Source: Bugula neritina (lineage: Eukaryota > Bryozoa > Gymnolaemata > Cheilostomatida > Bugulidae). Taken from it: DNA of 64,000 nucleotides. Location of the stretch: contig OZ037772.1 in the NCBI GenBank assembly GCA_964035545.1, positions 9,211,150-9,275,149 on the forward strand, in the 5' to 3' direction. A program made the position numbers and the translations under genes. The notes beneath the pieces were generated by a model, which was given only the letters and a program-made list of their open reading frames with translations, did no database searches and was not told the DNA's origin. Position 1 is the first letter of the stretch, and the number at the start of each line of letters is the position of its first letter. Positions 1 to 64,000 of this stretch are shown in pieces.

Positions 1-162
1 TTTACAAAAAAATTTTTGCAACCATGTTATTGAAAAAGTTCCTTGGCCTGGTGCTAAATATTGCATGTGAGTTGTATAGATTTGATTTTAATCATTGATT
101 TGCATAAATCTTCGCTTGAGGTTAGAAGCACATCGTAGGTGTTGTTCTGAGAGTTATCTCAC

Positions 163-3100
163 CTCTGTACGGGAGCCGTACCATGGGTAGTTTCTACCGT
201 CAGAATCACTTATCATTGGATAACCTCCTATAACAGGAAATAGAGACAGAATACATTTTTATAGGTTATAAATTTGTACAGAAAATTTCATAGACAACTC
301 ATATCTACACTAGGAATTGTATGTCTGGTTCCAAAGTGATACTAAATTGTTTGTCATAAGTAACAAAATACAAGGAGCTGATGCTTTTAGATTATAGGCA
401 AGTTCTTTAGTTTAAATATTGAGAACTTCGTAGCCTTAACATCTGCAAGCTTATTTTTCTTTTAGGTAAAAAACACTTGCATGTCACTAGGAAATTTTTT
501 TTAATAATTTTCTGTTTACTGCTTTTCCTTACATTTAATAGTTCAGCTCAGCAGAACAAAAAGCACTCAACAGCTATTATTCTTAGATTTTCTCAAATTC
601 AACCAGAGTTGATAAAAGGAAAACCCAAAAGTACCTGTTTTAAGTTCTGGGAATTCCCAGCTGGAGACTCCATAAGAACCGTAAGTGTTTAGAAACACCA
701 TGTCGGTACAGGCTTGTATCCACCCGACTTGCCAGGTTTCTTGTTCAGGAATCTGGGGTACCTTAACTGTTGCTGATGCCCTAAAACAATAACGAAAAAA
801 ACAGTTTTAAAAGTTTGGAGTTATCTTTTCGCAATCACATGGCTACCTTTTTTGTTATGTTGTTTTTTAATATGTTGTAGACCTTAATATGCCACATTAA
901 CAAAGATTAACTATCGACAAAAAGCATTTCAAATGCTTCAATTATATTCATAAACTTTTTGTTGAACACAATAAAAGAAAGACTATATATAGTTAAAATG
1001 TGAAAACTGATTTAATTTCAAAAAGCAAAACATATTAATTAAAGAACCAGCTTAAGACTTTATTACAAAAGCATGTTTTGACTAAAAACTTGATAATCTC
1101 CAAAGAATGAAGCACTTGAACGCATGAAACAATGGATGAAAGGTTTTGATACTTATTGATTTTCATCTTTTCATGATATAACCAAATTTTTTTATACTTG
1201 CACAATAATAAACTATGACATTGGATTAAGTAATAATGTAGAAAATAATAATAAATTGCTCTAATAACAGTCTGTAGAATTACGCCAGATGTAATAATAA
1301 ACTAGATAATCCCTATTGTGTTAATAATATGTCAAATGTGTTTTGCATAATTTTGACCATATTATAGGTTAGTCAATTATATCTCCGACACATCTCTTTG
1401 CTATACCCTCTCAGTTTATAACTTCTACTTCAACATTACTTGCCAACCAATCAAAAGAGCAACTAATAAAGTCTTAGTTAAAGCTTGTTACAAGCACACA
1501 GAGCCAAGTGGCTTTCATAACAGCTAAAGAGAAAAAAATTTTAGAAAATGCTGAGCTTATATACAGTAACTATCAAATATACAGTAACTGGCAAATATGC
1601 AGCTATAATAGCAAACAAGCAGTAACTGGCAAATATACAGCAATTAACTATCTTGAACTTGCTAGTTGCTGCATATTTGCTATAGCAAAAATGCAGCAAC
1701 TAGCAAATAAGTAGTAACTAGCAAATGTACAGCAACTTATAGCAAATGTAGTGCAATTGTATTAGATCTTTTAAAATTATAAACATTTGCAACATCTCAT
1801 AATTTTATACTGCTAGCTAAACTGTATGCAGTTATATCTAAACCTTTGTATAATAGTATATACTTAAGTTTACGGTATAGTTACCAACTTTACCTAAAAG
1901 ATTGATCATAAGTTACTATTTAAAGTGGAATTATAGCAGATATATCTGGTTATATTATGATTAAGCAGGGAATGTTGAAAGTCACAATCACTCACCTAAA
2001 ATGTGGAGTTCGATATTTGAGTACAGCTTGGGACCGTTCATCTATGCTAGTTGGTTTTTCATCTATGGTTGCGCTTAGATTAGTAATTGTAACTAATCCA
2101 TCTAAGTTCTGTGGAAGTTTATCCGGCCTCTTTCTGGTGGATGGTGTTAGACCTGATCGTCTGAAAAAGAAAAAGAAATTTTGTTAAGATTTCTTTATAA
2201 GCTATAATTTCGCTTTGTGCTATATATACTCTATTCAATACACCTTATGTTTTGAAATAATAAATATAAAATCAAGTATTACAAAAGCTGTACAATGTTG
2301 TTTATTATTTATTATGTAACACTAAAAAATGTGTTTACATGTTATTGTTATCGTTACGAATTAGCAAAGGTACGAATCAAAAACCTGCTGCAATTTTCTA
2401 TAAATGAAATAGCTGCTAATTTAATTCATTTGAGTCACTAACTGATGAATAGCAACTTATTATGGCAGAAATATTGTTAGAAGTAGCACTAAGTGGGGGT
2501 GACTTAGTGCAGACTTTTCATAAACACTATTGTCCAAACTCAAAGCCCCAACACCAAAAATTGATACCCCAAACGAATGCACTCAGTGACCACCAACTAG
2601 TTACTGCTTCTAGCAGTTTTCATATAACCGCTACAAATAGATGACACAGCTAGCACTGTTGGACATTGATTTTCTTATAAAGTAATATATAGTGAATTAC
2701 TGTATAGCAAAAGAATTCTTGGCAAACCGTTGTAAAATCTACAGATTAATATTAGTCATTCCAAAGTACAGTACTATCTTTTCAAAAAGTAGAACATATT
2801 AGAGTTACTAATTTATCTGACTCATTATAGAATTCATTCTAAATTATATCATTAATTTTTAATAAAGCTATATCTTTTGGCCAGTGACTCACAATTTGCT
2901 GTAACATAAATTTTTTTTTAAGATTTTGTTGATAATTGTGAAATTTTCAAACATGCATTCATAATCTGCATGTTCAACTCGCAGAAACATAAAGCATTAC
3001 ACTATAGTGGCTACTGGGGATTCTTAACACCACAGAGGATAACCATGTGTAGCAAGTGCTTTAGTGGTTGACGTCGAATTGCTCATCAAATGTATATTAA

Positions 3101-6100
3101 ATAATCTTTAAACTCCTTACAAGATACATATGATAAGATAAATGCAGATTATGAGTATTTAATTTTATTGACTTCCTTTATAATAAAGCTTTAAACCATT
3201 AGCTAGTAAGCGTAACTATAAGTAAAGTATCATTTTGAGTAGACAGTTGGTTTATATTTTAACACTTGCAAAAAGGAGATAAATTTAGAGTTTCAGTCAG
3301 AAATAAAAAGCACAGCATTAATTAATTATTTAAAAATAAGCAGTTATAAAATTAAAGAGGCTGCTCACAGGGATAGCGTCTACAAACCAACATGAGTTTT
3401 ATAAATGAAGCAGTTGTATATGCTCATCTTGACGTGGTCTAGGGGTAAGCGCATTTGCCTATAGTAAACGCGAAGTCATGAGTTTCAAACCCTGACAAAG
3501 GCCATTGGTGATGTTAGGAAGAGCATCCAGTCATAATTGCTCCTGTGCCTCACAGATGAACAAGTCCTTAGCCCGATTTAACAAAAACCCTTTCCATCAG
3601 ATTTTCTCACAGTGATGGGGACTATAAACTTGCGTGTTTTGTAAATAGACTAGTAGTTAGCTCACCTTGGTATACTGTGACTAGAACCAGCAGAGCTGTG
3701 TTTAGAACTCTTCTTACTGTGACTGGGAGACCGAGAGGAAAGGGACGTGAATGTGTGAGTGCTTGATGCCGCATTTGACTGAAAAAGATAAGATAACTCT
3801 TAACATTCTGACATAACAATAGATTGGTTGCAGGATATGGAAAAAATCTAAAACTTACACACAGGTAATATCCTATTTAAGTTAGATATTTTTGGGAAGT
3901 CTGCTTATTTGCAATTACAATGTATATGCTATTTTTCACAAAAACACTCAAATAAATTTTTTATGTATTGAAAAATAAGCCTCAATCTTGATGTTTTTAA
4001 ATATTATATATTGACTTTTGTCATAGTTGAAACTAATTTGCATGCAGCATGTATCACTGTAGGTGAAACCCCTTTTATTCACACAGATTCATAGAACCTA
4101 TAAGTGTTGTGTGAAAATCCTTTTGGCAAATTTAATCCAACTTAATTTTACTTGATTGCTTTTTGACCGCTATCAGTGTTACATGAATCATAAATGAGTC
4201 ATGCCGAAATTTCACATCTATACCATTATTGATTGTGAGTGAATTGCTTGGACCACTTTACCAACTACATTATTGCCCAATACCTTTAGAGTTGGCTAAC
4301 TTTAGATGCAGCCTTATCAGACTAGATAATTTTAACTACGGTAGTAATAATTGGTTTTTTAAATAAACTAATCAAAATAAGCAAAGTTTTATTTACACCA
4401 AAAAATATATTCTCGGTGATCTAAACAAGCAAAGGGAGCAGCCGTGGTCTAGGGGTTTATAGAGTGTTTGCCTAGTAAACACGAAGTCATGGGTTTGAGG
4501 CCGGACAAAAGTTATTGGTGATGTTAGGAAGAGCATCCAGTCATAATTGCTCCAGTGCCTCATCTAAACAAGTCCTTAGCCAGTTCTAACAAAATCCCTT
4601 CCCATCAGGGGTTTCTCAAAGGAATAGTGACTATTTTTTAAAACATGCAATTGAAAATATAGTAATGCAACTTTTAGGTGATTGCATTTGTTCAAATACA
4701 AAAAATATCTCCTTAAGGAATGAGTTTGATTTATTTAAATTTCTGTTTTTTTTTAATTTTGTCATCCAGGGTCTTAAAAGGAATCCCGAAAGGATGTCTA
4801 AACTGAAGATGTCATGCATCAGAGTTGACAGTGACTGCTCTGTAAACCACAGAGTTATGAGTTTCCACTCATACAATGCAAGAGTTTATTTCTACTCACA
4901 GCTGTAAGTTCAAGAATAAAAGCAAAAAAGCAACATCTTCTTTAAGTTTCGGTATTTCCAGCTCATCACAATTCATGCCAATAAAATTGCATTAATTGTT
5001 TATGTTAATGGAGTTGAAGTATAGCATGAAAGTATTAAAAGAAACTTAATTTCTAAATCAAACATCTATTTGAGCTTTCAATGAATCTAGATTATATGCA
5101 TGCAGTTTTTCATAAAATTACACAATATAATAATATTATATTATATTATATTATATAGTATAATATTATATTATATTGTATTGTATAATATTATATTATA
5201 TTATATTGTATTATATTATATTATAAATACACAAGATTAAATTTTCATCTTTTAGAGTTTGAATTGACGCTTTAAAATGAAAGGGTATATAACATTACTT
5301 ACATTAATATAATACTTTCGTTGTTTAGTAAACAAACTTAGTTGTAATATATCTTTAAGTCAAAAGTATCTACCAAAGCTTATAAATGATGTGTTTAAAG
5401 CAAAGTCCTGCATAATGTGACAGGCTGCATGTGGCAGTTAGTTGCATCATAAATTAAGATTATTAGATTAAGCAAATTACTTCGAACTAGACTTTTGCCC
5501 CAGTCTGTCTGATATTTAAAACGACCTAGCTTAGGTTATATTAAACCTTTAAGTTACCCATTTGTTGGTAGATAAATACTTTTAAAAAGATTACTGTAGT
5601 AATTGAACTTCTAAATGAAATGATTTAAAGATTTAGTTGTCTGTATTTATTGCACAGTGTCACACATTTCGCAATATTTCATCTTAAGCTTTAAGAACTG
5701 CAATTTCAGATCAAATTGAGAATGTTTTGTAAATTACAGCTCACTAGTTTAAACAAATGTTGTGAATTTATTAAGAGAAGCAAATAGTGGATAATTTATC
5801 TACACATCTTTAGGTTTTAATCCCCGTTTTATATACAAAGTTAGTTCCCAAAGGTAATGCATGCAGATATTTATTTAAACTGTTTTCTTGTTGATTAACA
5901 TTTCATTAAAAATTTACCATTTAACAAACTATTTTGATCTAAAACCAACCATAAGTCTATAAATAATATAATGAAATCTTCCAACCACTTTTTGCTAGCA
6001 ATAAAATAAAGTATAAACTTGAAACCAGTGCTGTCAACAAAACTATTCAAACTTTTAACCAAATATATTTTTCATAGTAGTGGTTTTTGTCCCTTACCAA

Positions 6101-7261
6101 CTTTTATTGCAAAAGTTTGGCTTTTTTGGCTATTTTTAAAATCATGGCATATCACATACTATTATCTGAACTGCCATGTGAGAAGCTTTTTTAAATTGTT
6201 ATTTTTAGCACATCAAATAAATCAATTTTTGATTTGTTTGGGGTAATTTGCAGTTGTTTGCAGCAATGACAATTCTTCCAAGTGAAAAACGTTGCAGAAA
6301 AACTAGATTCTTAGTATTATGGTATAAGACTACAAAAACTAATATATAGTTGTGCTTGTACATAATTCAGAAGTTTTTCAACATAGTATTATTACATTTA
6401 TCAAAATTTCAAAATATTCTGCTATTGCATATAGCATAAAATCAATCTCATAAATTATTATTTTAGAACATTAATTACCAGGCTTTCTACTGAAATCTTC
6501 AATACTTCACTTACGTACTAATAATTGATAATCGATTTTAATTGCTTTTGGGTCAATTATCTCAATGTGGTGTCTTAACATTTACTTTGATCCCAGGTCT
6601 AACTAGTTAAGTATCCAATGCATAAATTTACCATCAGCTACATTTCACATGTTACAAGTAAAGTTATAGAATAGCAGGTGGTTAAAAGGAAGGGTGACTT
6701 CTTTTGACAGGTTTGCATGGGTTGGTGCTTCCACCTCATTTGCTACTCATTGTACTGATAACAACTGTTAATGTTTCATGCTGTAAGGGCCATAAACCTT
6801 ATGGTTTAAGTTTTGTATTAACTAAGTGCACTTGTAATTATATCAGCTATATTGTTTTATACTTATTTGCACTAGTTGCATTTTGCTACCGCTACCGCTG
6901 CTGCTGCTGCTGCTACTGCTACTGCTACTGCTACTGCTACTGCTACTGCTACTGCTACTGCTACTGCTACTGCTACTGCTACTGCTACTGCTACTGCTAC
7001 TGCTACTGCTACTGCTACTGCTACTGCTACTGCTACTGCTACTGCTACTGCTACTGCTACTGCTACTGCTACTGCTACTGCTACTGCTACTGCTACTGCT
7101 ACTGCTACTGCTACTGCTACTGCTACTGCTACTGCTACTGCTACTGCTACTGCTACTGCTACTGCTACTACCACTACTATAACTACCTACTACCTCTATC
7201 ATATACTTACTCTGTTTATAGAATCTGCATTGTGTCTACTACTACTACCACTTGCTCCCAT
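163..7261 (-). CDS. FAM78: FAM78-like protein, N-terminal 180 codons (gene runs off left edge)
   Basis: Coding exons in transcript order are 7211-7261, 3666-3778, 1996-2160, 635-780 and 163-227; all have GT-AG junctions and matching phases (540 coding bases). The core resembles vertebrate FAM78A/B as I remember it: an ATIDE segment, LKYRTPHF, then ETWQVGWIQAC, SSWEFPEL and ISDSDGRNYPWYG. FAM78 is a conserved animal family of poorly known function. The start is the ATG at 7259-7261, giving MGASGSSSR; glycine 2 and serine 6 fit an N-myristoylation signal, so membrane attachment is possible. Exons 1-3 add a Ser/Arg/Lys-rich extension of about 70 residues ahead of the conserved part, much longer than in vertebrate proteins. 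The remaining C-terminal part should lie left of base 1. Family assignment is strong; myristoylation and the extension's role are inference. Confidence 0.85.
3428..3638 (+). mobile_element. tRNA-derived SINE, copy 1
   Basis: A member of the family found throughout this window. It has a tRNA-like head with an A-box-like TGGTCTAGGGG and a decayed B box (GTTTCAAACCC), then a unique body starting near GGTGATGTTAGGAAGAGCATC and ending near GGTGACTATAAAC. It lies in FAM78 intron 1. Confidence 0.85.
4436..4645 (+). mobile_element. tRNA-derived SINE, copy 2
   Basis: Same head (GCAGCCGTGGTCTAGGGG) and body as the other copies. The B box is altered (GGTTTGAGGCC). In FAM78 intron 1. Confidence 0.85.
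5125..5226. repeat. AT-rich TATAT low-complexity array
   Basis: About 100 bases of irregular TTATA/TATTA pentamers in FAM78 intron 1. The short ORFs overlapping the rest of this intron have no coding features. Confidence 0.85.
6893..7172. repeat. Hexanucleotide array (TACTGC)n in FAM78 intron 1
   Basis: About 46 near-perfect copies of TACTGC, passing into irregular TAC-rich sequence up to about 7200. It lies in the first intron of the FAM78-like gene and starts roughly 40 bases inside the donor at 7205-7210. Long open frames run through it on both strands only because the unit contains no stop codon. Confidence 0.95.
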
Positions 7262-7400
7262 CTCTTCTGTACGGACACACAGCAACTGGAAGAGTTTAGC
7301 TCGGATTGAGTGACGGCTAGACTTGAGCAGAGCTGGGTCACACTCCAAGCCCTCCAACCCGTATTCTGTAAAAGACACTCTCAGTCTTCATATGCATTTC
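7262..7400 (-). promoter_or_regulatory. Probable 5' UTR/promoter region of FAM78-like gene
   Basis: The stretch just upstream of the FAM78 start codon is noticeably less AT-rich than the flanks, consistent with a 5' UTR or core promoter. No TATA box or other defined element was recognised, so this is positional inference. Confidence 0.3.
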
Positions 7401-10400
7401 ATAGATATTGTGTAGTCTCCTAATACACGTCAGCATGCTTGCTTATTAAACCTCAGGATTTTCCAAAAGTTTGGTTAGGAACATTAAGTCATGCATTCAG
7501 ATATGATTTTTTTGCCATAATGGCAATTTCTGTTGATTTAGCAGAAGGTTTTTGCAAACCAAATTTTTTACCAGAAATTTGTTGTTTATAGCCCAAAACA
7601 TTAATGAAATATCTGATCAATTTATTCACAACTTTACGTTCCATGCAAATTCTGTTCAGAAACCAAAAGTGGTTTTTTTGGGCATAATTGCTTATAAGTT
7701 CTTTCTTGTTTCAACGGCCTGGCCTGCAGTTCCCTTTTTGCATCTTACGATAAAGGTATCTACATATCTAGTCTTGCTCTCTGGCTCTAAGTTTACAATC
7801 AAACTGCGAATATTTTTCAGAAGCAACTCTGCAGACTGTTTTTACATATCAGTAGCTTTAAAGTTAGAAATGACAGAAATCAATCCTTCTACTTAATTTT
7901 ATGGGAAATCTAGGTCAGAATATTAGTTAGATTCAAGTCATCGTATTAGCTACTTTTAAGTCACAGTACTGTGACATTCAAGTCATTACTGCAGGATATT
8001 TAAGTTATAGCATAGCATATCTTAGCATAAGCTCCATTCAAGTCATAGTATAATACCTATTATTAGAGTTTTAAAGCAAATCTCAAACTGTCTTGTCTTG
8101 TAGTTTCCTAATAAAAATGACCAAAGAAAATAATTTATCATTTGAATACTTTTTGATCAAAGCTTTTAGAAGCACTGACAATGATATATGTCTATAATTT
8201 CTAGTCATATTTATACAGTGTCAAGTGAATTATGTTAATTTTCATAAAAACATAGCTCTTGAAATAGACAGAAATTAAAACTAGGAATCTAATTTCACTC
8301 TGTTAATCATGCGGCAAAGGAAAAAAGAACCAGTTGGCAATTTATTGGTTGGTGCATCATTAATTACTTTTCACTTAAGAAACTATTGCAAAATATTGTT
8401 GTAGTGTCACTTCACAGGCATATGTTGCAATTAAGACAAGGACTAAAAATACACATTGCAAAATACTTTAAGAAAAGAAATGGTGAGCACTGGCAAAAAA
8501 CATGATTTCTTCTAACAAGTCCTTCCTGCCATGAATGATCAAACAGTATTTAGTCCCCTATACGACTTCTATACTCAATATCTTTATGTCTGGTCACAAA
8601 AAGTATGATAAAATAAATTTCTTTCCATTATTAACATCAGATGAAAAAATATCTATAAATAAATAACCATCATTATAAACAACATCAGTACAAAGTTTAA
8701 AGTTTGCATGCTCCTAATATTATCTTTTAATTTGTCACAATGATGGAATTAAACTTGTAATCAAACAGTTGGAGTGATGGAATCTACAGCATTAAACCTA
8801 TTATATTGACATAAAGTAGACAGAACAGTGAAAGAACAAACTAAGGGATGTTGGTTGACAAGCTGTATGGTAGATTGTATATTACATATTAGCAGAACTG
8901 TAACTTTTGATCCATATGCAAAAAAGCTTGAAAGAAAAGCAATATTAATTAATGTATTTTAATCTGATTACAATTTAAAATCTGGCTGTAATTCCTTTGG
9001 TCACAAACATGGCACTGACAAATATTTGACATTTTCTTAACCAGTCACTTAAATTTGGAGGCTCAAGCTTATATTATCCATGTGATCAAGTAAGACATGC
9101 CTAATGTGTCAGTAAACTTGGTGCTGAACAGAAGTTAATCTAGTCATGCTCAATTAGAATGGAGATAAAACATATTGCTTTACAATGTCCTAGATGCAAA
9201 TTAAAGCTGCAAAGTCTCAACACGGCATATGCATATTCATTATTGTTGCATATTTTATACAAGGTCAATTACAGGAGTGCATGCATCTTGTGTCGCTTAT
9301 ACTACATGTTGTTACATGAACTTTTCACTCACGGACTAAGCTCTGAAGAGCATGAGCTTATATATAATCTTGCTTTAAAATGATCTTTTAATAAACAAGT
9401 TCAAATATGTTTTATGAACCTACACAAGTTTATAGTCTTTATCTCTGTGAAAAGCCCAGATGGAAAAAGTTTTGTTAAAACAGGCTAAGGACTTATTTTT
9501 ATGTGGCACTGGAAAAATTATGATTGGATAATCTTCCTAACATCATTAATAGCCTTTGCTGGGGATCAAACCCATGTCTTCTTGTTTACTATAAGTCAGT
9601 GCTCTAACCCCTATCACCTGTTTAGATACATGTCATGTTTTTATATAAATCAACTGAGACCAAGTTTCACTAGAAGCAGAAGATCAAAAGGTGAAAAGAT
9701 TAAACATGCAATTAATATAATTTTCTCCAGCAGATGATACATAAAAAAGCAAAAAATTAATTTCTTGGAAACCAAGTTTAATTTTCCCAAAAGATTATTT
9801 TATCGTCTTTACTAAGCAGTTCACGACATTGCTATATATGCAAATCACAGATTTAGCTAATTCTTTGCAACAAAAAAGCTATGCCACATCCTATTATGTA
9901 ATCATTGTGTAACAATTTCAAACACAAGTAACTATTCCATGCTAAGGCATTTTTAATCCTGTCGTTTTGCAAGTCCTATATAGTCTGACATGGAGTCTAT
10001 AATTATTAAAATTAACTTCAACTGCAAACAAATTCAAAGCTCATGTTAAAATATGCCTTTTAGTAAGTGGCTAAGCTATACTTTAGCTGTATACATTCTA
10101 GTTACCATTTTCAGTGCAAGAAGCTCAGGGTACTTAAAGTAATCTGTGTTTAGCAATAAGCCATTCTCTACATGTAGAAATATTTAAGCAATCTTGCAGT
10201 GTAGCATATTGTGAAATTTAAAATGGAGTTTACAGAGTCAATTTTGGTTGGCCTTATGCAGTTTAGACTTCGTTTCTGAAGCCATGCTTATGCTCAAAAG
10301 ATGAAGATGGATTAAACATGCCACATCTTTCAAATTTTAAATCCGTTATGCTTTTGTTTGCAGCTTGAAATAATGTATATAGTTTAGACTCTTTTTGAGT

Positions 10401-10582
10401 GTATTACAAGCTGTATAATATTTTCAACTGTAACTTTTATCCTGCATTTTTGCAACTTGAAAACACTTCAAAGATTTTCACTCAAGTGTATGGATAACAA
10501 AGAGGTTTTGCATTAGACTGCAATAACAATAAAGTCATGAAATAAACTTCTTTCCTTTTTCTCGTTTCAACAGCCAACTAAC
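7401..10582. other. No gene recognised
   Basis: AT-rich sequence between the FAM78 start and the exon at 10583. It holds one minus-strand SINE (9424-9634) and nothing else I can support. Further exons of the 10583-11195 gene could be hidden here. Confidence 0.5.
9424..9634 (-). mobile_element. tRNA-derived SINE, copy 3 (diverged)
   Basis: Reverse-orientation copy. The body reads AGTTTATAGTCTTTATC then GGCTAAGGACTTATTT, and the tRNA-like head ends near GCTCTAACCCC. Several positions are mutated. Confidence 0.75.
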
Positions 10583-10718
10583 CTGTTCTGCAGGGATTAC
10601 TCTTGGATGCATTGTTACTGCAATCCGTACAACAATGACATTTGGGTCTTTCCGTACGTCTCCATTTTCTATCAGAGCCTCTCTTTCTATCCATTTGTTA
10701 ATAATATCCTTACAGAAC
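10583..10718 (-). CDS. Probable internal exon of an unrecognised gene
   Basis: An open 136-base segment with an AG acceptor before 10718 and a GTTAGT donor after 10583. It encodes 45 residues beginning FCKDIINKWIEREALIENG and ending MHPRVIPAEQ. The composition (charged and hydrophobic residues, no low complexity) looks like a real folded protein. I do not recognise the family. It probably follows the open segment at 10917-11195, but no clear linking donor with the required phase was seen, and no downstream exon was found. Confidence 0.45.
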
Positions 10719-10916
10719 CTTTGTCAAATGTGTTTATAGATTTTACAGCTGCTGTCAACCATTAGAAGTCCTCCAATATATGCTTTGTAGAAGCAGTTTT
10801 TCCTATTACTGATAGCGACTTTTAGTCACAACTTGGTATATCGGTATATGCACTTCTTAAATAAAGTTTTGTTTAAAACCAGGAGCATTGATAGTAGCCT
10901 TAGTCAAAGATGTCTT

Positions 10917-11195
10917 TCAAAGATTGAGAATCACTGTTCCTGAAGTAAACTGAAGAGGGACCAACTGGGAAGCAGTGTTAGTAAAAAGCACTCCTGGCGT
11001 TACTAGCAGAAGATAACTAGTCGTTATAGCCAGTATACACTCCTGAATCTCTCCACCTCTGTGATTTATTGCGGTTAGTTCAATCAACCGAGACAACTTA
11101 CGAAACAACTCCTCAAGTGGCGTAGAGACCCGATTACCATAACCCATGAGGAATTCTAACATTTCGTTACGCATATATTTGTAATTACGTGCCAT
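10917..11195 (-). CDS. Probable first coding exon of an unrecognised gene
   Basis: This open segment starts with an ATG at 11193-11195 that follows an in-frame stop. It encodes MARNYKYMRNEMLEFLMGYG, then a Leu-rich amphipathic part (LEELFRKLSRLIEL) and a hydrophobic stretch (ILAITTSYLLLV). The first 65 or so residues look like genuine protein. The end (to a TGA at 10917-10919) may be intron read-through, with the real exon ending at an unlocated donor. No family was recognised. Confidence 0.45.
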   Translation of the reverse strand: MARNYKYMRNEMLEFLMGYGNRVSTPLEELFRKLSRLIELTAINHRGGEIQECILAITTSYLLLVTPGVLFTNTASQLVPLQFTSGTVILNL

Positions 11196-11213
11196 CAGAG
11201 TTAAAGGTTATTG

Positions 11214-12434
11214 CGAGATATCAAAGCCACACAATGGGAAGTGATGAGAACAATTTGCACCATCTATACAAAGATAATTATTATACTCTTGTTTTGCTGA
11301 TAGCAACTGAAACCCTGCATTGTTGTTAATGTGAATAATCAAGTGTTGGTAGATAGCCTTGTTATCATGTCCTGTGTTCATTTCTAAATGATAAACAGCC
11401 TCAATCTTTGAGTTTTCTATTATAGAAAAACCAAGGCTATATTTTTAACAGCTACCAAATGTTTAAATATAGCCTCAAAAACTGAATACTGTGATAATTT
11501 GTGCCTTTTTATCTACAAAATGTTACACGCATTATCTTACAAAAATCACACATGTTTGTAGTCACTTTCCCTGTGAGAACCCTTGACAGGCTAAGAAATT
11601 ATTTATATGCAGCACAGAAGCAATTATATATGACTGAATGTCTAACATCATCAATGGCCTATATTAGAATTATTGTATATTAAAAGCATAAAAGACATGC
11701 TTACATATTTATAGAACTTGATTATACTAGAAGAGCATATTTATTTGTGCTGTATTTGTTGTAGTGTTAAGTGTACTTCAAAATTAGCTTTTTCGAGAAA
11801 TTAACAAAAATAAAAGCACCCAATAATTCTTACAAAATGAACTTTAGAATTCTGAAACAACTAGGGTGAGTCAAATTTAGAAATTTCACTTCGAGTAGCA
11901 AAATATGCTATATGCTATGCTGTACTATATAGTACATGCTATATGATATGCGCTATAATATTATATATCTGCCGTATGCTGTGTGCTATATGCGGTGTCC
12001 TGTATATGCTGCATATGTGATACTGTGTATTATATATATGCTACATGCTGTCTACTATACGCTGTAAATATTATACGTTGCACGATATTTATTAAAGCAA
12101 AAGTTACTAAAAGCATTAAATGGTACATGGCATGAACTGTTCTTTGTTATTATGTAGAGTAAGGAAAAAAGCTATTTTTAGTCAATAATTGTGTCTTTAA
12201 GAATATCAAATATAACTATTTCTGATAAATAGATATTAAAATGCTGCAGTTCTAAAGATAGAATGTGCATTGTAAAACTTAATTCGAATTTGCACTTATT
12301 TAAAACCCATACATAACAATTATATTGTCAATAAAACTTTTAATAGTGACAAATTTATGTTTAAAAGCAGAAAAGTTGACACCATATTACTTAGTAACTC
12401 TTAGAGGAAGTTTGACTGCACCTATTGCCCATAA
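11214..12434. other. No gene recognised; one SINE fragment and low-complexity DNA
   Basis: Contains a decayed minus-strand SINE body at about 11548-11665 and a TATGC/ATATG-rich stretch at about 11920-12070. No other feature is supported. Confidence 0.5.
11548..11665 (-). mobile_element. tRNA-derived SINE, copy 4 (fragment)
   Basis: Only the SINE body is recognisable (TAGTCACTTTCCCTGTGAGAA through AACATCATCAATGGCC, reverse orientation). The tRNA-like head is missing. Confidence 0.6.
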
Positions 12435-13201
12435 CACACTACAGTCGAAACGCGACTGTGGCGGCCATTTTGGAGCTGCTTGCGCATGCCTTCAACGTCA
12501 CGTCCTACTTTTTGCTGGTCACACTACAGTTCACTACGAACGATGAAAGCTAACTGTCTCTAGTCTCGCAGTAAACTTTTAAACCAATAGGAATGCCATA
12601 AACCAGTTTCTGCAGTATCCACAGTAACCAACAATTAATCTTAGCGCAATTTTTTGAGATTTACTAGCATAATTTAATAAGATTTTCTAGTTATTTTTAT
12701 TCTAATTTACTAGCTTCAACTATTCAAAATTACTAGCTTTATTTAATGATATTACTTAGCTTTATTCAAGCTCATTCACTAGCCTAAAGAACTAAATAGT
12801 TATAGTACGCTAATAAAATTCAACCAAATTAGAAAAACTAAATATGCAGATAAAATTTAGCAAAATTTATCTAATGAATACTTATTTTCATGATTTATTG
12901 AAACTTTCATACATAACTTCATCATAATTATTTTAAAAGTAAATTAATATAATTTTCGAAGAACCAAATCAAATAATAATGCTCGCTAGTAGCACGTGGA
13001 AAAAGTAAAAGCACTTAACCAATCAGGGTTTACCTGGCCAGTCAGTGATTGGCTGATCGCTCAACTTCAGCGATGACAGTTGAACATGTTGAACTTTCAT
13101 CGCATCGCGAAAAACTGACAGTTGCGTTCAGTTGTGACGTCACAGAGGTCAACGCTTAGCCTCGAAAACGCGTTCAAGATGGCCGTTTTGACTGTAGTGT
13201 G
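12435..13201. mobile_element. Non-autonomous terminal-inverted-repeat DNA element, 767 bp
   Basis: The left end starts CACACTACAGTC and the right end finishes GACTGTAGTGTG. The match continues imperfectly inward for about 35 bases (GCGGCCATTTTG on the left, CAAGATGGCCGTTTTG on the right). A third CACACTACAGT copy lies at about 12521. The element is richer in CG dinucleotides near both ends than its surroundings. There is no transposase ORF. I could not see a clean target-site duplication, so the superfamily is undetermined. Confidence 0.75.
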
Positions 13202-14149
13202 GCAGCCCCATATTACTAGCTATGAAAATTTCGTACGGAAATAATTTATAAGAAAGTGACTAATATATGCAGCTATCGAATAGCTACCTACAGTTGCCAT
13301 GACTTTCCTTGTATGATTAAAATAATGTTAACTTATTACTCAAAAATTTTTCAAACTAGTTTTTCAAACTTATTTCAAAAGCGACATATTTTATGCAGAT
13401 GAAATTTCTATTAAACTAAGCTAAATAAACAAGCTGCCAAGTTTTTTTGGTAAATAACACAGTAGTATAAAAATCTATTTTGTTCATTTTTCGCTATATT
13501 CCACCCCCATTGAATGAGTCTTAAATCCACTTGTTAGTTACTAAATCATCATTTATTTGTAACTATGGAAACCATGTCATAGTTTGACTGTACAGAAAGA
13601 TTTATTTCTCCTAATCTCCTTGCCAAGTGCACCTTAAGCCTATAACAACACGTCATGAGTTAAGTATAAGTATCATAGCCTGTTAGGTGTGACAGCTACA
13701 GCAGTGAGAAAAATAGACTGCATGCGTATTTATGTTTTCATGAAACCAGAAATGTAGCCAAGTTTTTAGCTAACACTAGAATAATAGTAAAAGTTCGAAA
13801 GAGCCGTGAGAAAAAAAGATTACATGTGGTTAATAAACCAAAAATGCAGCCAGGTTTTTAACCAAAATAGAAGCTAACAGACATTTGTTTTTTGAGATTT
13901 TATACGTATAAAATGTATAGTGTTTTAAGCTACCTTATGTCCTTGCACAAAAAGCATTTATATAATTGATATTTTTGCTATTTTATGTGCATGCAATCAA
14001 TAGTTTCAAAATGATATTTATCTGAAGACTTGAAAATTAGATGGTGTTTGTTTATGTTCCAAACCAGAACAGCAATAAATTCAGGGGAATAAAATAAAGC
14101 CAATACTGCCACACCATATTTATGAACCTTTTATTAGAAAACAATGCTA

Positions 14150-14355
14150 GAGAGCAGCTGCTGATCTAGGGGTTAGAGCGTTTGGCTTCGTATAAACACA
14201 AAGTCATAGGTTCAAACTCCTGTGAAGGCCGGTGGTGATGTGAGTAAGAGCACCCAGTCATAATTGCTCCTGTGCCCTATATCTGAATAAGTCTTTAGCC
14301 CAGTTTACCAAAAACCTTTCTATCAGGGTTTATCACAGGGACGGGTTTGTGAGTG
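14150..14355 (+). mobile_element. tRNA-derived SINE, copy 5
   Basis: Full-length copy with the head GATCTAGGGGTTAGAGCG, a B-box-like GGTTCAAACTCC, and the family body ending in TTTATCACAGGGACGGG. Confidence 0.85.
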
Positions 14356-14496
14356 AGTTATAATTAGAACACAATGCTACATTGAAAGTGCTCTTTCATC
14401 TCCCAATTATTTCTCTTTATGACCAGCTGGCAGATTAGATAAGATACAGTTTCAACAAAATGTGTAAAATAGCTAGTTGTTGCAGCTCACATAGAC

Positions 14497-14697
14497 TCAC
14501 GCAAGTTAATAGTCACCTTGGAAAGGGTTTTTGTTAAATGGGGGTAAGGAAATTTATAAATGAGGCACAGGAGCAATTATGACTGGATGCTCTTTCTAAC
14601 ATCACCAATGACCTTTGTCGGAGACCGAACCTATGACCTTCATGTTTACTAGGCAAACCTCTAACCCCTGGACCAGTTATTGCAGCTCCCACATTTC
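14497..14697 (-). mobile_element. tRNA-derived SINE, copy 6
   Basis: Full-length reverse copy about 140 bases from copy 5 in opposite orientation. The head is seen as CTAACCCCTGGACCA and the B box is diverged. Confidence 0.85.
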
Positions 14698-17600
14698 AGG
14701 TAAATAAACATTAAATCTAGTACATGTCAAAATATAGCTTCTGATCCTTATAGACTAGTTTTCTGAAAAAGTTTTTAGTGGACTCATGCGATCCAATTAT
14801 ATATCTAATTTCTAGTAAAGTGATTATCTTTGATTTAAAATTACGGAATCTGTTTAGTACAACGGAGATTATACTTCGTACTTGCTTTCTTATATTGAAA
14901 TTTGTTTTAGATTTCAATAAATGTAGAATACTGCAAACAAAATGCCAATGGTAGGTTTTAACTTCTGTACCCCTTCTTTGTTTAGTGATGTGGTTTGGAC
15001 TACTATCTATTACTAGTGGCTATGATCAGATAATATAATATGTCATTGTTTTCTTTTTATAATTACAGCTTGAAGCTAAAGAATTGTCTTGCAGTTTTAT
15101 CTTTGATAGCTGTTATCAAATGTAGAAACATCATTCAATCAACAGCTTAATTCAGTTTATCATTTCACTATCATTAAATATTTTAACTAAGTCAGTGTCA
15201 CAGTCTAAGGTTTCCAAATAGTGACTCAGTTTACAAATCTCAGGGCATTTGCAGTTTTACAGTAAATGGAGAAAGAAAAGAAATAAAAAGATAAAACACC
15301 TTTTTTAATGAAAATTTACTGTTTTAAAAACATTCCTTTATAATAGCACTTGTAGTAGAATTTATATACCTAATAATTATTATACAGAAACATTAATTTT
15401 TTTATATTAAAATTTGTCTAATTTTAAGAAGGATAAAACATGCTTGTTGAATGTTGAGAGAAGCAATAAAAACTTTACTGTTCATTGTAACTATTTTACT
15501 GTTGACAATTGTGTCAGCACGGATGCTGAATGGCACAGATGCAGGATACAAATCAATTTTTTGCCTAATGCCAACAGTCTACCGTACAATATTTTAACAA
15601 ATATTTGGGGAATACAGTTTAAGTTGCTTGTATCTTTAACCAAAAGCAAAATTTCCTTTTTCAGTTCTTGAGCTGTGGGCTACTGACTCATCAAATAAAA
15701 GCTACCAATAAAAAGCTATATCAAAAGCTTTCACAAAAAGTTTTCATCAAGCAAAATTTTACTTAAAGTTAAAATGAAAAGCTCCTGTAACAACAAGTTC
15801 TATTACTTCAGCTGGGAATTACTTGTATAATACCTGTCAAGATTTTCAATATGTGTAAAAACTATATTCAATTGATTGAGGAGTAAACTCCTATAAGTTG
15901 CTGTAATTTTACAAATTATAAAATAATAAATCATATATATTCTGTGCCCATGATTTCCTATTGTTGTTTTTTATTCATAGTTATAGTATTACATAATTAA
16001 AACATATGAACATTTAGACTGAATATTCATGATAAAACAGTAATATTATTTATATCAAATTAAATTTGTATTTATAAATTAAGTGCTTTACAAACTTTTT
16101 ACTAATAAGTCATATTTTTTTTATAGAAAGGTAATAATCAAAGAAGTTTATTAATCACTAACTATGTAGGTCTTTTAGGAAAAGTAATGTTTATTATGCA
16201 TAATACCAACTGATTTATAATTAGCTTGCAGTGTTTGGAAATGAAATATTATTCTCTAACCAAGTATACAATATATGGTTTAAATTATAAGGTGCTTTTG
16301 TGTATCAGCCTTTGCTAATTTACTATGTTCTTGAAAAGAAACGGAGATACTGAAATTAGTTCCTAGTACCTTTGTATATAGTCAAATTAGTTACCAGCCT
16401 GAGTTGTCAAAAATGCTGCAGATCATTGTAAATTCATTAAAGTTACAATGAGAGAGCACCTTTTTCTAAATTAATTTGCTATTTCTTCAAACATGGAAGT
16501 GAATCCAATTAACATTAGCATAGTTGCTAAGTGCCCTAATAACTTTTAAGAACTGGTTTTGGTAACAGAACGGTGATAATTTGCATAGAAACAAACATTT
16601 TGTTTAAACAAAGTCATTTTTAAACAGTGCAAAAGCTAAAGTATTGAAATAAAAGTATATTGAAAAGCACCGCTTCATCTTACATTGTATTGTATTATAT
16701 TATCTTATATCATATTGTATTATATTATAATGAAAAGAACTATAATACTTTAATCAATGTTATAATATTTCGTCAAGATCTGAACAAATCTTAAAATTAA
16801 AATTAGGCAATTGCAACATAATAAGTTCAATTCACTTTTTTACATTATTGATAAGAATGCATTAGTTTTCCAGATCAGATATAAAAACTGCAACTCATAA
16901 AGAGGATAATATGCCAATTATATTATATAATTGTTGTGATATATGAAGCCTATATAACTATAAGTACCAATCTTCTAGCTGTCAGAGCCAAACTCTAGGA
17001 GTTTTTTGGTAACGTGAAAGCATCATTTTATAATAGCATCTCTTCAAATTAGAAAAACATCTATTATAGAATCAAGATAGTAATTATAGACTTTGCAATT
17101 TGGAAATTATAAATATTTTTTGAAATATTTTTAACTCAAACATGAGACGTCTCTTTTATACTAAAAAAACTCACAAAACTATAGCCATATGATGCTTTAG
17201 AGTGTTGTAACTTTAAAACTACTCTCTAAAATTCTAAACTTATATAAACTACAGCAAAACACTCTAACATCATTTAATGATATAGCATTTATGGCTCAGA
17301 AGTTTATAGATTGCTCAAGACAACAATTATAGTTGTTATAAAAAAATTATTTATATAGTGGAATTTAACCTGAGTGCATTTAACCAATCTATATTTTGTT
17401 TACAAATTTATTCTTACCCGATAAACAAGGTCCACTCTATGCAATAAGGTGGAGCTAGATCCACTTCCTTGCTGGTAGAGGATTAGTGAAACAATCACAT
17501 GTATTTGGAACTGCTGATAGTCAGTCTAGATGAGATTCAAATCTGATCTAAACCTTGGATTGTTACATCACACATGCCTGAAATACATTTCTACTTTCAA

Positions 17601-18229
17601 CTAAATATTTATGCTGTAAGAATGACTGAAATTTCATTTCTTCTGCAGTTTAAATAACATAAAAATAATACTATTTAAAATAATTTACTCAAAATTGAAA
17701 TAAAAATAAGTAATTTTCTATGATTGATATTAACTTTGCTCTAATGAAAAAGTAAGTTATCTAACCTGCCGGTAATTATCTTTTATTCTATTTTATTTTG
17801 AGTTTATAATTGGAAAATTATAATTTTAGGTCTTAGAATATTTGAACAGATTAAAGTGTATATAATTATCAAAAGTTTTTTACTTTTCAAACTGTTTGAA
17901 TTTAGTTAGTTGATTCAAATGTTTTTTTGTTGTGAATATGTCATGTTTGCCTGAAACACATTTTTTATTTAGTGGGTGCTTTTAATTGTGATTTAGATTT
18001 TTCTGTAAAATTAATATGTGATATAATTGAAGCTACCACTATAATTGGAATTGGAGCACAAGTCTTACTGTCCATTAAATTGCAATTCATAAAAACATAA
18101 CTCGAAACAATATTTTCATCAAAAACTTATTTCAACCTGCTAAATTATTATATATAACATATTTTATTATAGTATATAATATTTTATGCTTTTTATGTTA
18201 TATAGCAAAGTTTATTGATGATGTTTTAG

Positions 18230-20114
18230 AGACTTGCTGGACATGTGAACAACCCTCGTACAAATGTAGATGATGTCAAACATCAAGCATTCTAAGTCCT
18301 CAAAGTCACACAGCAAATCCTCGAAAAACAGGGCGTCGTCGTCTTCTGCAGGAAAGATAACTCCTGAGGTGTCTCCAGCTAGCAGTGCCAGGAATTCCAC
18401 TAGCAGTGCTGCAGATAATAAAACTAAACACATTTCTACCAAGAAGAATAGCAGTAAGATTTTGCTACATACTCAACATTTCTAGCAATTTTTATTTTGG
18501 TGGTTTATCAGTTGAACAATAAGAATAAAAAGAAATTAAAAAAAAATTTAAGGTCAAGTTGAAAATTGTAGTATTTACGACTCTACAAAATATTATTTAG
18601 CAGTTCTCTGCTGTGAATCATCTCAGAAAACATAGTCATAATAAAAATATGTTATTATATTGCTTGGAACAATACTTTGCCATGTGACATGGCTTTTATT
18701 GAGTAAATATTTTTACATACTTCTATTATTTTCTGTCAAACCTCGTGCTATACTTGGCAATTCATCCATGCATTTAGAGAGTATGGGACTTGTGAATTTT
18801 AACTAATAAAGTACTTTGTACATTTTACTCTGTAAATCAACAAAATATAATAAAAGAGTGTTATTATATAAGATATACAAAACTAAACTATATATTTCTG
18901 CAACTGATACATGCAGGTTTAATTGCCTTTTAAATACTGGCCTATTTGTATGCTACATTTTAGAGATTAAAAATTTACTTAAAAGGATTTTTAAAATTCT
19001 CAAATTCAACTGTCAGCACTGAGTTAGCTGACTGTGACATTATTCATAGATCTCTCCACACAGTCTATGAGATACGATGAGAATGATGGAGTGATCAAGG
19101 TTAGAGAGATCGAGGGAACGGCTCTAGACTCAGATGAGTATTATGAATACTTGTATGAAGACCTCATTGATGGTGAAGGAATGGATGCAAGCAGGCTCGT
19201 TTCTAGAGGTATTTAAAGTTAAAGAGTTTTTATGCTTCCATAAAGGGTGGATAGAGCATTATAAAATCTATAATTGCATAATGTAGAAAATGTCCCACCT
19301 TATATTTTATTTCTCATGAGAACTAAATTTCGTATTCAAATTGAAATTGAATAAAAATGTTTCATAATAAATAAAGGGTTATAATAACTATGTTTTATTG
19401 TGCGCGGAACATGCTATCTAATTGAGTAGTAGAGAGTGAAATCATGTATATATAAATAAAACATTAGCTGTTTAGCTGAAAGCAGTTCAGAGTTTTTCTC
19501 TGAAAGCTTGCATAGTAACAATGCTATGAGCATCCACCGACATAATTATACAGGTAGTTTAGCTATCAGAAATTTAGGCAATATGCACTGCAAGACTTAA
19601 TCACCAGCAATTATAGTTAGTTCAAGTCTGTACTATAATTAGTATAAAAATGTTTGTTTGAAGTTATTTTACTGATTTGCTGTTTATTTTAGAGACAGTG
19701 AGGATAAATTTTGATGATGAGAAGAATGATTCCATTTGTGGACAATGTCAAATGAAATTTTCCGATTGCCCACATATCAACCAATCAGGTACTGCCAAAC
19801 TTAATATTAAACTCCTATACTTAGAACATATAATGCAGCAAATTTTGAGAAGTTTCCCCGCCAAAAACTTGTATTTAATTAAATGCATTACTTGTAGCTA
19901 TTTTTATTTTTGCATGCATGGCTATCATAAAATTATTTTGTGTCTTTTTTAAGATAAATATGATTGAGGTTAAAAAGAATTTCAAATAATATATAAGAAT
20001 TAATACTTTATAAGTGACTTATTTTTTTTTATTATTTTAACAGATAATTCTTCAGAAAAAAAATCAGCAAAAGCAAAACCAGGCAGCAAGAAGAAAAAGA
20101 AATCCGAAGCATAA
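18230..20114 (+). CDS. Unrecognised 169-residue Lys-rich protein with a Cys/His cluster
   Basis: Exons are 18230-18453 (coding from ATG 18270), 19050-19208, 19693-19788 and 20044-20114; all phases agree (510 coding bases). The ATG follows an in-frame TAG, which fixes the start, so 18230-18269 is 5' UTR. The N-terminus is Ser/Lys-rich (SNIKHSKSSKSHSKSSK), the middle is acidic (LDSDEYYEYLYEDLIDGEG), then comes CGQCQMKFSDCPH, which could bind one zinc ion, and a lysine-rich C-terminus (GSKKKKKSEA). Basic ends around an acidic core suggest a nuclear or nucleic-acid-associated protein, but I do not recognise the family. A polyadenylation signal AATAAA is at 20179-20184. It converges with the minus-strand gene ending at 20242, leaving under 130 bases between stop codons. 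Confidence 0.75.
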
Positions 20115-20178
20115 GACAAAAACTAAACTCTTTCACCTCACTCCATCAATTTTAACATAAGTATATATTGAAAGTACA

Positions 20179-20184
20179 AATAAA
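20179..20184 (+). terminator. Polyadenylation signal AATAAA
   Basis: Canonical hexamer 65 bases after the stop codon of the 18230-20114 gene. Confidence 0.7.
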
Positions 20185-20241
20185 GATTGAAATAAAAATG
20201 TAAAATAAGCATACTAAATCTTTTACTATTTAATACACTTT

Positions 20242-21847
20242 TTAGACAACGTAGTATTTGTTTCTTTGTCCATAGTTTCTTTTTTTATCTTCATTTCTGG
20301 CAAGTAGAGGTTCGGAGTTAGTATTGTCCAGCTTGTTAGAATTGTCTCCACTTGTTGCAGCCAGTATACACAGAGAGCACATGATAGCTGTCACAACTAG
20401 AAACATTGTCACTGAACATATTATAGTATACAATAATATGTTATATACGGTATTTATATAGCATAGTGTAGTATTTAGTATAGTACAGTATAGTATATGT
20501 GGTATATTATAGTATAGTATATAATATTATAGTATTACATAGCACAGTATAATATAATATAACATAGTAGAGTATAGTATGTACTATATAGCATAGTATA
20601 GTAATGCATAGTATATAGAACAGTATAGTATAGTATACTATAGCATAGTATATTATAGCATAGTATAACGTAGTGAACTGTAATTTAGTGTATGTATAGT
20701 ATAGTATCGCATAGTATGATATAGTATATAATATACAATATAGTATTTATGAATATAAACAAAGATTATATAGATGACGTCAACTCACAAAAGAGAAAAG
20801 TTACAGCAGCTCTATTTCCCACATGATGTCTAGCATGCATATCTCCATGGTTACCGTTGTTATAAGTTACCACAACTTTATGATTCTCAAGTACAACAGG
20901 TTGACCCTTCAATGACTGCTCAGTTTCTACAACTCGATGTGTTTGTCGAGACTTTGGGATAGACTCAAGATGTGACGGGTGCGACTCCTGGACAGGAAGT
21001 TGCAGTTTGCTATTTCCTGCTTTCGTGAGCAAGGATATAACATCATGAGGCTGAACCTCGTTGCTATTTACAGCCAACCTGTCACTCTCTGATTGGTTAG
21101 AGACAAGATTTGACTTCAAATTCGATTTTAGCTTTTCTGCCACATTACTAGTTTCCACTAGAGGTGCTCCGTAAGCTGCAAGAGTAAACTTGTACAGACA
21201 ATGCAGTTATGATGATTCGTAGAATAATTTGTTAATACCATGTTATAGTTCTGACAGTGTTGACATGACATCATTTTCAGCATGAACTTATAACGCACAG
21301 CTGGCATTGAAGAGAGCACATGACTGACAAGTAGAATGACCTTCTAGGCAGTATATGACCTTGAAGACAACATATGACCTTGAAAGCAGCAGATGACCTT
21401 GCAGGCAGTGTGACCAGAGGCCCATCAAGACCAGTCATACAATGGTTCTATCTATTTTACTCTTGAATTTGAACTTCTCATAATTATTTTAGGTTGATAG
21501 TATTTGTATAACTTTAGGCAGGAAAACTTTTTTTAAAATGACAGTTTTCCTTAGCCAATAATATCAGACAAGAATACTGTTGATTAGAAAACTTCTATTT
21601 TACTGAATAATCTCCAAGAAAAGGGTCTCTAAAAAGTGTTTCTATTTAACAAGTTCAAAAACATTTAGAAACTTATAAGAAACTTCAAAAGGCTATAAAC
21701 TGTGACTTAAAAGAATTCACATACTCACTACTGTAATATTATTATTTAATATTATTTAGTAAGTGTAAATTTCTCACCACACTCAAAACAAATGGTCACC
21801 ATAGCAACAGCAAAAATAAATAAACACTGCCGTCCTTTTCCTGCCAT
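20242..21847 (-). CDS. Predicted single-pass type I membrane protein, 208 residues, unrecognised
   Basis: Exons 21778-21847, 20789-21175 and 20242-20411, all phase 1 at the junctions, total 627 coding bases. Exon 1 encodes a signal peptide: MAGKGRQ then the hydrophobic core CLFIFAVAMVTICF. Exon 2 encodes a polar 120-residue region (KSNLKSNLVSNQSESD, several N-x-S/T sites) with no domain I know. The exon 2-3 junction falls inside a membrane helix, AAVTFLFL joined to TMFLVVTAIMCSLCILAA, followed by a short tail with KKRNYGQRNKYYVV at the end. The topology (signal, ectodomain, helix, tail of about 35 residues) is clear from sequence; the role is unknown. It is divergent from the gene at 22813, about 1 kb away. 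Confidence 0.75.
20434..20752. repeat. TATAG pentamer array filling an intron
   Basis: Irregular array of ATAGT/TATAG pentamers. It occupies nearly all of the 377-base intron between exons 2 and 3 of the small membrane protein gene. Confidence 0.9.
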
Positions 21848-22812
21848 TGCTGTTTTAGTTACCTCAACAAGTTTTATATAAAATTTTGTTTAAGTCAGCA
21901 AACACTGTGAAGTATTACCAACAATAGAAAATATTTATTGACAAAGAAACTTTATGCTTTACATAAGGCAAGGCTTAGAATTAAAGCTAAAACAGATACA
22001 ATCAATTCCTTACTGAGATTTAGCTATATAATGCCGCTTGCTTAACTATAAATTTTAAAGATAAATAACATAATATGTGTAATAATTAACGATATTCTTT
22101 TAAATTTATTGCTTTATTGAGTCCACATTTCAAACTTGCTCAAATGTATAACATTCCTTCCAGTTAATACAAAAATTTACTAAATCTTTTTCAGTAATAA
22201 AGAGTAGTTATATTACTGCTGGACATCATTACCAATTATGTCTTTTTTGTCAGCATTAAAATGATTATCTACTTTGAAGAGTTTAACTTTTCAACATCAA
22301 ATATATATTTTTTGCTTAAACTTAACTTGTCATAACGCAATTAGACTTGAATAGTCTAAGAGACTGATGAGTTTAGTACACTCTCTTGTAAACAATTTAT
22401 ACTGTAATTACATTAACATTCTTGGTTTGAAAAATAAATAATTCTTATGCCGAGTTTACAGCTCTACCAACGACTGTAAAAACGTGAATATACATAATTA
22501 ACCTGTCTTAACACTTAATCCACAGTGATTAACTGATTTCTTATTCATTTTTTTCATATATAATATATTGTAAATGTGATATTATTGCAAATAAAATAAA
22601 AATAATTTTATGTTTATTTTATTGCAAATGTTATTTAAAATCAATAAAATGTGCGAAATAAAATTAGCATAAATACTGGTTTCATACCAAATATATTCAA
22701 ATGTTTCAAATGATGTCATCAGTTTATGTGAACTTCAACCAGTAAGCTGGCCTGCTCAAACAAAGCGAAAATTTAAAAAAAAACTCAAGAAATTAAAAAC
22801 ACAAAACTCACC
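21848..22812. promoter_or_regulatory. Shared upstream region of two divergent genes
   Basis: About 965 bases of AT-rich DNA between the start codons of the minus-strand membrane protein (21847) and the plus-strand gene (22813). No specific motif was recognised; a bidirectional promoter is inferred from position only. Confidence 0.35.
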
Positions 22813-24182
22813 ATGGGAATATTAGATAGGCTAAAGTCAAAAGCTAAAAGTGCTGCTAATAATAAATCGGAGCTTCGGAGAAATCCTGCAGAGGGAGATG
22901 AGGAACGGGAGGCTAAAGAAATGTTGACAGGGAAGATAACTCTAGATTCTATTAACTTGGGGGAAATAATGCCGGAATCTTCTCTGAAGCATATCTTTAT
23001 GGAGGAAAGTACTTTGACCCAGCTAGGTGAGTGTTTTATGCTCAAAGTTCTTAACTATATCAGTGACTGGGTGAAGAATACCTATACTTATGCATAAAAC
23101 CCACGCAGGTTTATATGTAGTCACCATTCCTGGTGGAATTGGTGCTTAAAGTGGGCTAATTGGACTTATTTATGCAGGGCACAGGAGCAATTCTGACTGG
23201 ATGCTCTCCCTAACAGCACAAATGGCCTTTACTGGGGTTTGAACCCATGATTTTGTGTTTGGTAGACAAACATTCTAACCTCTAGATCACTGCTGCTGCT
23301 CACTAATACCATGCATAATATGATGAATTATTATTTAAATTATTGAAATGATCTAAGACTTTAAAATTCTGTAGTCAAAATTGCGTTGATAATTGTAACT
23401 ACTTAAAAGTAGAGAAATATTATCTTATATTGTTTTATTGCATAGAGAAATAGATTTGACAAGAGATATAACAAACATCGGCAGCAACAGTAGCAGCAGC
23501 AGAGCAGCAGCTTACTGCATTACAGAAATTATAGTTTTATTTTCTGCCTTGCATCTATATGTGAAAGATATGCGGTTAATTTTGTAAATGGTTTGTCCTT
23601 GAGGCAATAGGTTGGCTGAAAGCCTCTTTAGTTATCCAGGAATAAAGTTTAGATGTCAATTTTATCAGAGTGAACTTCAAGTAAGCTTTTTCATAAAATG
23701 TTTAACTTATAACTTGAATCACATGGGAAGTAATTGTAATAATATTAAACATTTATAATGTCAAAGCATTTAAAAATATGCTGCACAGTACTTTAAATTT
23801 ATATATAGCCTATGAAGTTGTGATTCAGTTAAAGCTTACTTTATTATATGTAATGGAAGAATGGCATTTGCCATATAACTGTTTAAAATTACAAAAATCT
23901 AAGGCTTTTTCTCATTATCTCAGACTCTCATTGATCTCTTCAGGTACTGGGAAGCATAGTGGAGTGCAGAATATAATGGAGAGGTTAGTGGGAGGGTTTG
24001 TAAAGATCTCAGACATGTGGTTCACATGGCGAGACGATGACAACTTTATCACGTACTTCGTCAGAATGACTTTAGGACTAGTGCTAGCCGTGTACGTGTT
24101 TTACTCGTTGTACAGTAAACACCTGAACAGATATATGAACCAAGTGAGACACACACTGCCCTACCTACTTGAGCTGGATTAA
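22813..24182 (+). CDS. Unrecognised 150-residue protein with one membrane segment
   Basis: Two coding exons: 22813-23026 and 23944-24182, joined in phase 1 (453 bases). The ATG at 22813 is preceded by CACC. The N-terminus MGILDRLKSKAKSAANNKSE could form a basic amphipathic helix; glycine 2 is present, but the context is not a clear myristoylation site. A middle region rich in Glu and Lys leads to GTGKHSGVQNIMERLVGG, then FVRMTLGLVLAVYVFYSLYS, a likely membrane helix, and a C-terminus ending LPYLLELD. There is no signal peptide, so a tail-anchored or organelle membrane protein is possible. A candidate AATAAA lies near 24219. The 917-base intron carries a minus-strand SINE. The family is not recognised. 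Confidence 0.75.
23100..23303 (-). mobile_element. tRNA-derived SINE, copy 7
   Basis: Reverse copy in the intron of the 22813-24182 gene. The B box is seen as GGTTTGAACCCATG and the head as TCTAACCTCTAGATCACTG. Confidence 0.85.
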
Positions 24183-25505
24183 ATTTGTAACTTTGAGGTT
24201 TTACTGTAATGTGCTGAAACAATAAAAAGAGATAAAATAGAAAGCTAATATAAAAAGGTTTTTTTTTAAACCACAAGGTTACATAGTTTTCAGAACACCA
24301 TTTTGAAATATTGATGGGTAGTTTCCTAGTTGGAATTCCCAATGTATTTGCTAGTTGCGCTCCCTTATTGCCTGCCCTTTGCACACTAATCTTATTAAAC
24401 TGTTTTATAAGCAGCCCGGGTCACTGAGTGCAGTAGCTTGGGATTCCCAACAATGGAGTTCAAGTTCAACATGTAAGCCCCTAACCCCAACTATTGCACT
24501 CGGTCACCCTCACCTTGGAGCTGCTAATAGAATGATTCAATCTTGTTGTTATTAGCACCATTATCATACCAAAAACGCTGTGGGGAAAGGCAAGGTAACT
24601 TCCACCTTCACAAAATAATTATAGTTTTAGCTAGACCACACACTAATTAACTTTGAATTACATTGTAAACTATTTTATTTCATAAAATGTAACATAAATA
24701 ATAATGATATAAATTTTCTATAAATAAGCGTGAAGAAAAATTCATATAATAATGAGTATAATAAAGCTAGAAAATACATATTCAACCATTGAAGTGCATG
24801 TCTAAGCATAGTTAGTGAATATCATATTGCATACAGGCGGATAATAAAAGCAGAAGAGCAAATCCCGAATTGAGAAAATATGCATAATTATAGGTTACTA
24901 AACAGGGCAAAATATACAAGAGATCAATGTTGATATTATAGTGCAATGAGCTCTAAAAACTACTCTACAAAGAAGCCCTGATATAAAAGATTATAGAAAG
25001 CGCAAGAGGAAAAGGTTACACATGTATATGAAAATAATATACGTTATACAATAACAAATCATCTCCATTAAGTATTTTTCAAGGTCAAACTTCAATTCTC
25101 AATTAGACTATTGGTAGGCCTAATATTGCTACACCACATGCACGTAAATGAGAGCGACATTTCAACGTAGATGGGGTGCAACAACGCCAAGTCGAGAGCA
25201 CAAACAACACAGCGGGAGACAGCTTCAGTTGGACGAAAAAGGCAGGCAGAGAGATGCATAGTATTAAGATATGTAGAGCTGTGAGCTGCTGTGATATAAA
25301 CATTTTCCATACAATTTCCAGACCTCTGAGCTACGTTTTAGAGTTGTTTCCCCTATAGCAGTGCGATGCGTGGAAACTAAAACTACAGTCAATTCTTAAA
25401 CAAATATGCTAGACTATGTGTCCAGGGATTACGGGACGCCCCCCAAGAGCACCAAAGAAATATATGTTAGCTTGAGAACTTTAAATAAGCCTGGGAGCCA
25501 CGGAC
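24183..25505. other. Intergenic / Crumbs 3' UTR region
   Basis: No coding region is supported. The part next to 25506 should be the 3' UTR of the minus-strand Crumbs gene. The overlapping short ORFs at 25092-25358 on both strands have no recognisable domain. Confidence 0.4.
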
Positions 25506-25616
25506 TCATATCAGACGCTCTTCGGGAGGCGGCTTTAACATTCCCGACATTTGTAAGTTGGGGCCGAGAATTTCATGTCGGCTAGGACTGTAGCGCCCCC
25601 TGGTTGCTCGTTTTCT
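25506..25616 (-). CDS. crb: Crumbs cytoplasmic tail (part of last exon)
   Basis: Encodes a stop-transfer RRKR and a 37-residue tail. The juxtamembrane FERM-binding motif is GRYSPS, and the end is the PDZ-binding ERLI before a TGA at 25506-25508. In Drosophila Crumbs the motif is GTYSPS, with threonines 6 and 9 reported as aPKC targets. Here the first threonine (ATRG) is kept and the second is replaced by arginine. Confidence 0.92.
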
Positions 25617-28600
25617 TCTGACCATAACAATGAAAATAACCACGCCTACAATAGACATAACCACGCCTACAATAGATATTACTACGCCTACAATAGATAT
25701 TACTACGCCTACAACAGATGTTACTACGCCTACAATAGATATTACTACGCCTACAATAGATATAACTACGCCTACAACAGATGTTACTACGCCTACAATA
25801 GATATTACTACGCCTACAATAGATATTACTACGCCTACAATAGATATTACTACGCCTACAATAGATATTACTACGCCTACAATAGATATTACTACGCCTA
25901 CAAAAGATAACCAGCTGATATACTAAGGATTGAGGGTTAACACCAATATAAATTCTGCTAACATTAGTAACAAAACGTCAAGGCTGGTCAAGCAGTGATC
26001 ACATGACCCAATGTTTGATAAGATTAATCGTTGCCTCATCAAGTTAATAGGAAACACAACTCCCATAACAAATCCAGAAACTTCAATTTTACTAGAAGAG
26101 CTATTCATGAATTTCGAGGAAACCACTTTTTCAAAAGTGAGTAGAATGGAATCCCTACAATACTCTGGATAAGATAACCCCTAATATATCACACGGAGTT
26201 CAGCAAGGTTAACAAAATTAGGTCGCCACTCTGTAGAAAAACTCCACTCATTCACGAAACTACTATTAGTTCTATAAAATACGCGTGAATCAATAGAAGA
26301 GAGTATCTCACTATCAAAAGTCGAGATTGAGAAACTGGACGCTGACACAGAGGCAGCGCTTGTTAGGACACGTACCGACTATAATGGCGATGATGACGCA
26401 GGCAGCAATGGGCACAGCAATGTACACAGCCAGATAGGGATCGGCAGCTGCAAAGAGAAGACAACAAATAAAAAGACGGCAATTAATAAACGCATAGAAA
26501 ATATGCTTGAGAATAGTTAATAAAACTATTGGACGAAGCTAATTTGAAGAGTTGATTAAAACAGACACTAACTCAAACCCTTGAGTGGCTTTTAATGTTT
26601 AACTGATTAGCCACGTATAATTAGACAATTAGAGAGTGGACAACTCTCAAAGAAGGCATACACAATACAGGGGCAGATAATCTCATTAGATAACTTCTTG
26701 TTAGATAACTTCAAAATTTGAAAAAGAATTGTATTCAAGGAATACAAACATCAGCATATTTGTCACGTTTCAGCATTCAACAAATATTCAGTTATTCTAC
26801 AGAATTATTAACATGATAAATTTAAAGAGAAAATATTAGCTTCAAATAAAAACATCAAATCTATGAGAAAAATTTACAAAAAAACCACTAGTAAACTACA
26901 CGGCTACAAGGGGAGGATAACTACTACTAATATTCTTTGACTGCAAGACATAGTCTAAGGTCTAGAGAACTTACTAGTCGTATCAAGGGGGCTCTCGCAC
27001 GTCGTCCCTGTATACTTGCTGTCACATTGACAAGTGAACCCTAAGGATACTGTGCTGTTACTGCACACACCGCTGTTGGAACAGGGGTTGGAGGTACAAG
27101 GGTCCATCACTCCACCTACAAACAGCAACATAATTGTCACACACTCTTTCCAACACACTGCAGCATGTACATTGTAGTTCTGGTGAGATTTGGTGAAACA
27201 CATTTGCTAATCAAAGGGAGTAGCGTAGTCTAGGAGTTAGAGCGTTAGCCTAGTAAGCACCGAGGTCATGAGTTCGAACCCGGACAAAGGCCATTGGTGA
27301 TGTTAGGAAGAGCATCCAGTCATAATTGCTCCTGTGCCTCATTTGAAAAAGTCCTTAGCCCAATTTAACAAAAACCCTTTCTATCAGGGGTTTCTCGCAG
27401 GGATGGTGACTATAAACGTCCTGGATTTTTTTTATTTGCTAATTATTATCTCAGTTTGGCTAAATCCAAATATATTAGCTGGTTTGTTATGATAAAACCT
27501 AATTGATATATATTTTCCAGGTAAATTACCTGCAATAGCATTTCAGCTAGGGAAATAGTAGTTTGTTCAACATAATATATACTTATGGTTAGTGCATTAA
27601 TTATTAAAAGTAGTGCATTAGTTAATATATTTAATGCATTAGTTATTAGAATTATTGCACCAATATACTTAATGCATTAGTTATTATAGTTGGTGTATGA
27701 GTTATTAAAATCATTGCACTAGCTATCATGATTGTACATTAGATAGAGTTGTTGCTCACTGAACACTGAACGGCAGCGTATACTCACAGTTGCTGCCGAG
27801 ATAGTTATCTTTACAGACACAGTCAGCACCCGACGGCGTGTTCTCACAGCTGACGCTGTTCTGATCCTCACAGAATTCTTGCTCTGAACAAAAATCTCTT
27901 GTCTCGCAGTTCAGCCCAATATAACCTATAAATAGACACAGTAGTCCGATATAATCTATAAATAGACATAGTATGTCTATTATAATCTATGAATAGACAC
28001 AGTAGTTCAATATAATCTATAAATAGTACAGTATGTCCATTATAATCTATAAATGGAAACAGTATGTCTAACATGATCTATAAATAGACATAGTATGTTC
28101 AGTATAATCTATAAATAGAGGATAACTGTAAAAACGCATCCTACACATAAACAAAAGCATACTCAAGACACCTAATTAATAAAATATTAACAGATACAAA
28201 TTGGAAAAAAAACTCAACTTATTCAATTTGATTTTTTAAATAAAACACATCACGCCTAAGATATCTCGAGATAAAAAGTGTCTGATATTCCATAAATAAT
28301 TCCTCTATATCAGTGAAAACTTGCTTCATTAAATATGATTAATGAAATATATATTATATAACACAATAAATATATTATAGTACCAAACTACCACCACTAC
28401 CATTACTGCTACAGTTCCTGTTACTACAGTTGCCTGTTCTACTACTGCTACAATTACTATACTACCGCTGCCTGTACTACTACCCCACTGTCTCTACTAT
28501 ACCCGCTGTCTCTACTCTACCGCTGCCCAAACTGCTAGGTGCTCAGTGTACACCAAAACAATGTCTATGAATGAATCACCAACCAGCACTTAACAAACAC

Positions 28601-31600
28601 TGACATCTCCAGCCAACTGTTGGAGCAGTACATTGTGAGGGTCAGATCGGCACGTTTGAGCTCATTGACATTGTAATCCAAATACAGGTAATTTTACTCA
28701 TAGATAAAAACTAAACTCCATCAATATACTAAATCAATATACTAAATATACTGAAATCAATATTGTTAGAATGAGATTTGCCACAGCAGAAAACTGCATA
28801 CAAACTCAATGGAGGATTATTGAGGAAGGCCTGTGTTCTAGATTAGAAATGTAGCAAAAGAAGTTATTTTCTCTCGAGAATCCCAACTTTGCCCCAAACT
28901 AAAACTTATTAAGAAAGTTATAGAACTTGGGCTATCACAACTTCTCTACTACTGCTCCTAAATGAAACTATATCAGGCAACATTTAGATGACTTTTTCAT
29001 TTACTTAGGAGTAGACAAAAAACTATGAACAAGTTGGTGTACAGAAATACATAGTAGTTATGATACTAAGTTAGTTGGTACGGTAGCTCATACCATATCA
29101 TCACATTACTACTTTACTGTGAATATGAAAGCAACATAATATGTAAATCAGTTCATCGCAACTGTTCTGTCCATACCACTGTGACTACCGCAATTATTGT
29201 GTCTACGTGATCACAACTACATTGACCACCTATCTAACTGTGACTATCTAAGTGACTACTGTGACTATCTATATAAGTGACTATCTAAGTGACTACTGTG
29301 ACTATCTATATAAGTGACTATCTAAGTGACTACTGTGACTATCTATATAAGTGACTATCTAAGTGACTACTGTGACTATCTGAGTAACAACTGTGACTAT
29401 CTAAGTGACTGCTGTGACTATATGAGTGACTACTGTGACTACCTAAGTAACAACTGTGACTATCTAAGTGACTGCTGTGACTATATGAGTGACTACTGTG
29501 ACTATTTAAGTGACTACTGTGACTATCTAAGTGACTACTGTGACTATCTAAGTGACTGCTGTGACTATCTAAGTGACTACTGTGACTATCTAAGTGACTA
29601 CTGTGACTATCTGAGTGACTACTGTGACTATCTAAGTGACTGCTGTGACTATCTGAGTGACTGCTGTGACTATATGAGTGACTACTGTGACTATCTAAGT
29701 GACTACTGTGACTATCTAAGTGACTGCTGTGACTATCTAAGTGACTACTGTGACTATCTAAGTGACTACTGTGACTATCTGAGTGACTACTGTGACTATC
29801 TAAGTGACTGCTGTGACTATCTGAGTGACTGCTGTGACTATATGAGTGACTACTGTGACTACTGTGACTATCTAAGTGACTACTGTGACTATTTGAGTGA
29901 CTACTGTGACTATCTGAGTGACTACTGTGACTATCTAAGTAACAACTGTGACTATCTAAGTGACTACTGTGACTATCTAAGTGACTACTGTGACTATCTG
30001 AGTGACTGCTGTGACTACTGCGACTATCCAAGTAACTACTGTGACTATTTAAGTGACTACTGTGACTGTCTAAGTGACTACTGTGACTACCTGAGTGACT
30101 ACTGTGACTATCTGAGTGACTACTGTGACTATCTAAGTGACTGCTGTGACTGTCTAAGTGACTAACTCGAACTCTCTAACCAAAAGCTTGTTGGTAAAAA
30201 CTGATTTCTGGAAGAAGCAAGAGCAGATTAGGAAAAAAATTCACAGAGCCTAATTCTAAGAGAAAACAATAGTAAAATAGGCGGGCTTACTGCCCTACTC
30301 CTCGACCCAAACCAACTCCCCAAATGAGGAGATACTAAGGCTTCAGAAAATAGACCAAACCTGACACTACAGCTACTAGTACAACTGAGTGATGACAGCT
30401 TTAGAAGGTAGTCCATTATACTTGTTAGTAGAGGGACGACTCCCAATACCAAAGTACAACCTCTGTGATGACAGCATATTTACTACTGATGACATACAAG
30501 TACCAGCTTAACTAATAACATTGAAACATAACCTGATAGTAGTATAGAAACCCAACAATAAAATCCATCGTAATGTTGTTGACAAACTAGGTGAAAGCAA
30601 AATAGTTTTTAACAAAAAAGAAACAAATTTGATTCAACTACTGTCCAATACGTCATGATCTACTAGTGTCACAATCTGAGGCAGTGTTGAACTCACTTCA
30701 AGTCTCAAATAACAATTAGGGTCACAAAGATGGAATTCCCGCTAGGACAATTGGAAAATCTGGCTGTTTTGTGCGGGTTTTCATATGGGCAGTGATCTAA
30801 TTGGATGATCACTATTTAGCGAGCCCAAATCAACCTTTCAAATTTCGGTTTACATCTTTCTATTCTAATTAATTACAAATTATTAAAAATAGCGAATGAT
30901 TTAAAAATGAAATAATTGGAACAGGGCAGTACAAATCACTAGCAAATACATTTTCCAAGTCTAGTATTGTATGTGACTAAATTAAGCCCTAATGCTGGTA
31001 GCCTGACACTGGCTATTAGTATTCTTCAAGGTCTGTCACATCTAATAACAGAAGTCAATTAACTGATTCAGTTTATTGGATTTATTTATACGTATTGATT
31101 TAGGAAACTGCTAAGTCTATACCATGCTAAAATAGGCAGTAATGGAGATGAAGGAATGAAGGGAAATTTAGAAAAGCTTGTGTTCTAGATAAGAAATATC
31201 TCCAAGAATGTATCGTCTCAGTTGATTTTCCACTAGCACTTTGAAGAATCAAAGAATTTAGGCTATTAAAACTGTATTGCTACACCAAAATGAAAATAGG
31301 GCACTATCAAAAACTGCTGCAATTCCTTTTTAGGTCATTTGTTTGAGGACCAGCTTTACAGCATAACGTTAACCTAGAAACCAAGATATGACAAGCAAAT
31401 TTACTAGAATTAAAACACTGAAAGACCCACAACTTATGATTAGTATCACTCACCCACAAATTGAGCTTTCCAGTACCGATGAAACAACTCCCAGACTGTC
31501 CAAAACTAAGTTTAGTTTAAGTGATTTCACTAGCCGAAAGACCGTGAACTAGTTAAACTAGCTAGAAGATGGTAAACTAGTAACGCTAGAGAAAAGGAAA

Positions 31601-34600
31601 TGCACCAACTAGCGAACGAACTAGCCAATTACCATCAGATGTGCCCTACACATGACATGCATGGATGACTCAGAGATGATATACCAACGCAACCTGCTAT
31701 TACGTGCCATATGTGTGCTACTAATTTAATCGAACACTATTTCCACAACTTAACATTCAAAATGCTTTACCTCTCAATAGATACTATTGACAGAGTGACA
31801 ATAAAACATAACAGAAGTGTTTGCTAGAAGCTAATAGTAAATAAATGGTGATAACGTTTTTTGATAGTTGCTTGCAAAGAGAGGGGGCATATTATTGTTA
31901 CTTGTAGAAGCACAGCATTGACAGTTATGGTGTTATTCTATTTTTTCTATTACTTCTTTTATTTAAACCACACCTATAGTTATTTGCAGCTGTGAATAGT
32001 CAACCAAACTGAGTATAATTAATCAGAACATTCCAGAAGAAATGAGAAAATTTAATATAAAACTATAAGATGACTGACTAAGGAATTGGAAATGGAAGTT
32101 GAGTGAAATATGTAAATTAATTTACCATGTGTTAGCAACACAATAGGAAGGGGGACTAGGGTGAATAAAAACTATGATAAGAAGTCAATTTCAAGAAGTT
32201 CAAAGTTCAAAGACATATCATTGGCCAGTAGCCACTCCTAAAGTACTGTAATTATCTAAGATACAATCACTTGAGTTATGTTTATAACACATCAACATGA
32301 CCAACTCTACTGCAATCTCTCATCACTGCAATCACTGGGTCAAAAATACTTTAGCCTTAGGAACTTGCCAACATTTCTAATAAACAGTGTAACAAATAAG
32401 ACGCTACGTAACTGGTTCAGTAAAAATATGTGGTGCTCCACTTGGCCACAGCAGTGATAGGGGGTTCAACAGCTGCACATACATCTGTTTTTGTAGTTTC
32501 CAATTTCTTTAAACCATCTATAGTCTATAAGGAGAGTTACTGAGAACCACCCAGAGCTAAACTTCTAGCACTAAGGCTAAACTATAAAAGCAACATCTTC
32601 AAATCTTAAATAATCCATCAAGAGTGTCTGATTGTTGCTAGCTAGTCTAGTGTATTTGGAGTTGCCCCCTTCACGACTAGATCAACCCAATAGACCAGAG
32701 GAAGAGGATATGACAGAGAGGGAAAGGGATGGGACACGTACGACTACACCCCCAACTACACATAATCAGCAACTGGGAACTTAGCCTAGGAATGTCTTTT
32801 CCATTTAAAACACAGATCTAAACAAAAACTACTTTACCCAATCACCAGCGAGCTACAGAAACTCACCATGTTACAACTTCTTTGATTGGCTGAAATCAGC
32901 AAAATAGAGCTATTGCATAGTTCATTACATACAGCTAGAAGTAAATATTCTTCTCACCTAATAATAGTGCTCAACAACGTACTAGTAAAAGGTTTCACCA
33001 ACACTTATGTTCAAAGCATTAAAATATTGATTACTGGTTAGAATAAAATATTTACTTTAGCTAAAAAACTACAATAAAATCCGAAGAACTAGTTGAATCA
33101 ATATTGCTAAGCCTACAAGGTGTAGATCCTTAATTTAAATGTTTGTTCTATTTCTCAGAGTGGATAGACAACTCCTGTTACACACATTTTCCACGCTATA
33201 CAAAATAACAGGTCCACATCTACCTTCAAGAAACTCATTTCTCATCATAATAAACAGTCCCAGTGTTATCTGCAACGGATATACATGTAAAGATGTGATG
33301 AATTAGCATTAGTCAATACTATCAAATACATTATTTATCTATTAATAACCATTATTAGTGCTATTCACCTCATTGCTTTAGCTAGGAGTCTGGCTATAGC
33401 CACTGTACTCTAGTATATCATGTAGTCAGTATACTGTGACACTTAGTATACTGTGACATTTAGTATGCAACTTGTGACACACGGTCAGTATGCTGTGGCA
33501 CTTAGTATGCAACTTGTGACACATAGTCAGTATACTGTGACACTTGGTAAGCAACTTGTGACATAATATAGCGTAGTAGTGATAAAACATTTACCTGTTT
33601 TTCATACAAATTTCAGCCAGCCTAACAAAGATAACAAAACCCTACATAACATTACATAATAGGCACACATAGTTAGAAACTATACTGTGTGGAAAATGTA
33701 CGGCTTTGCAAACATTTTCAACTACATTTTCTCACAAAAAAGCTTTGGGGTTTATAAAAAATGGTTTCTCTAGACTGATGTATGATAACTCCTAATAATA
33801 AATTATCACTGCTACTCGTGATTTTTTGATATATACATCCTTTGATTTTTCTCATTAGATTACTTCAACATTAAATTGATGTCTGTTTTATAAAAAAGAA
33901 ACTATCACTACTCAATGATAAGTTAAAGAGATATTTGCCTTCTGAGAGTTGAAATAACAAACATCAAGTTATGGACAGATACAAAACATGGCAGGGAGAA
34001 TGGGTAACATCCACTATATTGTCTATAGCCACTAGATTAGAGGACACAACTCCTACGCACTAGTAATGTACTACACTATCCATTCAACAAGTAAACTGCA
34101 ACAGATATTATAAATTAGACTTTCAAAAAGCCTTCCTTGGAAGAATTATATACTGTAAGCCAGAAAACCTGCCAGTGAAAAGAAGCATCTCTAAGGGCTG
34201 TGAAACACCGAGGAATTATTTAGTAAATTATAAAGCAATCACAAACAATGCTAGTTATAATATACCAAACTCCTAAAAATATTAAAAATAAGTCAAAATA
34301 ATAAATATATACAACTTTAAACTGGGAGTAATAACTCATTTTCATATTATATTTACTTTAAATCCAATCCACATGAGTTTTTCTGATTTTTTTGCTACGC
34401 AGATGGCTAAGTTTTTCAGCATAATCAAATGTAGAGCACAAACCCAACAGTAAACTTGGGTTTCTAATAAAAATAAACTTCGCACTCAAATACAGTAAGC
34501 TAAAGGTAACCATTTTTAAATCACTCATTACTCTGAGAACAAAATAAACTTGCAAACAAACAAATAAAGCAGTGAATCTAACAAACAAAATGTATTACAA

Positions 34601-36389
34601 AAAATATATTAAAAGTGTAATTAAAGAGACAAACCTTTTGGTCATAATGTAAAATGGCTGCTGTGGAAATAAAATTAGATACGAATTTATCAAAACTCAG
34701 TTGAATCTGAAGTCACAGTAAAGAAAATCATTTTAATTCATGACCAAAAGTTTGACCATTCTAACGCGTATTATAACACGCTTCTTGTAATAGGTTATAT
34801 TGCGAAAAGCAAAACTATAAGAAACTTGCTGCCTTGTTGACTAGAAATGTACGTAAAAGCAAGACTCAACAGCAACTGTTTTCACAAGAAAGCTAAGGAC
34901 AGACAACTACCACAGAGATCCAAACACCACCACGACAAAGCTATGGAAACCCCGCAATCATGGTAAGCAAGCATAGTAAAACAACTCCGACTACCTCTAA
35001 GTAGATAACTATTCGACATTTAGAAGCCATTTTGAAATCTCTCAAATACTCGCACAAGACAAGATTTGCTCTAACAATACACGGAATAAAAAGCTCAGCA
35101 GGTGTTAGTGACAGAAAGTGTGCGGGAGTTAACATAGCTTAGAATTGGTTACATAAAGTCGCTTAGCCAGCAAACTTAGCTACTGCTAGATTAAGGTTAA
35201 GGGTGGGATAAAGCTTAAAGTACCCAGTTAAGGTTATTAGGCAATAAAAGTCAGGAAAGAATATTATAGAAAACAATGTTGTCCTATAATGAACTCACAC
35301 AAGTAAATTAACTTGCATCGTGAGTTTATTATAGTAAATAATAAAAAGTTCAAGAATTGTCTTCCCCAGGATAGACTGAGTTTCTACGGCAACCTACCTT
35401 GGGAGCAGTTGCAGGCGTAGCTGCCTATCGTATCCACACATAGCCCTGAATTCTCACACAAGTCTGCAGTTATATTACATTCATTGATATTCATTTCACA
35501 TTGATCGCCAATAAACCCTGCAAGGTGAAGGTGAAACTACAGTTCAAGGTTATGGAGGTCAAGGTGAACTAAAGGTCAAAGCACAGTTATCAAATAATAT
35601 GATGAGCTGAACACATGCTGGTTAGACAGAGAGAGTAAAAGAAGGCTATTGGCACTGCGGTTTTTGCTTGAGTTTTCCCACAAGAAAAAAGCGCATAACT
35701 CCTTAAAAATTTACAACACGGTAGAAAATAAACAAAAACCGCAGGCTATTAGCAGAGAACTTATTCAAAAATAAAGCCAACTCAAGGAAACAGAGAATAA
35801 AATAGACATGCTTAAGTTCAAGTTAAAAGTAATAAACAGGCAGAGTCCGAGACCGAAAATCAAATAAAGTTCATTCGTTACTGAAACCAAATCAACGATC
35901 CGAGTTGTATGCGAGTTACCTGCTTCTTTTCAACTATCAACTACAACAGCGCAGAGAGTGACAATTCCCAACTAGACAGAGCCAACACCAGTAAACTACA
36001 CGGCACTTTGCTAGAATACAAGTGGGAGAAGATGGGATTGATGGAACTGAACCTTTAGCAAGGATATTGTGAAGCGACGTCAAAAACTAACTTCTGGAAT
36101 GAAAGTTTATGAGGTGCAAAACAATTTCAAATTGCGTTGACATCAGAGATGGGTCGCAGGTAAAAGTATGTTACAGGATATTGCATACCTGTGCCAGTGC
36201 AGTTACAAGTAAAACCACCTTCTAGCTCGGTGCAGTTGCCTCCATTCTGGCAGGAGTCGGGTTGAGAACATTCTAGAATATCTTCAGAACAAACTGTAAC
36301 ATCAGAGACATGTTTATTGGTGACAGAGAGTCAGTAGAATGTCAGCATAGCTAAAGTACTACTGCTCCTGCTACTACTACTACTACTAG

Positions 36390-36421
<32 letters not shown>

Positions 36422-39400
36422 GTACTACCACCAGTACTACTACTACTACTACCACTACTACTACCACCACCACTACCGCTGCTACTACTACCGCTGCTAC
36501 TACTACCGCTACTACTACTACTACTGCTACTACTACTGCTATTACTACTACTACTACCACTACCACTGCCACTACTGCTACTGCTACTACTAACTACTAC
36601 TACTACTACTACTACTGCTACTATTACTGCTACTACTATCACCACTACTACTACTACTACCACTAGTACTACTACTACTACTACTATCACTACTACTACT
36701 ACTAGTACTACTACTACTACTAGTACTACCACTAGTACTGCTACTCCTGCTACTACTGTTGCTACCGCATTCACTCACTATCTCCTGTCCAGAATTCTGT
36801 ACATTGACACGTGAAGCTGCCGTTAGTGTTGGTACAATTTCCGTCATTTTCACAGATGTCAAGGTCACACTCATTGATGTCCACATTGCATGTGCTGTTG
36901 TCTGCCCAGCCTAAAGTAACAAACAGAAGAGACATCATTGTGAACTGCAGGAAAGACAAGCATATACAAAGTATTCTATTAGTAGATGTGAAAAAGGAGA
37001 CAACCCTAGTGCATACAATATAACCCTTAAAGTAGGTTAAACAATTACACATAAAATGCACATTGATACATGGACTGCATTACAATATAGCATACATTGT
37101 ACAGTTAAACTTATAGATATAATATTTACAAAATAATTATTACATTAAAAATATTCAAATATAGACTGAAAACAAAAATATCAATTGACCATACCTTCAT
37201 CGCACACACAGGTGTATTCTAGCGTACCATTCACCCTAGTCTGAGAGCAGTTACCATGGATACAGGGACCATCAACACACGGCCCCTTCTCTTCACATCG
37301 AACCCCTACAAGACACAATCAACCAATCAGAAGTTAGCATGCATTCTGCAAATGCTAACAATCAATGAGACACTATCTAGGGAACAGCCGCGATCTAGGA
37401 GTTAGAGCGTTTGCTTAGGAAACACGAAGTCATGGCCCGGACAAAGACCATTGGTGATGTTAGGAAGAGCATCCAGTCATAATTGCTCCTGTGCCTCATC
37501 TAAATAATTCCTTAGCCCGATTTAATAAAAACCCTTTCCACCAGTTCTCACAGGGATAGTGACTATAAACTTGTTTGAGTTTTTTTATAAGACACCATCT
37601 AACTTCTACACTGGCCTATCAAATCTGTGACTGACCTTCATAAAACTCGTAGCACTCGCAGGACCAGTGAGTAGAGTTGGCGCTGCACACACCACTGTTA
37701 CTACACAGACCATCGGAGCAGGTCGGGGCGGTACAATTAGCCCCCTCAAATCCGTCTGAACAGTTGCATTTGTAGTCTCCTTCCAGCTCTGTGCAGTTCA
37801 TAGTATTCTCTGCCATGCAGAAGTCCAACTCACATTCCTTTACATCCTGAAACATGAGACAACAACTCCAAGTGACATTTCGCTGCATGTAATGGTTTGT
37901 GAAATACCTAGTGTGACGGAGATGTGACAAAAATGTGACCGCTAACAAATAACAAATGAATTACTGGCCGAGCAACATTACGTAATAGCGCAAAGTTTAA
38001 CTTTTGTATCTAAAATGTGAAATATTATTAAAAACAAAGTCACAAATAATTGAAAACATTTGAATATAAACAATGTACAACAGTTTTATTATTAACTAGA
38101 AAAAGTGGAGCTAGACAAGACATAAATTATTACAGAAAATTAAAAGCTAAATTTATTCAACATTAACAGAAGAAAATGTGAAAATATGGTTAAGATACTT
38201 GTAACATAACATCAGCTACTGGTTAAATTATTCGGTTGTGAAGTAAGCCTGAGGTACTCACCACATCACAGGTGGGGCCGGTCCAGCCCGCCCCGCACTC
38301 GCACTCAAACATGTTTATCTGGTCGAGACATGTGCCACCATTTTGGCACGGAGAAATTTCACACTCATCTTGTTCAATGGCACAAGTTGGTCCAGTATAT
38401 CCTGTGTGATACACTTACAGTAGTATATACTGTGTAATACACTTACAACAGTAATATACCTACACTCACAGTATTATATACTTACACTTACAGTAGTATA
38501 TCCTGTGTGATACACTTACAGTAGTATATACTTACACTTACAGAAGATTGCATACACATATTTACTTTGAACCTGCAACTTTCTTAGAATACTAAAATAT
38601 TTTAGGAGTAATCTTCTCTTTAATGTTCTTGCTACTGGGAACTTCCATCACTCAACAAACATACACATAGGCTGCCATATGCACAAGCTGCAAACTACAG
38701 CAAACTTAGCTCTATTTCCTTTAATATCAAGACCTACAATTTCAACTAGAATAAAGCAATCCATATTCCTTATATTTAAATTTTCACATTTGACAACTTT
38801 GGTAACCTTCCAAATATTTAGCCTCCTAACACGCATTCCTATCCTATTATTGAAAAGAAAGCCTCAGTTCTAAGACACCAACCTCCATTGCAGTGGCAGT
38901 ACTGTTCAGGCATCCCATTTTGACATTGGACCCTGGAGGTACTGGTATTGGCGGTACAAATGTCGTTGACAGGCAAAGTTGATACGTCAACCCACTAGAA
39001 ATAGTGATAAATCTAGTGAATTACAGTAGGTTTGTTATTGAAAAGGACAGTGCAGTAATTATTGCACTGTGATTGTCCAGTGCTACAGGAGACCAATCAG
39101 ATTAACTTTCTCTCCCCCTGTTACCTCACCACCCCCCCCCCTTTCTCCTGTCACATCCACCCACTTGTAAATAAAAATTCTAAAATGTAGAAATATACAA
39201 ACATTATTTAGAATGGATTTCAGGGAGCAGCAGGTTAGAGTTTTTGCTTAGTAAACACAAAGTGATGGGTTTGAACCCCAGTAAAGGTCTTTGGTGATGT
39301 TAGGAAGAGTATCCAGTCATAGTTGCTCCAGTACCTCATCTGAATAAGTATTTAGCCGTTTTAACAAAAACCCTTCTATCAGGGGTTTCTCAAAGGGATG

Positions 39401-42400
39401 GTGACTATAAATGAGTTTTTTTAGGAAAGATTTTATTTTATACAATGCAGATTTACTTTCCCATATCAACAAGATTAGCTCTGGCACACAAACCTATAAT
39501 AGATATCCCATACATTTCCAATGACGAAAAAATGCCGAGTGTCACAATATAAATGATAATTAAGATAGCCAAACCCAAATTTTGAAATAAAACGCATAAT
39601 TCTGTAACATATTATCAAGTGTTATAAATGACTGTATTCTTAATTTATTGCATAAACCTATGACAATGTCATTTTGACTTGGCATGGTGGAACAGGTGCT
39701 GTCACATTTCACATGCTCACACTTCACCAGGAATGACGACAGGTTGGGAGGGCGTGAACTTGCTAGGAGGGAAGGAACTGTACATTGCAAATTGTAAAAC
39801 TTTTTGCTTTTCATTTCAATTGAAAATTTTTTTGCTGGGATATGCATATACAGTGCTCCCTCCCTATCTCACTAAGCTACGGGTCCCGAAACTGCAATTT
39901 CTCACACAGATTTACTTTTTGGAAATTTTGACCAGAAATATTCAAATTTTCTCTAATACATAATATTTACGACAAACGGAAATCCTTCAAATTTATAGAA
40001 AAAAAAATTGTTGGTTAAAAATTTAGAGGCGCTAGGAAACCTTTGAGTTTGAAACTTGAATTGTAATAATTCACAAATGCATGTGATCAATAAGATTACA
40101 TAATATAGAAGAGCAAAGTCTAGTATTTATATTGCAACAGCTTGGCGACATCTTTTCATTTTTCTCTCCGGTAAAATCAATTTTAAAAACATAAAATGTT
40201 AAGAAAATCTCAAGTTTTCCAATGGCATTAAAGCGTTGTTCCTTCACATTGAAGCTAATCATTACGATAAGGCTGCACATCCACCCTGACACCAGCCCAT
40301 GTTCTCAAGAAATCAGCTAAACCTTTTTTACCCAAGGCTAAGGTACACCTGCACCCACCTGCAAAGTAATACTGACTACTCACCTCAGAGCAAGTGGTAC
40401 CATTATAGCACGGTTTACATTGGCACGTGATATTACCGGTAAGGGTGTCATTCAGACACGTCCCCTGATTTGAGCAGTTGGTAGAATCACAGGCTAAATA
40501 TTGACACCGGTCTCCAGAGGCACCTGCATGAATTACAAAGCATGGTGTAGATGTGCAGAGTTATATTCCAGGTAAAAGCACAGGTGTTTCTCTAGATTTC
40601 TAGAATATTACATCCTATTTACTGCAAACTAGTCTCTGAGAATATATTTCCTAATAGATTGCGTATTCAAAAGTAGCGTATAGAGAGAACCCAGGAAATT
40701 TTGAGGGATAAAATTGCCCACATGGGGACTGATTTTGAAGTTGCATTCTCTCTTACATATAGCGAAAAAATAGTCACGAGTTTCTTATGCGTGTCATGTG
40801 AAGTAGATAGAAGTGTAAAAAAATTTCTAGTAGCTAGTAGCAAGTAACCAGAATGATTAAAGAGCACTTCACTGCTTCACTTTATAGCATTTGCAGGCTT
40901 ATGCTGTTGAAGAAGAATTTTTTTTCAATAAAACTTCCGTTTAAAGTCAAGTTTAAAAAAAAACGAAATTCACAGTTGCATAAAAACTAAGTTTAAATTG
41001 CATTGAAGCATAAAAAAACATCACTGGACAGTGAAATTTCCAAGTAGTTAAGAATATTGTTGGGTAGGCTTATTGATGTTAGCATAGATACTGTAAGAAT
41101 TATAGTATATATAGTATAGAGCAGGGGTGTCCAACCTTTTCCGAGTGAGGGCCACTGAAAAGGAATATTTCATACTTTAGCTTGAGCTGGGGGGGGGGGG
41201 GCACAACATCAGTAATTTCAAATACTTTATTACAAATTCTTATGAATTATTGCACAATAAAGTCCAAATAGTTATGCTGTTTTGTAATATGTGTAATAAA
41301 TACGACATATAAGAGGTTTCTTTTACTTTAATTCATATAAGGTGTGAACAAAAATTTTATACGGCGTGCCTTTGAGGGCCACATAAATGTAGGCTGGGGG
41401 GCCAAATCTGGGGCTGCCTGTTGGACAGCCCTGGTATAGAGGGTAGTGAAGACTATCAAACTACTGTAAGATTTTTAGGACTGAATTAGAACTAGTATAT
41501 CATATACCAGGAAATAATGCCATTCAAGTGTAATCTCATTCACCCAAACCATTTAGCCAGAAAATTCATAGTCATAGCAAACTGTAAATAAGAAAGTAAA
41601 AACAACTAAGCTGCATGGGAGCAATGCCGTAAAAATCAGATGTCTAGTAAAGAAAACTTTGAAAGCCAATCTGCCAGTCTATAAAATCTTGTTTAAACCC
41701 GACATCATGTTTTTTATACTACCATAGCTTAGTTACAGTACATCAACTCTTAACAGGGGTATTTTACAGTACTGCAAGAATTAGATTTCTTCACCACAAA
41801 TAGTAAACATACAAACCCTTACCATTGCTACAAGTGCAATTCACCCCTTTGGTATCCACCACTTCACATGTGCCATTATTTAAACAATAATCAGTAACAT
41901 CTGTACAGCTGGCATTCAACTGTAAACCAAACAATTATATTATAATATTTATTATACAACAATTGTATTATTATTATGTATATCAAAATATATTCATTGC
42001 TATATCAAATATATATTATTTTATCATAATATTTCAGTTACATTGTATTAATTATATGTATTTAATATATAATAGTAGTATTATAATATATTAACTTTAT
42101 TTAATGTGTAATGATATATAATAATTTTATTACAACCATTTTATTATAACATATTAATTATATAAGAAATATTACAATACGGTATATATTATACATTCTA
42201 TAAGATAGTCATGTAGCAAATCATATGCATGACGTGATACATAACATATACTGTATACACCATGAAAGGGCCCGTGCAGAGCATAGCACATTCCACACAT
42301 TCCTTAACATGCAACTTTTCAGGTAAAATATACATTGATGTATTCTAGTTGGCTGATTGATTAAAACAATGACTGGGCCCAACTTGTGCAAAGATAAGGC

Positions 42401-43803
42401 AAGAACTACAAGAGCTAAGACAGTATGGAATAATAATGTAAATGACGCCAAAACACAAAAGCTGCCAAAACAGAAATGGGTCATTTACATAAAATCACAA
42501 TTGTCTGTATAGATACTGTAGAATCACCAGTTATTATAGTTACATAATATATTCCTAGCAGTGATAAGCTATAAGGTGTTAAAACCAGCGGGTTGAAGAG
42601 GTCAAAAGTAGTTGAAGGTTTCAAAAGTTGAGCGATTGTTGGAGCCAGAAGTTTATAAATGATTTGGAGAGTTCAGGTTTTGGCCAAGTCAATCGAATTG
42701 TATTGCATGTTGCTTTTTCAACAAATTGAATATGATTGATTGAATGCAAAGTGACTCATCTTGACTATTTACAAAGCAAGGGTGTCCAGTTTCAAAACAT
42801 GTGACAATATTTTGATTAAATAGATCAAACACACAGCCATTAGGCATTAAATTGTAAAAAATCAATTTTTATAAACCTAATCATTACGAAAACACAAAAA
42901 CTATTCTACAGTTATATAATATGCACTGGACAGTTGAAATAAATTATATAGAAAACTAACCTGACGCTCACAATTTTCATATAATGATGAGCAGATGCAA
43001 GTGAGGGTGGTAGAATTACACGCCCCGCCTATGCACATCTTTGTACCACACTCTATAGACTGTGCACTGTAACATATACACAGAAGATTTAACATAAATG
43101 GATACCCATTTAGGAGCAGCAGTGGAGATTGAGATAGCCTAAGTTCTTTAATTCTAATATAAAACTTTAGTTTGGGGCGTGGGTTGAAATTCTTGCACAA
43201 CTTCTTTTGCTACATTTTTAATTTAGAACACAGACTTTTCTCAATTTCTCCATTACTGCACCCACTGCTGGGCACCTATCACCTAGGCGTCAACATCTCA
43301 ATAAAACACCATCAATTTTACTCTGAAGAACAATTGTTGAGAATCACAGCTATAAATATGTTCAAACATCATAAAATCCTTAGAATTGTTAGCATAGCCT
43401 GAAAACCACACTAAAGTATGGGTAGAGACTGTCACCTCACCCCCCCCCCCATGAATTGAAAAGGTGCTCAACTAAATGAATCACGAGTTTTGTTCACAAA
43501 AGAATGTGGAATCACATACCATTGACCTGAATTAGCTGATAGACATTGGCCTTTTATCAATACTAAAAACCAACAGCAGTTTCACTGTGAAGATAAACCA
43601 AACTACTGTATCCCATGCTAACCTAATTAAATATTCATAACACTGTCATCTACATACAGAGAAGTCCCAGTAGAGATGAGAATTGTTTATTGAGTAAACA
43701 ACATACCAACTCACCTGTATATGCATAAGGAGAATAATATGATTGAGGAAGATAAGCTAAGTATATATGATTGGGTATAACATCTCCTAGTCCTGGATGC
43801 CAT
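25506..43803 (-). CDS. crb: Crumbs homologue: 13 EGF-like modules, TM helix, ERLI tail
   Basis: Apical-polarity receptor of epithelia; its tail binds FERM proteins and the PDZ protein PALS1/Stardust. Exons in order: 43715-43803, 42961-43066, 41823-41919, 40384-40523, 38883-38994, 38262-38401, 37636-37846, 37195-37305, 36779-36910, 36189-36293, 35398-35517, 27788-27925, 26975-27115, 26376-26447, 25506-25645. Every junction is GT-AG and phase-compatible; the sum is 1854 bases, 617 residues. Exon 1 is a signal peptide (MASRTRR, then [10 protein letters not shown]). Exons 2-13 give 13 six-cysteine EGF-like modules, several with Ca-binding-type DINEC/NINEC starts. Exon 14 carries helix [20 protein letters not shown]; exon 15 gives [13 protein letters not shown] and PPPEERLI, matching the 37-residue Crumbs tail. 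No laminin-G domain was found, unlike large Crumbs proteins. The last exon may start up to 252 bases further upstream, at 25897. Confidence 0.9.
25641..25911. repeat. 21-bp minisatellite spanning the last Crumbs splice acceptor
   Basis: Thirteen tandem copies of a 21-base unit; plus strand ACTACGCCTACAATAGATATT, with variants such as ACAACAGATGTT. On the minus strand each copy contains TATTGTAG followed by GC, an acceptor in the same phase, and seven open codons reading VVISIVG or VVTSVVG. The copy next to the tail would start the exon at 25645 and the furthest at 25897, exactly 12 units apart. The furthest copy has the best pyrimidine run (TATCTTTTGTAG). Confidence 0.93.
27218..27428 (+). 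mobile_element. tRNA-derived SINE, copy 8 (well preserved)
   Basis: Among the best preserved copies. B box GAGTTCGAACCCGG, head GTAGTCTAGGAGTTAGAGCG, intact body ending GGGATGGTGACTATAAACG. It lies in the Crumbs intron between exons 12 and 13, opposite to the gene. Confidence 0.9.
27585..27735. repeat. Degenerate TTAATGCATTAG repeats
   Basis: Loose tandem copies of a unit containing GCATTAGTTATTA in the Crumbs intron just downstream of exon 12. Confidence 0.7.
27921..28120. repeat. 30-31-bp minisatellite at the Crumbs exon 12 acceptor
   Basis: Seven copies of a unit starting ATAATCTATAAATAGACA (plus strand) at 27921, 27951, 27982, 28012, 28042, 28073 and 28104. On the minus strand each carries CTATTTATAG followed by GTTATATTGG or ATTATATTGG. 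The first copy contains the real acceptor and the first bases of exon 12. Periods of 30 and 31 are mixed, so copies do not share a reading frame. Confidence 0.85.
28801..28945. mobile_element. Second dispersed repeat family (probable MITE), copy a
   Basis: Shares GTGTTCTAGATTAGAAATGT and AACTTGGGCTATCA with the other copies of this family, at 31134-31290, 43108-43268, 44128-44275, 51130-51275 and 51750-51905. Confidence 0.65.
29218..30165. repeat. 21-bp minisatellite in Crumbs intron 11
   Basis: About 40 copies of a unit close to GACTACTGTGACTATCTAAGT, with 21 bases as the commonest period. It is open in several frames (CDYLSDY on plus, SHSSHLD on minus) because the unit lacks stops in those frames. 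It lies in the 7.5-kb intron between Crumbs exons 11 and 12. There is no signal or domain to suggest a protein. Confidence 0.92.
31134..31290. mobile_element. Second dispersed repeat family, copy b
   Basis: Starts GGCAGTAATGGAGATGAAGG and contains GTGTTCTAGATAAGAAAT. The right end is decayed. Confidence 0.6.
33425..33570. repeat. AGTATACTGTGACACTT tandem repeats
   Basis: Short irregular array built from AGTATACTGTGACACTT and AGTATGCAACTTGTGACAC in Crumbs intron 11. The remainder of this intron (28130-35390) shows no exon I can support. Confidence 0.75.
36358..36745. repeat. TAC trinucleotide array in Crumbs intron 9
   Basis: Nearly 390 bases of TAC triplets with GCTAC and ACCAC variants. 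It begins about 35 bases inside the donor of exon 9 (exon end 36779). Homopolymer ORFs through it are artefacts of the repeat. Confidence 0.93.
37381..37580 (+). mobile_element. tRNA-derived SINE, copy 9
   Basis: Head CCGCGATCTAGGAGTTAGAGCG and full family body. About 10 bases of the B-box area are deleted (GTCATGGCCCGGACAAAG). In the Crumbs intron between exons 7 and 8. Confidence 0.85.
38392..38545. repeat. Repeat at the Crumbs exon 6 acceptor carrying both splice signals
   Basis: About six related units of 22-30 bases. On the minus strand the full-length units read GTAAGTGTATCACACAG or GTAAGTGTATTACACAG and continue into ATATACTACT. The real acceptor of exon 6 (start 38401) is one of these units, and a close copy lies about 100 bases upstream. 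Each full unit contains a consensus donor (GTAAGT) and a CACAG acceptor. Confidence 0.8.
39222..39418 (+). mobile_element. tRNA-derived SINE, copy 10
   Basis: Head truncated to GCAGGTTAGAGTTTTTGC, B box GGTTTGAACCCCAG, body complete. In the Crumbs intron between exons 4 and 5. A run of C lies just upstream near 39131. Confidence 0.85.
41122..41433. mobile_element. hAT-type non-autonomous DNA transposon with 8-bp target duplication
   Basis: Ends CAGGGGTGTCCAACC and GTTGGACAGCCCTG form imperfect inverted repeats. The flanks GTATAGAG at 41114-41121 and 41434-41441 are identical, giving an 8-base target duplication typical of hAT elements. The length is 312 bases with no ORF, so it depends on a transposase elsewhere. 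The intact duplication suggests a fairly recent insertion. It lies in the Crumbs intron between exons 3 and 4. Confidence 0.93.
43108..43268. mobile_element. Second dispersed repeat family, copy c
   Basis: Ends GCAGTGGAGATTGAGAT and CTCAATTTCTCCATTACTGC are roughly inverted, so this looks like a small inverted-repeat element of about 150 bases. In Crumbs intron 1. Confidence 0.7.
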
Positions 43804-44127
43804 GATTGTCTATAGCGCAGGTTGGAATACTAAGTAGACAAGCTACCTGTGCAGAGATTCACTTGGACTATTATCTATATCTTTGTATATTCATCTGCAA
43901 TCTAGAATCTACAAAACATGCATATCTAAGTGAATTCTTGACAGTATTATCTGAACAAACGGAACAAATCGAATAACAGTTCACACACACACACCGAGAG
44001 ATAGTTTGTCACAGGGGAATTTAGGCAACTCAGAAGATTCAATAAAGTTTTATTGGCCAATTATTGACTGTAAACCTTTTCTAAAAATAACATTAACTAA
44101 ACACATTGTTCAAATGCGAGAGGCAAG

Positions 44128-44275
44128 TGCAGCAATGGAGAAAAGCCAGTGTCCTAGATCAGAAATGTAGCAAAAGAAGTAATATACCTGAGAAAGTTTT
44201 AACCAGCATTCCAAACCAAACTTAACAAAGGAAATTGAAGAACTTAGGCTATCAAATTTGTTCCACTAACACACT
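44128..44275. mobile_element. Second dispersed repeat family, copy d
   Basis: Starts GCAGCAATGGAGAAAAGCC and contains GTGTCCTAGATCAGAAATGT and GAACTTAGGCTATCA. Opposite orientation to copy c. Confidence 0.65.
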
Positions 44276-46496
44276 TGAATGTAAAGCAGAACACAATTTA
44301 GCTGAGAAATTGAAATCTATTTGATATCATTTATTATTTATTGCCAACAGAATCGATTAACCTTTGCCAAACAGTTTGCCCTTCCATGATGTACTATTTG
44401 TTTTCAGTATACTAATACTAATACTAATAAAAAATATTGGAAAAATTACTACAACTGCTATCAACTTCGACCCAATTGAAAATGATTTCTAAATGTAGCT
44501 CTATTTTATAATTTTTGTCAGACAGGGGAAAATTTTATGACAAATTAGCTTTTAGCAATCTGTGTGTTTGTGAATTGGTTATGATCCAAGTCACTAGATA
44601 TTTAACACTTTTATAGCAGTTTATATTCATGATGACTCACTATTGCATGTGAACATACAATTTAACTTTCCTTATTTTTTAAAACTTCATGGAACGTGAT
44701 TTTAAAACTACTATTGTTTAGCAAAGCAATGCTTCTTTTATAATTTCCAAGTGTTGGGCATGGTAAGATACAGTATTGAGATAATAATAAAAAGTCAATT
44801 CAAAATAAAAACTAGATAAAAACAACAATGGTTAAAAAATCAAATTTATGCCAGAATTCTACTTAATCCAGAACACCTCATGATTTAAGTGCATGTATTT
44901 TCAATTCAGTTACTACTCTGCATCAATCCATTATGCTTGAGGTGTCAATATTACAAAATTGCTAATCATAAAATTTGAATGTCTATAAAAACGTAAATAC
45001 ATATTGGCAATCATAACATTCATGTTCGAAAAATATTGGATGTAATAATCATTATGATTATGATTAGATTCAGCATATTTATAATCAATTTTAAATTTTC
45101 AAATTAAAAAATAATAGTGATGAACTCATGATGATAACGATCTGATAATCATAATTATAATTATAATAATGATCAACAGATTACCACTACTTAATCATAC
45201 CACAATCTTCATGTATTTAAAAATAATTATTACAATTATAGTAATTATATTTCATATAAGAATTCCTTATAATTAAATTTATTGCCATCACCTATACTTA
45301 TACTTATTATTACTTATAGATATACATTTAGTCATCTGACCACAAGTGCAAATGCAATTTTAACTTATAAGACTAAGAGTAAGGATAAGTTACTATGACT
45401 ATAAGAATCAGTATAAGTAAAACTATAAGTCTAATTTTATAACTATATTTATTTGGGTGTGACGATCACAATTACTTTAAATGAGTTTCAGTTTTAAATT
45501 GATTTTGAAATGCCGAAAGTGAATACCAGCTCAAGCTTCAAGTTATACAAGGATTGATGCAGATAGCCATGTTCATAATCATAATGATAATGACACTCTG
45601 ATTCATACTTAGTCTAAGTCAAAGTCTTAACAGTTAACAATAACTGTTAAAATTAAATTTAATCTAATAGCCAACTAGAATCATAACATTAATACTAACA
45701 GCAAAGTTAACCCTTGAAGTTAACACTATCATTAGGCCTAGGAGTACCATTAACACTAACGGCAAACCTTACACTTACACAAACAGTCACTCACACTGTG
45801 AAGCCCAATGCTGATGGGCGATGACAAATCGCCAAGCCCAATGTAATTATAAATTCAAATTGAAATTGCTATTCAATTTAATATTTATATTGTAAAGCAA
45901 AAACTAAAAGCAAACTTTAGAGTTTAGTTATTAATTTTTATATTAATATAACTTTATTACTTAGTAACAGCAGCATGAACAGTAACTTAGTCTTATACTA
46001 ATACTCATAGCAATGGTTATTAGGCTATTAAGTATTAACATATAATAGTATAATTGTATTAATGTATTATACCTAATAACTTATAGTTAATGTTATAATT
46101 AACTGTTAATGCTATAGTTATACCAGTATGAATAGTAAAACTAAACTAAAACTTTAACGCTCGACTAACAGTACGAATAAGTGTAACACTAACAGTAATT
46201 GTAAACAAACATTAATATTTAATAGTGATACTATTACTAATACTAAGAGTAATATTAATAGTAATACTAATGCTAATAATAATGAATAATTTATACTTAC
46301 ACTTATATTTATTGATAAGTTATAATTATAAATTATAGTAACAGTTAGAGTTAAACTTAATGTTATACTTATAGTTTAAGTTATACTAAAAGCAAAAGCA
46401 AAATCAAAATGTAAGAGTCAAAGTAATAGTAGTAATACTAATCATGTTCATTTATATAGTCACTATGGGAATGAACATGGTGATGATTATAAGTTA

Positions 46497-46698
46497 TAGC
46501 AAGCTTTAAACTAAAACTAAAAGTAAATAACTAAAACTTACAAGTTGAAGTTTAAGTTACAAGACTTACAAGTGACACTTACATTTACAATCAGTATCAC
46601 AATGATAGTGATTGTGATTGTAAATGTAAGTGTCACTTGTAACTTGTAAGTCTTGCAACTTGCAAGTTTTAGTTATTTACTTTTAGTTTAAAGCTTGC
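46497..46698. repeat. Large palindrome, about 90-base arms
   Basis: Left arm starts GCAAGCTTTAAACTAAAAC and ends near CACTTACATTTACAATCA; the right arm is its inverse with a few gaps, ending TTTAGTTTAAAGCTTGC. The loop is about 15-20 bases (GTATCACAATGATAGTGA). A transcript would form a long, nearly perfect hairpin. Confidence 0.9.
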
Positions 46699-47149
46699 TT
46701 TAGCCTATACGAAATCAAACTCAAATACATTTAACTTTACACAATAAATATAATAATATTTATATTAATAACAATCACAATGGTCAATAACTACAACTAC
46801 AAGTATAACTCGAGTAATTATAAATCACAAATTGAAATACAATATGAATATGGTGTCTATGTTTGTAATAATGTATATTAACTTTAACTTTAAGGTGTAC
46901 ATGTATTAGTAAATGTTGATGTAGTCCAAGGTGTGGCACTGTAAAAAGTAGTCGTAGTGCTAATTATGTAGTAATAATAATATTATAGCCTATGTAAAAA
47001 GTGGAATATCATAAGACCTTGACCGGCTTTCGACTGCAGACAGTGATTTTTAGGATACTAATTTTGTGCGGGTCGTATAGCTATTTATCGACTTTTTCAT
47101 CAAGATTTGGCTAGCCTTTGGGTTCTCACTTGCGCACCCCTTCATTTTG

Positions 47150-47173
47150 TCCTTTTCCCTTGTTTCCGTTAAT
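47150..47173 (+). promoter_or_regulatory. RPS5 non-coding first exon with TOP-like start
   Basis: The pyrimidine-rich CCTTTTCCCTTGTTTCCGTT fits the 5' terminal oligopyrimidine tract of ribosomal protein mRNAs. It is followed by a GTAAGT donor at 47174. The exact start is inferred to be near 47150. Confidence 0.65.
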
Positions 47174-47718
47174 GTAAGTATGTGAATATTTTCCCTTCTT
47201 ATTTTAGGTTACCAATTCTTTAAAAATAAGCGTAGTTAACTGTGAAGCAGAGTTTAAAATTTTTGCTTGATGTTAAGAAGTAATAATTTAAAGTTTTGAT
47301 TTAAAAAAATTTTGTGATATTGCTTATTTTTTTAACTCGCTGGCTGTCGCTGTGACTTGGTAAAAATTCAGTAGCCGAATGCTGTGTACGCTACAGTGAC
47401 AGTCACAACGTGAGTGTTAGTAGGCTTCTAAAGTTGAAATGACGAATGGTAATTGAATGGTAGGAGTTACAAAAATTGTTACGCCAAGTATCAGTATGCG
47501 TTGAAGTTAAGTCAAACCTCAACTTGAACTTTTTTAACTTGAAACTTCTCGGCTTTATCATTATGATTATGGTTTTAATCATTGTTACTATAAATTATAT
47601 CAATGTATTGTCAATTTGTTAATATAAATATTGCTATGATTTTCTAATTTGCACCTAACTGAACTGTTGCTGTTTGAATTTCAATAATAATTTAATCAAG
47701 ATTCAGATTGTAACTTAA

Positions 47719-47846
47719 ATGCACTTTCATACACCTTGTAAGCTGTATTTGGTTTTCAAGGCTGCTAAATCAGTGCTAGAATAAAGTGTGGTGTTCTTGG
47801 TGACTTTCTTTCTATTGAATGTCGCCATTTCACCCCACATACATTT
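47719..47846 (+). ncRNA. Candidate H/ACA snoRNA, copy 1 (RPS5 intron 1)
   Basis: A segment of about 128 bases, repeated nearly unchanged at 48905-49031. The 5' stem is closed by GCACT with AGTGC, followed by the H box AGAATA (ANANNA form). A second stem pairs GTGTGG with CCCCAC imperfectly, and ACA lies three bases from the inferred 3' end. Intronic location in a TOP-type ribosomal protein gene is typical for such snoRNAs. The target rRNA site was not determined. Confidence 0.75.
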
Positions 47847-47929
47847 CTGATCCCAAAAGTCACCTCACCCTTCGTGTAATAGTTTACCTCAACCCTGCCG
47901 AAAGATTTTTTTTATTGTCTTTATTCTAG

Positions 47930-49742
47930 GATAAAAATGGGTGACGATTGGGGTGTCGACGTTGCTGAAGATGTGCAAGGATACATAGAACCTGTTCTAA
48001 ATGTGGTAGAAATACCTGAAGTAAAATTGTTTGGAAAATGGTCAACCGATGAGGTTCAAGTTGGTGACATCTCTCTTCAGGATTACATCGCCTGTAAGGT
48101 AAGATCAACTTTCTTCTCCTGGTGCTATCTATCATTACTCCCATTTATTTTTGAAAATTCAAACCTTTTGCTTTATAAGTTAAGACAGCCCGCTTATAGT
48201 TAACAATAAAAATAGTATCTACACTGTTTTTCGACATATTTATTTATATAATCTGGTTTCTAGCTGTGATTTGTCTAATATGTCTTGAAATTTTAAGCCT
48301 TGTTTCTTTCTTGGTAGCAAAAACCTGTAGTTGTGAACAAAAATAGTATCTAGAATATTTGCAAACCTATAGATTTGTATCATCTAATACTGTGGTGTGA
48401 TTGTGACAACTATATCCACTTCACCAGGACAAGTTCAGCAAGTACCTGCCCCACTCTGCCGGCAGGTTCTCTGTCAAGAGATTTAGAAAAGCTCAGTGCC
48501 CGATTGTGGAGAGACTCGCCTGCTCTTTGATGATGCACGGCCGTAACAACGGCAAGAAGCTGATGACCGTCAGAATTGTGAAGCATGCCTTTGAGATCAT
48601 CCACCTCCTTACTGGAGAGGTCAGTGGTTTGATCTCTTTTGTCCTACTGCTCTCAATGTTTGATTCACTGGTTTTCAACATAAGTATTATCCTACAGTTT
48701 CCCTGCACATAATAATTTAGTTCTCAAATGCAAATGAATTCAGTAGTATATGGGATTGCTGGGTGACAGAAAGCCTCTTTCTAAACGTTTGTCTGCTCTG
48801 TTCTCTGTAGAATATGTGAGCCTTTCTCAACTCCCGCCTTGGAGAATTTTTTCAAACAAGCTCCATTTCATTTACTAGAAACCTATTTCACAAGTTTGTA
48901 ATTGATGCACTTTCATACACCTTGTAAGCTGGATATGGTTTTCAAGGCTGCTAAATCAGTGCTAGAATAAAGTGTGGTTTTCTTGGTGACTGTTCATCAT
49001 GAGCTCTCGCCATTTCACCCCACATACACTGCCTGTGTTTGTCTCTGCTTGTTGAATCTGTGCTACCAAAAACTCCCATGACTTCGTTTTACTAGGCAAA
49101 CGCTCTAACCCCAATCTTTGCTACGAAAGTTAATGATACGTAGACATTATGATGTTTCGTATCCTATAGTATGTGGTCATAACTCCCTTCTGTAGAATCC
49201 CTTGCAAGTGCTGGTCAATGCCATCATCAACAGTGGGCCAAGAGAAGACTCCACTCGTATTGGTAGACAAGGTACGGTGAGAAGACAGGCTGTGGACGTC
49301 TCACCAATGAGACGCGTCAACCAGGCTCTGTGGCTCCTGTGCACTGGCGCCAGGGAGGCCTCCTTCAGGAACATCAAGACTATCGCTGAGTGTCTCGCTG
49401 ACGAGCTTATTAATGCTGCCAAGGTAAACGACCAGTCATATTCTGTCTAAATGTGTCCGACCCCCTTGGCCATATATGCTTGAGTTGTTGTGTTGGTAAT
49501 TTTTATGACTGCGTGTGGCTTGTTGCTGCTGTTGGCATTTGTCATGCTAAACAGAAATACTAAATATTTTCTTCCTGAAAGTTCCCTTTTTAAATTAATT
49601 TTTGGCCCGAATCATTACATTCTGTTTAATAAAAGTGCTTCCTTAGTCTGCAGAGTTGTGCTCTCTTTTTAAGGGTTCCTCCAACAGTTATGCTATCAAA
49701 AAGAAAGACGAGCTTGAAAGAGTTGCCAAGGGTAACAGATAA
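47930..49742 (+). CDS. RPS5: 40S ribosomal protein S5
   Basis: Small-subunit protein of the uS7 family, at the mRNA exit/E-site region of the cytosolic ribosome. The coding part is 47937-48098, 48428-48619, 49196-49423 and 49674-49742, all phase 0, 216 residues, against about 204 in human. Conserved stretches include [69 protein letters not shown] and the ending [14 protein letters not shown]. The ATG at 47937 lies eight bases after the acceptor closing the 5' UTR intron. Nothing is broken or unusual in the coding sequence. AATAAA-type signals lie near 49820-49840. Introns 1 and 3 host two copies of a snoRNA-like segment. Confidence 0.98.
48905..49031 (+). ncRNA. Candidate H/ACA snoRNA, copy 2 (RPS5 intron 3)
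   Basis: Paralogue of 47719-47846. The 5' half including the H box (TGCTAGAATAAAGTGTGG) and the 3' end (CATTTCACCCCACATACA) are conserved. The top of the 3' hairpin differs (TGTTCATCATGAGCTC against TTTCTTTCTATTGAAT), which would change the hairpin loop or guide pocket. Confidence 0.75.
49078..49116 (-). mobile_element. SINE fragment (tRNA-like head only)
   Basis: About 39 bases, GACTTCGTTTTACTAGGCAA then GCTCTAACCCC, matching the reverse of the SINE head, in RPS5 intron 3. Confidence 0.55.
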
Positions 49743-50215
49743 ACACACAGACAAAGACGTTAGCTGTTCAATCGTGATTCTTTATTGTATCCTCACCATC
49801 TGACTTGTGTCCTGCAGCTAATAAATTATTGTAAATAAATGAGAATGGTCTAATATTATTACTCCCTCGGTGTCTAGTACTTGTATGAAATTTATGAAAC
49901 CGAAGTTGTCGAGTGCCTGGCTGTCTGCTGGTTAACCAGAGAAGATTGTATCCTCTGAATGCTGAACGTAGACAAATATCCTGTGTCGCCATTTCTCTTT
50001 CACATTGGCTGCTTGCAAAATTATGAAAGTATACAGAGTTTATTGTGTTCTGGGGAGGTAGCCTGCCTTACCTGTTGTTCAATGAGTTACTGCATTCATA
50101 TAGTGATATGTTTATTATGGGAGTTGTCACTTCATATCAAACATAATGTCTGCCTCACTAGAAAGGTCTAGTTGTAAATTAATCGCCACTGTTTCCTTAT
50201 TGTATATGTGTGCAT

Positions 50216-50260
<45 letters not shown>

Positions 50261-50507
50261 TAAACATAATATTTCGTTCTGTTCTATATTTATATTATCA
50301 GTAAAGTGTTACTGCTGCAGCCCTACACTAAATAGCCAATAGATGAGCATCTACAGTACCTTTGGTTACTAACCCCTATAAATCACTGTTGGGTCAATTA
50401 ATAACTTCATCTTGGACATAAGTTACTGCTAACAGCATTCATTATCACTTGAGCCGTTGCTGGCAATGATAGAAGTACCATCTGTAGGCGAAATAGAATA
50501 GCTGATA
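49743..50507. other. RPS5 3' UTR and spacer before the P450 gene
   Basis: Holds RPS5 polyadenylation signals, a CA/TA dinucleotide run at about 50217-50255, and the presumed P450 promoter. Both genes are on the plus strand. Confidence 0.5.
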
Positions 50508-53500
50508 ATGGATATACCAATTTGTGTAGCAATAATTCTCTGCCTGATCACCTTGCTCTATGTGTAAGTAATTAACAACTCTCAAATCTGTAAAATGTAT
50601 TGCATAATTCAACAAACCGGCCATAATTACAGATATTTTTCTGAGACTAAAAGGAATTTTTAATTAATTTATAGTTACTTGTAATAACTATAAATGTAGC
50701 CACCTTAACATAAACTTGTTTAAACTAGCCTGTTATGCTATAGTTGTTACTTTCAAATGAGGGTGGTGATTAAAGTTTCAATCAGTGGATGAGTTGGTGT
50801 GCTTTTGATTTGATGACATTGCTTCACTTTATGTCTACAAGGGAAGAAAAGTGGGTGCTAACCTAACACTGCTCAGATTTGCTGTTACAGGTACGGTACT
50901 TGGACTCATGGCATATTCAGAAGACTTGGCATCCCTTACAGGACACCTGTGCTGCCCTGCCTTGGTACTCTACCTCAGCTCTTCTCTCAGGTTACTTCTA
51001 GAACCTTCTTCTCTTTGAGTCATACTCCATGCTGGCAGTTCCTAGCCGATGTTACTAATATTTTGGGACACAAATTTCGATTATCTTTTCAAATTTGAAA
51101 ATAACCTAAGCCAAGTGAAATTACTAAGTTATGGGCAGTAGTGGAGAAACCTAAGTTCTTCAGTTTTTTTTATAAATTCTTAACATTTGAGAACATTAAG
51201 CTTTTCATGCTACATTTTCTATCTCTAGAACACATGTTTTTCCCAACTTTTCCATTACTGCACATATTCCAAGTTTGGCCAACCAGTGTAAGTGGACCAT
51301 AAAAGTCTGTAATGATTTATATTTTTGTGCGTTTTGTGTAAAATGACACTTTAAAAACTATCTACCCTTGCTTCTTCGCATATGAGTAATTATGACGAAG
51401 CCTTGTTTCTTTGGCTGAATTTTTGTCTCCAGTTAAGTTTTGAAGGTTAAACATGCCAATAACCATATATCATAAGTACAAAATATTTAGTTCTTTGAAA
51501 AGTTTTTAAATCCAAGTGTACTCTTACTAGGTACAGGTGATTACAGCATGTTGTCTGCAAACCTTCCAATTTCCTGTTTCCTTGTATGATATGGTACATG
51601 CGTATTCAGTGGGTTTACTGCTATAATATAGTGATGATTGTTACTCAATCTTTTGTCTTAATAAACTATACGATAACATTTTGCAGTCTGTAGCAGAGTA
51701 TGACATGCAGCAGAAGACACTGTTTCCTGGAAAGATCAGTGGGTCAGTTGATCACTAATTGAAGTAGCCTAGGTTCTCTAATTTTTTGTGAACTTTCAGT
51801 TTGGGGCACAGGTTGAAATGTCCCAAGAACATAACTTTTTATGCTGCATTTGTAATCTAGAACACAGGCTTTTCTCAATAATTTTCCATCACTGCACCTA
51901 CCTCTAATTGCATGCGTACATTTTCAACATGATGGCCTGCGTGAGAGAGAGAGAGGTTTTTGGAAAAGCTATCTTTATTGCTTGATAGTTTAAATGTAGG
52001 TTGTGATAACACCATAATTATAATTCTATAGTCTAACATTGACCTAGTTCCACCATTTGATTGTCTGTTTTTAGAGCATTTCTAGGCCGATTACCAATTC
52101 TAGAAGTTTCCGACACAAACTTTGTGTATCACGTGACGACCAAAGAGTTTAATAAGTTTAGAAACAGGAGACACCTGTTACCTGGGGAGAAATTTGCCAA
52201 TAATATTTTCTTTATTGCTGACGATCACTGGAAACACGTACGACAGTCAATCACTCCTATTTTCTCCACTGGAAGACTCAAACAGGTGAATCAGGAGACT
52301 TAAGGTTGAAGCAGACATTCTTTAGCTAGTTTGTACCAAATTTAAATATAAGACAGTGTAGAGCAGCTGGTGTGTAATGCTTAGAGTGCTGCAGGCCTTG
52401 TATTAACAAGGGGCCTGTATTTTTAGTCTAAACACTAGAAAGAGCATCCATTCATAAATATTTATGAATAAGTCCTTAGCTTACTTTAAACAAACTCTTT
52501 TCATCAGAGGTTCTCACGAGAATATCTACCATAGACCCACATGAGTTTTTTTTCCAATATTAGAAGCTGTGATACAACCATTGCTGATAGGCCTGTTGTT
52601 AGAATCTCACCAGAGATTAACTACTTGCTAGATTAGGGTTTCTTTCCTAGCATACCACTTTGAAGCAAACTTTTGAAAATAAAAAGAAACCTTCCTTAAA
52701 ATCAATTAAGAAATCTAGATCTTGTAAATCTAAAAACAAACAACTAGATTGTGCTAAGAAAACTGCAATTTATCATCTTAGTTCCTAATCTTCAGCATTA
52801 TATTGACTAGCCATGTTTTACTAATCGTAAAAACAAAATAGTATGTTTCAACATTGGATGAATTTATTCATAAGCCATATAACTATTATTTATGCACTTT
52901 TCTATATGCAAAGCATATTACTTATTAACTATAAAATTAGTTCTCTTTTTCAATCTCAAAAATAACTTAAAACTGTTTTGTTTCAACACCAGTCAGTGTT
53001 TTGAATTGTTAACAAGTAAGACTAGACTGTATGCCATATAACAGCACATAATTATAATTCACAGTCCCTAATTAGTACCAATAAAAAACTCATTCAAGTC
53101 TATAGTCACTATCCCTGTGAGAAACTCCTGATGGAAAGGGTTTTTGTTAAAGCAGGCTAAGGACTTATTTAAATAAGGCACAGGAGCAATTATGGCTGAA
53201 TGCTCTTCCTAACATCACCATCACCCAAAGCTCTAAACCACAACTGTTCCTTTATAATTGATACCAATAACTTGCAGCTAAAATAAGCTTTGTACTTTAA
53301 ACACATCGCACTAATTTAAAACATTATGCTATTGATTACTCAGTAAAGTGAGAAATTTAATAACTGCAGATGTTTGAACTGATATCAGACTGTGCAGACA
53401 GACTGGTAGAACATGTGTCAAGGTCATTGACCGCTCCTTTGTCTATCAGAGAGTAAGTATTTCACTGCATAGCTTTTCTATTTGGATTTCTGTATCACAA

Positions 53501-56500
53501 GTTAATATATGTGGGTTTTCATGGCACACTGCAGCATTAATGGCCTCAGGAATATTTTACATTTTTTTCACTTTTGTGGAAAAAGTTTGAAGATGCTTCA
53601 TGTGACTTCTTGGAACATATTATGAGGACACCTGAAACATATCAGAATTTTATTTATTTGCCTCTCAGCTGCATGCATTTACTGTAAAACATTGAGATTT
53701 AGAAAAATTTACGAATCTATTAATTGTAATTGTTAGTAGTTGAAGCCAAAAGCAGGGGAAAAAAATCTAAAGCAAATAAATAACTGAATTCATATATATC
53801 ACTAATGGGTAAGAATTGTTCCACCCTACTGTATCCACACTTGGTCCTTACCTTGTTATGCTTTAGAAAAAACAGTTCTTTATAAGAATTAATTTGAATT
53901 TAAGGGGGTGGGGGGGTTGTCATCAACACAATCATACCTAAACCTCTCAAGCATAAATTATGTGAAGGCTCTTTATGCTATTGTATTCTTCAAATCCATC
54001 AGGAAGCATTTAGAAGTCAAAAATCATTTAGCTTAAATTCTTAAACATATTCTTAATTGTGGTATGGTAATAATTATAAAATACCAAACGCTTTTCATTA
54101 GTATCTTTCAACAATTCAGTCTTAGATATATATGTGCTTTCTTTCTAGGTTCACGTCTAGCTACACTGCTGATGTTGTCGCCATCACTGCCTTTGGCATC
54201 GACGTGGATGCTCAGAAGTGCAAGGACCATCCATTTCTAGGTCACGCAGAGTCCATGCTGGGGATTCCTAGATCTAAGGGGCTTATGTACAGTCTAAAGA
54301 GAGCTAAGAATGCCATGATTCTCTGTAGGTATTGACTGTAGTATATATATGGGTATTGACTGTAGTATATCTGTACTAACTCTGTAGTTATTATAACTGC
54401 AGCATCTATGTACTCTAGGAATGTGCTGTAGTATTCATGTAGCCATTGATGGAGTATAATGTGTACAAGTACCTACTGTAGTATCTCTATAGGCATTGAC
54501 TGTAGTATATTTGTAAGCTTTGACTGTAGCATCATGTAGTGATTGACTACAGGACCTGTATAGGTGTAGCATATACACAGATGTTGACTGTAGTATGAAG
54601 CCAGCTGAAATTATCATAAACTTTATATGACTGCATAGAATGACTTGATCAACAGTGAATAGTTTGATATAGCCTGCAGGCTTATGAAGTTTGAAAGCTG
54701 CTGCTAGCAATTATTGTAGTTTTGAACTAATGTGGCTGTTTGCTTTGTTTTATATTGCAATCTATATTACCAGGTTATGTAATTTACAACAAACTTTTTG
54801 TAATGAAAAGGTTAGTTTGATATATATCTGTTACAGTGCTTCTTTCAAATCCTATAAAGAGGCTGCTAAACCAACTGTTTGGTTGGTGTTTTTTGGATAC
54901 GGAAAGCTGTAATTACTTTGAAGATGTTATAACTAATGTGCTGGCAGAATTACAAGAAAATAAAGATAGCAATAATATGAAGGTACCAACTTAATATCGT
55001 AATTTTATTGAATTGTTTTAACCTAATCTATAAAGATAGTATAATATTAAACTTGTTTGAAATTATTTATAAGGAGCGAATGAAGAACAGTTACAATATT
55101 GTGCAATGTAATTAAGTTAGATATATTTTTAAGTTTTCCTAAACTAAATTTTTTTAGTTTTAAAAGTGTTATAAAAAGCTGGTGCAAACAAGAATTTTTT
55201 ATATAATGTGGTGCACCAATTTGTGAGAACAAAATTTATCATTAATAGTGAACTAAACACGAAATTTTTCACCCCAATGCTTGATTCATCTTCAAAGTGT
55301 ATTTTATATTGAACCTACATCAATTGTTCTCAAGTGAATGGAAGAATTGTTTATAGAACAAAAATGTGTTGAGCTAATATTATTTTTATCAAATGCAAGT
55401 CAAGTCATCATACTTATGTATAATTTTGAATTGTAGAATTTAATTTTTTATAATTTAAAGAAAGAATTTGAATTTTAAAAACACAATTGCATACAGCTGC
55501 TGATGAGTTGCAGAATCTGCAAGAAATACCTCAAAACTGTATTCTTATTGAGAGTTATGTTTCCTCAACTTTTTGTTGGCTTTCCTATGTAGTTGAATCA
55601 AAATTTTTTTAGAGAAATAGAAATTTCATCACAATGGTGTCAGACAAACTGGTCGATCTCAACAAAGTTGACCAAAGTACTATCCATGTCTCAGGTGAAG
55701 AGAAAATTACCTGGACTACTGCAGGTAAGTTGACGCGCCACTCACTTAGGGAGAACAACTCCTGTGAAAATGTTTAGCAATAGACTCTGTTACAAATTAG
55801 GCTGGCAATATGACTTGGAAGGGGGTCAGAGAAGACAGCAGTAGTTGTGGATTGAATCACAGGCTACTCTTATCCACATCACAGACGGTCTGACTGTATT
55901 GTGGCCTACAAGACTGACATGCGATTTGCAGAATAATTAATTTATCATGGCTGCTCTCTAAAGCATACCTTAATTTTATTTTCCCTGATGAATTGTCCAC
56001 TCAGTGCCACTTAAATTCATTTATAAAATTAAGACAAGCAAGGAATTTACTAGACTACCGAAACATATATAGTTTTTATCTGCGTGGTACATTGGTACTA
56101 ATCTAGAATATGTCTTTTAAGTTAAAAAAACATATATGCATTTTTGGAGTAATGCTCTTTCTTGAACACATCTTTACCATATAAACTCGGTGTTATAAAA
56201 TTAAAAGCTAATATTTTTTCCACTTAAGGTTTAACAAGAGATGATGTGTATGCTAATGCGGTAGTATTCATAGCTGCCGGGCTGGACACAACCTCTACAG
56301 CTTTACAGTTTGTTCTCTACATGCTGACTTTTCATGCAGATATTCAGGAGAAGGTAACTTTGAATCTCAATGTAATATCTAGTGTGTTGCTCTTTGTTGA
56401 GGTGCAGAAATGAGATTGTATTGATTTTATGGGCAGCTAAAATAGGCTTTCTGAAATAAAAATGTTTAATTTATCTGGAAGTTAAGGTACATTAGGAGTA

Positions 56501-57126
56501 ATGTGCTTTTGGTTTTAACACATGGCAGTTATTGCTTATTGGCTAGGTGAAATTTTTGTTGACCTATGAAAATAATGTTAGTGGTTTCTATTCAGATTTA
56601 CCAGTCTATAATAAATGTAGCAACAGATGGTAACTTCAGCTATGAGCAAATACAGCAACTAGACTATCTGGACAGATGTGTCAAGGAGACGCTTAGACTC
56701 TTCCCACCTGTGTTGAGGTGGGTTATTGTACTAGCAGCTGTGTTAAGGTGGGTTAATATAGTAGCAGCTGTGTTAAGGTGGGTCAATATAGTAGCAGCTG
56801 TGCTAAGGTGGGTTAATATAGTAGCAACTGTGCTAAGGTGGGTTAATATAGTAGCAGCTGTGCTAAGGTGGGTTAATATAGTAGCAGCTGTGCTAAGGTG
56901 GGTTAATATAGTAGCAGCTGTGCTAAGGTGGGTTAATATAGTAGCAGCTGTGCTAAGGTGGGTTAATATAGTAGCAGCTGTGCTAAGGTGGGTTAATATA
57001 CTAGAAGCTGTGCTAAGGTGAGTTAATATACTAGCAGCTGTGCTAAGGTGGGTTAATATAGTAGCAGCTGTGCTAAGGTGGGTTAATATAATAGCATCGC
57101 ATGTAAAATTAACTCAATGCCACACA

Positions 57127-57157
<31 letters not shown>

Positions 57158-58614
57158 GCGCACACATACACATCAGCTAAGTGATACATCTGTACAGTAT
57201 TCACATATTCATGTTTTATATATTTGAATATATTTATATTTTTCAGCATTTCATTTTATGACCAACTTTTAGCCTGAATTCTTATGTTTTGTATTTCAAG
57301 AACAGAGCGGGTTTGTTGTGAGGACACCATAGTGAATGATATACCAGTACCAAAGGGAATGGTTGTACTCACTCTAATCTACGCTATTCACCATGACCCA
57401 GATTATTGGCCAGAGCCAGAAAAATTCAACCCTGAAAGGTTTGCATGGTTGGGCTCTTCTGCTACAGCCCCTTATTTTCATATTTATTATTTACAAACTC
57501 TGTCTATAAACTTTCCAGCTGTTCAATAACAACAATTATGAGTTATACAAATGAGAATTTTGCTAGTAGAAAAAAATTGCTGTTCAGTTATTCAAAAATG
57601 AAACTGCTTACTTATTAGAATGTTTTAGTTACAGTCTCCTCATTTGCTAGACTTTTAAAAATTCTAATTCTTTTTCCACAATTTGTTAAAGCCTACTTAA
57701 AATTTTAAATGTAAAAAGAAGTGACAGTTCACAACAAAGATTGCCTTGGAGTAATCTTCAACGCAATGAGGATTTTAGTAATTATCAGCTCCGTGTAATA
57801 AACTTTACCTAAATATGTGCGTAGGCTAACTCTGTACTCTATTGACAGCCATGATAAACCCATTGTCTATGCTTATGATAAAAGCAGCAAAAGACTGAGG
57901 TTTGTTTAAAATCGCATTCCGGTAAGATCTCTTGAGTTAAAGTCGGGGTGAAGCACTGTGTCCCTCACTATGTTGTAACATGGTTGCATGGAGAACTTTG
58001 GTTGAGGCATAGGAGCTCAATTATTAGAGAGTAGCTGTTGTCTAAGGGTCAGAGCGTTTGCCAAGTAGGCACGAAGCCATGGGCTCCAGCACTGACAAAG
58101 GCCATTGGTGATGTTAGGAAGAGCATCCAGTCATAATTGTTTCTCTGCCCCATTTGAATAAGTCCTTAGCCCGATTTAACCAAAAAATACTTTTTCCATC
58201 AGGGGTTTCTCACGGGGATGGTGACTATAAACTTGTGTGAGACTTATAGGAGCTTAATTATGACCAAATGGATTTCTATGACATATCACCAATGGCCTAA
58301 ACTCAAACCTATGACCTGTTTTATACTAACCATTAGACCATGGCTACCCTCTGTAACAACAGTAAACAATAAAATTTCTGAATTAACATCCCTAATTATG
58401 CAGATTTCTGCCTGAGAACTATTCAGAGGTGCAGCAGAGAGCGTTTCTTCCCTTTGGTGCTGGAGGTAGGATGTGTATCGCCTCAAGACTGGGTCTCATG
58501 GAGGTGAAGATAGCTGTGGTGAAGTTATTGACACGTTTCAGGTTTATCAGTACAAACAGGACACCTGAACATGTATGTCAAAGTTACAAGCACCTGTCTA
58601 CGCAGGGCATATAA
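50508..58614 (+). CDS. Cytochrome P450, CYP3-like, 511 residues
   Basis: Membrane-bound haem mono-oxygenase of the ER. Exons: 50508-50563, 50891-50990, 51687-51742, 52075-52285, 53370-53452, 54149-54324, 54837-54982, 55613-55724, 56229-56353, 56596-56717, 57301-57438, 58404-58614; phases all agree (1536 bases). Exon 1 is the N-terminal membrane anchor (MDIPICVAIILCLITLLYV). Visible landmarks: C-helix WKHVRQSITPIFSTGRLKQ, I-helix FIAAGLDTTSTAL, K-helix ETLR followed by LFPPVLR, the YWPEPEKFNPERF segment, and haem loop FGAGGRMCIA with the cysteine ligand. YGTWTHGIFRRLGIP and the C-helix favour the CYP3 clan. The last residue of the haem signature is Ala instead of the usual Gly, which the family allows. 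The donor after exon 11 (GTTTGC) is weak. The C-terminus is about 16 residues shorter than CYP3A4, and an alternative last exon exists at 59284-59373. Confidence 0.93.
51130..51275. mobile_element. Second dispersed repeat family, copy e
   Basis: Begins GCAGTAGTGGAGAAACC and ends CAACTTTTCCATTACTGC, giving the inverted ends. In P450 intron 2. Confidence 0.7.
51750..51905. mobile_element. Second dispersed repeat family, copy f
   Basis: Contains CAGTTTGGGGCACAGGTTGAA and ends CAATAATTTTCCATCACTGC. In P450 intron 3, next to the exon 3 donor. Confidence 0.65.
52371..52550 (+). mobile_element. tRNA-derived SINE, copy 11 (decayed)
   Basis: The body is recognisable (AGAGCATCCATTCATAA, AATAAGTCCTTAGC, TTTCATCAGAGGTTCTCACG). 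The head is heavily mutated. In P450 intron 4. Confidence 0.65.
53085..53252 (-). mobile_element. tRNA-derived SINE, copy 12 (internally deleted)
   Basis: The body is well preserved (AGTCACTATCCCTGTGAGAAA to CTCTTCCTAACATCACCA), but the B-box region is deleted before AGCTCTAAACCAC. In P450 intron 4. Confidence 0.8.
54325..54600. repeat. Degenerate tandem repeat starting at the P450 exon 6 donor
   Basis: Begins with the donor itself, GTAGGTATTGACTGTAGTATA, and continues as loosely repeated GGTATTGACTGTAGTATAT, GGCATTGACTGTAGTATAT and similar units of roughly 25-30 bases. Confidence 0.7.
56710..57104. repeat. 30-bp minisatellite carrying the P450 exon 10 donor
   Basis: Thirteen copies of a 30-base unit; consensus GTGCTAAGGTGGGTTAATAT then AGTAGCAGCT. 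The first copy overlaps the end of exon 10, where GTGTTGAG meets the GTGGGT donor at 56718. All later copies repeat an AAG|GTGGGT donor, spaced exactly 30 bases up to 57078. The eleventh has the consensus GTGAGT at 57018, which also makes the first in-frame stop. Read in frame, each unit adds WVNIVAAVLR. Confidence 0.95.
57121..57170. repeat. CA dinucleotide microsatellite
   Basis: CACACG/CACACA run of about 50 bases in P450 intron 10, directly after the 30-bp array. Confidence 0.9.
58026..58243 (+). mobile_element. tRNA-derived SINE, copy 13
   Basis: Head TAGCTGTTGTCTAAGGGTCAG, full body ending GGGGATGGTGACTATAAAC. In P450 intron 11, about 160 bases upstream of exon 12. A second, decayed reverse copy follows at 58246-58352. 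Confidence 0.88.
58246..58352 (-). mobile_element. tRNA-derived SINE, copy 14 (fragment)
   Basis: Reverse fragment: TCACCAATGGCCTAAACTCAA then ACCATTAGACCATGGCTAC. With copy 13 it forms a head-out inverted pair just before P450 exon 12. Confidence 0.7.
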
Positions 58615-59283
58615 TGTTCAATGAGTATAGGACTTGACGTGACTTGATAATAAACCATTAATATACTAGAAATGCAAATACATTTATGGCTTAGAGAAAT
58701 AGTATTCCGGCAGTAAAGGTTCTTGTATCTTGGACTGTAGTTTAGCTGTAAAATCTGTAGCTGGTCATATCTGCTGTTATAAAATAATCAAATATGGTGG
58801 TCGCTAAATCATTATCTATAATTTGAAAGTTTAAAGATTTACGCACAAAGATCATAACTGTAGATGATGAAGGGCCACAAAATTCAAAAATTAAGCAAAA
58901 TTTGCTACTTTAATTATCTTACTGAATTGTGTAAATTCCAATTATGTTTTGGAACTAAACATCTTTTAAAGAGATGCAACTTTTATTGCAGAAAACTATA
59001 TATTGCTGGCATTACTAAACTGCCTTTCTATGAAATTATTTACTACTAAATTTCTCATTTTGATTTGACAGAAAATGCAGATAAAAAAGGACTCAATGAT
59101 ATTCCATGATAATTGATTTAATTTCTTCTCATTGAAATAGAAAAGTGGACAACTTCCAAATCTGACATATCACAAATGACGACTGTTTTGAAAAATATGC
59201 TTTTTTTAGTTTTTTTGTTACAGATGTGCAATAAAATTTTATACCAGGCATTTTAAATATCAAACTACATGTTCCTTTTATAG

Positions 59284-59373
59284 AAAGACTTGAAGTTTCT
59301 GATTGGAATGGATTTCCTAAAGTTACAAGTACCTCTAGAGCTGCAAGCTGTGTCCCGTACCACCTCACTCTGA
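59284..59373 (+). CDS. Possible alternative last exon of the P450 gene
   Basis: Acceptor CCTTTTATAG at 59274-59283, then 29 codons ending at a TGA (59371-59373). The residues LQVPLELQA resemble the IPLKL/VPLEL strand that closes CYP3 proteins. Splicing from a GTATGT inside exon 12 (exon end 58572, after NRTPEH) joins it in frame and gives 61 residues after the haem cysteine, as in CYP3A4. This is inference; no transcript is available. Confidence 0.4.
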   Translation, partial: KDLKFLIGMDFLKLQVPLELQAVSRTTSL

Positions 59374-59535
59374 TGACCTCTGACTGATGACCTCTGACTG
59401 ATGACCTCACTCTGATGACCTCTGACTGATGACCTTTCTCTGATTACCCTTATTCCAATGACTTTAGTATGTGATGACCTTACTATGATGACCCACTCTG
59501 ATGACCTCTCTCTCTGATGACCTCTCTCTGATGAC
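59364..59535. repeat. TGATGACCTCTC tandem array
   Basis: Loose copies of a 12-20-base unit, TGATGACCTCTGACTGATGACC. The array starts on the stop codon of the possible alternative P450 exon. Confidence 0.85.
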
Positions 59536-59581
59536 CTTAATTATATGCGTCTAGTATTATAAGGCTCACTGGCTGCACATA

Positions 59582-60273
59582 CACGGGCTTTCCATGTACC
59601 GATCTCAGATCGATCTCGCTGAGATCGATCTGAGAAATGTGCTCAGATCGATCGTTTTTCCATAATAGTGTCAGATCGATCTCGCGAAGTTGCCTCCTCT
59701 TAAGTGAAGGATACTTTAAAAGTATAATTTGTTCACCTATTTGAGTGATTAAAGCTACTACTGTTGAAAACAAGATAGTAGTAGTCTAAAATTTAATCCC
59801 AGCTATAAACTATACGCAGCAAAGCTTTCAGTGTATGGTAATTTAGCCAATTTAAAATAATTAATTTTAATATTTTAGCTTAACAGCTTATATAAAATTA
59901 ATGGCTGTCTTGCAGATTATTAACAAACTTACAGGACCCTTAGGCTTAAAATTACGAAGAAAATAGCTAATGAAACTAAGTTTTGATAGTCATTTAACTT
60001 CACTTTAAATTTTCCCATTTTTTTTTTACCTTCTACTGCATATAATTGAGTTTTCTTAATCATTGTACTGAAAGTCAAAGTTTTGGCATCTGAAAAAGTA
60101 GTTATCATGATTATTTAATACTTTGCTTAGTAGTTATCAATAAGTTGTCATTTTTATTAGCAGACAACATTGTAGCACGCAGTCTTTTTTTACTTCTCAG
60201 ATCGATCTTTGGCGTCTTTCCATGGTCTTATTGACATGAGATCGATCTGAGATCGGTACATGGAAAGCCGGTG
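59582..60273. mobile_element. GATC-rich inverted-repeat DNA element, 692 bp
   Basis: Ends CACGGGCTTTCCATGTACCG and, inverted, CACCGGCTTTCCATGTACCG match for about 35 bases, running into GATCTCAGATCGATCTC. The flanks show ATA on both sides, a possible 3-base target duplication. More AGATCGATC motifs lie within 120 bases of the left end and 80 of the right. The interior is AT-rich with no ORF. Superfamily not determined. Confidence 0.88.
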
Positions 60274-61635
60274 ATACAGGACATTAAATATACATAGAAG
60301 TGCAAAAAAAGTACCATTTAACCTTTTGATTTTTTGTGTTTTTGAAATTAATAGCTTCTATTTTTCTAATGATATAATAAATTGCATAATTCTCACAATT
60401 TATCAGTAAACTATATTGCTTGTTCTGCATTTTTAGTTGCAACATAAAGACTACACAGTTTGATACAGCTGCTAAATTATTGCTAAAAAACTTTTTATTG
60501 CTGAAAAAATGCTATAACATAATATTCAGAAATTAATTTCATTCTAAATTTATTGCAACTAAAAAAATTTACAAGCAATGATTTAATTTCTATAGAAAAT
60601 TTCTCAAGATGGTTTAAGCCTATGCATTCCAACAGAAATTTATTAAAAATTAAATGAATTTAAATTTCTCCATTTTAAATCATTAAGACCAGGCATTAGT
60701 TAAGTTTTAATAAAGATTTTGTTATTGTACTACATTTGACATACAACATTATTTCATGCTTCAAGTGTTTATACATTTTATTCACATCCAGGGTATAATT
60801 ATGTAATAGTAACAATTCGTGTTCAGCTGCTTTAGATAACTTAGAAAACAAAATGCACTTTTAGCATCACTTGTTTCTGTAATGTTAATCTAAGACAATA
60901 TAAGTTATAAAAATATCTACAGATTTATTTTAAAACAAATGCAACTTAAACAATTTTAAGTCTTTAGCAGAAAGTAATATAAATATATCATTGAATATGC
61001 CATATAATATATTATATGACTGCTATCTACATACATTGCATATAAATATACAGATACATGTATATAATAATATAATATAGTAATATAATATATTTGTGCT
61101 TGCTAATAATTTAAAAACTTTGTATAACATCTACCATTTAAAATGCTATTTAAATGGTTTATTGCAATAACTAGTTTCAAGTCACCAAAACAAAACATAT
61201 TAATAACAGTAAATTTCAGAACTCTTGGCAATTGCAGTTTACACCTACTAACATAAAACAAACTCTGCCAGCAAAATACTTTTTAACCCCCCCCCCCCCA
61301 ACAGTAGCCAATGAAATAGAGTCTTACACTATCTCATATATTCACACATATAAAGTATGATTGAGGGTGTTAAATTTTAAAACAAGTTTTAATACTGAGA
61401 AAAATGTAGATTTGTGTTTTTTTTAAATTCTTATAAATTGAAAAAAAATTCTACTGAAACCAAGCCTTGATTATTGTTTATTTAAGCTTTGCTGTATACA
61501 TAACATGTGTAAGCATTGTTAATAATGTCAATATTGAAATTATAAAAGTTTTCAGGATTACCAAAATATGTTTTATAGATTAGACCAAACTAGAGCTTAG
61601 AGCAAAAATTATAGTTGGAGATTTCAATTGTAGGA
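60274..61635. other. No gene recognised
   Basis: AT-rich spacer between the P450 gene and the minus-strand gene ending at 61636. It holds a run of C at about 61288-61300 and TATA-rich patches near 61010-61090. Confidence 0.5.
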
Positions 61636-62638
61636 CTATTTATTAGATTCTGTGCTATTCCTTTTAGAAACTATCGATTGGAGTTTTCTTTTCTGTAGAG
61701 GACTACCTGTAATCATTTGCTTTTCACTCTGGTTCAACTTTGTTTCTTTGTTCGCTAAGATAGGAGATTTTTTATTGGCTAATGTTTTGATAGGCGGAGC
61801 ATTGCTACTTTTACTTCTCAGCTGCTCTGCATTCAACTTGTTTCGAATTTTTTGAGTTTCCGATTGACTTCTGATTGGAGAAATTTTTCTTCTATTTTCT
61901 TTCTGCTCCGTCTTTCTCTGCAATATAAATAAATATTCCTGAAATACAATAATATATTGTTTGTAATTAAACGTATAGTCATGTGTCTGCAATAATAATA
62001 TATATTTATTATTTTTAGATTAGACAATTTTATTTTTAGCTCTTGGAGTTGCCCTCTTTTCTGACCTTCAAGTTCTAAATTGATTTGGTCTCATGCAGCA
62101 TAAAGGTACTTATATTTTAGACATATCAATTTTTCTAGCTTCATGATGCAATTTACAATTACATAAAAATATAGTTGCCTGTTAGATGACTTGAGATTTA
62201 ATATTTTTCAAGTATATATACAATATTATCCAAAATAATTACACTCTCATGCCATTTTATGGTGAGAAACCTCTGATGGGAGGTTTTTTTTGTTAAAGTG
62301 GTCTAAAGACTTATTCAGATTATGCACAGAAGAAATTATGACTGGATGCTCTTCCTATCATCACTAATCATGACCTTTTTATACTGGGATTCAAACCCAT
62401 GACCCTACGTTTACTAAGTCAATGCACTAACCCCTAGACCACGGTTGCTCTCCATTCAGAATACTCACACTAATGCTACTATAATTACTGCCCCTCGGGC
62501 TCTGTCCTCCAGTTTGTAGGGATAATCTATCTGGTGAACTATGAACTATAGGGGAAAACTGCTCATATGAAAGTCTTGGCAAATCTTCAAACTCTTTAGA
62601 TTTCCTTCTTTGCAATCTTGGAAAAAACTTCCCTCCGC
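61636..62638 (-). CDS. Last two exons of an unrecognised basic protein (5' part not found)
   Basis: Exon 62469-62638 joins exon 61636-61917 in phase 0. The acceptors are TTTTCAG before 62638 and ATTGCAG before 61917; the donor is GTGAGT after 62469. The upper exon enters in phase 1, so more exons lie upstream, possibly off the right edge. Residues include FFPRLQRRKSKEFEDLPRLS and SPIVHSSPDRLSLQTGGQSP, then a Lys/Arg/Ser-rich C-terminus ending SIVSKRNSTESNK. It has the look of an intrinsically disordered region with Ser-Pro sites that could be phosphorylated. No domain or family was recognised. Confidence 0.65.
62250..62455 (-). mobile_element. tRNA-derived SINE, copy 15
   Basis: Reverse copy with B box GATTCAAACCCATG and head AACCCCTAGACCACGGTTGCTC. 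It lies in the intron of the 61636-62638 gene and ends about 14 bases from the upper exon's donor. Confidence 0.88.
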
Positions 62639-62739
62639 CTGAAAAATTTTGTATACATTTAGTTGTTTGTTTGTAGAACAAAATGGTTGCTTTGACTGTT
62701 AAAAATATAATATTTGATTTACTTCTAAATTTTATAAAC

Positions 62740-62945
62740 TTACGAAAGTTTATACTCACTATCACTGTGAGAAAACCCTGATGGAAAGGGTTTTTGTTAG
62801 AAAGGGCTATAAAGGACTTATTTAGATGAGGCACAAGAGCAATTATGACTGGTCGCTCTTCCTAACACCACCAACGGCCTTTGTCGGGGTTTGAACCCAT
62901 AACTTTGTGTTTACTAGGCAAGTGCTCTAACCCCTAACCTCTATA
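62740..62945 (-). mobile_element. tRNA-derived SINE, copy 16
   Basis: Reverse copy with the body complete and B box GGTTTGAACCCATAAC. The 3' part of the head is decayed. Confidence 0.85.
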
Positions 62946-63029
62946 TATTGCTAGCTAATTTTGATATCAAACTAGTACAGTCTGTATATATATCATATTT
63001 ATTTTAATATGTGTATTATATATTATAAT

Positions 63030-63112
63030 CTTTGGGGTTTGTCCGGGTTCAAACCCATGACTTCATGTTCACAAAGCGAATACTTGAACCCCTAGACCAC
63101 GGCTGCTCCCTA
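63030..63112 (-). mobile_element. tRNA-derived SINE, copy 17 (head only)
   Basis: Only the tRNA-like head is present: GGGTTCAAACCCATGACTTC and CCCCTAGACCACGGCTGCTCC. Confidence 0.8.
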
Positions 63113-64000
63113 ACCTTTAGTTTTTATATGTAGATATAAAAATTAAATCATTTTTCTAGATAGCTTAAATATAGGCAATGATGAAATATAAGCACAATGT
63201 GATTATGAATTTTGTTCATAGACAACTCATACTTTTATTTGAAAATAAAATATTTTTTTGAAGCCAAGTGAATTTATATTAAAATTGTAAAGCTCATAAA
63301 ACTAGTTTCTCTTTAATGAAGACAAAGTTAAAGTTAATGTTTCCTTAACATTTTTGAAGCGAAATAAATCTGGAATAATTTTGAGTTTACAATTAGTTTC
63401 TATTCAAAGTAAATGAGTAGTTCCAGTATTTCCACTACAAAGTGGAAGCTTCTTTAACACAGGAAATATTTGTTCATTCACATTACTCATTAACTACTGT
63501 TCAGTGTTAACTTGTAGGAGTTTTCAAGTGGACTCATTGTGTAATACTATATGCATACAATTATTATGATAAGAATATTTAATAGTAAGACTTGACATTT
63601 AAATAACAAGATAATTACTTAGTGTAACATTCTATGCTATGTGAATGAACCTATAACCACTCTAGGACTTGTTAAATCAAATAGTTTTTCATTGTGTGCT
63701 TGTGATAATGTTACAGAAAAAGTTGAAGCAGTTTAAATTTGAAATAATAAATATTTTATGAAGTTTGTTTTGTTAATGTAATGTGAGCTAAATACGTCAG
63801 TCAAGTGTTGGTTGTGGGGTTTAGTTTTGTTCAAGTGTTGATTCTACTTGCTATTGTCAAGTGGTTAATTTAGAAGTTGAAAGTGGCCCATGTTATTACA
63901 ATACTCATAACAATAAAATTTTCATTATTTTAATCTAACACTTGATTTTGCAATAATAATGTTTAAGCAGACACAGAATTTTATTTTTCATACGTTATAA
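63113..64000. other. No gene recognised
   Basis: AT-rich DNA to the right edge. It may be intron or promoter of the gene ending at 61636. Confidence 0.4.

Follow-up and report, generated by a model that had tools for sequence, protein, structure and literature searches.

A minisatellite of in-frame splice acceptors at the membrane-helix exon of Crumbs in the bryozoan Bugula neritina, probably of the mirage type

Introduction

The question raised by this locus is whether a minisatellite that repeats a splice acceptor of a Crumbs gene sets the length of the encoded protein or lies, apart from one copy, within the intron. The window (the whole stretch of DNA analysed, 64,000 nucleotides of Bugula neritina contig OZ037772.1, assembly GCA_964035545.1) had been described in a first-pass annotation as carrying, at 25641-25911 on the minus strand, a 21-bp tandem array with 13 acceptors in the phase of the preceding exon, which would constitute a protein-length switch of a kind not met before. 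The structure of the array, the membrane segments of related proteins and the other repeats found over exon junctions in the same genome are the focus of the present report.

The Crumbs Gene and Its Acceptor Array

The gene belongs to the Crumbs family, as the first-pass annotation had proposed: it encodes EGF repeats, one membrane segment and a short tail with an ERLI end, and the similarity of the tail to Drosophila Crumbs (chain 4wsi_X) has an E value of 6.3e-12. The features around the array are the following:

26376..26447, minus strand: Crumbs exon 14, the start of the membrane helix, ending in phase 1 (...ATT ATA GTC G)
25646..26375, minus strand: putative intron 14, 730 bp under the preferred reading, its extent judged from the length of the membrane segment and its 3' third consisting of the array
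25642..25909, minus strand: 21-bp minisatellite (TRF: 12.8 copies, 94% matches, score 473)
25897..25898, minus strand: most distal acceptor of the array (25898 last intron base, 25897 first exon base), the use of which would add 84 hydrophobic residues
25506..25645, minus strand: exon 15 through the exon-proximal acceptor, comprising the last membrane residues, the cytoplasmic tail ending in ERLI, and the stop

The borders of exon 14 can be read directly (cag/CTGCCG and G/gtacgt, the slash marking the splice position) and permit in-frame splicing to exons 13 and 15, the exon 14/15 junction through 25645 reading G/GCGTGGTTATTTTC; in a database relative, P0002, the parts corresponding to exons 14 and 15 are contiguous and in the same order as in the window model. 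An imperfect TAC/GTA triplet array of about 400 bp is also found within the Crumbs gene region, at 36357-36757 of the window.

The minisatellite, which falls inside the limits first assigned to it, has as its most frequent unit on the minus strand GGC GTA GTA ATA TCT ATT GTA, encoding GVVISIV, and each unit contains an intron end, an AG and the exon 15 start GC GTN GTN; sequence variants are few and common to several units. All of the 13 acceptors previously counted are recovered as TTGTAG/GC sites spaced by exactly 21 bp, and that count proves slightly low, eleven units carrying a second AG (GCGTAG/TA in ten, GCGTAG/TT in one). The repeat units thus bring with them 24 AGs (13 GTAG/GC and 11 GTAG/T), every one of which is open and in the phase of exon 14; given a unit of 21 bp, in-frame copies follow. 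Neither of the two AGs that immediately precede the array (first exon bases 25922 and 25914) preserves the frame, and both lead to a stop. Acceptors 25645 and 25897 are separated by 252 nt, that is, by the 84 residues originally calculated.

The strength of the individual acceptors was assessed by a crude generic score with weights set by hand. The distal copy, for which the strongest pyrimidine run had been noted earlier, obtains the best value in the array (2.63). The proximal copy scores 2.05, the values of the remaining GC copies are 0.89-2.27, and those of the T copies run from -1.89 to 0.26. Two AGs that do not belong to the array, at 25955 and 25618, score 2.80 and 2.68, above every array copy, so that the score discriminates poorly. 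The AG-free run is longest at the proximal site (21 nt; the distal copy has 17 and the internal GC copies have 15), because the neighbouring upstream unit has lost its second AG. In most upstream units the motif TAGTAAY is visible by eye, and it may be likened to a branch-point sequence.

The unit was also considered as a dispersed element, and this proposal was rejected: the 16-mer TGTAGGCGTAGTAATA occurs 18 times in four places (one on C1, one on C2 and two on C8), and similar TAG-rich arrays elsewhere look like common composition rather than a single mobile repeat. Searches of phage and plasmid collections gave no match, and none was found in Rfam and tRNA searches.

Membrane-Segment Length among Relatives

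The length of the membrane segment was compared among the 120 highest-ranking of the 123 Crumbs-type proteins that a database search found; with one non-Crumbs hit (P0003) these made up 121 database proteins, to which the window model was added, and 103 of the sequences could be parsed while 19 could not. The stretch measured extends from the last charged, amide or His residue to the basic tail motif. Leaving the window model aside, this charge-free stretch spans 25-31 residues in 94 of the 102 parsed relatives and exactly 27 in 64, the outliers being 17 (P0069), 23, 33, 34, 35, 35, 40 and 63 (P0001); many of the parsed sequences are closely alike, as a comparison of 32 of them shows, so these are not 102 independent cases. 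In the window the proximal copy gives 30 residues, close to the helix of about 29 first estimated from 25645, and the next copy gives 37, each unit adding 7 up to a maximum of 114; only the exon-proximal copy therefore falls within the 25-31 range, and on the basis of membrane length the boundary of exon 15 would lie at 25645. P0002 (142 aa) runs uninterrupted from an EGF repeat through a 28-residue stretch into the tail, without an array, and appears to derive from spliced RNA.

The longest of the outliers, P0001, is a metagenome relative of 100 aa encoded on one contig of 2,528 bp. Its 39 tail residues are identical to those of the window. In front of them stand roughly nine hydrophobic units resembling GVVIYIV, one being six residues long, and these units differ from those of the window; array content thus turns over, either between individuals, as the first-pass annotation had considered possible for copy number, or between species. 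The predicted protein starts inside the array, and its hydrophobic frame is open over the approximately nine units; no charged residue was noticed among the unit variants, which is weak evidence of coding constraint, since only 15-25% of the non-synonymous single-base changes in such codons give a charged, amide or His residue or a stop. A search of viral contigs with the P0001 pattern returned 9 matches, none of them a relative.

Junction Arrays Elsewhere in the Genome

The array at exon 15 is one of six in this genome that lie over a junction of a recognised gene, three being in Crumbs and the others in a CYP3A-like P450, IRP1 and the IP3 receptor. Three of the remaining five are in the window:

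27916..28119, minus strand: second acceptor array of Crumbs, with 30/31 bp units, TTTATAG/RTTATA
38394..38532, minus strand: third acceptor array of Crumbs, with 28 bp units, CACAG/GATATAC, at an exon with an EGF match (E 1.1e-8)
56708..57096, plus strand: donor array at an exon end of the CYP3A-like P450, 13 x 30 bp, of the AAG/GTGGGT type

In the second Crumbs array the proximal copy, 27925, when joined to the exon ending at 35398, yields the canonical EGF sequence CNCSQGYIGLNC, with a Pfam EGF_2 match below the cut-off; of the copies further upstream, six in number, one (27955) keeps an open frame, adding 10 residues including an extra cysteine, and five shift the frame (27986, 28016, 28046 and 28077) or run into a stop (28108). 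In the third, the proximal copy (first exon base 38401) completes the pattern C.C..GY.G..C with either of the candidate upstream donors (38882 and 41822), the upstream CACAG copies at 38502 and 38429 cause a frameshift and stops, and an AG at 38413, 12 nt upstream of 38401, is open and in frame. The donors of the P450 array, at 56718-57078, are equally phased at 30 bp spacing, the first 11 being open and the last two lying past a TGA; when the first donor is used, the spliced product and CYP3A align with no difference in length (query 8-67, chain 325-384). This array is the donor counterpart of the Crumbs acceptor array, 31 kb away from it. In all three cases checked (the P450 and the two EGF exons) the canonical protein comes from the exon-proximal copy, the use of which is required for an intact product, and membrane length suggests the same at exon 15; that several sibling arrays contain units which shift the frame or meet a stop indicates that such arrays arise without a coding purpose.

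Outside the window, 4.1 copies of a 21-bp unit cross the donor of an IRP1/aconitase exon (L061, E 2e-19), with an in-frame TAA in each unit, so that a period divisible by three needs no coding role. At an exon end of the IP3 receptor (L082 1489-1717, E 4e-24) there are 7.6 copies of a 30-bp unit in which 15 bases from the end of the exon are followed by 15 from the start of the intron, GTGAGT included. Three further candidates are weaker: 28-bp units lie at an open frame that matches no family, 21-bp units at a CWC27-like exon (E 0.024), and 26-bp units at a Sushi-like one (Pfam E 0.0026, which does not reach the cut-off). The IP3-receptor array and these three candidates come from a genome search for three tandem strong donors, which gave 212 matches, as compared with 20 for the reversed pattern; the matches listed fall in eight places, at four of which a recognisable exon is absent. 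As a source of mirage-type junction repeats this genome seems promising.

Other repeats were observed in passing. Mostly perfect AAG/GTGAGT donor motifs make up a run of about 58 x 13 bp at C2:2567877-2568639 and one of about 28 x 21 bp at C3:12039565-12040161, the latter beside the CWC27-like exon. An array of 15-bp units (L059 7777-8122) takes up the greater part of an intron in a PALS1-like gene, a relative of which occurs together with Crumbs in structure 4wsi; the array is pyrimidine-rich on the coding strand and ends at most 10 bases from the acceptor. As to the assembly itself, in-frame TAA and TAG are numerous, and TGA rare or absent, in most of the protein-kinase matches found on the small contigs (from C11 upward), and most of those on C1-C9 are free of stops; some contigs seem to come from a ciliate-like associate which reads TAA/TAG as an amino acid.

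The periods of 39 arrays were tabulated, 18 coming from the window and five regions of 10 kb and 21 from other loci, mostly fetched by similarity to the Crumbs array. A period divisible by three is found in 25 of the 39 (P 8e-5 with respect to one third), namely in 14 of the 18 and in 11 of the 21; the commonest period over both sets is 21 bp (8/39), and among the 18 a period of 12 bp leads (4), followed by 21 bp (3). A junction is covered by at least four of the 18 filtered arrays (25642, 38394, 56708 and L061:6380), a count that includes the finding itself and for which no enrichment is claimed; the 27916 array was dropped by the filter, its best TRF row having fewer than 3 copies. In a P450 control of 20 fetched regions, in which seven exon pairs are without a model and several models are doubtful, no array lies over a modelled junction of the 18 modelled introns, so junction arrays are not everywhere; in one region (L080) an array ends 4 bases before a P450 match.

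Which Acceptor Is Used

We regard the array as probably a mirage-type minisatellite of which mainly the proximal acceptor, 25645, is used, the remaining copies being nearly neutral. A 21-bp segment across the junction of intron 14 and exon 15 would have been duplicated in tandem, each duplicate carrying an acceptor and the first coding bases of exon 15, and the spliceosome would mainly take the exon-proximal copy, thereby keeping a normal membrane helix. The other copies would then be intronic and nearly neutral, with their number free to vary, and since none of the array AGs breaks the frame, splicing now and then to an upstream one may be tolerated, the hydrophobic stretch merely becoming longer; a junction-spanning duplication would be approximately neutral for as long as the exon-proximal site stays in use. 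Several observations weigh against this reading: the distal copy outscores the proximal one within the array; simple scanning, in which the first AG past the branch point is taken, gives no preference to the final one of 24 AGs; in a few relatives the stretch reaches 33-40 residues, so that one extra unit (37) has a precedent; coding use would also predict the open frame of P0001; and the modelled junctions of the P450 control are free of arrays.

In the length switch envisaged in the first-pass annotation, regulated or stochastic, several acceptors would be appreciably used, giving 30-114 hydrophobic residues, possibly an altered topology, and a dependence on allele length; in its favour are the 24 in-frame AGs, the best-scoring distal copy, the open frame of P0001 and the precedent of human IFI6, the transcripts of which use downstream units of a donor minisatellite (Turri 1995, as cited in passages of PMC4526556). 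Such a switch is nevertheless rather unlikely: the narrow membrane lengths of most relatives fit the proximal copy best, sibling arrays contain frame-breaking or stop-bearing units, and periods divisible by three are frequent among the arrays of this genome. Its most specific form, a ladder of proteins from each allele in which the membrane segment grows by 7 residues per step, with the GTAG/T sites as intermediates and the length set by the allele, is, if anything, a little less likely still. Constitutive inclusion of the entire array in the exon, with splicing always at the distal acceptor to give a Crumbs protein with about 114 hydrophobic residues, would agree with the position of the best array score and with the frame open here and in P0001, but it appears very unlikely, for more than 40 residues are found in no parsed relative except P0001, whose predicted start lies inside its array, and a single-pass receptor with 114 uncharged residues would be a great exception. 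An array length produced by misassembly or collapse is more improbable than any of these; tandem arrays are error-prone in assemblies, and one amphioxus mirage looked aberrantly assembled in the draft genome according to passages of PMC3087553, but the present array is just 268 bp long with some units distinguishable, and the independent contig of P0001 has an array ahead of an identical tail.

Relation to Known Systems and Significance

The claim that an arrangement of this kind is new does not hold, being preceded by the amphioxus mirages and by the human IFI6 minisatellite. Mirages are described, in the passages of PMC3087553 drawn on here, as minisatellite-like tandem duplications of exon-intron boundaries in BflGb6, BflGb9 and Adh3; they vary by haplotype (6 or 3 units in BflGb6), the Adh3 unit measures 10-72 bp with a variable copy number, regular splicing is reported, on the basis of the Adh3 data and the authors' own RT-PCR, to proceed undisturbed, and a role in the origin of new introns has been suggested for such repeats. 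The Crumbs repeat resembles them in that its unit carries splice signals and spans an exon-intron boundary, probably at 25645 to judge from the length of the membrane segment; it differs in the gene affected, in having 24 of 24 AGs in frame and in an exonic part that codes for a membrane helix. The Adh3 mirage data are reportedly those of Canestro et al. 2002.

IFI6 (also 6-16 or G1P3) likewise has a minisatellite that multiplies a splice site, but in this case the sites are donors instead of acceptors, and use of the extra units is reported (Turri et al. 1995, in passages of PMC4526556). Internal tandem repeats at exon-intron boundaries of primate genes, with an average unit of 30 bp and able to change splicing, are also minisatellites at boundaries; they differ in belonging to recent paralogues within segmental duplications and are described, in passages of PMC2812944, as forming novel introns. 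Among the matches listed from the minisatellite, tandem-repeat and splice-site literature, a coverage that omits most subscription journals and leaves absence unproven, none concerned a junction minisatellite in Crumbs.

The Crumbs array may be seen as a further case of the known mirage kind, with a switch as a possibility. If the proximal copy is always used, the locus would provide a natural test of acceptor choice among near-identical in-frame sites, with parallel genes available; if it is not, the length of a repeat would directly tune a membrane protein that is a polarity receptor.
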